From positions 1 to 37,356 of IMG/VR virus record IMGVR_UViG_3300024265_000136: 37,356 bases of DNA. One strand, 5' to 3'. The stretch comes from a virus. This document shows positions 1 through 37,356 of the stretch, one piece after another (the stretch's first letter is position 1; each line of letters opens with the position of its first letter). The notes under the pieces were generated by a model that did not search any database, was not told the DNA's origin, and saw nothing but the letters and a program-made list of their open reading frames with translations. Position numbers and translations under genes: made by a program.

Positions 1-156
1 GGCGATTGATTCATTCTTTTTTGCCATTACCGTTAGATTTTTTAGAACTGCGGCACGCCCGGCGTCTTGCTCGATAGTTTCATTTTCTTTTGCCACTGAC
101 ACGCCGGAGCGAATAAAAGGTACTGATAAATTATCTCTACTTACTTGTACGGCCAT
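1..156 (-). CDS. Probable head decoration protein (partial, N-terminus only)
   Basis: The gene starts at 156 behind a GGGAGGG ribosome site and runs off the window's left edge, so only the first 52 residues are visible (MAVQVSRDNLSVPF...). It begins 4 nt after the protease/scaffold stop, the slot that lambda gpD occupies between C/Nu3 and the capsid gene. The short alanine-rich stretch followed by a TVMAKK segment is compatible with small capsid-stabilising proteins, but I see no diagnostic motif. The call rests mainly on gene order; the major capsid gene is expected next, outside the window. Confidence 0.5.
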   Translation of the reverse strand, partial: MAVQVSRDNLSVPFIRSGVSVAKENETIEQDAGRAAVLKNLTVMAKKNESIA

Positions 157-159
157 AAT

Positions 160-543
160 TTATACCCTCCCTATCTTTTTTTTATCTTCGGCGACCATAC
201 CGGCCACCTCATCGACTGCATCGGCGCCATTCTGTGCGGGAGTATCGGGGAGTTTATCCCCTTCTTTTTTTGCGGCTGCCGAGTTGTCCTGTTCTTTCAG
301 CATATCGTATGCCGTTACAGCACCTTCGAGAGCGGCAATTCCGCTTTCACCGGTTAATACTTTTTTAGCGAGACTTTCAATCCCCTTGTATTTTTCATTA
401 CCGATAAAAGATACAGCCGCTTTTATGCGGGCTTCGATTTCTGCTTTTCCTTCTGCAATCCCGGCCTTTTTTGACTCTTCTAAAAGAGCGGCGATTTCAG
501 CCTTAACAGCGGGATCACTTGCCATGATTTCTTTTAAATTCAC
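160..543 (-). CDS. Internal in-frame start: free scaffold protein (Nu3-like)
   Basis: Inside the protease gene, in the same frame, a GTG at 543-541 is preceded at 7 nt by a full AGGAGGT ribosome site (rc of 551-557). Translation from here gives a 127-residue helical protein beginning VNLKEIMASDPAV, rich in Ala, Glu and Lys and lacking the protease domain. Lambda uses the same arrangement: Nu3 scaffold is translated from within gene C. The strong ribosome site in mid-gene has no other purpose, since no other gene starts here. The function as assembly scaffold is inferred from position and composition. Confidence 0.7.
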   Translation of the reverse strand: MNLKEIMASDPAVKAEIAALLEESKKAGIAEGKAEIEARIKAAVSFIGNEKYKGIESLAKKVLTGESGIAALEGAVTAYDMLKEQDNSAAAKKEGDKLPDTPAQNGADAVDEVAGMVAEDKKKIGRV

Positions 544-1539
544 GGTTTTAACCTCCTGATTGGTATTTTTATTTCCGTCGTCGGTTTCAGCGGCGACATT
601 ATTTCCTATCTCTGCCCCTTGAGATTTTAATTCAAGAGTTGAGATATATTTTTCGTATTCTGTCTTATCTATCTTGTTCGGCTGCGGGTCTAGTTCCGGA
701 TCTGCGGCTACGGCCTGTACTCCGGGAACCGCGGGACTTGTGGATATCTTGTTTATTACCTCGTCGATCATGCCGACCGAGAGGGCGTCTGGATTTGATT
801 TGTCCGGGTCATCGGCTATCATTACGGAGCCACGACCAAAGTTTTTTATAATATGATCTTCAGACACTTTTCGACCTTCGGAGATCCGTTTTATAAATAC
901 CCGTTCAAGGGCATCCGCTCTATCCTGGATCACATCACGACCGGCTTTTTTATTTATATCTGGCGCTTTTTTAGGAGCATTTCGAGATACGATTCTAACA
1001 ATTTTTACTCCCATATCTTTGAGCCATTCTGTATCATCAATCGCCGTTATAATAACCCCGATTGATCCGGTTTCTACCGACGGGCCGATTGCTACGATTT
1101 TAGAGGCGGCTGCGGCAATCCAATATCCACCGGATGCTAAAAGGCCGTGATTCTCTGCGATTACTTTTATTTTTTTATTTGTATCTCTGACAGCAATAAA
1201 AACTCCGTCCACGCCTTTAACATCGCCGCCGGGAGTATTCATTTCTAAAATGATTTTTTCTATATCCGGTCTGTCGGCTACGGCCTGGAGGGATTCGATT
1301 ATTTCAATATATCCGGTTCCGGTAAATCCAAAAAATCGGGCAATAGGGGAGGGGCCTTTACGACTGAGCATTCCCTCGATTTTTATTCGAGCAATTGAGC
1401 CGTCTATAAATAGTATGTCGGGTAATTCTTGACCGCCGAAAAGTTCTTGTGCGCCGGTTATCTCTTCGGCGGTAGCGTTAAGGATTTTCTGTTGATAAAC
1501 GAGAAGGTATTCTTTTTCACATGCAAATATTTTAGGCAT
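160..1539 (-). CDS. S49-family capsid maturation protease fused to scaffold (lambda C/Nu3-like)
   Basis: A 459-residue head protease of the ClpP/SppA (S49) fold, expected to cleave portal and scaffold during prohead maturation. Motifs in order: ILEMNTPGG (97-105), the nucleophile region LLASGGYW with Ser136, TGSIGV (157-162), and a Lys candidate at 190/191 in NAPKKAPD. The length is close to lambda C (439 aa). From about residue 330 the protein becomes a charged alpha-helical scaffold-like region. That part has its own internal start (see 160-543). The start at 1539 (MPKIF) is uncertain: the GGAGG at about 1563 lies 19 nt upstream, and an overlapping leader ORF in another frame uses the better-spaced ATGs. 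It is transcribed from its own promoter at 1651-1679 and precedes the decoration gene. Confidence 0.9.
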   Translation of the reverse strand: MPKIFACEKEYLLVYQQKILNATAEEITGAQELFGGQELPDILFIDGSIARIKIEGMLSRKGPSPIARFFGFTGTGYIEIIESLQAVADRPDIEKIILEMNTPGGDVKGVDGVFIAVRDTNKKIKVIAENHGLLASGGYWIAAAASKIVAIGPSVETGSIGVIITAIDDTEWLKDMGVKIVRIVSRNAPKKAPDINKKAGRDVIQDRADALERVFIKRISEGRKVSEDHIIKNFGRGSVMIADDPDKSNPDALSVGMIDEVINKISTSPAVPGVQAVAADPELDPQPNKIDKTEYEKYISTLELKSQGAEIGNNVAAETDDGNKNTNQEVKTVNLKEIMASDPAVKAEIAALLEESKKAGIAEGKAEIEARIKAAVSFIGNEKYKGIESLAKKVLTGESGIAALEGAVTAYDMLKEQDNSAAAKKEGDKLPDTPAQNGADAVDEVAGMVAEDKKKIGRV

Positions 1540-1650
1540 TTCATATTTACCATAATAACCTCCGTTGTTATTGTTCCGATATCCATTTTAAAAGTAAATG
1601 GCAGGCTGATCGGAATTCAGCTTTTCAGGCGCTAACCCTATCCATTTACC

Positions 1651-1679
1651 AATTTATACTATATTAATCACGCTGTCAA
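1651..1679 (-). promoter_or_regulatory. Sigma70-type promoter for protease/scaffold gene
   Basis: On the minus strand, TTGACA (rc of 1674-1679), 17 nt spacer, TAAATT (rc of 1651-1656). The predicted transcript starts near 1644, leaving about 105 nt of leader. An ATCACG/CGTGAT inverted repeat (1667-1672 and 1696-1701) brackets the -35 box, and AAACTAT sits directly upstream of it, as at the gpW promoter. Confidence 0.65.
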
Positions 1680-1708
1680 TATAGTTTCAAAAAAACGTGA
1701 TTATTTTA

Positions 1709-2050
1709 TTATGTTACATTCACCAGCGGCCTTATTTTAAATTGCAGCTCTTCATTTAGCGGTAATCCTGAGCCTAAAGCTGAGTCGTAATCCGCTTCAA
1801 TTGTAAAAAACCTGTTTAGGTCAGTATCGATAATTGCTAAATCATCATCGGATAAAACTATTGTTACGGTTGCGGCGGGAACTACGATAACAACATCCTC
1901 CCTGGAATTGATTATATCACCGGATGAATCGGATAATGTCCATTTAATGTTATTAGGTATTACGGCATTATCGTCCTCATTGAAAAAATTAGCGGTTATA
2001 ATAAATGTACTTTTTTCAACTGCTTTATCAGACGTTAATATTATACTCAT
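1709..2050 (-). CDS. Small beta-sandwich virion-associated protein (hypothetical)
   Basis: This 113-residue protein starts at ATG 2050 behind GGAGAATAAAAAAT. The sequence alternates hydrophobic and polar residues with repeated short strands (TFIITANFF, IKWTLSD, VVIVVPAAT) and no cysteine or membrane segment. That reads as an Ig-like or similar all-beta fold typical of small capsid or tail accessory proteins. It is the last gene before the gap carrying the protease promoter. I recognise no family. Confidence 0.55.
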   Translation of the reverse strand: MSIILTSDKAVEKSTFIITANFFNEDDNAVIPNNIKWTLSDSSGDIINSREDVVIVVPAATVTIVLSDDDLAIIDTDLNRFFTIEADYDSALGSGLPLNEELQFKIRPLVNVT

Positions 2051-2063
2051 ATTTTTTATTCTC

Positions 2064-2249
2064 CTAACCAGTACCTTCGCCGGTTATGGTAGGACGTTTG
2101 GTGGTAAAAGTCAATTCAGGTTGTTTATACGATGCTGTGATTCCGGGTCGTTTTGTCCTTAGAGATATGAACATTTTGTTGAATTTACCGCCATAACCTT
2201 GCATTATGAGTTTTGAGGATAACAACCCTTTTGTTATTATTTGGCTCAT
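2064..2249 (-). CDS. Small basic hypothetical protein
   Basis: A 61-residue protein whose ATG overlaps the stop of the upstream gene (ATGA at 2249-2246), so translational coupling supports the start. It is rich in Lys, Thr and Gly (MSQIITKGLLSSKL, then TKRPGIT and TKRPTIT, a repeated TKRPxIT element) and has no cysteine. I see no membrane segment and no recognised domain. Its place between two beta-rich virion proteins suggests a structural accessory, which is inference only. Confidence 0.5.
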   Translation of the reverse strand: MSQIITKGLLSSKLIMQGYGGKFNKMFISLRTKRPGITASYKQPELTFTTKRPTITGEGTG

Positions 2250-2755
2250 ATTTTAGTTCTTTTGTCAGGAGAATCAGAATTCGGTACTCCGGCTTTTGTT
2301 AAATTATAAGTTGCAAGGGTTGCGCCCGCTTTTGTTTTGAAAATCATTTTATCATTTGTTATTTCCCAATCGCCTGCTTCGTAATCAAGAATTAATTGAG
2401 CAGTTGCTTCAAGGGCAAAGTTTACCGGTGTGTCATATTTGTTATCCCAAACATTTGCAAGCAAAACACTACACTCAACCCTAACGGCCAAGGCGCCCGC
2501 AACATGAACGAATATAACCATAGGGCCAGGTGTGTCTGAATCGATAGCATCCAAAACAGCATAATATATGCTGTTGCTCATATGAGTAGCATCTCCAGAG
2601 TTTTTATTGACTAAAGTAGTAGCTCCATTTTTCCATATTTTTATATCTGTATTTGCTATAGTAAGTCCTGTCTCTTCATCGTCGCCGGTTATGGAGTCGA
2701 GGAAATGTCCTAACGGTATTTCCTGGCCTGCTGTTGCTTCTCTTAATTCAATCAT
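2246..2755 (-). CDS. Phage structural accessory protein with fiber-type beta domain
   Basis: The protein is 169 residues and starts at 2755 after AGGAGTGAAAT. The core pattern is: a polar segment with DIKIWKNGA, then YYAVLDAIDSDTPGP, then MVIFVHVAGALAVRVECSVLLANVWDNKYD. It matches a domain that recurs in many phage structural genes (YY.xLdatDTdTxG followed by hydrophobic strands and xVxANVYD), where it is thought to be a beta-sandwich of head or tail appendages. The C-terminal third may be a second small domain. I know the pattern from phage proteins; the exact role here is not established. Confidence 0.6.
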   Translation of the reverse strand: MIELREATAGQEIPLGHFLDSITGDDEETGLTIANTDIKIWKNGATTLVNKNSGDATHMSNSIYYAVLDAIDSDTPGPMVIFVHVAGALAVRVECSVLLANVWDNKYDTPVNFALEATAQLILDYEAGDWEITNDKMIFKTKAGATLATYNLTKAGVPNSDSPDKRTKI

Positions 2756-2764
2756 ATTTCACTC

Positions 2765-3484
2765 CTATGCTATTTTCTGCTGTCTCAGATGATGTATTCT
2801 CGTTGGTATTGCTATTCCGCTGGGATAATCATGTAAAAAATCTATTTTCTCTTGCGTAGGCACACCTGTATATATGCGCATTTCGTCAAGACCGCCTTCG
2901 TAAGCCAGAACGCCCGTTTGATATGCTCCCCATGTCAGAACCCCTGTATTGCTACTATCTACCGGACTAGAACTAATATCTGTTTCTATAGAATCTTTTA
3001 TCGTATTCATGTATAAAAGAGCTTTGTCGGTTGTTCTATTAAATACTAAAACAATATGATTCCAAATAGCATCAAAGGGGTCTGTGTCTGTACTAAATGG
3101 CGCATTATTAATGCCCACACCACCTTTAAAAAGAGAACAGGTTAAGCGATTGCTTGTGCCAGTTTGCAACCTGATATAATTACTGGCATCTTGCTGTTTT
3201 ATGAATAGCATTCCATTAGCCAGCGGTACCGTATCTTTACTCTTCATCCAAAATGGAATCCAAAAAGAACCGTTGCCGATTTGATTTAATGGTGCACCGT
3301 TCCCGCAGTCTATCCGTTCATTTGCTCCGGGCAGATTAATTGCTTTACCAGACTTACCAGGAACCCAGGTAGGATTGTCGCCTTCTAGGGCTCCGTCATT
3401 TCCGTTGCCGCTGGTATCATATGCTACAAGGCCAGAGCCTTTATTGAGTCGCCAAAGTCCTATTAGGTTTTCATTTATGTCCAA
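2765..3484 (-). CDS. LamG/concanavalin-A-like lectin-fold protein
   Basis: The 239 residues form one LamG-type jelly-roll. The N-terminus has the signature GLWRLNKGSG..YDTSGNGNDG (8-32), then WVPGKSGKAINL and RIDCG. The middle has WNHIVLVFNRTTDKALLYMN (about 141-160), and the C-terminal strand has GGLDEMRIYTGVP. These domains bind carbohydrate or line viral capsid surfaces. Placed between portal and protease genes, it is likely a capsid- or tail-surface protein that sticks to glycans. The start is a TTG at 3484 with a weak AAAGG upstream; no ATG lies in frame near it, so the start is uncertain. Confidence 0.8.
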   Translation of the reverse strand: MDINENLIGLWRLNKGSGLVAYDTSGNGNDGALEGDNPTWVPGKSGKAINLPGANERIDCGNGAPLNQIGNGSFWIPFWMKSKDTVPLANGMLFIKQQDASNYIRLQTGTSNRLTCSLFKGGVGINNAPFSTDTDPFDAIWNHIVLVFNRTTDKALLYMNTIKDSIETDISSSPVDSSNTGVLTWGAYQTGVLAYEGGLDEMRIYTGVPTQEKIDFLHDYPSGIAIPTRIHHLRQQKIA

Positions 3485-3504
3485 AATTAATATTTGCCTT
3501 TTAT

Positions 3505-3888
3505 TTAATCAATAATTATCCGTATCGTATAACCGGCCGCTACTCCACCCACTATAAACAATACGGTTTTCAAAATACCGCTCTTGAACTTATCCTCTGC
3601 ACCTTTCTTCCATGCCCTTAAGCCAATAATTTCAATCAACAAGGGTACTGCCGCTTGAGCCGCTCCGTCAATTTTTCCCTGTTGATATGCCGCTATCGCC
3701 GCTCTGTCTACTTCTTGGAATATCTTCTCTGCGAATTCCTTTACTGCCGAGCCGGGATAGTAAAGTTTTGGATCTATCGCGGAATAGAGATCTTGCGCGG
3801 ATGGTTCCGTCGGGGATTCCGTCGGTGTTGCGTATATCATTGGCATTAACAAGCTCATCAACAATATCATCATTAGACATTTCTTCAT
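3505..3888 (-). CDS. Exported/membrane protein, candidate spanin partner
   Basis: The gene begins at 3888 (MKKCLMMILLMSLLMPM), 11-12 nt after AGGAGG, inside the preceding gene and in another reading frame; the overlap is about 220 nt. The 127 residues comprise an N-terminal signal peptide ending near YATP, a polar helical middle, and a C-terminal transmembrane segment (GILKTVLFIVGGVAAGY). A secreted gene nested in a membrane-anchored one recalls Rz/Rz1 spanins. However, there is no lipobox cysteine at the cleavage site, and a C-terminal anchor is more like a unimolecular spanin, so the role is tentative. An upstream in-frame extension to 3933 is possible but lacks a ribosome site. Confidence 0.5.
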   Translation of the reverse strand: MKKCLMMILLMSLLMPMIYATPTESPTEPSAQDLYSAIDPKLYYPGSAVKEFAEKIFQEVDRAAIAAYQQGKIDGAAQAAVPLLIEIIGLRAWKKGAEDKFKSGILKTVLFIVGGVAAGYTIRIIID

Positions 3889-4033
3889 ATTTTTCTTTCG
3901 CCTCCTGCTCTGCGTCTTTTTGTATTTTGTCAAGGCTTATCCTTGTCACTTTCCGTTTTGTGAATAGGAATAATACGGCTACAAATAGGGCTCCGATAAT
4001 TAATTGAAGCACTGCCATTATTTTCTTAAACAT
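3668..4033 (-). CDS. Membrane-anchored coiled-coil protein, candidate inner-membrane spanin
   Basis: The 121 residues have a single N-terminal membrane helix (about 5-25: IMAVLQLIIGALFVAVLFLF) followed by a charged helix (SLDKIQKDAEQEAKEKYEEMSNDDIVDEL). That is the topology of an Rz-type i-spanin. A second secreted ORF overlaps its 3' half in another frame. The gene starts 3 nt after the holin-like gene and has a GGGAAATAAAG ribosome site. The last 50 residues are low in hydrophobicity and may be constrained by the overlapping gene. The call rests on topology and position, not on sequence similarity. Confidence 0.5.
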   Translation of the reverse strand: MFKKIMAVLQLIIGALFVAVLFLFTKRKVTRISLDKIQKDAEQEAKEKYEEMSNDDIVDELVNANDIRNTDGIPDGTIRARSLFRDRSKTLLSRLGSKGIRREDIPRSRQSGDSGISTGKN

Positions 4034-4035
4034 CT

Positions 4036-4230
4036 TTATTTCCCTATCCCTATTCTACCGGCCATTATCTTAGCTACCTCACGACCGCCTATCAGCAACA
4101 GTGCACAGCCAAACCAAACCCATTCGCTAATCAAAGCATGACATAAAGCCCATGTTGCCAACACTATTAAAGCAACCTTAATTGACCATAACTTCAATAA
4201 AAATCCATACATTCTTTTTAATAACTGCAT
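4036..4230 (-). CDS. Small holin-like membrane protein
   Basis: A 64-residue protein with a strong AGGAGGGTAGA ribosome site. It has two predicted membrane helices (about 18-34, VALIVLATWALCHALI, and 37-49, VWFGCALLLIGG) between basic ends, a class II holin-like layout. It lies between a papain-like peptidase candidate and the overlapping spanin-like pair, an order expected of a lysis cassette. Small phage membrane proteins are diverse, so holin is a functional guess from size, topology and neighbours. Confidence 0.5.
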   Translation of the reverse strand: MQLLKRMYGFLLKLWSIKVALIVLATWALCHALISEWVWFGCALLLIGGREVAKIMAGRIGIGK

Positions 4231-4239
4231 TCTACCCTC

Positions 4240-4731
4240 CTATGTTTTAATCCACCTGTAATATCGTAAAGATTTTAGATCGATCATTTGAGTTCCGGGC
4301 TTCCAACTATCATAATTAGGCCGCCGAAAATGACCGCCGTTAATTGTCCTGGTCTGCATTATTAATTCATCTGCATTTGAGCGGGTGCCGAAACTGACTT
4401 TACTTCGTGCTTCTTCCCAGGGCATGTATATCCTGCCGATATATTTAATTTTCAAATTTGTTATATTTAAAAATAATAGTGCTTGATGAACGACTGTCTC
4501 ATGATCCCATACAAATATTCCAGGTTTTGTTATATCGTCCTCATCGGATAATACCGGCCTGTTTTTGTTGTATGAACATGGCACTTTCCAATGGAGAACA
4601 TAGATCAAATCGGCAAGTTTTACCTGGGTTAATTCCTGGCCGACTTTTTCTTGTGCTATATCTACCAGGTCAAAACAGAGACAGCCGTCATCTCTGATAA
4701 AACCGGTAAAATCTGTTTGGTAGGCTGGCAT
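4240..4731 (-). CDS. Putative papain-like (C39-type) peptidase, candidate endolysin
   Basis: The 163 residues start at 4731 (MPAYQTDF) with AAAGGATAATT just upstream, 2 nt after the previous stop. The N-terminus carries DDGCLCFDLVDIAQEKVG (Cys17 and Cys19); the C-terminus carries NGGHF (His134) and YDSW (140-143). A Cys in a GC turn, a late GHF histidine and a following YD.W is the order of catalytic elements in papain-fold C39-like proteins. I cannot place it in a named family with certainty; it vaguely resembles the DUF261 pattern from spirochaetes. With a holin-like and spanin-like genes following, cell-wall lysis is a reasonable hypothesis. Confidence 0.45.
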   Translation of the reverse strand: MPAYQTDFTGFIRDDGCLCFDLVDIAQEKVGQELTQVKLADLIYVLHWKVPCSYNKNRPVLSDEDDITKPGIFVWDHETVVHQALLFLNITNLKIKYIGRIYMPWEEARSKVSFGTRSNADELIMQTRTINGGHFRRPNYDSWKPGTQMIDLKSLRYYRWIKT

Positions 4732-4733
4732 AA

Positions 4734-4946
4734 TTATCCTTTTAACCACCAACTAATCAGTACGGCGATTATACCGCCTGAGATTAAAACGTCTTTTACA
4801 AACATTATTACTGAGTTTTTGCCTCTGGAAGTGAGAAACCATTCGTATAAAACCTCGACTTTTTTAACAACTCCTTTTTGTCCGTTGGTATCATATAGGA
4901 TATGTTCATGTTTTAATGTCATATCTTCATGTGCATCTTTTGTCAT
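4734..4946 (-). CDS. Small tail-anchored membrane protein
   Basis: A 70-residue protein starting at 4946 with GGAG 8 nt upstream. It is soluble and charged for about 45 residues (MTKDAHEDMTLKHEHIL...), then has one C-terminal membrane helix (VKDVLISGGIIAVLISWWLKG, about 50-70). It precedes the peptidase and holin-like genes, so it may be an antiholin or lysis regulator. That is inference from context; no family is recognised. Confidence 0.5.
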   Translation of the reverse strand: MTKDAHEDMTLKHEHILYDTNGQKGVVKKVEVLYEWFLTSRGKNSVIMFVKDVLISGGIIAVLISWWLKG

Positions 4947-4957
4947 ATTTTACTCCA

Positions 4958-5506
4958 TCAATCGATATGATATCTGAGTCCTGCTGTGATATTCGCTCCG
5001 CCGGTTTCGCATTTGATCCGATAGTAAATAGTTTCACCCGCCGGGATAAATTTAGAGCTCATACGCATTTGCTGTATGGCATTTATTTTATTTGTTGCGG
5101 ATTGCAAACGACCTGTTGCAACAATAATATTCGATGCTCCATATGATATTTCAAATATATACATTTTATCGTCTACGCTGGCCGATTCTGCCTGTATACC
5201 GGTAATATGTCCGCCGGCTGCTGCAAATTTACTGGATAAAGTTACGGCATTATTATCAACAATTTCCGCCCAGGCGCCAAAAGTGTCAGCACTGGCATGA
5301 GCCGTAAAAGTTACAGTTTCATCTGAATCTTCTGGAAAAATATTTGTTACATGGCTGTGTTCAATTTGCATTTCTCCAAGTCTGTCTGCTAATGAGTCGG
5401 CTACCCCTCCCACACCGTCGGCGGCTGCGGCGTCTATTTTATCGGTTTCAGCCTGTACTAAATCGAGTACGGTTATTTCTGCTCCTATATTTCCTGCTCT
5501 ACTCAT
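4958..5506 (-). CDS. Hypothetical virion protein with C-terminal beta domain
   Basis: The start is taken at 5506 (MSRAGNIGAEI), where ATGA overlaps the stop of the upstream gene. An upstream in-frame extension (MPRRRR...) is an artefact of reading through the neighbouring gene. In the 182 residues, the first 55 are helical with an Ala/Asp-rich stretch (DKIDAAAADGVGGVADSLADRL). The remainder is strand-rich (TVTFTAHASADTFGAWAEIVD, MYIFEISYG, IYYRIKCETGG). It resembles a trimeric attachment helix followed by a small jelly-roll, as in capsid or tail appendages. Family not recognised. Confidence 0.55.
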   Translation of the reverse strand: MSRAGNIGAEITVLDLVQAETDKIDAAAADGVGGVADSLADRLGEMQIEHSHVTNIFPEDSDETVTFTAHASADTFGAWAEIVDNNAVTLSSKFAAAGGHITGIQAESASVDDKMYIFEISYGASNIIVATGRLQSATNKINAIQQMRMSSKFIPAGETIYYRIKCETGGANITAGLRYHID

Positions 5507-5760
5507 GCGTCTACCCTCACTGATCCGGCGGCGCCTTGGCAATAGATGTATATGTCAATTTCAGCACTGTGGTTATATTCGACTGACTGATCATACATTT
5601 GTATTGCATCCGTAAGATCGGTAGGAGCCGCCCCGCCGGTGAGCCGGTAGGTGTGCATGTAGCTCCCGGTTATTTTTTTGTGTATGGTTGCGGTCTTTAC
5701 ATTAGTTGCCACTTTGACCCATGTGTCCGCTGTGCAAACTGATATTGCTGGATTTGCCAT
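5503..5760 (-). CDS. Small beta-rich hypothetical protein
   Basis: An 85-residue protein. The ATG at 5760 (MANPAISV) is preferred because GGAGG lies 9 nt upstream; the ATG three codons earlier is too close to that site. It is strand-rich (TWVKVATNVKTATIHKK, SAEIDIYIYCQ) and without membrane segments. It follows the portal stop immediately, and its own stop overlaps the next ATG. It is probably a head or neck accessory protein; I recognise no family. Confidence 0.55.
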   Translation of the reverse strand: MANPAISVCTADTWVKVATNVKTATIHKKITGSYMHTYRLTGGAAPTDLTDAIQMYDQSVEYNHSAEIDIYIYCQGAAGSVRVDA

Positions 5761-5761
5761 T

Positions 5762-7546
5762 TTACTCATCCTCCATTAATATTTTATCAGATATTTCTTC
5801 CAATACTTCCATTATCTCATCGTTCGTTACCGTCGGGGTAACTGTCGGGGTAACCGCCTCGTTTTTATCGTCATCTTTATGCGGTTTCGGATTGCTCTCT
5901 TCTGTCGTTGCTGTGCTGCCCGCCGCCGGTGCGGATTTTTTAAAAGGGCTGGCAGGGAGCTCTTCGTATTCCCTCTTTAATTTTAGCCGATTTGCCTTAC
6001 CCGATGATCCGTTCAATTCCCTCGCTACACGATCTAACGTCGTTGCTCCCATGCCGATATAAGTCTCATCCGCTTTGGCTGTTTTCATCGGATCGATATT
6101 TGGCATAGGAGCGGTTATCAGGCTGTGCATTAGCCATGCGTCCCTGTATAGTGGATCTGACCATCCGGGGGCCTGGATGTTACCGGCGGCGATTTCTTCG
6201 GCAATAAACATTTCATAAATTGGAGATATTAAATCAGCGTCCATTTCCTGTTGCCATATATTTGCTACACGCCAAAAGAGTATAAGCGCCGCACGGCTGG
6301 CAGAGTAGTTCTGGTTGAATTTCATCAGCACGACTTCAAGGGGGATGCCGAGCGAGCTTGATAGATAGGACATTACAGCATCAACAAAAGTTTCAAAAGT
6401 TTCTGAGGGAGCGGTTCCCTCAAGAAATTTTATTTTCTCGCCTTCTTTTAGATTAGCGATCATGGCCGAGCCGGGAATCCGGGTTGCGGCTTCGGGTATA
6501 TCGCAAAAGTCTAATGCTTCGGATTCTTTTACTGTGTATTCTGTTTCGCCAACAACTACGGTCTGCGGGCCTGCGGGCATGTCGGCAAAAGGATTGCTGG
6601 AAGGATTATTTTCTGATGGTTCGATAAATCCTACCATGCTGGATTGATTGATTGCTTTTTTGAGTTGTGCGCTGGTAAAATCGGTTATGTTTTCAAGGTC
6701 CTGCAGAGCGTGTGCGAGTCTGGAGTAACCTCTTCCCTGGCCTGCGTATTCTGCGCTATATCCATGCAGCATGAATATTCGACCTGATTTCGAGCCACGG
6801 GCGGGAATTGTTATATCTTTGAATTTGCCTTTATTGGTTCCCTCTGCCTGGCTTTGTATCCAAACTTTATAACTTGTTTCTCTACCACGGTCGTCACGGG
6901 TAATGCCATCGCTCTGAACATAACTCATATAATTGTTTGTATAAGCAAAGCCACGTATCTGATTCGGGTCGATAAATTGAAATTGCAAGGGATTGGAAAC
7001 ATCACGCTCCAGGGAGTAATGCAAACGGGTGAACATATCGCTATCCCGCTGCTGCCATAGTGCGTATAATCGTTGTGCTTGGTAAAATGTCATTATTCTG
7101 GAACGATGGGATTTTTTACTCCGTGCCCACAAATCAAAACGTTTACCGCTATCCTCTCCCCATGCTTCTGCATGTTCCGGGGTGATTCCTAAAATATCAG
7201 GATCTGGGGTCGGTTCCACTTTTATACCGATGTCTACCTCGGAATCGGCAAAACGCTCTACCATTGAGCGGGCCTGTGGTACATCGTGCATTATTTCACG
7301 TGCGTTCATTCTGCTGGTAAAATGGTTGATGTGCAGAGAGTTAATATGAGAGCTCATGCCGTTCGGCCATTTTGCGCCTGAAGAACGAGATGAGCCGAAC
7401 AGAGTCGATGTGCCGGTATATGCAGAGATATTATATTTTTCTTTATATGCGGCTACTGCTGCGCCGGATATTGCCGGGGTTATTTTAGCGACTGCCTGTT
7501 GGATTTTACGGTCTAATCTGCTGGTTCTTTTTTTAAATAATGCCAT
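5762..7546 (-). CDS. Portal protein, lambda gpB family
   Basis: This 594-residue protein forms the dodecameric ring at the capsid vertex for DNA entry and tail attachment. Lambda-family features include an N-terminal segment ending in INHFTSRMNAREIMHD, the QARSMVERFADSEVDIGIKVEP region, QFQFIDPNQIRGF (about 196-208), HGYSAEYAGQGRGYSRLAHAL, and late FNQNYSASRAALILFWR. The length is slightly above lambda gpB (533 aa). The extra length lies in a low-complexity C-terminus with a 12-nt tandem repeat giving PTVTPTVT. It starts 5 nt after the gpW-like gene. Cleavage of the N-terminus by the downstream protease would follow the lambda model. Confidence 0.95.
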   Translation of the reverse strand: MALFKKRTSRLDRKIQQAVAKITPAISGAAVAAYKEKYNISAYTGTSTLFGSSRSSGAKWPNGMSSHINSLHINHFTSRMNAREIMHDVPQARSMVERFADSEVDIGIKVEPTPDPDILGITPEHAEAWGEDSGKRFDLWARSKKSHRSRIMTFYQAQRLYALWQQRDSDMFTRLHYSLERDVSNPLQFQFIDPNQIRGFAYTNNYMSYVQSDGITRDDRGRETSYKVWIQSQAEGTNKGKFKDITIPARGSKSGRIFMLHGYSAEYAGQGRGYSRLAHALQDLENITDFTSAQLKKAINQSSMVGFIEPSENNPSSNPFADMPAGPQTVVVGETEYTVKESEALDFCDIPEAATRIPGSAMIANLKEGEKIKFLEGTAPSETFETFVDAVMSYLSSSLGIPLEVVLMKFNQNYSASRAALILFWRVANIWQQEMDADLISPIYEMFIAEEIAAGNIQAPGWSDPLYRDAWLMHSLITAPMPNIDPMKTAKADETYIGMGATTLDRVARELNGSSGKANRLKLKREYEELPASPFKKSAPAAGSTATTEESNPKPHKDDDKNEAVTPTVTPTVTNDEIMEVLEEISDKILMEDE

Positions 7547-7551
7547 GCTGG

Positions 7552-7833
7552 TTAATATCCGCCTTTGCGCCGGAGATTAAGTGCGGAGATCCCTTTCCCG
7601 GTTAATCTGCGTTCAAGCCAGTCGATTTGCGCTTCAATATGCGTTATTGCTTTTCGTAATTTGTCTAAACCTCGATACCGAACTCTTTGAGAACCGACTC
7701 CGCTATCGAATCTATATTCTTCAATTTCGGTCAGTGCGGCGTCGTATGCTGCTTCGGCTTTTGTTAATTGTTCTTTTCGTTTTGTTATTTTTGCTTGAAT
7801 CTCTGCTATCTGCGTAGACGTGAGACAACTCAT
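7552..7833 (-). CDS. gpW-like head-completion/connector protein
   Basis: The 93 residues are mostly one long charged helix pair (LTSTQIAEIQAKITKRKEQLTKAEAAYDAAL), then a strand with YRFDSGVGSQRVRYRGLDKLRKAITHIEAQIDWLERRL. This is the layout of the gpW family, which closes the portal after packaging, and it lies between TerL and portal exactly as in lambda. There is no Shine-Dalgarno sequence. The promoter at 7841-7869 predicts a transcript starting about 1 nt before the ATG, so translation is probably leaderless. Confidence 0.85.
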   Translation of the reverse strand: MSCLTSTQIAEIQAKITKRKEQLTKAEAAYDAALTEIEEYRFDSGVGSQRVRYRGLDKLRKAITHIEAQIDWLERRLTGKGISALNLRRKGGY

Positions 7834-7840
7834 AACGGAT

Positions 7841-7869
7841 ATAATAAATTAATTATTTCCAGTTGTCAA
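7841..7869 (-). promoter_or_regulatory. Sigma70-type promoter for gpW-portal operon, leaderless start
   Basis: On the minus strand, TTGACA (rc of 7864-7869), a 17-nt spacer and TATTAT (rc of 7841-7846). The start point would be about 7834 and the gpW ATG is at 7833. Directly upstream lie AAACTAT and an ATCACG/CGTGAT inverted repeat (7878-7883 and 7907-7912) shared with the protease promoter. Confidence 0.75.
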
Positions 7870-7928
7870 GATAGTTTATCACGATTTATTTTTTATTTGT
7901 TTTTGCCGTGATGTTCTTCCGGTGGCTA

Positions 7929-9884
7929 TTAAGCCGACTCCTTCCTTGCTGTCTGCCTCTCCAGCACATGCAAAACGTATTTATGGTTAATTTTTAAAAT
8001 ATCCGCCTGGTTCATCTTATTAGATTTAGCCCACCCTTTAGTGAGATCTACTTTATTATTCAACCATATATCCGCAGCACAGAGAGCATATACTCTACAA
8101 TCGAGCGCTTCGTTGCGTCTGCCTCCATCATGAAAGCTGCCGTCTGTTCGCTTCTCTTCGGCATTTAGCATTTTAAAATATTTCTCTCCATAGTCACGGG
8201 GGAAATTGCAAAACCCTGGCGGCTGTGGTTCGGTATCGCTGCGGAGGATTTTTAGATTATTATAAACTTGTGTTTTATAATAATTGGTTGAGATTTCATA
8301 AAGCGTTGTATCCTCATCAACTTTTATCGGTCTGAAGCGTTTAAAATTAAATGGAGCTACTTCATCGCCTTTTTCCAGTTTTCTTTTTGTAAGTACGGAA
8401 AAACCCTTAATCGGATAGGTATTATTCCAGCGCCCGGTAAAACGGTAAACAGTATCGTTGTTGGTTCCATCGCCTGAGTCGATAAAAATTAATTTTACCG
8501 TAAATTGCACGCCATCGGCACGGGTATAATTCAATCCGCCATCAATTGCCCATTGGTGTAATTTCTCCCATGCACCGGAGAACGGATCATCGATAGGTCC
8601 TTCAAATCTTAAATATTCTATTGACCAGGTGCGGTAAGCTGAGCCGATACCTAGTATTTCCAACTCTACACGGGGCGGATTATTTTTGTCTCTAATCGAT
8701 CCCTGTTGTACGTCGACACCGGCTACAAGATAAAGCACATCATCAGGTATATCGCCAGTTTTGTAACCACCTCTCAATTCGATTATGTTTTCTAGCTTTG
8801 GTCTCGATCCGGTTTCCCGGTATGGATTGCCCATTATAAGGTTTTGAAATGTTTGCATTTTAGCGGGATTGCCGATTGTTTTTTCATGCTCCTGTGCGAT
8901 TTCATACCAGGACATGAAAGGAGAGTAGATTGCGTTTATGTGCAGACTGGCAATATATTTATTTATCGGGATTGCCTGCGCTATCCATACACCTCCATTT
9001 AAAACATAATGTTTTTTTGATTCAAACCAAACATCCCCACAAAACTCACAAATATAATAAATTAATGTTTCGACAATTTTTCCTTCTTTCGTTTCCCATT
9101 TAAGACCTGATGCTCCGCCGTCCGATAATTTTAATATTTGTTTTTTGCCGCAGATAGGACAGGGTACAAAAAATTCTTCCTGCGTTCCCTCTTCAAAAAG
9201 AGGGTAAATCATCGATGCTTCTATTGTAGTCGGTGTGCTGATTGCTAATATTATTTTTTGATCTCCCCATGCCTGTGTACGGGCGTGCATTACGTCCCAG
9301 GTCAAACCTTCAGCGCCGAGCTCTAATTTCCAACGGTCGGTTTCATCAGCGATTACCACACGCTTTGTTTCGGATGCGAGGGAGGCGGCAGAGAGGGCGG
9401 AAGCAAGATCAAGATTACCACCGTCAAACTCTTTTGAATAAATTGTATCGCCTGACCGACGGCTTGCTTTATTTTCTGTCTGCGCTCTAAACTCTATACC
9501 CGCTCTGATTGCCCTGGGGGTAATTCTTTTCTCTGCCCATTTACGGGCAGCACTTGCATTGCTGCCGACGTATAATATTTCTGATGGTATTACCTCGACA
9601 TAGTATAAAGCCATCATTTCACCGACTGTTGTTTTACCGGACTGTGCGGGCCACATTAACCGGACTTCTTGAATATTTGATTGAGGAGATAATAATTGCA
9701 TCGGGCGGATCATATAGGGTGCTCTATCATTTCTGAATTTAACTCCCCGATATTTACCGGTGGGAATTATTGTTGTCTCTGCATATTCTGAGATTGTTAA
9801 ATTACGGCGTTTTGTAGGTCGGCGACTAAAAGAATCTGCAAGCCATGCAATATCGTTTTCAAGGGGAGTTATGACTTCGATCAC
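7929..9884 (-). CDS. Terminase large subunit, GpA family
   Basis: The 651 residues are close to lambda gpA (641 aa); it is the ATP-driven DNA-packaging motor and cos/pac nuclease. It has Walker A WPAQSGKT (78-85) and Walker B RVVIADETDRW (175-185). The zinc-ribbon pairs CPIC (242-245) and CEFC (279-282) are typical of the GpA family. The nuclease-domain acidic motifs are VAGVDVQQGS with Asp391 and LIFIDSGDG with Asp469. The start at 9884 overlaps the TerS stop (ATGA). The following 90-nt gap holds the gpW promoter. Confidence 0.97.
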   Translation of the reverse strand: MIEVITPLENDIAWLADSFSRRPTKRRNLTISEYAETTIIPTGKYRGVKFRNDRAPYMIRPMQLLSPQSNIQEVRLMWPAQSGKTTVGEMMALYYVEVIPSEILYVGSNASAARKWAEKRITPRAIRAGIEFRAQTENKASRRSGDTIYSKEFDGGNLDLASALSAASLASETKRVVIADETDRWKLELGAEGLTWDVMHARTQAWGDQKIILAISTPTTIEASMIYPLFEEGTQEEFFVPCPICGKKQILKLSDGGASGLKWETKEGKIVETLIYYICEFCGDVWFESKKHYVLNGGVWIAQAIPINKYIASLHINAIYSPFMSWYEIAQEHEKTIGNPAKMQTFQNLIMGNPYRETGSRPKLENIIELRGGYKTGDIPDDVLYLVAGVDVQQGSIRDKNNPPRVELEILGIGSAYRTWSIEYLRFEGPIDDPFSGAWEKLHQWAIDGGLNYTRADGVQFTVKLIFIDSGDGTNNDTVYRFTGRWNNTYPIKGFSVLTKRKLEKGDEVAPFNFKRFRPIKVDEDTTLYEISTNYYKTQVYNNLKILRSDTEPQPPGFCNFPRDYGEKYFKMLNAEEKRTDGSFHDGGRRNEALDCRVYALCAADIWLNNKVDLTKGWAKSNKMNQADILKINHKYVLHVLERQTARKESA

Positions 9885-10660
9885 TTCTGCTCCTTCTCAA
9901 TCTTCTTAAGCATTTTTACAATACTCTTTTTACTCTCATCTATCTGGCTTAATACCTCATCTTTCCACTGCTCCCGATGTTCAGGGATTAATTTCCCTGC
10001 ATCAATAATTAAAGGGCCAACGTCCGAGAGGAAGGAATCAGCCAGGCGTTCTAAATTGGAATGGAGTTTATCGAGATATGTAAATAAATGATTATAAACT
10101 TTTTCCCGATCGACAAGCTCTCCCCTGGTGCGGGCATTTTTTAATTTTAAATCGAGTTCCTGTTGTTCTATTTTTCCGGTACGTGCTTTTTCATATCGTG
10201 CACCGAGATTTAAAAGTTCTTCTAATTCTTTTTTCGGAATATCTGAAACTGCTATTTCTTTTGTTTTCTCCGGAGCGATTTTATTTTTCTTTTTTCCTTT
10301 CGCTTTTCCCTTCGCTGGCTTATCAGGGGGAAGATGTATTTTAATCTTTTTACCCGGCTTCTTGCCCGCCGGCGATTTAACTTTCTTTTTGGATTTAATT
10401 GTCTGCCCGGTCTTAACCCGTTTTTGTTTTATCAGTTTTTTTATTACTGTTGCGCCGGCGGGGGTATCCCGTGTATCCCGTGTATCCCGTTGAATATTGC
10501 CGATTTTAATATACTGAATTGATTTATAACATCCTGCGTTTATTTTCGCTGTCCGGCCTTCACCGATTACATCAAGTCGTTTTTCTTTTATAGCGTTTCC
10601 GATTGCCTGCCTGGTTACTCCGGCAAGACGGGCGAATTCCGATTTTGTTATTAATCGCAT
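9881..10660 (-). CDS. Terminase small subunit, Nu1-like
   Basis: This 259-residue protein, longer than lambda Nu1 (181 aa), recognises the packaging site and recruits TerL. The N-terminal winged-helix reads TKSEFARLAGVTRQAIGNAIKEKRL (5-29). A low-complexity lysine-rich linker follows (about 72-130, including RDTRDTRDT encoded by a perfect 9-nt tandem repeat). The C-terminal helices resemble the Nu1 oligomerisation region (ELEELLNLGARYEKARTGKIEQQEL). There is no ribosome site: the predicted promoter places +1 at 10661, one base before the ATG. It overlaps TerL by 4 nt. Confidence 0.9.
   Translation of the reverse strand: MRLITKSEFARLAGVTRQAIGNAIKEKRLDVIGEGRTAKINAGCYKSIQYIKIGNIQRDTRDTRDTPAGATVIKKLIKQKRVKTGQTIKSKKKVKSPAGKKPGKKIKIHLPPDKPAKGKAKGKKKNKIAPEKTKEIAVSDIPKKELEELLNLGARYEKARTGKIEQQELDLKLKNARTRGELVDREKVYNHLFTYLDKLHSNLERLADSFLSDVGPLIIDAGKLIPEHREQWKDEVLSQIDESKKSIVKMLKKIEKEQK
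10464..10490 (-). repeat. Three perfect 9-bp tandem repeats inside terS
   Basis: GTATCCCGT is repeated three times on the plus strand and encodes RDT-RDT-RDT in the TerS linker. It is in frame, so copy-number changes would only alter linker length. Confidence 0.85.
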
Positions 10661-10667
10661 TTTGTAA

Positions 10668-10696
10668 ACTTAATGTATTAATTGACAATCTGTCAA
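10668..10696 (-). promoter_or_regulatory. Terminase operon promoter overlapping an operator palindrome
   Basis: On the minus strand, TTGACA (rc of 10691-10696), a 17-nt spacer and TTAAGT (rc of 10668-10673). The -10 is weak, which suits an activated late promoter. The predicted +1 is 10661, one base before the terS ATG. The -35 is one arm of the inverted repeat TTGACAATCTGTCAA (10682-10696). Confidence 0.55.
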
Positions 10697-10717
10697 GCTG
10701 CCGCCATGAAAGTAGCG

Positions 10718-10733
10718 TGTCAACCGGTTGACA
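10718..10733. promoter_or_regulatory. Perfect 16-bp palindrome, candidate operator
   Basis: TGTCAACCGGTTGACA is a perfect palindrome 22 bp upstream of the second inverted repeat (TTGACAATCTGTCAA, 10682-10696) in front of the terminase operon. The two share the TTGAC/GTCAA half-site, which suggests one regulator binding both. The rest of the gap 10661-10870 shows no gene. Confidence 0.6.
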
Positions 10734-10870
10734 AAGTTGCGATATGCCCACTTTCGAGCGACACAGCCTGACCCGCCTAAGATTGCTATATAGGGGTACA
10801 GTACCTTAATAACATATAGATATATAACTGATAGGCTGCATTGGTGTGGATTAAATCAATTGTAAATACA

Positions 10871-11629
10871 TCACTTCGTTTTTTTAGTGAAGCGGCGGAC
10901 GTTACGCAACCAAAAGCGGCTGATAACTTTTTGAGTCAGAGCTTTTTTGTTTGAAGTCTTAAGCCAAGGCTTGGCGGGTATTCGTATAGTATCCTTTGAT
11001 AAATCTTTGATCATCCGTATCGGTTTAATTACTCCGCCCTGCCTTGCCTTTCTGCCACGGCCTTTGAATTTATAAATGCCTGTTTTAAATCGTCTACTCT
11101 TGCGTATAAACATGCCACCTTTAAAGTTCTGGCCTGCAAGATCACGTAACATAACTATTATCCTGTGCTCTGGGCTACTCCCCGGATAATCACTAGCTCT
11201 CTCTATACTGCCGAGTCTATTATACCGTGCCGATGGGCGCACACGTTTTTTAATCGATCCTCCCCGTGCTTCGAGTGTAGATATATCGGGGCTACTTTTT
11301 GTTGCTCCAAACTCTTGATCCCTCAAGCCCTTAAATGGTTTACCCCTATTCCTGCCCCATCTTTTCTTAGCCCCTGTAATAGCCTGCATAGCCCGAACAT
11401 TACGGCCTACTGCTTTTGTTACAAGAATACTAGATGCTACCCAGGCGTTACGAATATGAAATATTCTTGGAAGTACTTCTTTTCGGGCTCTGTTCATTAC
11501 CGCAAAAGCTTCATCATTGAGAGTTGTACGGACCGCCGCTATAACCTGGGATGGGCGTTTGAATTTAAAGTCTTTTTTTAGGACTTGCAGTTCTTTGAAA
11601 TCTACTTTTAATTTCAGCATTTCAGCCAT
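10871..11629 (-). CDS. Basic morphogenesis protein, tail-completion/minor-tail-like
   Basis: The 252 residues are strongly basic (many Lys/Arg, with KGRGRKARQGG near the C-terminus). The N-terminal half has VDFKELQVLKKDF, then AFAVMNRARKEVLPRIFHIRNAWVASSILVTKA. That pattern (helix, then lipRxFxIRNxWxxxSixV) is seen in phage tail-completion or gpZ-like minor tail proteins. The start is placed at 11629 (MAEMLKLK) because a TTGCAA-17-TATGAT promoter puts +1 at 11630; starts at 11641 (AGGA upstream) or 11665 (TTG) are possible. It is upstream of terS, an unusual place for this family. The family call is tentative. Confidence 0.5.
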   Translation of the reverse strand: MAEMLKLKVDFKELQVLKKDFKFKRPSQVIAAVRTTLNDEAFAVMNRARKEVLPRIFHIRNAWVASSILVTKAVGRNVRAMQAITGAKKRWGRNRGKPFKGLRDQEFGATKSSPDISTLEARGGSIKKRVRPSARYNRLGSIERASDYPGSSPEHRIIVMLRDLAGQNFKGGMFIRKSRRFKTGIYKFKGRGRKARQGGVIKPIRMIKDLSKDTIRIPAKPWLKTSNKKALTQKVISRFWLRNVRRFTKKTK

Positions 11630-11636
11630 GGTCCAT

Positions 11637-11665
11637 ATCATAGCATATCCTGTAGGGGATTGCAA
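11637..11665 (-). promoter_or_regulatory. Candidate leaderless promoter for the 11629 gene
   Basis: TTGCAA (11660-11665), a 17-nt spacer and TATGAT (rc of 11637-11642). The predicted start is one base before the ATG at 11629, the same spacing as at terS and gpW. The -35 matches consensus at four of six positions. Confidence 0.45.
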
Positions 11666-12096
11666 ATCATAATTATTGCTAAAAAAAGGTAATATTTATT
11701 TATTTTTGTAATAAAGGTAATCATGTTATTAAAGCATAAGAGAATTAAGATAAGAGTATAGAGTATATATATTTATATCTCATCTCTCTCTCTCTCTTAT
11801 TACATTAATTACCTTTATTACCTTGTTTGGGCATTTTCTACTTTTTAGGCTAACTAACTAATTAATAACATATTTAAGTATATAAGTAGGTAGTTAGTGT
11901 AAAAGTTCTTTTGTGTTAAAAACAGGTAATTATAGTAATTATTGTAATTAAATCAAATAAGTCTTTACTATATAGAGAATTAAAAATATTACCTTTTCCA
12001 TAAAATCCATTACATTAGTAATAAAAAGGTAATAATTCCATTAAATCGTTATATGATATAGAATTAAAAAGATATGCTAATTTAATAAAAAAGTGC
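11666..12096. repeat. AT-rich intergenic region with seven GGTAAT/ATTACC motifs
   Basis: No credible gene lies here. GGTAAT occurs at 11688, 11716, 11925 and 12028, and its reverse ATTACC at 11808, 11817 and 11988; all seven sit in an A/T context, usually as AAGGTAAT or ATTACCTT. There is also a CT dinucleotide run at about 11783-11797 and TAACTAAC repeats. The gap separates the leftward head operon from the rightward early operon, so it is a plausible replication origin or operator array. Confidence 0.55.
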
Positions 12097-12125
12097 TTGA
12101 CAAAGTATTATTATTATATTAATAT
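12097..12125 (+). promoter_or_regulatory. Sigma70-type promoter for the tRNA-like/early operon
   Basis: TTGACA (12097-12102), a 17-nt spacer and TAATAT (12120-12125). The -10 lies in the palindrome ATATTAATAT, and CTAATTAG follows a few bases on. The upstream segment AAAAAAGTGC is nearly identical to that of the 32672 promoter. The predicted +1 is about 12132, 57 nt before the tRNA-like gene. Confidence 0.7.
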
Positions 12126-12188
12126 CCCTAATTAGTAGATATATATTGATAATCGAAAGCGGCCACACTACAAAGCCGTGAGTAGGGT

Positions 12189-12287
12189 AGCAAGGTGGTG
12201 GAATGGTAGACACACGGCGGTACATAGGAGTAATTGCCTAATCGCTGTCCGGGACGCCGATTGCAGGTTCAAATCCTGCCCTTGTTA
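12189..12287 (+). tRNA. tRNA-Leu-like gene with aberrant anticodon region
   Basis: The outer parts are a good class II tRNA. The acceptor stem is AGCAAGG/CCTTGTT plus discriminator A. The Leu-type D arm is GTG/CAC with GG in the loop, and the T arm is GCAGG-TTCAAAT-CCTGC. A short variable arm TGTC-CGG-GACG can be drawn. The segment between D and T arms is 48 nt instead of 30-34, and no 5+7+5 anticodon arm fits. The best stem, GCGGT/ATCGC, closes a 19-nt loop. The alternative stem CGGCG/CGCCG closes 35 nt. It could be a degenerate tRNA, an integration-site remnant or a repurposed tRNA-like RNA. No CCA is encoded. Confidence 0.55.
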
Positions 12288-12315
12288 TAATTTAAACTAT
12301 GGAGGCAATAGTAAA

Positions 12316-12567
12316 ATGGATATGATGATTACGTCAATTAAAATCAGCAGGAAAGTCCGAGAAGCTGCCCGGAGAAGGGCAAACAATCTTAATCTATCTT
12401 TTCAATCGTATTTAGAAGATTTGATTTTACAAGATATTAAAAGTAATGAGCCGGATTTATTTAAAGAGCTTTGTGAAAACAGAGAATTAAATAAAAACAG
12501 GAAACCGAAAAAAACAGCTCTTCAGATGGAAATTGAAGCAGTTGATAAAAAGCAAGGGGCTTTTTAA
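12316..12567 (+). CDS. Ribbon-helix-helix DNA-binding protein
   Basis: The 83 residues start at 12316 (GGAGG 10 nt upstream); in-frame codons further upstream run through the tRNA-like gene and are rejected. The N-terminal strand MMITSIKISRKV, followed by the helices REAARRRANNLNLS and FQSYLEDLILQDI, is the RHH/CopG pattern. A lysine-rich C-terminal tail follows (NKNRKPKKTALQ). It is the first protein gene after the 12097 promoter, so autoregulation through the palindromes at that promoter is likely but not shown. Confidence 0.75.
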   Translation: MDMMITSIKISRKVREAARRRANNLNLSFQSYLEDLILQDIKSNEPDLFKELCENRELNKNRKPKKTALQMEIEAVDKKQGAF

Positions 12568-12861
12568 ATGATTAAAACAGAAGATTTTATCAGGCCATGC
12601 GGCTGTCGTTCGGTTGATGAATGTTTGCATAATGTAACATGCGAAATTCAGGCATTAAACATTTTAATAGATGACGCAAAGAAAGCGATGTTGATAAAAC
12701 TAAGCAAGAAATATGTGCAAGGTTGGGGTGGATGGGATGATCCGGAAAATCTTCCTATTTTAAAAAACAAATTAGTTGAACATATTATGAAAGACTTCTC
12801 CCCGGATAACATGGTAGACATAATGAACCTTGCTGCCATGATTAGGAATCAACTGATATGA
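12568..12861 (+). CDS. Hypothetical protein with CGC...C cysteine cluster
   Basis: This 97-residue protein begins directly after the RHH stop. The N-terminus has PCGCRSVDECLHNVTC, four cysteines that could bind a metal; the rest is helical with a tryptophan-rich turn (VQGWGGWDDPENLP). The stop overlaps the Lar-like ATG (ATGA), so the two are translationally coupled. No family recognised. Confidence 0.6.
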   Translation: MIKTEDFIRPCGCRSVDECLHNVTCEIQALNILIDDAKKAMLIKLSKKYVQGWGGWDDPENLPILKNKLVEHIMKDFSPDNMVDIMNLAAMIRNQLI

Positions 12862-13208
12862 CTGAATTAAAAACCTGTCCGTTTTGCGGGGAAAAAGCTG
12901 TTGCGCAAAATCTGTCATTCAGAAATAGTTGGCAAGTAGTCTGTATAAAGGGTTGTATCTTAATGCCTGCCATAATGAATGAATATTTTACATCTAGAGA
13001 GCAGGCCATAAAAGCCTGGAATAAGAGAGTGCCCCTTATCCAAATAACGGGAGTTAAAGAACTGATAAAAAAGGCTTATACAGATGGTTTTACGATAGGT
13101 TTCAACAGATGGCGAGTTAATGATATTAAGGTATATAAAGCCACGGCCACACAAAATTACATGGAAGCACTGGAGGATAAGGATGAGCAATCAAGTAGTC
13201 GAAATTAA
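12858..13208 (+). CDS. Lar-family restriction-alleviation-like protein
   Basis: The 116 residues open with KTCPFCGEKA (5-14), continue with a conserved tryptophan strand (NSWQVVC) and a second cysteine pair, then TSREQAIKAWNKRV. This is the hallmark layout of Lar/ybjQ-like small zinc proteins that phages carry; Lar of prophage Rac alleviates type I restriction. The C-terminal part (VPLIQITGVKELIKKAYTDGF... NYMEALEDKD) recurs in the downstream broken gene at 13576-13869. Anti-restriction is inferred from family membership. Confidence 0.75.
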   Translation: MTELKTCPFCGEKAVAQNLSFRNSWQVVCIKGCILMPAIMNEYFTSREQAIKAWNKRVPLIQITGVKELIKKAYTDGFTIGFNRWRVNDIKVYKATATQNYMEALEDKDEQSSSRN

Positions 13209-13219
13209 AGGAGGATAAA

Positions 13220-13579
13220 ATGTCACGTCATAGCAAACCAGGTTGTAGTAGTAATTGGTCAGGTTCAGGAGAAAGCAGATATCATCGGGGAAGTTCAGGT
13301 GACTCGTATAAGAAAGGGCCGAGTGATAATGATAATGATGACATAAAAGGATCGCCTGGAATGATTTGTCACTGGTGTAGGAAGTTTATAAAGGCACACG
13401 GACCTTATTGGTGGAATGATTGGACAGATCATTGGGAAGTAAATCTAAAAAAAATGTCAGGGAAAATGGATTATCCTTTTTATCAGCAAGTAATCTGTCC
13501 GGATTGTGCCAAGGCAATTCTGGAATTGAAAAAGAAAAGAGGCAAGATGGTTAAAAAGGCTTTGGAGGATAAGGGATGA
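13220..13579 (+). CDS. Zinc-knuckle hypothetical protein
   Basis: The 119 residues follow GGAGGATAAA. A Ser/Gly-rich disordered N-terminus (about 1-45) precedes CHWCRKF (about 50-56) and CPDCAKA (about 93-99), two CxxC pairs suited to one zinc site. The last 20 residues are lysine-rich. Its stop overlaps the next ATG. The role is unknown; size and composition fit a phage early nucleic-acid or anti-host protein, which is inference. Confidence 0.6.
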   Translation: MSRHSKPGCSSNWSGSGESRYHRGSSGDSYKKGPSDNDNDDIKGSPGMICHWCRKFIKAHGPYWWNDWTDHWEVNLKKMSGKMDYPFYQQVICPDCAKAILELKKKRGKMVKKALEDKG

Positions 13580-13869
13580 ACTACGCTGAAAAAATGACAA
13601 TGAAACTCATGGGGGAAATGTATTATAACTACGGTAATCAGCCAGCAACACTTAAAATAGTCAATTAAATCATAGCAGATACCCTTCTCAACCCCATCCC
13701 CCTTATCAACGTATCAGGAGTGAAGGAGCTGGTGGAGGTGGCTTATAGAACTGGCTACAAAGAGGGGACAGACTGTATGATATGGCATAAATGGGACGAG
13801 AATAATTTCACAGATGTATACATGGAAGCACTGGAGGCAAAGAAATGTGTCGATCCGGTAGAACAATAA
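13576..13869 (+). pseudogene. Lar-like C-terminal paralogue interrupted by an in-frame TAA
   Basis: A coupled ATG (ATGA overlap at 13576) begins a 30-codon ORF ending in TAA at 13666-13668. The same frame then stays open to TAA at 13867, giving PLINVSGVKELVEVAYRTGY and DVYMEALEAKK. These match VPLIQITGVKELIKKAYTDGF and NYMEALEDKD of the Lar-like protein at 12858. So one codon interrupts a duplicated module. Explanations are a recent nonsense mutation, stop readthrough, or re-initiation at GTG 13720 or 13732. No zinc motif remains in the first part. Confidence 0.6.
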
Positions 13870-13937
13870 ACTGCCCTACGTGCAAGGATTATTTTGCTTG
13901 CATGGCGGAGCAAAGGAGAAAACTAAATGACCGCTAA
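13845..13937 (+). CDS. Tiny cysteine-rich protein
   Basis: A 30-residue ORF from ATG 13845 reads MCRSGRTINCPTCKDYFACMAEQRRK, with CPTC and a later Cys. It overlaps the end of the broken Lar paralogue and the start (13927) of the next gene, a packing typical of real phage genes here. AGGCAAAGAA upstream is a weak ribosome site. It is too short for firm support. Confidence 0.4.
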   Translation: MCRSGRTINCPTCKDYFACMAEQRRKLNDR

Positions 13938-14208
13938 TATAATGACGGGTGAAGGAACTGCTTCCCGGAAAGTAGAGGGCAAGCCATTTGAATATCGGGG
14001 GATATGGTTTTTTGTGCATAAGAGTTCTCTTGATGGTTTTTTAATTACAGAATGGTTAAGCGGTGGCGGTTTCAAACATACAGAATACCAATGTGATATT
14101 AAAACCGCCATAGATTCTGTCTTTGATAAATTAGGCGCTGATTGTATCCACAAACAAATCAAAAAACATATAGAAAAACACGGCATCGCTAATGAGGCGA
14201 TATCATGA
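13927..14208 (+). CDS. Hypothetical small protein
   Basis: A 93-residue protein with AGGAG upstream. The first 60 residues are strand-rich with aromatic positions (FEYRGIWFFVHKSSLDGFLITEWLSGG). The last 30 are helical (IDSVFDKLG, IHKQIKKHIEKHG). It looks like a compact alpha/beta domain; I recognise no family. It is in the same operon as the Lar-like gene. Confidence 0.6.
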   Translation: MTANIMTGEGTASRKVEGKPFEYRGIWFFVHKSSLDGFLITEWLSGGGFKHTEYQCDIKTAIDSVFDKLGADCIHKQIKKHIEKHGIANEAIS

Positions 14209-14230
14209 TAGGGGGTAAATTAAGAATACC

Positions 14231-14470
14231 ATGATCTTAATTTCTGTTCATAATTCTGATGGATGCGTCGGGCGATGTGATGCTCGATGCCATAATGCTA
14301 AGCATCCGCATTGTAATTGTATTTGTGGCGGTAAAAACCATGGCGTAGGCCCACGGCAAGCAGAACAAAACACGCGGGAAATGACTGAAGAGATTACAAA
14401 GGAAATACATGAAAAAAATCCAAATTTCCGCTTAGAGTTCTGTCCAACGCAAGGAGATCTGTTCGTATAA
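14231..14470 (+). CDS. Cysteine-rich metal-binding small protein
   Basis: The 79 residues carry GRCDARCHNAKHPHCNCICGGKNHG (about 14-38). This dense CxxxC..CxC.C cluster ending in GGKNHG recurs in small phage and plasmid proteins and presumably binds zinc or iron. The rest is a charged helix (TREMTEEITKEIHEKN). The start lacks a close ribosome site (GGGGG lies about 14 nt upstream). Function unknown. Confidence 0.65.
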   Translation: MILISVHNSDGCVGRCDARCHNAKHPHCNCICGGKNHGVGPRQAEQNTREMTEEITKEIHEKNPNFRLEFCPTQGDLFV

Positions 14471-14509
14471 CTGGCAATGTATGGCGACTAAAAGCAAGGA
14501 TATAAAATC

Positions 14510-14644
14510 ATGACCTGTGAACTATGCAATAAAAAAGAAGCAGTTATAACAATTGAAACTGATCGGCCATTAAGACAAAGTAAAAAAGTGAAATATGTTA
14601 AATTAAATGTTTGCAATAAATGCAAATGCCAGACTATAGGTTAA
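14510..14644 (+). CDS. Tiny zinc-ribbon protein
   Basis: The 44 residues start at 14510 behind AAGGATATAAA. MTCELCNKKEA at the N-terminus and VCNKCKCQ near the end supply two CxxC knuckles joined by a basic loop, the minimum for one zinc-ribbon. It is the last gene before the RNA-rich stretch. Confidence 0.6.
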   Translation: MTCELCNKKEAVITIETDRPLRQSKKVKYVKLNVCNKCKCQTIG

Positions 14645-15075
14645 GTAATGCAACAGCTCGGCGAGGTTCCTCCTTGTCCCAGCCGAGCGATTTAATATGC
14701 CGATATAGCTCAATTGGTAGAGCAGTAGTTCGGGTTCAATTCCTGATATCGGCTAAACCCTTCGGGGATAAATTGTGTTGGCTTTTATGGTGCAAACGAA
14801 AGCCAACAAGTTGCGGACACGCACAATTTCTGCAACCGAGCCAGTGGAAGGCTGGCACTTTACAGAGTATTCCATTTTTGAAGCCCGTGCCGAGGACAGC
14901 GATGGGGTAAGGGTGGGTGATCATAAATTATAGGCCCACAGAGCACGGGCAATTTAAAGGTAAAATCCCGGTTATGATCTTTGATCCTCTGTCCGGGTAA
15001 GATAATAAAGGGGCGGGCGTTACAACTCTCCCAGGTTTTGCGCCTGCTCCGATTTAAAACAAGGAATGGAGGAGA
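14645..15075 (+). ncRNA. Hairpin-rich non-coding region, candidate structured RNA
   Basis: The 430 nt between two well-marked genes hold no gene with a ribosome site. Perfect or near-perfect stems are: GCTCGGC/GCCGAGC (14656 and 14682); the tRNA-like fold (14699-14754); CCC-TTCG-GGG (14758); an outer stem AAATTGTG/CACAATTT (14770 and 14822) enclosing GTTGGCTTT/AAAGCCAAC (14777 and 14799) and TGCG-GACA-CGCA; GCCAG/CTGGC (14840 and 14852); GCCCGTGC/GCACGGGC (14883 and 14943); and CCCGG/CCGGG. The three-way junction is especially regular. It may be one large ncRNA processed next to the tRNA-like element. I cannot match it to a known class. Confidence 0.5.
14699..14754 (+). tRNA. tRNA-Thr-like gene lacking the whole anticodon arm
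   Basis: The acceptor stem GCCGATA/TATCGGC is fully paired with discriminator T54. The D arm GCTC-AATTGGTA-GAGC and T arm TCGGG-TTCAATT-CCTGA are canonical. Between base 26 (A14724) and the T stem only GTAGT remains, so the anticodon stem-loop and most of the variable loop are absent and the RNA is 56 nt. The outer sequence resembles bacterial tRNA-Thr. A precise 15-20 nt deletion from a normal tRNA explains it. It cannot decode. Whether it is expressed, aminoacylated or merely decayed is unknown. Confidence 0.65.
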
Positions 15076-15079
15076 AATT

Positions 15080-15319
15080 ATGATCCGATATATGAGTATA
15101 ATTGGCAGCAGTGGCAAAGACGTTGATAAACAAATAGCGCATCTAATAGAAGAACCAATATGGTTTTTAGACAAAAAACCGCTTAATGTACCATACATTA
15201 AACTCGACATTAAAATCGTCGGCAAAGAAGAACGGTTTAAAGAGCAGAGGATAAAACGCCCGCAGCCGCGGACGATTAGCAGTGTGATCAAAAAAATATT
15301 ATTAGGAGGATGGAAGTAA
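15080..15319 (+). CDS. Hypothetical small protein
   Basis: The 79 residues start at 15080 behind GGAGGAG; earlier in-frame codons lie in the structured RNA. An N-terminal strand-helix unit (RYMSIIGSSGKDVDKQIAHLIEEP) is followed by IPW/FLDK and a basic tail (KEQRIKRPQPRTISSVIKKIL). No family recognised. It overlaps the next start by one base (TAATG). Confidence 0.55.
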   Translation: MIRYMSIIGSSGKDVDKQIAHLIEEPIWFLDKKPLNVPYIKLDIKIVGKEERFKEQRIKRPQPRTISSVIKKILLGGWK

Positions 15320-15648
15320 TGGAAATTGACGTAAAGGGCATTTTAGAAAGAAATAAAGAAACGTTAGCTAATCAGATTGAAGCAATTACAAAAGAACAGT
15401 TAAAAGAGGCTTTAGAATATCAGGCTAATGATATTGTAGCAGAGGCGGTTAATGAATTTTTAGAAAAGGAAATCGCACCTACACTATTAAAGCAATTAAA
15501 AGAACAAAAAGCCGTTATTTTAGCCGGGCTTGCTGAAGGTCTGGAAAAGGTAGTTGCTGAATTCGGAAAGGTAATGTTTCAAAAAGCAAAAAAGAACTTG
15601 GCCAATTCTTATGATTTTAAAAAAATAATTCAAACATTATTCGACTGA
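15319..15648 (+). CDS. Hypothetical all-alpha protein
   Basis: The start is taken at ATG 15319, 9 nt after AGGAGG; the ATG at 15310 abuts the ribosome site. The 109 residues are almost entirely amphipathic helix, rich in Glu, Lys, Ala and Leu with no cysteine (ILERNKETLANQIEAITKEQ...LKQLKEQKAVILAGL). It probably forms a coiled-coil oligomer. Function unknown. Confidence 0.6.
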   Translation: MEIDVKGILERNKETLANQIEAITKEQLKEALEYQANDIVAEAVNEFLEKEIAPTLLKQLKEQKAVILAGLAEGLEKVVAEFGKVMFQKAKKNLANSYDFKKIIQTLFD

Positions 15649-15673
15649 TTTAAAATAAATACTGGAGGACAGG

Positions 15674-15844
15674 ATGGGAATTAAAACAATCTTAACATGC
15701 GAAGGCTGCGGGGATACGTTGGAATTAATCGGGCCATACCATGTAGCCAAAGCTGAAATGAAAAAGGCAGGTTGGAAAAATGTCAAAGAAGGCGATAACT
15801 GGATTATTAAATGTCCGAGGTGTCTTAACAGCGGGGGGAAATGA
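15674..15844 (+). CDS. Small zinc-ribbon protein
   Basis: The 56 residues have GGAGGACAGG upstream. LTCEGCGDTLEL near the N-terminus and IKCPRCLN near the C-terminus give two CxxC knuckles around a helix (VAKAEMKKAGWKN), a rubredoxin-like or zinc-ribbon fold. The stop overlaps the next ATG. Confidence 0.6.
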   Translation: MGIKTILTCEGCGDTLELIGPYHVAKAEMKKAGWKNVKEGDNWIIKCPRCLNSGGK

Positions 15845-16074
15845 CCCCACATCTCCAACAACTAATCGCTAAAGTTTTTACTTGGGAAAAAATCGCAACA
15901 GAACGGGGGGATATTACACTCCGGCGTGATCTTTGGCATTTGATCGACACGTTATATGCAGACCTGGCTATTTTCCGTACTCCCGGAGCGATGCAGCGGG
16001 CAGAGAAGCTGTTGGACAAAATGAAGCAAACAGCGGATGTATTGTCAATTAAGAAAGAATTAGGTATAATATAG
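15841..16074 (+). CDS. Hypothetical helical protein
   Basis: The 77 residues are coupled to the previous gene by ATGA. They are largely helical with conserved-looking tryptophans (VFTWEKIATERGDITLRRDLWHLIDTLYADL) and no cysteine. Family unknown. It lies just before the methyltransferase-like gene. Confidence 0.55.
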   Translation: MTPHLQQLIAKVFTWEKIATERGDITLRRDLWHLIDTLYADLAIFRTPGAMQRAEKLLDKMKQTADVLSIKKELGII

Positions 16075-16078
16075 TGTT

Positions 16079-16693
16079 ATGCGAATACTAATAGCGTGCG
16101 AATTTTCGGGAATCGTAAGAGACGCTTTTATAAAAAAAGGACACGATGCAATAAGCTGCGATTTATTACCGACCGAAAAACCAGGCCCGCATTATCAGGG
16201 CGATGTGTTTGATATAATTAATGATGGTTGGGATGTGATGATAGCTTTTCCGCCATGTACGTATTTGAGTTGTGCAGCTAATAGAGTCTGGCATAAACCA
16301 GGGCGTGCTGAAAAAAGAGAAAAAGCATTACAATTTTTCTTATCGCTTTATAATGCTGATATAGAAAAAATCTGTATCGAAAATCCTATGGGTTATGTTA
16401 ATACAGCCTTTCGGAAACCTGATCAAATTATCCATCCATATTATTTTGGTGATAAACATTTAAAAAGAACATGTCTATGGTTAAAAAATCTTTCTCCACT
16501 ATTACATTATAGCGAAAATGAATTATTTAATGATAAAACGCATACTGAAAAACCAGCACCTATTTATATTTCCCCACAAGGCAAAAAAGAATATTATACT
16601 ACTATGGGAAATTTTAAAGGTAATAATCGACAAAAGCAAAGATCAAAAACCTTTCCGGGCATAGCCGCTGCCATGGCAGATCAATGGGGGTAA
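16079..16693 (+). CDS. C5-cytosine DNA methyltransferase-like protein
   Basis: The 204 residues carry SAM-binding motif I as IACEFSGIVRDAF (5-17), motif IV FPPCTYLS with catalytic Cys60, and motif VI IENPMG (100-105). Later is SKTFPGIAAAMADQWG, the motif X-like end. It is shorter than typical C5 MTases (over 300 aa) and has little room for a target-recognition domain, as in many compact phage versions. It likely methylates the phage's own DNA against restriction. It sits in an early operon with a Lar-like gene, which fits an anti-restriction set; the target sequence cannot be read from here. Confidence 0.8.
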   Translation: MRILIACEFSGIVRDAFIKKGHDAISCDLLPTEKPGPHYQGDVFDIINDGWDVMIAFPPCTYLSCAANRVWHKPGRAEKREKALQFFLSLYNADIEKICIENPMGYVNTAFRKPDQIIHPYYFGDKHLKRTCLWLKNLSPLLHYSENELFNDKTHTEKPAPIYISPQGKKEYYTTMGNFKGNNRQKQRSKTFPGIAAAMADQWG

Positions 16694-16696
16694 ATC

Positions 16697-17293
16697 ATGA
16701 AAACCGAATATATTATAATCTTATTTTCTATCCTAATCTTAACCGGTCTCGGGATCCGGGCCGACAGCGAAGCAGATATTAGAGCAACCGCCCGCAGGAT
16801 AGCTGAACTTGAAGAGCAAGTAATAACAAAAGAACAGCAAATCAGGACCTTGAATGATCAATTAAAACCGCCGCCCTATTCACAGCCGATAGAGAAAATT
16901 GTCATATCAAGCGGCACTGGGATACGGGTCAATCCGTTAGGCGGGGGAACTGAGGCATTACATAAAGGCGCTGATATAGCGGGCGAATTAGGCGATCCGG
17001 TTAATGCAGTATTAGCGGGCCGAGTAGTAGAACATTGGCTTCCCCCTGGCTGGCATTATGGAATATTATATCACGGTCACTATGCTATGGGCGGATATAT
17101 CGTAATCAATCACGGGGATGATCTGTTCAGCCTGTACGGCCATTTGAGCAAAACATCAGTACATGAAGGCGATTGGATAGAAGCAGGTCAACAGATCGGA
17201 GAGATGGGATCTACCGGTATGAGCACCGGAGTCCATTTGCATTTTGAAGTGGTTGTCAATCCATTTAAATATTTACAGGAGAGGAGGCGATGA
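16697..17293 (+). CDS. M23-family peptidoglycan endopeptidase with N-terminal anchor
   Basis: The 198 residues begin with a hydrophobic signal or anchor (YIIILFSILILTGLGI, 5-20) and a coiled-coil (about 25-56), then the LytM/M23 domain. Zinc ligands are visible: LHKGAD (His89, Asp93) and HLH (His180, His182), with YGHL (His149) completing the active site. It cuts peptide cross-links of the cell wall. It could be an exported endolysin or a host-wall remodelling enzyme. Its place in the early rightward operon, away from the holin-like gene, is unusual for an endolysin. Confidence 0.85.
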   Translation: MKTEYIIILFSILILTGLGIRADSEADIRATARRIAELEEQVITKEQQIRTLNDQLKPPPYSQPIEKIVISSGTGIRVNPLGGGTEALHKGADIAGELGDPVNAVLAGRVVEHWLPPGWHYGILYHGHYAMGGYIVINHGDDLFSLYGHLSKTSVHEGDWIEAGQQIGEMGSTGMSTGVHLHFEVVVNPFKYLQERRR

Positions 17294-17294
17294 T

Positions 17295-17504
17295 ATGAGA
17301 TGGCCTGATATAAATGAAATCGATGGAGAAACCGAATGTCTTTATGATCTTGTAAATGATGGATGGTCATGGAGTTGGCCCGGCTGGAAATGGATTACGG
17401 AAAAAGTAAATCAATGGTATGGAAATAATCGCTCTATATCAGCAATTACGCAAAAATATTATAAAATATATGAGAAAAAAAGCGCCGACTCATGTCAGCG
17501 CTAA
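17295..17504 (+). CDS. Hypothetical tryptophan-rich small protein
   Basis: The 69 residues start at 17295 after GAGGAGGCGATGAT. The middle is unusually tryptophan-rich (DGWSWSWPGWKWITEKVNQWYG). There is no cysteine apart from two singles, and no membrane helix. It is the last gene of the operon: its 3' end overlaps the stem of the opposing terminator. Unrecognised. Confidence 0.5.
   Translation: MRWPDINEIDGETECLYDLVNDGWSWSWPGWKWITEKVNQWYGNNRSISAITQKYYKIYEKKSADSCQR
17475..17502 (-). terminator. Rho-independent terminator of the leftward early operon
   Basis: On the minus strand, the stem AGCGCTGAC/GTCGGCGCT (9 bp, one G-T pair) with loop ATGA is followed by a run of T. It begins 6 nt after the stop of the 17508-17882 gene. 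The plus strand lacks a T-run here. Confidence 0.8.
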
Positions 17505-17507
17505 TAA

Positions 17508-17882
17508 TCAGCCCGTCTTCCTCGGCCTGCCCGGCGGATTTAATAATTTATATTGCCATATCTGTTCTAATTGCTCGACACTCAACAGATATATCCCCCC
17601 GATTTTCTCAAATCCTAATATCTGACAATAATTCTCTACCCGCCGTTGCTTTACTCCCAGGATGATGGTTGCTGTCCGGGTGTCTATGTAGTCGGGGAAA
17701 TGTGCGGCTGCGAATGCTCCGAAAAAATCATTCTCAGTAATCTTATCCGCATCAAATAATATTCCCACCCATCCGGCCTGTAGTTCGGTTTCTGCCTCTA
17801 CCAGGATCGAATCGCAACCATTGACTATAGTATTAGGCCCTGCCTCTGTTATCTCTCCCTGGTCGATTTTATATAGGGTCAT
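17508..17882 (-). CDS. Hypothetical protein with C-terminal MerR-like helix-turn-helix
   Basis: The 124 residues have an N-terminal acidic region of about 75 residues without recognisable motif. The C-terminus DTRTATIILGVKQRRVENYCQILGFEKIGGIYLLSVEQLEQIW reads as a MerR/excisionase-type winged HTH (helix, turn, helix, wing strand, helix). The final GRPRKTG resembles an AT-hook. It is probably a small DNA-binding regulator. It is the last gene of the leftward early operon and overlaps the upstream gene by 4 nt. Confidence 0.6.
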   Translation of the reverse strand: MTLYKIDQGEITEAGPNTIVNGCDSILVEAETELQAGWVGILFDADKITENDFFGAFAAAHFPDYIDTRTATIILGVKQRRVENYCQILGFEKIGGIYLLSVEQLEQIWQYKLLNPPGRPRKTG

Positions 17883-18091
17883 TCTGCTGCCTCCTTTAAT
17901 TGCCGTCGATAATCTCTACCTGCCCGCCAAGCTGCTGCGGAAAACGTACCCCTTACTATATAGCAGGGTTTAATACCGTCGAAACCCTTCCAGAAATTAC
18001 TGTATAATGTTGCTCCTATCCTGCGTGTACCATCTGGCATTTTAGGCGGATGTGCGAGCAAATGGTCATACATCTTTTTTAGTCTATTCAT
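17879..18091 (-). CDS. Hypothetical small basic protein
   Basis: The start is taken at 18091 (MNRLKKMYDHLLAHPP) where AGGGGGACAAA lies upstream and ATGA overlaps the preceding gene. The 70 residues are aromatic-rich (NFWKGFDGIKPCYIVRG) with a basic helix (WRAGRDYRRQLKEA). Unrecognised. Confidence 0.55.
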   Translation of the reverse strand: MNRLKKMYDHLLAHPPKMPDGTRRIGATLYSNFWKGFDGIKPCYIVRGTFSAAAWRAGRDYRRQLKEAAE

Positions 18092-18243
18092 TTTGTCCCC
18101 CTGACAATTACAGTCCTCAAGCAATTTATACAAATGCCGTTTTTAACATTCTCATGCCTGCATTCACTGCCGAATCTCTTATTACCTTCTTTCAAGGCTA
18201 ATTCATATTCTTGATTAAATGTAATTTTAAAAGGATCGTTCAT
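18088..18243 (-). CDS. Tiny zinc-knuckle protein
   Basis: A 51-residue ORF from ATG 18243 ending in TGA that overlaps the next ATG. It reads MNDPFKITFNQEYELAL..., then ECRHENVKNGICINCLRT, a C-H-C-C set able to bind zinc. It also overlaps the end of the 18227-18547 gene. The coupling and cysteine spacing support it. Confidence 0.5.
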   Translation of the reverse strand: MNDPFKITFNQEYELALKEGNKRFGSECRHENVKNGICINCLRTVIVRGTK

Positions 18244-18547
18244 TCTGTCCCTCACTTAATATTTCCTGGAGTTTTGATTGTTGCTCTATCATTATTTCTG
18301 TAGCTTCTTTAACCAATTCCCGCAGTTCCTTATTTTCTTTTTGTAATTCTATTTCTGCCGTTGTCCTCGGCACCATTATCCCATTATTCAACCGGACAGT
18401 TATCTCACCAGCCCATCGGATAGTGTCGTTAAAATAAATCGCTTGTTCCCTTTCCGTTCCCATTTTTGCCATAAGAGCAGCGCTTTTTATCCCACCGAGT
18501 TTATCCATAATTTCCCTGTAGTCAATTTCCTCTATTTCAATTTTCAT
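18227..18547 (-). CDS. Hypothetical coiled-coil protein
   Basis: The 106 residues have an AGGGGGAATAC ribosome site. The first half is mixed (IEEIDYREIMDKLGGIKSAALMAKMG). The second half is a long coiled coil (TTAEIELQKENKELRELVKEATEIMIEQQSKLQEIL). It is probably an oligomerising early protein of unknown role. Confidence 0.6.
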   Translation of the reverse strand: MKIEIEEIDYREIMDKLGGIKSAALMAKMGTEREQAIYFNDTIRWAGEITVRLNNGIMVPRTTAEIELQKENKELRELVKEATEIMIEQQSKLQEILSEGQNERSF

Positions 18548-18767
18548 GTATTCCCCCTAATATTTTTTCAACTAATTCCTTGCTTTCCTTTAAACCGCAT
18601 TCCCCAGTTGTTTCTAGTGCATATTCCCTGTGCCATTTTATTGCTGCAATTTTAGCCGGAACCCGTGAAGCAAATTGCAAGTGATCAGTATATATCTGCC
18701 TAATCATTTTCTTGGCATATCCCTTTCTATAACCAAGCCATCTAATCTCGATTTTACCTATTTTCAT
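18537..18767 (-). CDS. Hypothetical small basic protein
   Basis: The 76 residues start at 18767, overlapping the upstream stop (ATGA), with AAGGGGAA before it. It opens with a basic strand (KIGKIEIRWLGYRKGYAKKMIRQIYTD), then helices, and ends in KILGGIHEN. No recognised domain. Confidence 0.55.
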   Translation of the reverse strand: MKIGKIEIRWLGYRKGYAKKMIRQIYTDHLQFASRVPAKIAAIKWHREYALETTGECGLKESKELVEKILGGIHEN

Positions 18768-18877
18768 TTCCCCTTCACCTCCTCTTTTTTTTCACATTCT
18801 TTACACATCCCGTGAGTTAATCCCTCACCCTTTTTATGCCCTATCGTTTTACCGCACCAAGCGCAGATTATGAACAT
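18764..18877 (-). CDS. Tiny zinc-finger protein (CxWC...HGMCxxC)
   Basis: The 37 residues have a strong AGGGAGGTAAA ribosome site. MFIICAWCGKTIG then LTHGMCKECEKK gives a four-Cys knuckle in the form seen in small phage and response-regulator-associated zinc peptides (xTHGxCxxC). It overlaps both neighbours by a few bases. Confidence 0.65.
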   Translation of the reverse strand: MFIICAWCGKTIGHKKGEGLTHGMCKECEKKEEVKGK

Positions 18878-19029
18878 TTTACCTCCCTGATTTTAAATAC
18901 TGTTTTTTTCCCGCCGATTTTACACCGATAAATACCAAACGCTTTCAAATTTGCCAAAGCCATAATAGTCAACAAATTTGAAGTATATTGGCAAACATCT
19001 TCTGGTTTGTTTAATATAATTTGTTTCAT
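18868..19029 (-). CDS. Tiny hypothetical protein
   Basis: A 53-residue ORF starting at ATG 19029 behind GAGGGGGACAAGAAG and overlapping the zinc-finger gene at its end. Sequence MKQIILNKPEDVCQYTSNLL... then FGIYRCKIGGKKTVFKIREVK. A strand-helix-strand-strand unit is likely; no family. The good ribosome site is the main support. Confidence 0.5.
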   Translation of the reverse strand: MKQIILNKPEDVCQYTSNLLTIMALANLKAFGIYRCKIGGKKTVFKIREVKCS

Positions 19030-19077
19030 CTTCTTGTCCCCCTCAAAAATATATTCCCCTTACAGGGTATAATCTGC

Positions 19078-19098
19078 CGGGGGATTTGCACCCCCGGT
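19078..19098 (-). promoter_or_regulatory. GC-rich intergenic stem-loop
   Basis: CCGGGGG-ATTTGCA-CCCCCGG is a perfect 7-bp stem in an AT-rich 74-nt gap between two genes of the leftward operon. It has no T-run, so it is not a standard terminator. It may stabilise or process the mRNA or tune expression. Confidence 0.55.
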
Positions 19099-19103
19099 AA
19101 ATA

Positions 19104-19334
19104 CTATTCAGATTTAATTTTTTCTGCGATTCTTGAACACATGCTATCAAATTCATCAATAGTCATAGTGGAATTCATTTCAATTAGAGCGTTGAATCTG
19201 TGCCAATCGTCCGCATCGCCCTGACAATGCATACTCACAATATCATTGAGAATTCCTTCATCCGCATCCTGAGCCAACATTTTTTCAGTAGCCTCATCAA
19301 TCTCATATTCCCCGGTAATCGCTTTAATTAACAT
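19104..19334 (-). CDS. Hypothetical acidic protein
   Basis: The 76 residues have AGGGGGATATT upstream. It is acidic and helical (ITGEYEIDEATEKMLAQDADEGILNDIVSMHCQGDADDWHRF). An acidic small early protein can be a DNA mimic or host-factor inhibitor, but nothing here proves it. It is flanked on both sides by intergenic stem-loops. Confidence 0.55.
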   Translation of the reverse strand: MLIKAITGEYEIDEATEKMLAQDADEGILNDIVSMHCQGDADDWHRFNALIEMNSTMTIDEFDSMCSRIAEKIKSE

Positions 19335-19363
19335 AATATCCCCCTAAACCAATTTTCAACCAG

Positions 19364-19417
19364 GCTAACAGCCCGCCAAACGGCTCTGGTTAGAGAGCCG
19401 TCCAGTAGGATGTTAGC
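19364..19417 (-). promoter_or_regulatory. Nested two-tier stem-loop in the leftward operon
   Basis: The outer arms GCTAACA/TGTTAGC (19364-19370 and 19411-19417) enclose the perfect inner hairpin ACGGCTCT-GGTTAG-AGAGCCGT (19380-19401). It fills the 86-nt gap between the 19672 gene's stop and the next start. There is no T-run. It could be an RNA cis-element or protein-binding site. Confidence 0.6.
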
Positions 19418-19420
19418 TTC

Positions 19421-19672
19421 CTAATTTAGATTAAAAACCGATTCATCACCTTGATCAATTCTATCTCTAATTTCTCTTACTTTATCCATAACATTTTGTG
19501 CAGTATCAGATTTAAGATAGCCCTCATAGATTCTGAAATTCCTCCATCCACGGATGGTTGCTGTAAAGCGGCGATAGGCTTTGTCAATATTACTCTTTGT
19601 TATATTCCGGCTTTCTGTAATAGTCGCATCCGCTATCCATTTGTGACGAGCTAAGATTTGCCATGTTTTCAT
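19421..19672 (-). CDS. Hypothetical small basic protein
   Basis: The start is taken at 19672 (MKTWQILARHKW), right after GGGGGATGGA; the longer in-frame version lacks a ribosome site. The 83 residues open with a strand (WQILARHKWIADATITES) and a basic region (KAYRRFTATIRGWRNFRIYEGYL), then a helix (NVMDKVREIRDRIDQG). Unrecognised. Confidence 0.55.
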   Translation of the reverse strand: MKTWQILARHKWIADATITESRNITKSNIDKAYRRFTATIRGWRNFRIYEGYLKSDTAQNVMDKVREIRDRIDQGDESVFNLN

Positions 19673-19700
19673 TCCATCCCCCTTGTTTAATTTAATCATA

Positions 19701-19880
19701 CTATTGATTTTTATAGACAAAATAGCCATAATGACAAAATTTTATTAAAGACATTTTCTCAAAACTTTCAGCATTTTTAATCTTTCCTTCTTTTTTAAGA
19801 TTATCAACTAAAAATACTTTTCTTTTTTCTACAATTTTTCTGTTAACTCTTTTACCATCTCTTGTATAGAACTTAATCAT
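19701..19880 (-). CDS. Hypothetical protein from a leaderless transcript
   Basis: A 59-residue ORF whose ATG at 19880 coincides with the predicted +1 of the promoter at 19887-19915. It is basic (MIKFYTRDGKRVNRKIVEKRKVFLVDNLKKEGKIKN) with an aromatic end (CHYGYFVYKNQ). No family. Longer in-frame starts lie upstream of the promoter and are rejected. Confidence 0.5.
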   Translation of the reverse strand: MIKFYTRDGKRVNRKIVEKRKVFLVDNLKKEGKIKNAESFEKMSLIKFCHYGYFVYKNQ

Positions 19881-19886
19881 ACTTAT

Positions 19887-19915
19887 ATAATACGGTATAA
19901 CGCATAGTATGTCAA
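19887..19915 (-). promoter_or_regulatory. Strong sigma70-type promoter for the leftward early operon
   Basis: On the minus strand, TTGACA (rc of 19910-19915), exactly 17 nt, TATTAT (rc of 19887-19892). The predicted +1 is 19880, the A of the first ATG. Confidence 0.8.
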
Positions 19916-20391
19916 ACAAAATAAAACGGAAAAACGCATTTTTTTTACGAATTCGGCTTAAATCGGCTAAAAGCACTATACGGATATATAGTAAAACAGC
20001 TTAAATCAACTTAGCTGAATCTATGCCTATCAATCCTATTATAAACCAATTCAAGGCTAAATTCCGTCAAATACGCTCCCACAGGAGCCATGAGGATTGG
20101 CTGTATTGAGTCCGTTTTATCAGTTGATACAAGTATATCACCCCTATTCTGGCTGATTTTAACCCTACATTATTATTATAGATAGGCTATGGAGTTAAAC
20201 AGCACTTATAATATCAGTCATATTTTAACCCTAAAAATGACCCTGTATCATAACTCATAACACCATATATAATTAAAAACCATACGTTTTAACGTTATGT
20301 TTGTCAATACCGATTTTAAGCGGTAAAGAGCCCGTATATCGGCGTTATTTACCCCGTACAGGCGGGATAGTAAAAATAAATAAAAAAAGTA
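19916..20391. promoter_or_regulatory. Divergent intergenic control region
   Basis: There is no convincing gene in about 475 bp between divergent early operons. It contains a repeated TTTTAACCCTA (near 20156 and 20223), related GGCTTAAATC/AGCTTAAATC elements (near 19957 and 20000), the hairpin GCTCC-CACA-GGAGC (20075-20088) and a weak extra minus-strand promoter (TTGACA rc of 20302-20307, TATGGT rc of 20279-20284). It is a likely site of the early/lysogeny switch or an origin, by position. Confidence 0.45.
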
Positions 20392-20420
20392 TTGACATAG
20401 CCTACCGAGTATGATAATAC
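20392..20420 (+). promoter_or_regulatory. Sigma70-type promoter of the replication operon
   Basis: TTGACA (20392-20397), 17 nt, TAATAC (20415-20420) with an extended TG. The inverted repeat AGTAT-GATA-ATACT (20408-20421) covers the -10 and is a candidate operator for the RHH protein encoded next. The predicted +1 is about 20427, 4 nt before the first ATG. Confidence 0.75.
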
Positions 20421-20430
20421 TATATCCATT

Positions 20431-20622
20431 ATGGCAATAATAGATTATTTTGAGATTATCATTAATGATGACAAGCAAAAGCAATATAGATGCAGTGAAC
20501 CACCGATTTTTAAGGATATGGGATTTATCATATTAAAATTAATCGACGGTTCCACACTATATATAAAAACTACAACAGTGGTGTCTATAGAAGAAAAAGC
20601 GGTATTAAGGGAAAAAGAATGA
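20431..20622 (+). CDS. Hypothetical small protein
   Basis: The 63 residues begin about 4 nt after the predicted transcription start, without a ribosome site. It is strand-rich (MAIIDYFEIIINDDKQKQYRC, FIILKLIDGSTLYIKTTTVVSIEE), a possible small beta-barrel or SH3-like fold. The stop overlaps the RHH ATG, so the two are coupled. Confidence 0.55.
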   Translation: MAIIDYFEIIINDDKQKQYRCSEPPIFKDMGFIILKLIDGSTLYIKTTTVVSIEEKAVLREKE

Positions 20623-20783
20623 AAACAAAATTTAGTATTTCTATGGACAGTGAACTATTGAAAGAAATAGACAATCTGGCTAAAACGGAAAACCGTACCC
20701 GGTCGAATATGATTGAACAGCTAATATGGCAGGTGTTAAATCAGCCGATACCGAGCCAGAGCGCAACAGGTGCAAATCTGTAA
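20619..20783 (+). CDS. Ribbon-helix-helix (CopG/Arc-like) regulator
   Basis: The 54 residues read MKTKFSISMDSELLKEIDNLAKTENRTRSNMIEQLIWQVL. A beta-strand, helix, short turn (NRTRS) and helix is the classic RHH pattern. It sits one gene after the promoter whose -10 overlaps an inverted repeat, so autoregulation is likely. The stop shares a base with the next ATG (TAATG). Confidence 0.8.
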   Translation: MKTKFSISMDSELLKEIDNLAKTENRTRSNMIEQLIWQVLNQPIPSQSATGANL

Positions 20784-21775
20784 TGGGATCATTACCTATC
20801 GGTCTGAGTGCATCACGGGGAGCGGCTATATTAGGTATGTCAAAATGGTCTACTCCATTCGAGACATGGCAAAAAATCAAAGAGGAACAACAGCCCGGAT
20901 TCAACAAAGCGCACGGCTATGTTTTACCCGAATTCAAAGATACTCCTTTTTTACACTGGGGCCATGCTTTTGAGGATGCAGTTATAAAATTGGCGGAGAA
21001 AACACAGCACAGCAAAATTATCGACCGGGAAAAAGCATACGTCTTCAAGGATTTTATTACCTGCCATATAGATGGTAAATATAAAACAGGCGCTTATCTA
21101 CATGAAGGGAAAACCACGAATGCTTTCATATTCAACAATTCCTGGGGAGATCCCGGATCAAATCGGATCCCGAGAGAATATAATATCCAGACACAGCACC
21201 AGATGCTATGCACCGGAGCGTATGAGGTAATTGTCAGCGTATTGGTATTTCCTCGCATGGTTACAGACTGGGAGGCGGCGGGCTGGTATCCCGGACATGC
21301 CGGATCAAAATGGTATTTGCAGAACGATAAATTGAAAAGCGGAATCAAACCGTATCGATGGGCTGAGATATTATCCGAGATGGGGTATTTCCACCAATAC
21401 CACATAAAAAGAAACCAAGAATTAATCGATCTGATGATCAAAAAATATGCCGACTTCTGGGCAGATCATATCATAACAGATATACCACCCGAACCCAAAA
21501 ACTACGATGATATTAAAAGGCTCTGCCCTGAACCAAAGGGGACGATAGTAGCGAGCGACCAAGTGGAACGATGGTGTTATGAATATAAAGAGATCGGCGA
21601 GGAGTTAGGCACTAAAGGCACGCTAAAAAAACGGCGTGAACAGCTCAAAGTCATGATCTTAGATTGGATGCGTAAACAGGATTCCTGCATCGACGATGAT
21701 AGCCGGGAGCGTACGATCCTACGCAACAGCCGGGGCAATAAACTTATCGGTTTTAACGGGAAGATGTTAAGATGA
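20783..21775 (+). CDS. YqaJ-like viral recombinase/exonuclease
   Basis: The 330 residues start at the TAATG junction (MGSLPIGLSASRGAAILGMS). A PD-(D/E)xK nuclease of the YqaJ/lambda-exo type: GLSASRGAAILGMSKWSTPFETW, then FLHWGHAFEDAV, the active-site pair HIDGKY (Asp) and HEGKTT (E-x-K), then IQTQHQML and a late helical region. It resects double-stranded ends for annealing-type recombination. No annealing protein (Bet/RecT) is recognisable beside it; the Gp3/RDF-like gene occupies the usual partner slot. Confidence 0.85.
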   Translation: MGSLPIGLSASRGAAILGMSKWSTPFETWQKIKEEQQPGFNKAHGYVLPEFKDTPFLHWGHAFEDAVIKLAEKTQHSKIIDREKAYVFKDFITCHIDGKYKTGAYLHEGKTTNAFIFNNSWGDPGSNRIPREYNIQTQHQMLCTGAYEVIVSVLVFPRMVTDWEAAGWYPGHAGSKWYLQNDKLKSGIKPYRWAEILSEMGYFHQYHIKRNQELIDLMIKKYADFWADHIITDIPPEPKNYDDIKRLCPEPKGTIVASDQVERWCYEYKEIGEELGTKGTLKKRREQLKVMILDWMRKQDSCIDDDSRERTILRNSRGNKLIGFNGKMLR

Positions 21776-21827
21776 CTGATGATACAAGACCATTTCCAAT
21801 TCAAGCGGAAGGCTTAAATCAAAAGCG

Positions 21828-21992
21828 GTGCACTGTTCCCTGGTGCTTGCTGAGATTGCATATGAATATTACTCAAGTCGATACGGGAAGGAACAATCAT
21901 TAGAGCGATTGGCAGAGCGGGGCGGGTTTGGGCGTTTTGAGCTTGTTGAGTTTATAAGAAGAGATATAAAAGGAATTAAGGAGCACTCATGA
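21828..21992 (+). CDS. Conserved small phage protein (YGKEQSLERLAERGGFG motif)
   Basis: From GTG 21828, the 54 residues read VHCSLVLAEIAYEYYSSRYGKEQSLERLAERGGFGRFELVEFIRR. The core, especially SLERLAERGGFG, is a pattern I know from short phage proteins of unknown role. The stop overlaps the next ATG. The start is doubtful: a competing 43-codon ORF in another frame (ATG 21772 to 21903) is coupled to the upstream stop. Either that ORF is a leader or the two are joined by frameshifting. Confidence 0.6.
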   Translation: MHCSLVLAEIAYEYYSSRYGKEQSLERLAERGGFGRFELVEFIRRDIKGIKEHS

Positions 21993-22180
21993 AACAATAC
22001 AAAAAAGACAGCGTATTGAATCGGATAATCGAGAATACCAGGAAAAAGCAGGCCAAGAAAGACGACGTTAAATATATGCCGCTTACCGGTAGACCTAGCT
22101 CAAAGATGGTCAAACAATTATTACGGAATCAATTACGGATATCTATCCGTAAAAATATAAATAAAAGGAGAGCAGCATGA
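21989..22180 (+). CDS. Hypothetical lysine/arginine-rich protein
   Basis: The 63 residues are coupled by ATGA to both neighbours, with GGAG upstream. It is strongly basic (MKQYKKDSVLNRIIENTRKKQAKK ... QLRISIRKNINKRRAA) and without cysteine. It is probably a nucleic-acid-binding accessory of the recombination genes; unproven. Confidence 0.55.
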   Translation: MKQYKKDSVLNRIIENTRKKQAKKDDVKYMPLTGRPSSKMVKQLLRNQLRISIRKNINKRRAA

Positions 22181-23127
22181 TTAAAAACGGACTATCACCC
22201 AGACTCGCAGAAATCGGAAAAATTAAGATCGGGGGCCACGGGGAAAAGCGGCAATCAAAGGCCGGCAAAGACTACCGGCTACCAGTGCGCTATGATCATT
22301 TTGTAGTTACTACCACCGAAAAAGGGCCGGATGATAACTATATCATTGACGGCGAGATAATGCGGCAGTTAGGGAAGGAACCGAAGGAAATTCCGATCCG
22401 GCTTATTTTCGATGATATTGATATGAATTTTTACACATCTTTTCAGCTTTACGAAGGCCATAAATTACGCTGCAAGGGCGACGGCGAACGGGCTATATGG
22501 TATGGCGAGAATAAAGAGGAAAAATCAATCAAGTGTGATCCGGCAATATGCAAATTTGCCCAACCAGACGCTAAGGGCGCTACGAAGTGCAAAATATCAG
22601 GTATCCTGTCCTGTATGCTCACCTCTTCGATGGATATAGGAGGAGTATATCGGTTTAGAACTCACGGCTGGAATTCCGTATCGAATATTTTAGCCTCCTT
22701 GCAGTTCATCAGCGAGAATACAAATGGCGTTTTGATGGGATTACCGCTAAAATTAAAAATGCTGAAAAAATCCACCCAGGAACACGGGAACGTTAACACC
22801 GTTACAATCGTACTCGACGGCATAGAAATGATCAAAATGCGGGAATTGGCGTTGGGAGAATACCGCAACCGGGCCGAGTTGGGAATTAATATGCGACAAA
22901 TTGAACAGCGTGCCGTATCTGCCGGATTTATGGAGGATAAGGACGATCCGGTTGATATATCTGAAGAGTTTTACCCGCCTGTAGAGGCTGACAGTGGCGC
23001 ACCCTCCCCAGATGATAAACCCGAACCTGAACCCGAGCCCGGCACATCGGCCTCAGAAATAAAAATCGAACTGGAGAAAGAACCGGAAAAAGAGGATAAA
23101 ACCGAGGGAGAATTAGGATTGTTTTAA
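22177..23127 (+). CDS. Gp3-like / recombination-directionality-factor family protein
   Basis: The 316 residues follow a family typified by phiC31 gp3. The N-terminus is GLSPRLAEIGKIKIGG, then RYDHFVVTT, IPIRLIFDDIDMNFYTSFQLYEGHKLRCKGDG, a cysteine cluster CDPAICKFA...CKISGILSCML, and GGVYRFRTHGWNSVSNI. The C-terminal 70 residues are acidic and proline-rich (PEPEPEPG), as in ssDNA-binding protein tails. In actinophages the family acts as integrase directionality factor; in other phages it sits in replication modules and may bind DNA. With no integrase here, a replication or recombination role next to the YqaJ nuclease seems likelier. Confidence 0.75.
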   Translation: MIKNGLSPRLAEIGKIKIGGHGEKRQSKAGKDYRLPVRYDHFVVTTTEKGPDDNYIIDGEIMRQLGKEPKEIPIRLIFDDIDMNFYTSFQLYEGHKLRCKGDGERAIWYGENKEEKSIKCDPAICKFAQPDAKGATKCKISGILSCMLTSSMDIGGVYRFRTHGWNSVSNILASLQFISENTNGVLMGLPLKLKMLKKSTQEHGNVNTVTIVLDGIEMIKMRELALGEYRNRAELGINMRQIEQRAVSAGFMEDKDDPVDISEEFYPPVEADSGAPSPDDKPEPEPEPGTSASEIKIELEKEPEKEDKTEGELGLF

Positions 23128-23135
23128 AATATTAT

Positions 23136-23157
23136 GCCCCTGCCATGAGGTGGGGGC
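23136..23157 (+). promoter_or_regulatory. Hairpin presenting the primase start codon in its loop
   Basis: GCCCCTGCC (23136-23144) pairs with GGTGGGGGC (23149-23157), a 9-bp stem with two G-U pairs. The tetraloop ATGA contains the ATG at 23145. It lies 8 nt after the previous stop and lacks a T-run. It would strongly reduce initiation at 23145 unless opened. Confidence 0.55.
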
Positions 23158-25835
23158 CGTTAAGCGGGGGAGCTTTGACAGATACAAAAAAATATAAACC
23201 GTACTTAAAAAAATATCTGTCCTTAAAAGGGATTGAAATAAAAAATATCGACGGCGCACAGCGGATGCGATGTTTAAATCATAATGATGAACACCCATCG
23301 GCTATCGTTTACGCTGAAACTGTACATTGCCCGGTATGTTCGCTCACCTGGGATATATTTGAGATTGCCGGGTTATTATGCGGGCATACTAAATTCCCCG
23401 ATAAATTAAAAGAGGTGCAAAAGACGCTAAATATCTCCCCGGATGAAATACCACCCGTCGTAAAAAAAACGCAAAAGGTAGAAAGATTAGGGAAGAAGAA
23501 AACCTTTGCCGTCCCCGTCCCGGTATCTATCGGGAAAGCTAACGATATTTTTAATCGCAAAATGCTTACTGAGAGAGCGATAAAATATAAATGGGGAACT
23601 GAAATAACCGATGCCTGGCCATATAAAAATAGCAAGGGCGATGTAATCCTTGTCGACATCCGCTTCCAGGGCGGAGAACGTGAAAAAAACATCATATCCT
23701 TCTATTACGATGGTAAAAATGTAATTTCAAAAAACTATCCGATTATACTTTTTAATCTGGACCTTATAGCTACCGACAAAACAAAACCAATATTGATCCA
23801 TGAAGGCGCTAAATGTGCGGATGCTGCAAGTGTGCTCCCCGGATTTATCTCTACTGCCTGGAATGGTGGCGCTAAAAAATGTCAATATGCAAACTGGAGC
23901 GCCCTGCAGGACAGGGATATATTTATCTGGCCGGATGATGACGAACCGGGCATAGCCGCTGCTTTTATGATCAAAAGCAAATTACCGCACGCTAAAATTA
24001 TCCCTCCATCCATAAGGGCAAGGGAAATAAAACCAACCGGAGCGGATATAGTCGAGGTGCTGCAAATAGCAACACCTGAAGAAATCGAGAAATATATCTT
24101 AGAGTCAAAAGGTATGGAGCCTGTAAGTAAGATCCCTCCTACTGCTCCCCCGGTAGGCAATCAGAAAACCGGCTCCATTCCTGATGATTCTATCCCTCCC
24201 TCAAATAATGACGGCACTACAGATAGGAGAGAATTACCATTCCGTATCCTGGGAACCGCCGACGATGGAAAAGCTTACTTCCTTGACCGCCATGAGCGAC
24301 TTTACAATACCAAACTAGATACATTGTGCAAACAAAAACTGCTCTGCTTAGCTCCCCGGATCTGGTGGAAAAACCAATACTCATACGACGGGAAATTATC
24401 CTGGGATCAGGCATGCGATGAAATGATCGAGCTTGCCGGTAAGGTTGATTTTAACGCTGAGAGTGTCAGGGGCCGGGGAGCATGGAAAGAGGCAGGCGAT
24501 AAATATTGTTATAATGACGGGCATATTATCATAGGTGACCATGATCCGAAAAAGCTATATCTGAAAAAAACACAAAAAGATATTGGATTATCGACAGAAC
24601 CAATAACAGAAAACAATCTAAAATTAATGGCGGCAGCTATACAAAACCTGTCTTTTCAGACGTCCGCAGATGCCATCCGTTGCATGGCCTGGGCTACAAT
24701 CGCACCATTCGGCGGAGCATTACCCTGGAGACCGGCTTTCCTTCTTACCGGTGACTCCGGAAGCGGTAAAACTACAGTTGCAAATCATATCATCCGTCCG
24801 TTGGCCTCCCCGGAATGGCTGGAGGGTGGAGAAACTACAGTTGCCGGAGTTAGAGGATCGACAAAAAACGATACTGAACCGGTAATATTTGAAGAAGCGG
24901 AAGCCGGGATTGATAAAAAGGGCAGAAACAGGGAAGATTTATTCTCTCTTATGGTATCATCGACTTCAGACGATGCACCGGATGCCAGGAAAGGCACGAA
25001 AGATCAGGGATATACGAATTATGGCATGTGTAAAATGTTTGGTTTTATATCCATATCAACAGAGGTCGAATCGGCTGCGGCGCTGAATCGTCTTATATGG
25101 ATTAATATGAAACGTGCCTATGATTCCGCGGAAGCATGGTTACAAAAAGAAAAAGATTTAATCAATATAATGACGCCCGAAAATTGTAATGGCCTGCGCT
25201 CCAAAACCTGGCGGGAATTACCTGTTGTTTTAAGCATGATGAAACCGATTGCTACTATTATACAGGCTCATACGAAAAAGGATTATCGTTTTGCCTATGC
25301 TGAGGCAATTCTACTCTCTACATATTTTGTAGTATGGGAGAATATAACAGATCCGGCAGACAAGGAAATGATTAAATTCATTAAAGAATTTTATTCCTGG
25401 CAGCCGCCCGAAGATAAACGGGATGAAACCGAGGAATTGATTGACCGGCTATTAGATGAATCTGTCCAATTGCATAATTCCAGGGGCGTTTATTTACCAT
25501 TAAGAGAGATTTTAAAAGCTCTCTTTACTGGACAACTCGAAACCGGCGGGGATCTCGACTATGAAGATATGAAGGAATTATCTAAAAAAGAATTGATCGA
25601 CTTCAAGCGCACAGCTCACAGATATGGACTCGGCCTGGTATCCGGCACATCCGATATTGCAGTAGCAACCAATCATCATGAAATAATGCGGATATTAAAT
25701 CGAGGGCCTGGGTATCAAAGGCAATTATGGAGGCATAAAAGTATAGTCGATAAAAACCGACGTGTAACAATCGCCGGTAAAACCAGGACTTGCGTAGTCC
25801 TGAAGGATATTATTGCAGCGGAGGTCCCGATATGA
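23145..25835 (+). CDS. Primase-helicase (zinc finger, TOPRIM, helicase)
   Basis: A large replication protein of 896 residues. An N-terminal CHC2-like zinc finger has Cys43, His46, Cys62 and Cys65. A TOPRIM-type primase domain has ILIHEGAKCADAAS (Glu220) and FIWPDDDEPG (about 260-269). A proline-rich linker (about 320-360) follows. The D5/DUF927-like ATPase has LLTGDSGSGKTT (about 533-543), VIFEEAEAG as Walker B and an ISTE..AALNRL sensor stretch. It primes and unwinds phage DNA. The ATG at 23145 is inside a strong hairpin without a ribosome site. A TTG at 23175 preceded by GGGGGAG is an alternative. Confidence 0.85.
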   Translation: MRWGPLSGGALTDTKKYKPYLKKYLSLKGIEIKNIDGAQRMRCLNHNDEHPSAIVYAETVHCPVCSLTWDIFEIAGLLCGHTKFPDKLKEVQKTLNISPDEIPPVVKKTQKVERLGKKKTFAVPVPVSIGKANDIFNRKMLTERAIKYKWGTEITDAWPYKNSKGDVILVDIRFQGGEREKNIISFYYDGKNVISKNYPIILFNLDLIATDKTKPILIHEGAKCADAASVLPGFISTAWNGGAKKCQYANWSALQDRDIFIWPDDDEPGIAAAFMIKSKLPHAKIIPPSIRAREIKPTGADIVEVLQIATPEEIEKYILESKGMEPVSKIPPTAPPVGNQKTGSIPDDSIPPSNNDGTTDRRELPFRILGTADDGKAYFLDRHERLYNTKLDTLCKQKLLCLAPRIWWKNQYSYDGKLSWDQACDEMIELAGKVDFNAESVRGRGAWKEAGDKYCYNDGHIIIGDHDPKKLYLKKTQKDIGLSTEPITENNLKLMAAAIQNLSFQTSADAIRCMAWATIAPFGGALPWRPAFLLTGDSGSGKTTVANHIIRPLASPEWLEGGETTVAGVRGSTKNDTEPVIFEEAEAGIDKKGRNREDLFSLMVSSTSDDAPDARKGTKDQGYTNYGMCKMFGFISISTEVESAAALNRLIWINMKRAYDSAEAWLQKEKDLINIMTPENCNGLRSKTWRELPVVLSMMKPIATIIQAHTKKDYRFAYAEAILLSTYFVVWENITDPADKEMIKFIKEFYSWQPPEDKRDETEELIDRLLDESVQLHNSRGVYLPLREILKALFTGQLETGGDLDYEDMKELSKKELIDFKRTAHRYGLGLVSGTSDIAVATNHHEIMRILNRGPGYQRQLWRHKSIVDKNRRVTIAGKTRTCVVLKDIIAAEVPI

Positions 25836-26032
25836 TAAGCGATACAACACGGCATAAATGGAGAATACGAACTGATTATTTAATTGATCGAGATGATAAA
25901 TTAAATGACTGGGAATTAGGATTTATTGAGAATATGGATAGAATATTAGATCGGGGCGGAGATTTATCTATTGCTCAATCTTTTAAACTAGGCGAGATAT
26001 TTAAACGAATAGATAAGGAGGACACGGTATAA
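25832..26032 (+). CDS. Hypothetical small protein
   Basis: The 66 residues start at ATG 25832 (GGAGG 7 nt upstream; ATGA overlap with the primase stop). HKWRIRTDYLIDRDDKLNDWELGFIENMDRILDRGGDLSIAQSFKLGEIFKRI is a helical acidic/basic sequence. Similar short proteins (WE..F..sl...L..g..LS..Q...L..I) accompany phage helicases and primases. It is probably a replication accessory. Confidence 0.6.
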   Translation: MISDTTRHKWRIRTDYLIDRDDKLNDWELGFIENMDRILDRGGDLSIAQSFKLGEIFKRIDKEDTV

Positions 26033-26160
26033 TGAAAAAGAAAAAACGAATCAAAATAATAGCCACATCACCTGCTAAAAAATTATCGAGAAAACAGAAA
26101 AAACTATTTAAAAAAATAGTAATGGAAGAAAATGAATGGCAAGGGAAGATAGTTGAATGA
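26032..26160 (+). CDS. Tiny lysine-rich protein
   Basis: A 42-residue ORF from the TAATG junction at 26032, with GGAGGACACGGTATA upstream. Twelve or more lysines (MKKKKRIKIIATSPAKKLSRKQKK), then MEENEWQGK. The stop overlaps the next ATG. It probably binds nucleic acid. Confidence 0.5.
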   Translation: MKKKKRIKIIATSPAKKLSRKQKKLFKKIVMEENEWQGKIVE

Positions 26161-26327
26161 TCTGTCCGATATGCGGAAAGGAAAACACTGATAACCGGCC
26201 GTTAAATATTGATGGTGAAGTGAAATTCGGCGGTTGTCAAGAGTGTTGGGAAAAACAGGTAGATGAGGATTGGCATGGTCAGGTAATGGCCATCAGTCAA
26301 ATTATGTTACAGGAGGATACGGTATGA
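26157..26327 (+). CDS. Small zinc-knuckle protein
   Basis: The 56 residues from ATG 26157 start MICPICGKEN and have GGCQECWEKQ later, two CxxC pairs forming one zinc site. The end (MAISQIMLQEDTV) is helical. It is coupled on both sides by ATGA overlaps. Confidence 0.6.
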   Translation: MICPICGKENTDNRPLNIDGEVKFGGCQECWEKQVDEDWHGQVMAISQIMLQEDTV

Positions 26328-26560
26328 CCGGCAAAGAGTATAAAGACAAAGCGATTGAGTTGTTTAAAAGTGGGAAAGCGACCGAGGAACAATGGCAAGA
26401 ATTAGGGGAGGCGCTATTGTATGTAAGCGAGTCTTGTGGGGAGAAAATTGAAGCAATCGATAATACAATTGATCCGATACCAACGGGAATGTGCTCAACT
26501 TGCTATTATGATAATCCTGAAGATGCGGTTATCTGCGAAAATTGCAAGGGGGAGTTATGA
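26324..26560 (+). CDS. Hypothetical protein with C-terminal zinc ribbon
   Basis: The 78 residues start at 26324 (ATGA; GGAGG upstream). The helical N-terminus (KEYKDKAIELFKSGKATEEQWQELGEALLYVSE) is followed by CSTCYYDNPEDAVICENCKG, a RanBP2/zinc-ribbon type C-x2-C...C-x2-C. Function unknown. Confidence 0.6.
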   Translation: MTGKEYKDKAIELFKSGKATEEQWQELGEALLYVSESCGEKIEAIDNTIDPIPTGMCSTCYYDNPEDAVICENCKGEL

Positions 26561-26751
26561 GCCAGTCAACCGAAAAACGGGCACGGCGGGCATGGCAAAA
26601 GAGAATGGATAAAATTGCTGGACAGGATTGGAGGCTATATCTGCATAAATCCGAACGAAAACTAAAATGCTACCGGCGGATCATAATTGCTCTATTTGTC
26701 CTGATTGCTATATTATGGGTATGCTTATTCTGGCTATTATACGGAGGATAA
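26557..26751 (+). CDS. Small tail-anchored membrane protein
   Basis: The 64 residues have a basic helical N-terminus (EKRARRAWQKRMDKIAG) and one C-terminal membrane helix (IIIALFVLIAILWVCLFWLLYGG). It is an isolated membrane protein among replication genes; possible roles are membrane tethering or exclusion. Unproven. Confidence 0.55.
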   Translation: MSQSTEKRARRAWQKRMDKIAGQDWRLYLHKSERKLKCYRRIIIALFVLIAILWVCLFWLLYGG

Positions 26752-26752
26752 C

Positions 26753-26962
26753 GTGAATATAACCGAGACAATAGCAATCCAATATTTGACTGGCATAACA
26801 CAATCTTTAAAAGCGAAAATAGAAGTAGCTGATTCACAGACTGAAGAGGAAATGAAGAAAGAATCAGCTTTATACGTTGCGCAGGAAGAACGAATGTTAT
26901 GTAAATGTTTGGAAATAGTAATATCAAAAGCTAAGGCCAATATACTGTTTAAAAATGGTTGA
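26753..26962 (+). CDS. Hypothetical helical protein
   Basis: A GTG start at 26753 is chosen because GGAGG lies 5 nt upstream and the earlier in-frame TTG lies within the previous gene. The 69 residues are helical (NITETIAIQYLTGITQSLKAKIEVADSQTEEEMKKE) with a Cys pair (MLCKCLEIVISKAKANI). It is the last gene before the 26981 promoter. Confidence 0.5.
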   Translation: MNITETIAIQYLTGITQSLKAKIEVADSQTEEEMKKESALYVAQEERMLCKCLEIVISKAKANILFKNG

Positions 26963-26980
26963 TGGGGTTGTTTTACAGAC

Positions 26981-27009
26981 TTGACAGTATAGCTACAGGG
27001 CTGTATGAT
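26981..27009 (+). promoter_or_regulatory. Internal sigma70-type promoter with flanking TATAGCTA inverted repeat
   Basis: TTGACA (26981-26986), 17 nt, TATGAT (27004-27009). TATAGCTA at 26988-26995 and its mirror TAGCTATA at 27024-27031 flank the -10 and +1, a candidate operator pair for the RHH-like protein encoded at 27054. Confidence 0.7.
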
Positions 27010-27053
27010 TTAATACGTTCCGATAGCTATATTGAGATATAAGAGAGGTTTAT

Positions 27054-27278
27054 ATGCAGACAAGTTTTAAAATTAATGATGATTGGTTAATAAGAATTAA
27101 AAATCTTATTACAGGCACCGAAACAGTTAGTCTATTTTGTTATCATGCTATGGAAGAGAAAGTCAAGCGGATGGAATCACGTAATGAACGGGCACGGATG
27201 CAATTGGCTGTTAAGGATAAAAATATCTTAAAGCCAATCATAGAAGAGATTTTACAGGAACGGGGGGAGAGGGAATGA
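27054..27278 (+). CDS. RHH-like regulator
   Basis: The 74 residues have GAGAGG upstream. The N-terminus TSFKINDDWLIRIKNLITGTETVSLFCYHAMEEKVKRMESRN shows strand, helix, turn, helix spacing like RHH proteins. A basic helical tail follows (ERARMQLAVKDKNILKPIIEEIL). It is the first gene after a promoter flanked by an inverted repeat and is coupled to the helicase-methyltransferase gene (ATGA). RHH assignment is likely but not certain. Confidence 0.6.
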   Translation: MQTSFKINDDWLIRIKNLITGTETVSLFCYHAMEEKVKRMESRNERARMQLAVKDKNILKPIIEEILQERGERE

Positions 27279-29770
27279 ATTACATCGACTTTTTAAAAAG
27301 CAAAATTGAAATTGCACCTGAAAACGGATTTGATATATCGTTAGATGAAATAAATCCTATTTGCAAACCACATCAAAAAGATGTTATTAAATGGGCGATT
27401 AAGGGCGGCAGACGTGCGCTATTTGAATCATTTGGATTAGGTAAAACGATTCAACAGCTTGAAATATTACGGATCATTTTAAAAAAGGAAGGCGGGAAAG
27501 CCCTTGTTATCTGTCCTCTGGGAGTGCGGCAAGAGTTCAGGCATGATGCTGAAGTACTTTTAAATATGTCAGTAGAATATGTTAAAACTCAAACTCATAT
27601 TGATAACGCTAAAGCGGATATTTTAATTTGCAATTATGAGCCTGTAAGAGATGAGAAAATAAATCCCCGGCAGTTTATGGCTGTATCTTTAGATGAAGCA
27701 TCGATATTACGTTCTTATGGATCAAAAACCTATCAGACATTTCTACAATTATTTAAAGATGTACAATATAAGTTTGTCTGTACAGCTACACCATCGCCTA
27801 ATAAATATAAAGAGCTTATTCATTATGGCGGATATTTAGAAATGATGGATACCGGCCAGGCGCTGACAAGATTTTTTCAAAGAGATTCGACAAAAGCAAA
27901 TAATTTGACCTTGTATCCTCATAAGGAAAAAGAATTCTGGCTATGGATGAGTACCTGGGCGGTATTTATAACAAAACCTTCTGACCTTGGCTATTCTGAT
28001 GAAGGATACGATCTGCCAGAAATGAATATTATCTATCATAAAGTTGAAGTTGATCATTCAACTGCAGGGACCGAGAAAGACGGACAGGTTAAAATGTTTA
28101 GAGAAGCAGCTCTGGGCTTAAAAGATGCTGCAAAAGAAAAAAGAGATTCAAGAATCGGGCGTGTTAATAAAATGGTAGAGATATTAAATAAATATCCCGA
28201 TGATAGTTTCATTTTATGGCATGATCAAGAAGCAGAGAGACATACTATTAAAAAAGCATGGCCAGAAGCATTAGAAGTTTACGGTTCCCAGGATATGGAA
28301 TTAAGGGAAGAAAGGGTTACCGATTTTTCGCATGGTAAATTTAAATACTTGGCTACAAAACCCATCCTGTCAGGATCCGGTTCCAATTTCCAAAGATATT
28401 GCCATAGTGCTATTTTCGTAGGGATTGGATACAAATTCAATGATTTTATCCAGGCCATTCATAGGATACAAAGATTTTTACAAAAGGAAAAAGTTAAAAT
28501 CCATGTTATTTACACCGAAAGTGAACAGACTATTTTAGACACACTTTTAAAGAAATGGGCACAACACAAAAATCTTGCTGTAGAAATGGTATCTATAATA
28601 AAAGAATATGGTTTATCATCGACCGATATAATGGATAAACTTGCCCGAACTATAGGCTGTAAAAGAGAAATTGTTAAAGGAGAGAGATTTGAAGTTATTT
28701 TAAATGATACGATTTTAGAAAGCACAAATATAAAAAGCAATTCAGTCGATATGCTTTTAACATCAATTCCCTTTTCAAATCATTACGAATATACACCATC
28801 CTATAATGATCTCGGACATAATGAAAATAATAAAAGATTTTTTGAGCAAATGGATTATTTATCACCTGAGCTATTGAGGATATTAAAGCCTGGTCGTGTC
28901 TATGCCTGCCATGTAAAAGATAGGGTATTATTCGGCAATACCACCGGTTATGGTATGCCGTCAATGGATCCGTTTCATGCTGAAACTATTAATCATTACC
29001 GCAAGCACGGATTTATATATTTTGGTATGATAACAATTGTAACCGATGTAGTAAGAGAAAATAATCAAACCTATAGATTGGGATGGACTGAAAATAGTAA
29101 AGACGGAACTAAAATGGGCGTCGGTTGTCCAGAATATATTTTACTTTTTAGAAAATTGCCGACCGATACAACAAGAGCCTATGCCGATAATCCGGTTGCA
29201 AAACCGAAAACTGAATATACCCGTGGACAGTGGCAGATAGATGCTCACTCTTTGTGGAGAAGCGATGGAAATAGACTGTTAACGTCGGATGATTTCAAAA
29301 GCGTGCCGGTATCTGAAATGCAGGCATTATATAGAAAATGGAGCCGTAAGAATCTTTACGATTATAAAAAGCATGTTGAACTTGCCGATAGTTTAGATGA
29401 TAGAGATAGTTTGCCTGCATCGTTTATGGTCATCGCTCCAGGGTCACATAATGACGATGTCTGGGATGATGTAAATAGGATGCTGACATTAAACACTCAA
29501 CAGACACAAAAGCAAAAGCAAAACCATATCTGTCCGTTACAATTCGATATTGTAGATAGATTGATTGATCGATATACCAATAAGGGAGAATTAATACATG
29601 ATCCATTCGGCGGCTTATTTACCGTGCCATATAGAGCTATTAAAAAAGGAAGGCGGGGATCATCGGTAGAATTAAACTCTGAATATTTTAGAGATGGTAT
29701 CCCTTATCTAAAAGCAATTGAATTAGAAGTGTCCGCTCCCTCTCTGTTTGACATGGAAGAGGTCTGCTAA
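27275..29770 (+). CDS. SNF2/DEAD-type helicase fused to DNA methyltransferase
   Basis: Two modules in 831 residues. Residues 1-460 form a superfamily 2 helicase: ALFESFGLGKTIQQ (Walker A, 48-61), LDEAS (139-143) in place of DEAH, CTATPSP, and a late AIHRIQRFLQ motif VI. Residues 480-831 form an N6/N4-type DNA methyltransferase. It has TSIPFSNHYEY at about 495 (a variant of DPPY), ENNQTYRLGW, and DPFGG at about 775 as the SAM-binding motif I, with a permuted order. Single-chain helicase-MTases occur in phages. The helicase could scan or open DNA for modification. Motif IV lacks the usual D and PPY. It overlaps the next helicase by one base. Confidence 0.85.
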   Translation: MNYIDFLKSKIEIAPENGFDISLDEINPICKPHQKDVIKWAIKGGRRALFESFGLGKTIQQLEILRIILKKEGGKALVICPLGVRQEFRHDAEVLLNMSVEYVKTQTHIDNAKADILICNYEPVRDEKINPRQFMAVSLDEASILRSYGSKTYQTFLQLFKDVQYKFVCTATPSPNKYKELIHYGGYLEMMDTGQALTRFFQRDSTKANNLTLYPHKEKEFWLWMSTWAVFITKPSDLGYSDEGYDLPEMNIIYHKVEVDHSTAGTEKDGQVKMFREAALGLKDAAKEKRDSRIGRVNKMVEILNKYPDDSFILWHDQEAERHTIKKAWPEALEVYGSQDMELREERVTDFSHGKFKYLATKPILSGSGSNFQRYCHSAIFVGIGYKFNDFIQAIHRIQRFLQKEKVKIHVIYTESEQTILDTLLKKWAQHKNLAVEMVSIIKEYGLSSTDIMDKLARTIGCKREIVKGERFEVILNDTILESTNIKSNSVDMLLTSIPFSNHYEYTPSYNDLGHNENNKRFFEQMDYLSPELLRILKPGRVYACHVKDRVLFGNTTGYGMPSMDPFHAETINHYRKHGFIYFGMITIVTDVVRENNQTYRLGWTENSKDGTKMGVGCPEYILLFRKLPTDTTRAYADNPVAKPKTEYTRGQWQIDAHSLWRSDGNRLLTSDDFKSVPVSEMQALYRKWSRKNLYDYKKHVELADSLDDRDSLPASFMVIAPGSHNDDVWDDVNRMLTLNTQQTQKQKQNHICPLQFDIVDRLIDRYTNKGELIHDPFGGLFTVPYRAIKKGRRGSSVELNSEYFRDGIPYLKAIELEVSAPSLFDMEEVC

Positions 29771-31308
29771 TGCAACTCCGCCCATACCAGTCAACCTTAA
29801 TCGATCGAGCCCGTGAAGCGTTAGGCAAAACAAAATATCTCTTTATCGCTCTTCCTACGGGTGCCGGTAAAACAATAATATTTTCGGCTATGACTACAGG
29901 CGCTTTCAAGCGTAAATATCGAGTATGGATAATAATTCCCCGTAATGAGATTTTAGATCAAGCCTCCGACCATTTATTTAGGCATAAAGTACCGCACGCT
30001 ATGATTAAAGCTGGATCGAATGAATCAAGGGCTTATACTGTCCACCTGGTCAGTAAAGATACACTGACCAGGCGATGGGATAAAATAATCAATTGGCCGG
30101 ATATGATTATTATAGATGAGGCACATCTTAATTATAAATTTCAAATAGAGTTAAAAAGCCGAGTACCGGACAAAACTTATATAATCGGTTTTTCGGCCAC
30201 CCCGGAACGCCTCAGTGGTGAGGGATTGTCTGATATTTACGATAATATTATTTATGGACCTTCGCAGGTTGAATTAATAGAGTTAGGCTTTCTAACTAAA
30301 ATACAATATTTCGCTCCCGGTCTGGAAGGTCTTGAGGAACTACATAAAAAGGGAACTGACTACAACCAGGATGAGCTTGCCGAGCTATTTAAAAAACGGG
30401 CTGTTTACGGCAAAGCAATAAATCATTACCGTGAGCATGGGCAAGGAAAAGCAACAATGGTTTTTTGCCGGTCAATAAAAGCCTCCGAAGAGACAGCACG
30501 GCAATTTAGAAATGCGGGCTATAAATTTGAGAGTCTTGACGGTCGAATGGGTAAAGGCAAAAGAAAAGCGATATTAGATGGCCTGCGTAATGGTCAATTA
30601 GACGGTGTCTGTTCATGCGAGCTCACCATATACGGAATTGATATCCCCCGGATTGAATGTATTATAATGTTGCGCCCGACTCTCTCCCGGACATATTATA
30701 TGCAGATGATCGGGAGGGGATTACGGCCATATCCGGGGAAAGATGCCTGCATTATTCTAGACCATGTATCGAATTTGCAGTATCACGGCCATCCGTTACA
30801 GGATTATGACTGGTCATTTTATGGCCGGGAAAAAAAGAAACGTTTCAAAGGCGATTCTACGGCTACATTAAAGCTTTGCGATAAATGTTTTTTGTATTAT
30901 GAGGGTGATATTTGTCCGAACTGTGGGGCCGGTAGAGATGGTAGAAAACCGCCTAATATAAAAATAGTTGACGGTCGACTTGTAGAAATATCCGGGCCGG
31001 TAAAATTGAATGATCGAGATCCCCTGGAACGGCGGGAATTCATCGACCGGATTAACGGCCTGGTAGATGAGTACCAATTAGCTGCGGAAGAGGGGAAGAT
31101 ACTCCCCGGCCCGGTGGGGGAGTTATTACGGATTGCTGCGGAGTTGGGATATTCGATTATGTGGGTGTATCACAGGCTCACAGGCGAAGATAAAAGAGCT
31201 GTTAATATTCCGCTGCTTCACGAGATCGCACGGCAGCGTAATTTTAAACCAGGCTGGGTCTATTTTAAAAGAAAAGAATTACAAAGCAGGAATAGGAGGG
31301 CAAGTTGA
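29770..31308 (+). CDS. DEAH-box superfamily 2 helicase with zinc ribbon
   Basis: The 512 residues have Q-motif-like LRPYQ (3-7), Walker A LPTGAGKT (28-35), DEAH (116-119), FSATPER (141-147) and motif VI QMIGRGLRP (about 312-320). A C-terminal zinc ribbon CDKCFLYYEGDICPNCG (about 370-386) follows. It resembles RadD/UvsW-type helicases that remodel branched DNA in replication and recombination. It starts at the TAATG junction with the fused helicase-MTase and ends in a TTGA overlap with the radical SAM gene, so all three are one translational unit. Confidence 0.9.
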   Translation: MQLRPYQSTLIDRAREALGKTKYLFIALPTGAGKTIIFSAMTTGAFKRKYRVWIIIPRNEILDQASDHLFRHKVPHAMIKAGSNESRAYTVHLVSKDTLTRRWDKIINWPDMIIIDEAHLNYKFQIELKSRVPDKTYIIGFSATPERLSGEGLSDIYDNIIYGPSQVELIELGFLTKIQYFAPGLEGLEELHKKGTDYNQDELAELFKKRAVYGKAINHYREHGQGKATMVFCRSIKASEETARQFRNAGYKFESLDGRMGKGKRKAILDGLRNGQLDGVCSCELTIYGIDIPRIECIIMLRPTLSRTYYMQMIGRGLRPYPGKDACIILDHVSNLQYHGHPLQDYDWSFYGREKKKRFKGDSTATLKLCDKCFLYYEGDICPNCGAGRDGRKPPNIKIVDGRLVEISGPVKLNDRDPLERREFIDRINGLVDEYQLAAEEGKILPGPVGELLRIAAELGYSIMWVYHRLTGEDKRAVNIPLLHEIARQRNFKPGWVYFKRKELQSRNRRAS

Positions 31309-32150
31309 TTGCAAGAGTATTTCCCAGACGTACAAAAGCTACTCCGATTGATTTATATTCATTTCATACTGAGCCAGGATGGTTCATTCCTGATGATATT
31401 ACAGAAGTGCATGTGTCCGTAACGTTTACCTGGGATCTGCCAGAGGCTGAACACCTCGCCATATTATGGTCTACCGTGGCTCCCGTGCGGATCGGCGGGC
31501 CTGCCACAGGAAAGCCGAGCGGTGATTTTGTGCCAGGAAAGTATCTCAAGCCCGGATACGTGATCACCTCAAGAGGCTGTCCTAATAAATGTTGGTTTTG
31601 TGATGTTTGGAAAAGAGAAGGTGATATAAGAGAATTGTCAATCAAACCGGGAATAAATGTGCTCGATGATAATTTATTGGCTTGCTCTGAAAAACATATA
31701 AGAGCAGTTTTTAAAATGTTGAAAGCTCAAAAAGGCCGCAAAGAATTAACCGGCGGATTAGAAGCGGCACGACTTAAGGATTGGCATGTTGATTTATTGG
31801 TAGACCTAAAACCTAAACAGATGTTTTTTGCCTACGATACACCGGATGACTATGAACCATTAGTTGAAGCAGGCAAAAAATTGGCAAGAGCGAATTTTAC
31901 GGTAAAAAGCAAGGGCTTGCGTTGCTATGTATTGATCGGATATCCGGGCGACATTATGAAGGATGCCGAGAAAAGATTAAATCGGACTTTAGATGCAGGT
32001 TTTATTCCTTATGCCATGCTTTATCGAGATAAAACAGGATGTTATGATCCTGCATGGAGAAAATTGCAGAGGCTATGGACAAGACCAGCTATTATAAAAA
32101 TAGGAGGACAGCGTGACAGAGATAATGGAAGCATTCGAGAAATGGGATAA
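31305..32150 (+). CDS. Radical SAM protein
   Basis: The 281 residues carry TSRGCPNKCWFCDVW, the CxxxCxxC [4Fe-4S]/SAM motif at Cys92, Cys96 and Cys99. An N-terminal part (ARVFPRRTKATPID, VAPVRIGGPATG) and conserved LDDNLLACSEKHIRAVF and GYPGD motifs match a radical SAM group seen in phage genomes. The substrate is unknown; candidates are DNA base or tRNA modification. A TTG start at 31305 is used, with AGGAGGG 4 nt upstream. Being coupled to the helicase and helicase-MTase genes suggests a nucleic-acid target, which is inference. Confidence 0.85.
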   Translation: MIARVFPRRTKATPIDLYSFHTEPGWFIPDDITEVHVSVTFTWDLPEAEHLAILWSTVAPVRIGGPATGKPSGDFVPGKYLKPGYVITSRGCPNKCWFCDVWKREGDIRELSIKPGINVLDDNLLACSEKHIRAVFKMLKAQKGRKELTGGLEAARLKDWHVDLLVDLKPKQMFFAYDTPDDYEPLVEAGKKLARANFTVKSKGLRCYVLIGYPGDIMKDAEKRLNRTLDAGFIPYAMLYRDKTGCYDPAWRKLQRLWTRPAIIKIGGQRDRDNGSIREMG

Positions 32151-32316
32151 AGACCCGGAATGGTCTGAAGAGGAAAAGAAATTTGCATACAATTTTAGAT
32201 TGGATTCACACGCTAAATATTGTAGAGCAATAGGATTTTTTGTAGGCTATAAAGCTGGACAGGCTTCTAAGACCACCCCTCAACCAGATACCCTGGTGGC
32301 TCCGGTATCTCCCTAA
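32113..32316 (+). CDS. Hypothetical small protein
   Basis: A GTG start at 32113 with AGGAGG 5 nt upstream, overlapping the radical SAM end by 38 nt. The 67 residues are acidic/aromatic in the first half (EAFEKWDKDPEWSEEEKKFAYNFRLDSHAKYCRAIGFFVGYKAG) and low-complexity at the end. Unrecognised. Its 3' end overlaps the opposite VRR-NUC gene. Confidence 0.5.
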   Translation: MTEIMEAFEKWDKDPEWSEEEKKFAYNFRLDSHAKYCRAIGFFVGYKAGQASKTTPQPDTLVAPVSP

Positions 32317-32632
32317 AAATCCAGCATAATGCACCGAACCCGGACATTTTAGATAGCCATCGCCGCTGTTTAATGCTGATGGTAGGATATGCAATGGTCT
32401 TGACTTCTAAAAATTCACAGGTGAACAACCGCTTCCCGTGTATTATCTGGGAGCCGAACAATATAAAATCCGATCCGCCGCCGTTAGGGGGAATACCGTA
32501 GGGAACATGGATACCGTTATAATCAGCCCGTCCGCTCCGGTTAGGGATCATTACCCATCCCTCATACTGCGGCTGCTCTTTAAACCATCTTATAGCGATC
32601 TCCGATACTTCAGCATGTATAAGGCCGAGCAT
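32267..32632 (-). CDS. VRR-NUC-type nuclease
   Basis: The 121 residues show the PD-(D/E)xK features of VRR-NUC: GIPPNGGGSDFILFG (catalytic Asp), CEFLEVKT (E-x-K, about 73-80) and SIKQRRWLSKM (Gln helix), with GALCWIF at the end. These are structure-specific or Holliday-junction-type nucleases in phages. It is encoded antisense to the plus-strand replication operon and overlaps the tail of the 32113 gene. No ribosome site precedes the ATG at 32632. Its promoter may lie among the operators at 32672-32700. Confidence 0.8.
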   Translation of the reverse strand: MLGLIHAEVSEIAIRWFKEQPQYEGWVMIPNRSGRADYNGIHVPYGIPPNGGGSDFILFGSQIIHGKRLFTCEFLEVKTIAYPTISIKQRRWLSKMSGFGALCWIFREIPEPPGYLVEGWS

Positions 32633-32671
32633 AAAATTATGCTACCATAAAAAATAAAATAAAAAAAGTGC

Positions 32672-32700
32672 TTGACAGACTGTTAACAGAGTGTTAACAT
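32672..32700 (+). promoter_or_regulatory. Promoter with tandem TGTTAACA operators, leaderless start
   Basis: TTGACA (32672-32677), 17 nt, TAACAT (32695-32700). The predicted +1 is 32707, the A of the RHH gene's ATG. Two identical palindromes TGTTAACA (32681-32688 and 32692-32699), 11 bp apart or one helical turn, fill the spacer and the -10: a textbook repressor site. Confidence 0.75.
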
Positions 32701-32706
32701 ATAATT

Positions 32707-32847
32707 ATGAAAAAGGATATTGTATTTTTAGGCGTTAGGGTATCGGTTGAAGCAAAAAAGAAAATAGAGAAAATTGCTAAGCTTAATCGTCGGTCAGTCG
32801 CAAAAGAGATTGAGCGATTAATTATGGAATTGGAGGTATTATCATGA
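32707..32847 (+). CDS. RHH repressor, autoregulatory (predicted)
   Basis: The 46 residues read MKKDIVFLGVRVSVEAKKKIEKIAKLNRRSVAKEIERLIMELE. This is a minimal Arc/CopG-type ribbon-helix-helix (strand FLGVRVS, helix EAKKKIEKIAKL, helix SVAKEIERLIM). The ATG is the predicted first base of the transcript. The stop overlaps the lipoprotein ATG (ATGA). Tandem palindromes at the promoter strongly suggest dimers of this protein repress their own operon. Confidence 0.8.
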   Translation: MKKDIVFLGVRVSVEAKKKIEKIAKLNRRSVAKEIERLIMELEVLS

Positions 32848-33965
32848 CCAAATATAAAAAATCGTTTTATGTTTTTATCTGTATCATCTATCTTTTTGTA
32901 GCAGTTCTTTGTTGCATAGTATTGGCAAATTGTACGGTTGAACCGGGAGTCAGTACTACTATCAGTTTACCACCTATAGATGATCCACCTGACCCGCCAC
33001 CTGACTCAGGGGAAATATTATACATTACCTATGATGGGACTGATATTAAATTTGTCTATAATCCAAACTCAATTATATGGTTATCCGGTCAAGCCGTATC
33101 TGCCGGAAATGGGATTATATCAGTCGATGATATTTTGTATTTTCTATCCCCTGAAGGAAAAGTTATCGAATCCTACCGGCTACCTTGTATCGCTGATGCT
33201 GTCGGCATATCCGGAAGCGATGTTTATTCCGCCGTTATAGAAGGGAGTAATACCAGGATTTTTAAAAACAGCGATGAGTTGGCCGTCTATCCCTGGGTTA
33301 TTGAGCAAATAAATGTAACCGTTACCGGGGATGTAATTGCAGAGAATTCAAATCATACCTTTTATTCCCTATCCTGCGAGGCTACAAATATTATTTATGC
33401 AGATAATGAGAGCTTGTTCGTTTTTGATTTTAATTCCATTGCAAAGACCGTCATCTTCCGAGGATTGTATGATTATGTAGACGGCTGGTCGACTAATTAT
33501 TTCTGGAGAAATACTGGCTGGCTCTATGATGGATATTACTGGATCTCTTCAAACGGCTACACCTGGAACGCCGGCGGACTGAATGAGGATAATACGGCCA
33601 TGTGGACTTGGAATTTATCGCCATATCCTGTACAGGATTATTATGGAGAATCACCCGTTGTAATCCCCGCAGCTACGAGGATAGAACACTCTGAGATTGT
33701 AACATATTGGATCGAGTGTAACACCGGTTATTTGATGAGATACACCGAGAGCATAGATTTAATCGAGATATTAGATCGTATTTATCCGGGCGATGGAATG
33801 AGAGAAACCGGATATGCATTGCAATATACCCTTAACCCATCCATGATAAATGATTGCTTATTTTATCACCACGGCGGATTTTTATATTGCTACACCTTTA
33901 TTACAGGGGATACCGGGAGCGTGATAGTTATTTCGGATGATGTTGAAGTGTGGGGGATACGATGA
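32844..33965 (+). CDS. Phage-encoded lipoprotein
   Basis: The 373 residues begin with a signal sequence (MTKYKKSFYVFICIIYLFVAVLCCIVLANC). Cys30 is a lipobox cysteine in LANC, an atypical box with Asn at -1. A proline/aspartate linker (PPIDDPPDPPPDSG, about 43-56) precedes a repetitive strand-rich domain with many Tyr, Trp and Asp (GWLYDGYYWISSNGYTW, WTWNLSPYP). It could be a beta-propeller or similar surface protein. It sits in an autonomous operon with its own repressor and terminator, a moron or superinfection-exclusion pattern. No family recognised; exported and membrane-anchored in a diderm host. Confidence 0.7.
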   Translation: MTKYKKSFYVFICIIYLFVAVLCCIVLANCTVEPGVSTTISLPPIDDPPDPPPDSGEILYITYDGTDIKFVYNPNSIIWLSGQAVSAGNGIISVDDILYFLSPEGKVIESYRLPCIADAVGISGSDVYSAVIEGSNTRIFKNSDELAVYPWVIEQINVTVTGDVIAENSNHTFYSLSCEATNIIYADNESLFVFDFNSIAKTVIFRGLYDYVDGWSTNYFWRNTGWLYDGYYWISSNGYTWNAGGLNEDNTAMWTWNLSPYPVQDYYGESPVVIPAATRIEHSEIVTYWIECNTGYLMRYTESIDLIEILDRIYPGDGMRETGYALQYTLNPSMINDCLFYHHGGFLYCYTFITGDTGSVIVISDDVEVWGIR

Positions 33966-34216
33966 TTCTAACCGCTGAAATGTTTGGAGATAAATGGCCG
34001 TTTAAATTTGGCTGTATTGAAATAATAAAAAATAGTATGGCACTTATTATTAAAACTCCCTCTACTTATCAATATGCTTTGAATGGAATAGCAGAAAACC
34101 AGGGATATAAAAAACTTGATTGCACAATATGGAAAAATAATCCGGAAACTGGATATAAAATGAGCCTATCGCCGATATTGGATTATGTGCAGGGAAAGGG
34201 GGCAAAGAATGACTGA
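33962..34216 (+). CDS. Hypothetical protein of the lipoprotein operon
   Basis: The 84 residues are coupled to the lipoprotein by ATGA. The sequence is mixed alpha/beta (EMFGDKWPFKFGCIEIIKNSMALIIKTPSTYQYALNGIAENQGYKKLDCTIWKN). It resembles small phage DUF-type proteins that begin LTaemfGdkWPFtv and end with a C-terminal charged tail. Function unknown. Confidence 0.6.
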   Translation: MILTAEMFGDKWPFKFGCIEIIKNSMALIIKTPSTYQYALNGIAENQGYKKLDCTIWKNNPETGYKMSLSPILDYVQGKGAKND

Positions 34217-34349
34217 ACGTGAGTTATTTGCAGAAGCAACAGACATATTGAATAAACACATAGAAAGCGGTTCGGCTGAATATTTCATAAACGATATGGA
34301 AGAATTGTTCAACAAATGGGATGAAAACGGGAAGGATGAACCGGCATAA
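34209..34349 (+). CDS. Tiny acidic helical protein
   Basis: A 46-residue ORF from ATG 34209, overlapping the previous stop, with AAAGGGGG upstream. MTERELFAEATDILNKHIESGSAEYFINDMEELFNKWDENGKD is an acidic two-helix sequence. It is the last gene before the plus-strand terminator. Unrecognised. Confidence 0.5.
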   Translation: MTERELFAEATDILNKHIESGSAEYFINDMEELFNKWDENGKDEPA

Positions 34350-34380
34350 TAAAACCCGCCCTGCGTTACAACAGAGCGGG
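34347..34380 (-). terminator. Rho-independent terminator of the tail operon (minus)
   Basis: On the minus strand, the stem CCCGCTCTG/CAGGGCGGG (rc of 34372-34380 and 34355-34363, with one G-T pair), an 8-nt loop and then TTTTATTA. It stops leftward transcription of the tail genes. Confidence 0.75.
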
Positions 34381-34391
34381 CGGTAAGAAGT

Positions 34392-34424
34392 GGGGTGCTC
34401 ATTAGAGCGCCCTTATTTTTATTT
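34392..34424 (+). terminator. Rho-independent terminator of the lipoprotein operon (plus)
   Basis: GGGGTGCTC-ATTA-GAGCGCCCT (34392-34413; 9 bp with two G-T pairs) followed by TATTTTTATTT. It faces the minus-strand terminator at 34347-34380. Confidence 0.8.
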
Positions 34425-34818
34425 AACGGTTTCCTCCAATCTTTCCTTCAATTCTAATTCCTATCTCATTATACCAACCTTCCCATATTAAAGATGGCTG
34501 ATAATGATACATATAGGTCATGATCGGGTGCATGCAATAATGTCTAAAAAATATATCGATCATATTATATCTTAACCCGGTTTCAAATTTGTAAGTAACA
34601 GCCTTCGGGTCAAATATTAATCCGGGCGATTTGTGAAGTATTGTTTTTGCTCCGCCGTTTAGATAAAGATGATCAAATATAATTAGCTCAGCCTGCATGT
34701 CAAAAAAGTAAGCACCGTTTAGGTAGACAGCTTCAGGTGGAGTTTTTTCGTACATAGAGAAAGCACCGTTAGGGAGCCAGCCACATTCAAGGATAAATAA
34801 AAATATTAACCATTTCAT
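34423..34818 (-). CDS. Exported beta-barrel-like protein
   Basis: The 131 residues start with a hydrophobic signal (MKWLIFLFILECGWLPNGAFS). An alternating strand pattern follows (AVYLNGAYFFDMQAELIIFD, YKFETGLRYNMIDIFFRHYCMHPI, WYNEIGIRIEGKIGG), as in small outer-membrane barrels. Similar proteins with xFRHYCxHP accompany phage tail-fiber genes. It is the last gene of the tail operon. It might block a receptor or coat the host surface; unproven. Confidence 0.55.
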   Translation of the reverse strand: MKWLIFLFILECGWLPNGAFSMYEKTPPEAVYLNGAYFFDMQAELIIFDHLYLNGGAKTILHKSPGLIFDPKAVTYKFETGLRYNMIDIFFRHYCMHPIMTYMYHYQPSLIWEGWYNEIGIRIEGKIGGNR

Positions 34819-34823
34819 GGCGG

Positions 34824-35315
34824 CTATACCGTAAGCGTTATGGCCTTAATCTCATTAATCGTTTTTGCTGCGTCTACTAAGAGCGTAATATCCCGGAGCC
34901 GGTTTTTCTCTGTGATAATCGCCGTTGTATCTGTTGCGTTTTCAATCGCTCTCATAGAATCCACGTCGAGAGCAGCCAATAGCGGGGCACGATCAATTCT
35001 TAATTTGTTCTTTTTTATTTCTCTTGCCTTTGGAATATCGATAGACATATCATATTGGACAGCACCTTTAAAATATTCATAATCAGCGGGAGCAGGCATT
35101 TCTGATTCATCTATAATTTTATGTTCTGGCTGGGAATATTTTTTATATTCAGCAATCCCCATAATCCCTGTTGCCCATGACTTCTGTTTATCGGTGGGTA
35201 ATATACGGGGCACGTCTTTTTCAGTGACTCCCTCAATACCGAAAATTGCCAGCCCCTCTTTTGTCGGAGTAATAACCGCTATTCCGTCATCTGTTTTATA
35301 AACAATTTTCTTCAT
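34824..35315 (-). CDS. Tail-fiber-associated/assembly-type protein
   Basis: The start is taken at 35315 (MKKIVYKTDDGIAVI), after AAGGAGAGAAAA. Of the 163 residues, the N-terminus resembles the phage module GIAVITPTKEGLAIFGIEGVTEKDVP. The C-terminus is a helical unit SIDIPKAREIKKNKLRIDRAPLLAALDVDSM...LRDITLLVDAAKT seen in tail-fiber-assembly-like genes. It follows the fiber gene, the usual slot of fiber chaperones. Confidence 0.65.
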   Translation of the reverse strand: MKKIVYKTDDGIAVITPTKEGLAIFGIEGVTEKDVPRILPTDKQKSWATGIMGIAEYKKYSQPEHKIIDESEMPAPADYEYFKGAVQYDMSIDIPKAREIKKNKLRIDRAPLLAALDVDSMRAIENATDTTAIITEKNRLRDITLLVDAAKTINEIKAITLTV

Positions 35316-35340
35316 TTTATTTTTTCTCTCCTTTTTATTT

Positions 35341-36162
35341 TTATTGGCTGTGAATTGTAATTGAAATTTGATTGCTGTCAATCACTCCGCCAGCATGACC
35401 GTGCGTAAGAATCTGCGCCGAGTTCGTAAGTAGTGTTAATGAGCCCAATATTACTGTGCCTGTTGCACTTCCTAATACTACATAATCCGCATTCGACATC
35501 GCATTCGTAAAATTGACTGTATAGTCACCGACCCCATTATCCGTGATACTCGACACATTAAAACTGTCCCGGATTGCCACCACACCCGTGCCGTCAAAAT
35601 TGACCCAGGCTTTGGCTTCTTGTACGGTGTTACGTTTCGATATCCAGTTTGCTCCGTCGCTGACAAACGTTTTTTGTCCTGGTAATGTAAAATCAAAATT
35701 GCCAGGCGTTAATCCGTCAATCGTCTGCGCTCCACTAGTCAATAATAACACGCTACCCGCAGCCGCTCCGGTTACATTTATGACAATCGTTTGCTGTACG
35801 AAATTCCCCGCCGACGCATCCGGGAGAGTAATAGTAATATCCCCGGCCTGTTTGACTGCCCTGATTAATTGGTTCGGCCGCTCATCTGATAGGGTAATAT
35901 CTCCCGTTACATCTACCACGATCGGTTTTATGAATTTGAGTATCGCCTGTAATCGCTGCGAGGCTGTTGCCGACTCCTGCACAGCGTCGGGAGTATAACC
36001 TGCAAAATCCATGATAGCCTGAGCTACTCCCCATAGATCGTCTATAAATAATTTTACAAACTCCGTCCCGTCTGTAGCGCCGCCACCGCTTGCATTTACA
36101 CCCGCAGTATCGGGGAAATTAGCCCCGTCGGTATTGACAAATACCGTTTTATAATCTTTCAT
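35341..36162 (-). CDS. Tail fiber protein
   Basis: The 273 residues have GAGGAGGCGATAAAAA upstream. The N-terminus MKDYKTVFVNTDGANFPDTAGVN and helical bundle may attach to the baseplate. A central repetitive strand region (GDITITLPDASAGNFVQQTIVINVTG) is beta-helical. The C-terminus AWVNFDGTGVVAIRDSFNVSSITDNGVGDYTVNFTNAMSNADYVV matches a domain common to phage tail fibers. Host recognition is the likely role. Confidence 0.8.
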   Translation of the reverse strand: MKDYKTVFVNTDGANFPDTAGVNASGGGATDGTEFVKLFIDDLWGVAQAIMDFAGYTPDAVQESATASQRLQAILKFIKPIVVDVTGDITLSDERPNQLIRAVKQAGDITITLPDASAGNFVQQTIVINVTGAAAGSVLLLTSGAQTIDGLTPGNFDFTLPGQKTFVSDGANWISKRNTVQEAKAWVNFDGTGVVAIRDSFNVSSITDNGVGDYTVNFTNAMSNADYVVLGSATGTVILGSLTLLTNSAQILTHGHAGGVIDSNQISITIHSQ

Positions 36163-36269
36163 TTTTTATCGCCTCCTCGCCTACACGTATTTTTCAAAAA
36201 ATATCTTTTCAACCATTTACCTATGCTATATTGCGTTTTCTGATGCTTTGCTTTTTGCTTGCCCTTCAT
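36159..36269 (-). CDS. Tiny basic protein between tail genes
   Basis: A 36-residue ORF from ATG 36269, AGGAG 11 nt upstream, stop overlapping the fiber ATG (ATGA). MKGKQKAKHQKTQYSIGKWLKRYFLKNTCRR is strongly basic. It may merely couple fiber translation. A still shorter ORF (MAQAIAQETTGA, near 36313) precedes it and is not annotated. Confidence 0.45.
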   Translation of the reverse strand: MKGKQKAKHQKTQYSIGKWLKRYFLKNTCRRGGDKK

Positions 36270-36315
36270 TTATGTTATGCTCCTGTTGTCTCCTGTGCTA
36301 TGGCCTGCGCCATAA

Positions 36316-37131
36316 TTAATTAAAAGTTATAACCAACCCTGCCCATGAATGAAGTGGTTTAATCGATAAAATCAATCTTTTTAATTCCTGCTCCCTCTCT
36401 GCGTCCACGTCCGCATTTTCGATAGTCAATAACGATCCGTCCGGGTTAAATGTAGCTGCTCCGCCGACAAAAAATACCAATGGCCAATCATCCGGGTCAA
36501 CCGGTATATCATATTCCAATTTGGTAGTTTTCATTTCATCAAATCGCCCGGCATAACCATGTAACCCGCCTGCCCACATATCATCTGCCTGTGAGAGATA
36601 TGCAGGGACTGTGGTAAAAATATCGCCGTTGACTAATAATTCCCCGCCAACTCTACCAGCAAAAGCTGTTGACGGCGGGCCTGCAACTGGTATAAAACCG
36701 GCATAGGCATTATCACCGTTCGCTATCATTATAAATACTTGGTCTAAAAATATCGCCGGATCAACAGCCGGACTATTTTCATAAACCGTGAGTTGTGTAA
36801 ATCCTGAAGAATCAAGAGCGGCCTGCAAGATGTCAATTGAGCCATTGGAAATGTTCTCATATTTTTTCGTTGCCAACCGCATCCGCCGGATACTTTCAGT
36901 CAAATTAGTATCGACTGCAATTCCATATTCTTTTTCAAGATCAGATAAAATTGTAGTCAAAGCGGGGCTGCGGATATGAGCGAGCTGCTCTAAAAATTCT
37001 GCTATATCCTCGCTATTTTTTGAGATCCCTTCTATAAACTGATCAAGACCCTCTCCATCTTCCGGTACCCATAGCGGGCCGGGAGGTAATAGAGCGTCAA
37101 GAGTTTGTCTGCTTACCGATTTAGCCGACAT
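36316..37131 (-). CDS. DUF2313/YmfQ-family baseplate-associated tail protein
   Basis: The 271 residues have an AGGGAG ribosome site; the start overlaps the upstream baseplate J stop by 11 nt. The N-terminus SVSRQTLDALLPPGPLWVPEDGEGLDQFIEGISKNSEDI and the C-terminus LKRLILSIKPLHSWAGLVITFN follow the YmfQ/Mu gp48 pattern. The loop region 125-210 is larger than in short members. Baseplate J then YmfQ then fiber is the standard myovirus order. Confidence 0.8.
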   Translation of the reverse strand: MSAKSVSRQTLDALLPPGPLWVPEDGEGLDQFIEGISKNSEDIAEFLEQLAHIRSPALTTILSDLEKEYGIAVDTNLTESIRRMRLATKKYENISNGSIDILQAALDSSGFTQLTVYENSPAVDPAIFLDQVFIMIANGDNAYAGFIPVAGPPSTAFAGRVGGELLVNGDIFTTVPAYLSQADDMWAGGLHGYAGRFDEMKTTKLEYDIPVDPDDWPLVFFVGGAATFNPDGSLLTIENADVDAEREQELKRLILSIKPLHSWAGLVITFN

Positions 37132-37356
37132 AGGTTATGCTCCCTAATTTAGTAGTCTCTCCCTGTGCCAGGCTATACTCTGGGATCGTATTTCCAGGGG
37201 ATAGACCGAAAGAGACAGTTTCCGCCGACGCTCCGTTTGCACCGAGTATATCCTGTACTATATCACCTATAGTGAGCGATGTTATTTTGTCATTACGCTC
37301 CGCCACAATATCAAGGCCGTCAATAAAAGGCCGGAGTGATCGGAAATGAATTGTTA
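37121..37356 (-). CDS. Baseplate J-like protein (C-terminal end only)
   Basis: The frame stays open through the window's right edge, so only about the last 77 residues are visible. They read ...FRSLRPFIDGLDIVAERNDKITSLTIGDIVQDIL..., ending EYSLAQGETTKLGSITYVG. The terminal pattern (xxxxxELxKLGxIxxx) is typical of Mu gp47/P2 J baseplate proteins, and the DUF2313 gene follows as expected. A GTG at 37306 is not the start. Confidence 0.65.
   Translation of the reverse strand, partial: TIHFRSLRPFIDGLDIVAERNDKITSLTIGDIVQDILGANGASAETVSFGLSPGNTIPEYSLAQGETTKLGSITYVG

What the first reader, a model, noticed from the sequence alone, without database searches (positions are those of the whole stretch)
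14699..14754. A tRNA gene with the anticodon arm cleanly missing
Seen: complete acceptor stem, canonical D arm and T arm, and only 5 nt where the anticodon arm and variable loop should be. All other tertiary positions (GG in the D loop, TTC in the T loop) are intact, so this is not a generally decayed sequence. Inference: it cannot decode, but the acceptor/T-arm domain could still be bound by processing enzymes, EF-Tu or a synthetase that ignores the anticodon. It could also serve as a decoy resistant to host anticodon nucleases or as a guide for RNA processing.
Basis: partly seen in the sequence, partly recalled or inferred. Interest (0 to 1): 0.75.

Follow-up and report, generated by a model that had tools for sequence, protein, structure and literature searches.

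The report
Phage tRNA mimic lacking anticodon arm
A phage carries a 56-base tRNA look-alike that has lost exactly the part that reads the genetic code. Many unrelated phages carry the same kind of cut-down tRNA, and these probably act as markers where long viral transcripts are cut rather than as translators.

Summary
Window 14699-14754 (+) is a tRNA with a perfect 7-bp acceptor stem, intact D and T arms, and 6 nt (A26 plus nt 44-48) where about 23 would be expected. Rfam scores it as tRNA at 46.7 bits; ARAGORN misses it. It looks like a Thr-type phage tRNA from which nt 27-43 were removed.

It is not an oddity of one phage. IMG/VR and bacterial genomes hold about 88 distinct elements of this shape. 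Their acceptor stems vary freely but stay paired (228 double changes), the tertiary 15-48 pair is kept, and linker length peaks sharply at 8-9 nt. They sit in intergenic gaps of phage operons, and in three cases directly 3' of GOLLD, ROOL or drum RNA. The window's second tRNA-like gene, and all four in its distant relatives, also have abnormal anticodon domains.

Best explanation: a non-decoding tRNA mimic whose acceptor/T-arm/elbow is a processing signal (RNase P/Z type), i.e. transcript punctuation. No RNA data were available.

The window copy lacks the 2-4 nt cap of the main class and scores no better with that class's model than ordinary tRNAs do. No close relative is known, so a dead deletion remains possible for this copy.

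The parts
14699..14754 (+). anticodon-arm-less tRNA-like element: acceptor 14699-14705/14747-14753, D arm 14708-14723, linker 14724-14729, T arm 14730-14746, discriminator T14754
14655..14690 (+). GC-rich hairpin (GCTCGGC...GCCGAGC) between the stop of a small ORF and the tRNA-like element
   Evidence: fold; sequence
14755..15066 (+). structured intergenic stretch directly 3' of the element (z -2.4 against shuffles); no Rfam family at its gathering score
14510..14644 (+). upstream co-directional small ORF (44 aa, Cys-rich), ends 54 nt before the element
15080..15319 (+). next co-directional ORF (79 aa) with GGAGGAGA-type ribosome site
12189..12287 (+). second tRNA-like element of the same operon: acceptor, D-like arm and T arm kept, 5-bp anticodon stem with a 35-nt insert in place of the loop; ends 28 nt before ATG 12316
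12097..12125 (+). promoter-like site TTGACA-17-TAATAT ahead of the early operon (consensus match only)

Best explanation
The element is a phage-encoded, non-decoding tRNA mimic. The acceptor/T-arm stack and the D/T elbow are kept because host tRNA maturation enzymes (RNase P at the 5' side; RNase Z or 3' exonucleases at the 3' side) recognise them. The anticodon domain is dispensable and has been removed. In the early-operon transcript it would act as punctuation: cutting at 14699 would give the upstream mRNA a 3' end just after a GC-rich hairpin, and cutting after 14754 would release the structured stretch and the downstream genes. SHOWN: the structure, the wide phage class of such elements, covariation in their stems, their intergenic position, adjacency of some to GOLLD/ROOL/drum RNAs, and the non-decoding shape of the tRNA-like genes found in the window and its distant relatives. 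INFERRED: transcription, cleavage, and any benefit to the phage.
For: Class: the first pattern scans found 58 distinct armless elements with at least 6/7 acceptor pairs, 67 with the bacterial genomes, and 21 more with another D loop. On 48 aligned copies with the window left out, 97.8% of cells pair, with 228 double changes and covariation 0.69 against 0.15 in shuffles. The Levitt pair 15-48 is kept: 54 G-C plus 3 A-U of 58, 16 of 17 in the second set. Linkers peak at 8-9 nt in both sets; shorter ones are rare although searched without truncation. Context: L024 starts 3 nt after GOLLD, L027 abuts the 3' end of ROOL, L199 lies 54 nt after drum. At the GOLLD 3' site related Streptococcus phages carry a full tRNA-Phe, an armless form, or a 113-nt form with the same acceptor/T arm. 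Acceptor+T-arm-only minihelices also occur; the reversed-sequence null gave none. A distant relative has tRNA-like elements without a normal anticodon loop, one 12 nt after a stop and 28 nt before the next ATG. Downstream gene co-directional in 46 of 60.
Against: No transcript ends or cleavage data. A co-directional intergenic position is also usual for ordinary phage tRNAs, and short-arm tRNAs give similar counts, so context alone does not prove punctuation. The window copy lacks the 2-4 nt cap of the main class and scores 51.6 bits with a model built without it, the same as ordinary full tRNAs (52-55) and below the class (72-76). No orthologous copy was found in distant relatives.
Confidence: 0.5

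Rival explanations
1. Dead deletion product: a recent microhomology-mediated deletion removed nt 27-43 of a phage Thr tRNA and nothing has used it since.
For: The 5' 27 nt and the last 8 nt match a full phage tRNA-Thr(UGU)-like gene (L369). The cut is exact, with no cap; no copies were found in relatives; the score is tRNA-like rather than class-like.
Against: All stems are intact, including the A15-U48 pair, and the phage's other tRNA-like gene is non-decoding too. The capped class as a whole clearly is not dead.
Confidence: 0.3
2. Assembly artefact: the assembler collapsed or dropped the anticodon arm of a repeated tRNA.
For: Such artefacts exist: ten bacterial genome loci look armless only because the assembly puts NN in the arm.
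Against: No N in the window; the tRNA is the only one of its kind in the record. Armless copies occur in isolate genomes such as Streptococcus porci, Acinetobacter and Lactobacillus xujianguonis.
Confidence: 0.07
3. Aminoacylated or trans-acting mimic: charged by an anticodon-blind synthetase or binding a tRNA-elbow protein such as EF-Tu, to feed a non-ribosomal use or act as a decoy.
For: The elbow and acceptor are intact; all 7 elements with G3:U70 also have A73, which is alanine identity.
Against: Acceptor and discriminator sequences are otherwise unconstrained, and the 1-72 pair is broken in 12 of 48. The window copy has C3-G70 and U73. No adjacent aminoacyl-transfer gene was recognised.
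Confidence: 0.1
4. Attachment-site fragment (attP or attL/R) left by integration into a tRNA gene.
For: Phage records often carry tRNA pieces for this reason; the 5' half resembles a tRNA-Thr gene found near the ends of many prophage records.
Against: Both acceptor strands and the D and T arms are present with an internal gap, not a 3' half; none of the 20 larger proteins scanned is an integrase.
Confidence: 0.03

Closest known systems
Canonical bacterial/phage tRNA (Rfam RF00005), Thr type
   Same: Acceptor, D and T arms, T8, GG/TTC elbow contacts, Levitt pair
   Different: No anticodon arm, so no decoding
Pseudo-tRNA or tRNA next to or inside GOLLD; tRNA islands near ROOL (PMC12286853, PMC6582537)
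   Same: tRNA-like elements beside phage structured RNAs; here armless forms sit at the 3' ends of GOLLD and ROOL
   Different: No armless element was described in the passages read; the window has no Rfam-recognised large RNA
Metazoan mitochondrial armless tRNAs (PMC7609411)
   Same: Reduced tRNAs that keep a subset of arms
   Different: Those lose D and/or T arms and keep the anticodon; here the reverse
tmRNA tRNA-like domain
   Same: Acceptor and T arm without a canonical anticodon arm (own knowledge)
   Different: No mRNA part or tag; the D arm is full and contiguous; no Rfam tmRNA match in the window
RNase P minimal substrates (acceptor/T-stem hairpins) and mitochondrial tRNA punctuation (own knowledge)
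   Same: Acceptor/T stack as the recognised unit, placed between genes
   Different: Processing not shown here

Membership tests
tRNA (RF00005) | score above the curated cut-off over the whole model | tested here: met
   46.7 bits against 29, model 1-71
tRNA (RF00005) | anticodon arm with a 7-nt anticodon loop | tested here: not met
   nt 27-43 absent
Capped armless phage tRNA-like class defined here | acceptor 7 bp, D arm, T arm, no anticodon arm, Levitt pair 15-48 | tested here: met
Capped armless phage tRNA-like class defined here | 8-10 nt linker with a 26-44 Watson-Crick pair and a 2-4 nt cap | tested here: not met
   Linker AGTAGT is 6 nt. In the class 48 of 55 pair with 8-9 nt linkers; only 9 of 17 in the independent set
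Capped armless phage tRNA-like class defined here | scores with the class model clearly above ordinary tRNAs | tested here: not met
   51.6 bits held out; ordinary tRNAs 52-55; class 72-76
GOLLD/ROOL/drum-associated element | known large phage RNA directly 5' | tested here: not met
   No such Rfam family near it even at E 10
Processing signal | cleavage by RNase P at the 5' side and 3' maturation | not testable with these tools
   no RNA data
tmRNA | tmRNA model match | tested here: not met
attP/tRNA fragment | 3' half of a tRNA beside an integrase gene | tested here: not met
   Internal gap rather than a 3' half; no integrase among the 20 proteins scanned

The most novel reading that the evidence does not exclude
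Tailed phages have repeatedly converted tRNA genes into non-decoding 'punctuation RNAs': the acceptor/T/elbow domain is kept under selection while the anticodon domain is deleted, capped by a 2-4 nt turn on a 26-44 pair, or replaced by long inserts. They mark processing sites in operons and define the 3' ends of large phage RNAs such as GOLLD, ROOL and drum; the window copy is the exact-excision form.
Probability: 0.4. Interest if true: 0.82.

Novelty: new variant of a known kind. Interest (0 to 1): 0.62.

Why it matters
Why phages keep tRNA genes is usually discussed in terms of codon supply or nuclease evasion. A widespread set of phage tRNAs that cannot decode, yet keep covarying stems and elbow contacts, would show that some phage tRNAs are kept for their shape. 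It would offer a testable mechanism for how ends of phage transcripts and of GOLLD/ROOL-type RNAs are made, and it warns that tRNA finders miss or mislabel these genes.

Tried and rejected
No match of the region in 50,697 phage records. TerL and RecE relatives are 42-58% identical and carry no armless copy at the same place. Eight literature searches (anticodon-armless tRNAs; phage tRNA-like RNAs near terminase, late operons or GOLLD/ROOL) turned up no phage case, but most subscription papers are not held. Early idea that the window copy belongs to the CTTGGGTC class: rejected by the held-out model. 26-44 pair as a universal rule: strong in the first set, weak in the second. General Ala charging: rejected. 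Ten apparent bacterial copies discarded as NN assembly gaps. The L007/L019/L023/L048 group was discarded because its acceptor pairs only 2/7. A marginal abiF RNA match 5' of the armless copy in L022 (39.9 bits, cut-off 37) was not used as evidence.

Full report
WHAT IS THERE. Window 14699-14754 (+) reads as a tRNA with a perfect 7-bp acceptor stem, D arm, T arm and discriminator U, and only AGTAGT between the D and T stems. cmscan places it in RF00005 at 46.7 bits with the anticodon arm as the single deletion. ARAGORN does not report it. It folds better than shuffles (z -3.5). Compared with a full phage tRNA of Thr(UGU) type (L369), the first 27 nt and the last 8 nt are identical, so exact loss of nt 27-43 from such a gene is the simplest origin (inference).

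SURROUNDINGS. The record is a 37-kb virus contig with portal, terminase and other structural genes on the minus strand and an early region on the plus strand with a Lar-like protein, a DNA methyltransferase, RecE-like exonuclease, primase and helicases. The element lies between small co-directional ORFs, about 9 nt after a GC-rich hairpin and before a 312-nt structured intergenic stretch (z -2.4; no Rfam family at its gathering score). A second tRNA-like gene, 12189-12287, lies in the leader of the same operon and ends 28 nt before its first ATG. It keeps acceptor and T arm but has a 35-nt insert in place of the anticodon loop.

A WIDE CLASS. Pattern scans of IMG/VR for AGCTC D arms followed after a short gap by GGTTC T arms returned many loci. 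After requiring at least 6/7 acceptor and 4/5 T-stem pairs, 58 distinct sequences remain, 67 with bacterial genomes, and a scan with another D loop gave 21 more. The acceptor filter inflates the share of paired cells, but it cannot by itself create compensatory changes of this number. On 48 aligned copies, window excluded, there are 228 double changes and a covariation score of 0.69 against 0.15 in shuffles and at most 0.14 in slid versions. The tertiary 15-48 pair is G-C or A-U in 57 of 58 and G-C in 16 of 17 of the second set. Linker length peaks at 8-9 nt in both sets. Shorter linkers are rare although the scan for them was not truncated. The scan for longer ones was truncated, so the upper edge is not measured.

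HOW THE ARM IS REPLACED. In the first set nt 26 and nt 44 form a Watson-Crick pair in 33 of 37 (8-nt linkers; 0 of 2000 shuffles) and 15 of 18 (9-nt; p 0.0005), and no other linker pair stands out. The commonest form, C-UU-G, resembles a CUUG turn (own knowledge). The second set shows this only weakly (9 of 17). The window copy and L177 have no cap at all. With a model built without it, the window copy scores like ordinary tRNAs. It therefore shares the architecture but is not shown to belong to the capped class.

CONTEXT OF THE CLASS. Elements are mostly intergenic, with the downstream gene on the same strand in 46 of 60, often terminase, head or tail genes. About 60 armless loci were scanned with Rfam. 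Of the phage RNA families GOLLD, ROOL and drum, one match each was found at an armless locus, each on the same strand directly 5' of the armless element: 3 nt, abutting, and 54 nt away. A tmRNA-like match about 330 nt 5' (L017) and a marginal abiF match (L022) were the only others. At the GOLLD 3' site, Streptococcus phage Javan565 has a full tRNA-Phe, a Streptococcus porci prophage an armless form, and Javan577/584 a 113-nt form with an extra T arm, all with nearly the same acceptor and T arm. In LYGO9 a neighbouring tRNA is reduced to acceptor plus T arm. Acceptor/T-arm minihelices occur elsewhere, and the reversed-sequence null gave none.

RELATIVES OF THE WINDOW PHAGE. Named relatives are only about 31% identical in TerL; viral contigs reach 42-58% in TerL and 44-51% in RecE. 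None carries this copy. Where tRNA-like genes exist (G003, G014), all four have abnormal anticodon domains: two with 5-bp stems and 47-60 nt inserts, one with an AAAA tetraloop, and one without a recognisable arm. In G014 one lies 12 nt after a stop and 28 nt before the next ATG. With the window's two, six of six are non-decoding in shape; two of the six match the tRNA model only weakly (29.1 and 24.5 bits).

MECHANISM. What is kept (acceptor/T stack, elbow) is what RNase P, RNase Z and CCA-adding enzymes use; what is lost is what the ribosome and most synthetases use (established knowledge). Together with the operon position and the GOLLD/ROOL/drum adjacency, this favours transcript punctuation. 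Cleavage itself is inferred. For the window copy, a dead deletion is the main rival (about 0.3).

KNOWN OR NEW. GOLLD and ROOL are known to lie near tRNA islands (PMC12286853), and a pseudo-tRNA inside GOLLD has been noted (PMC6582537). A review of non-canonical tRNAs mentions neither phages nor viruses (PMC7609411). No description of anticodon-armless phage tRNAs was found in the papers searched, which exclude most subscription journals.

Noticed in passing
window 12189-12287 (+): Second tRNA-like gene with a 5-bp anticodon stem (CGGCG/CGCCG) and a 35-nt insert instead of the loop, in the leader of the early operon 28 nt before ATG 12316.
   Followed up: partly
G003:C1:45856-45967 and 45257-45380 (L227, L228): Two tRNA-like genes in a terminase relative, each with a 5-bp anticodon stem and a 47-60 nt structured insert replacing the anticodon loop.
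   Followed up: partly
L422:3758-3831 and 12747-12814: Two tRNA-like elements of a RecE relative, one without a recognisable anticodon arm and one with an AAAA tetraloop, close to co-directional genes.
   Followed up: partly
L224:2138-2183 (Streptococcus phage LYGO9): 46-nt minihelix of acceptor plus T arm only; the homologous copy in phiGBSVK-E1 (L388:1113-1191) is 79 nt with an AGCTC D arm.
   Followed up: yes
L177:60-890: Noncoding array with a 125-nt long-armed tRNA-like element, a cap-less armless one at 303-359, further T-arm remnants, and a direct repeat (CCTGAGTAAACAGTAAATCAAGC) flanking the armless element.
   Followed up: no
L236, L233, L259, L243, L258, L254, L265, L239, L264, L250: Bacterial genome contigs with 'NN' inside tRNA anticodon arms: assembly gaps that mimic armless tRNAs.
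   Followed up: yes
window 14755-15066 (+): 312-nt structured intergenic stretch with many hairpins and no Rfam match; possible unknown phage RNA.
   Followed up: partly
window 1583-1648 (-): Rfam int-alpA RNA match (43 bits, cut-off 35.8) between structural genes, not beside a recognised integrase.
   Followed up: no
L199:9964-10067 (-): drum RNA 54 nt upstream of an armless tRNA-like element.
   Followed up: partly
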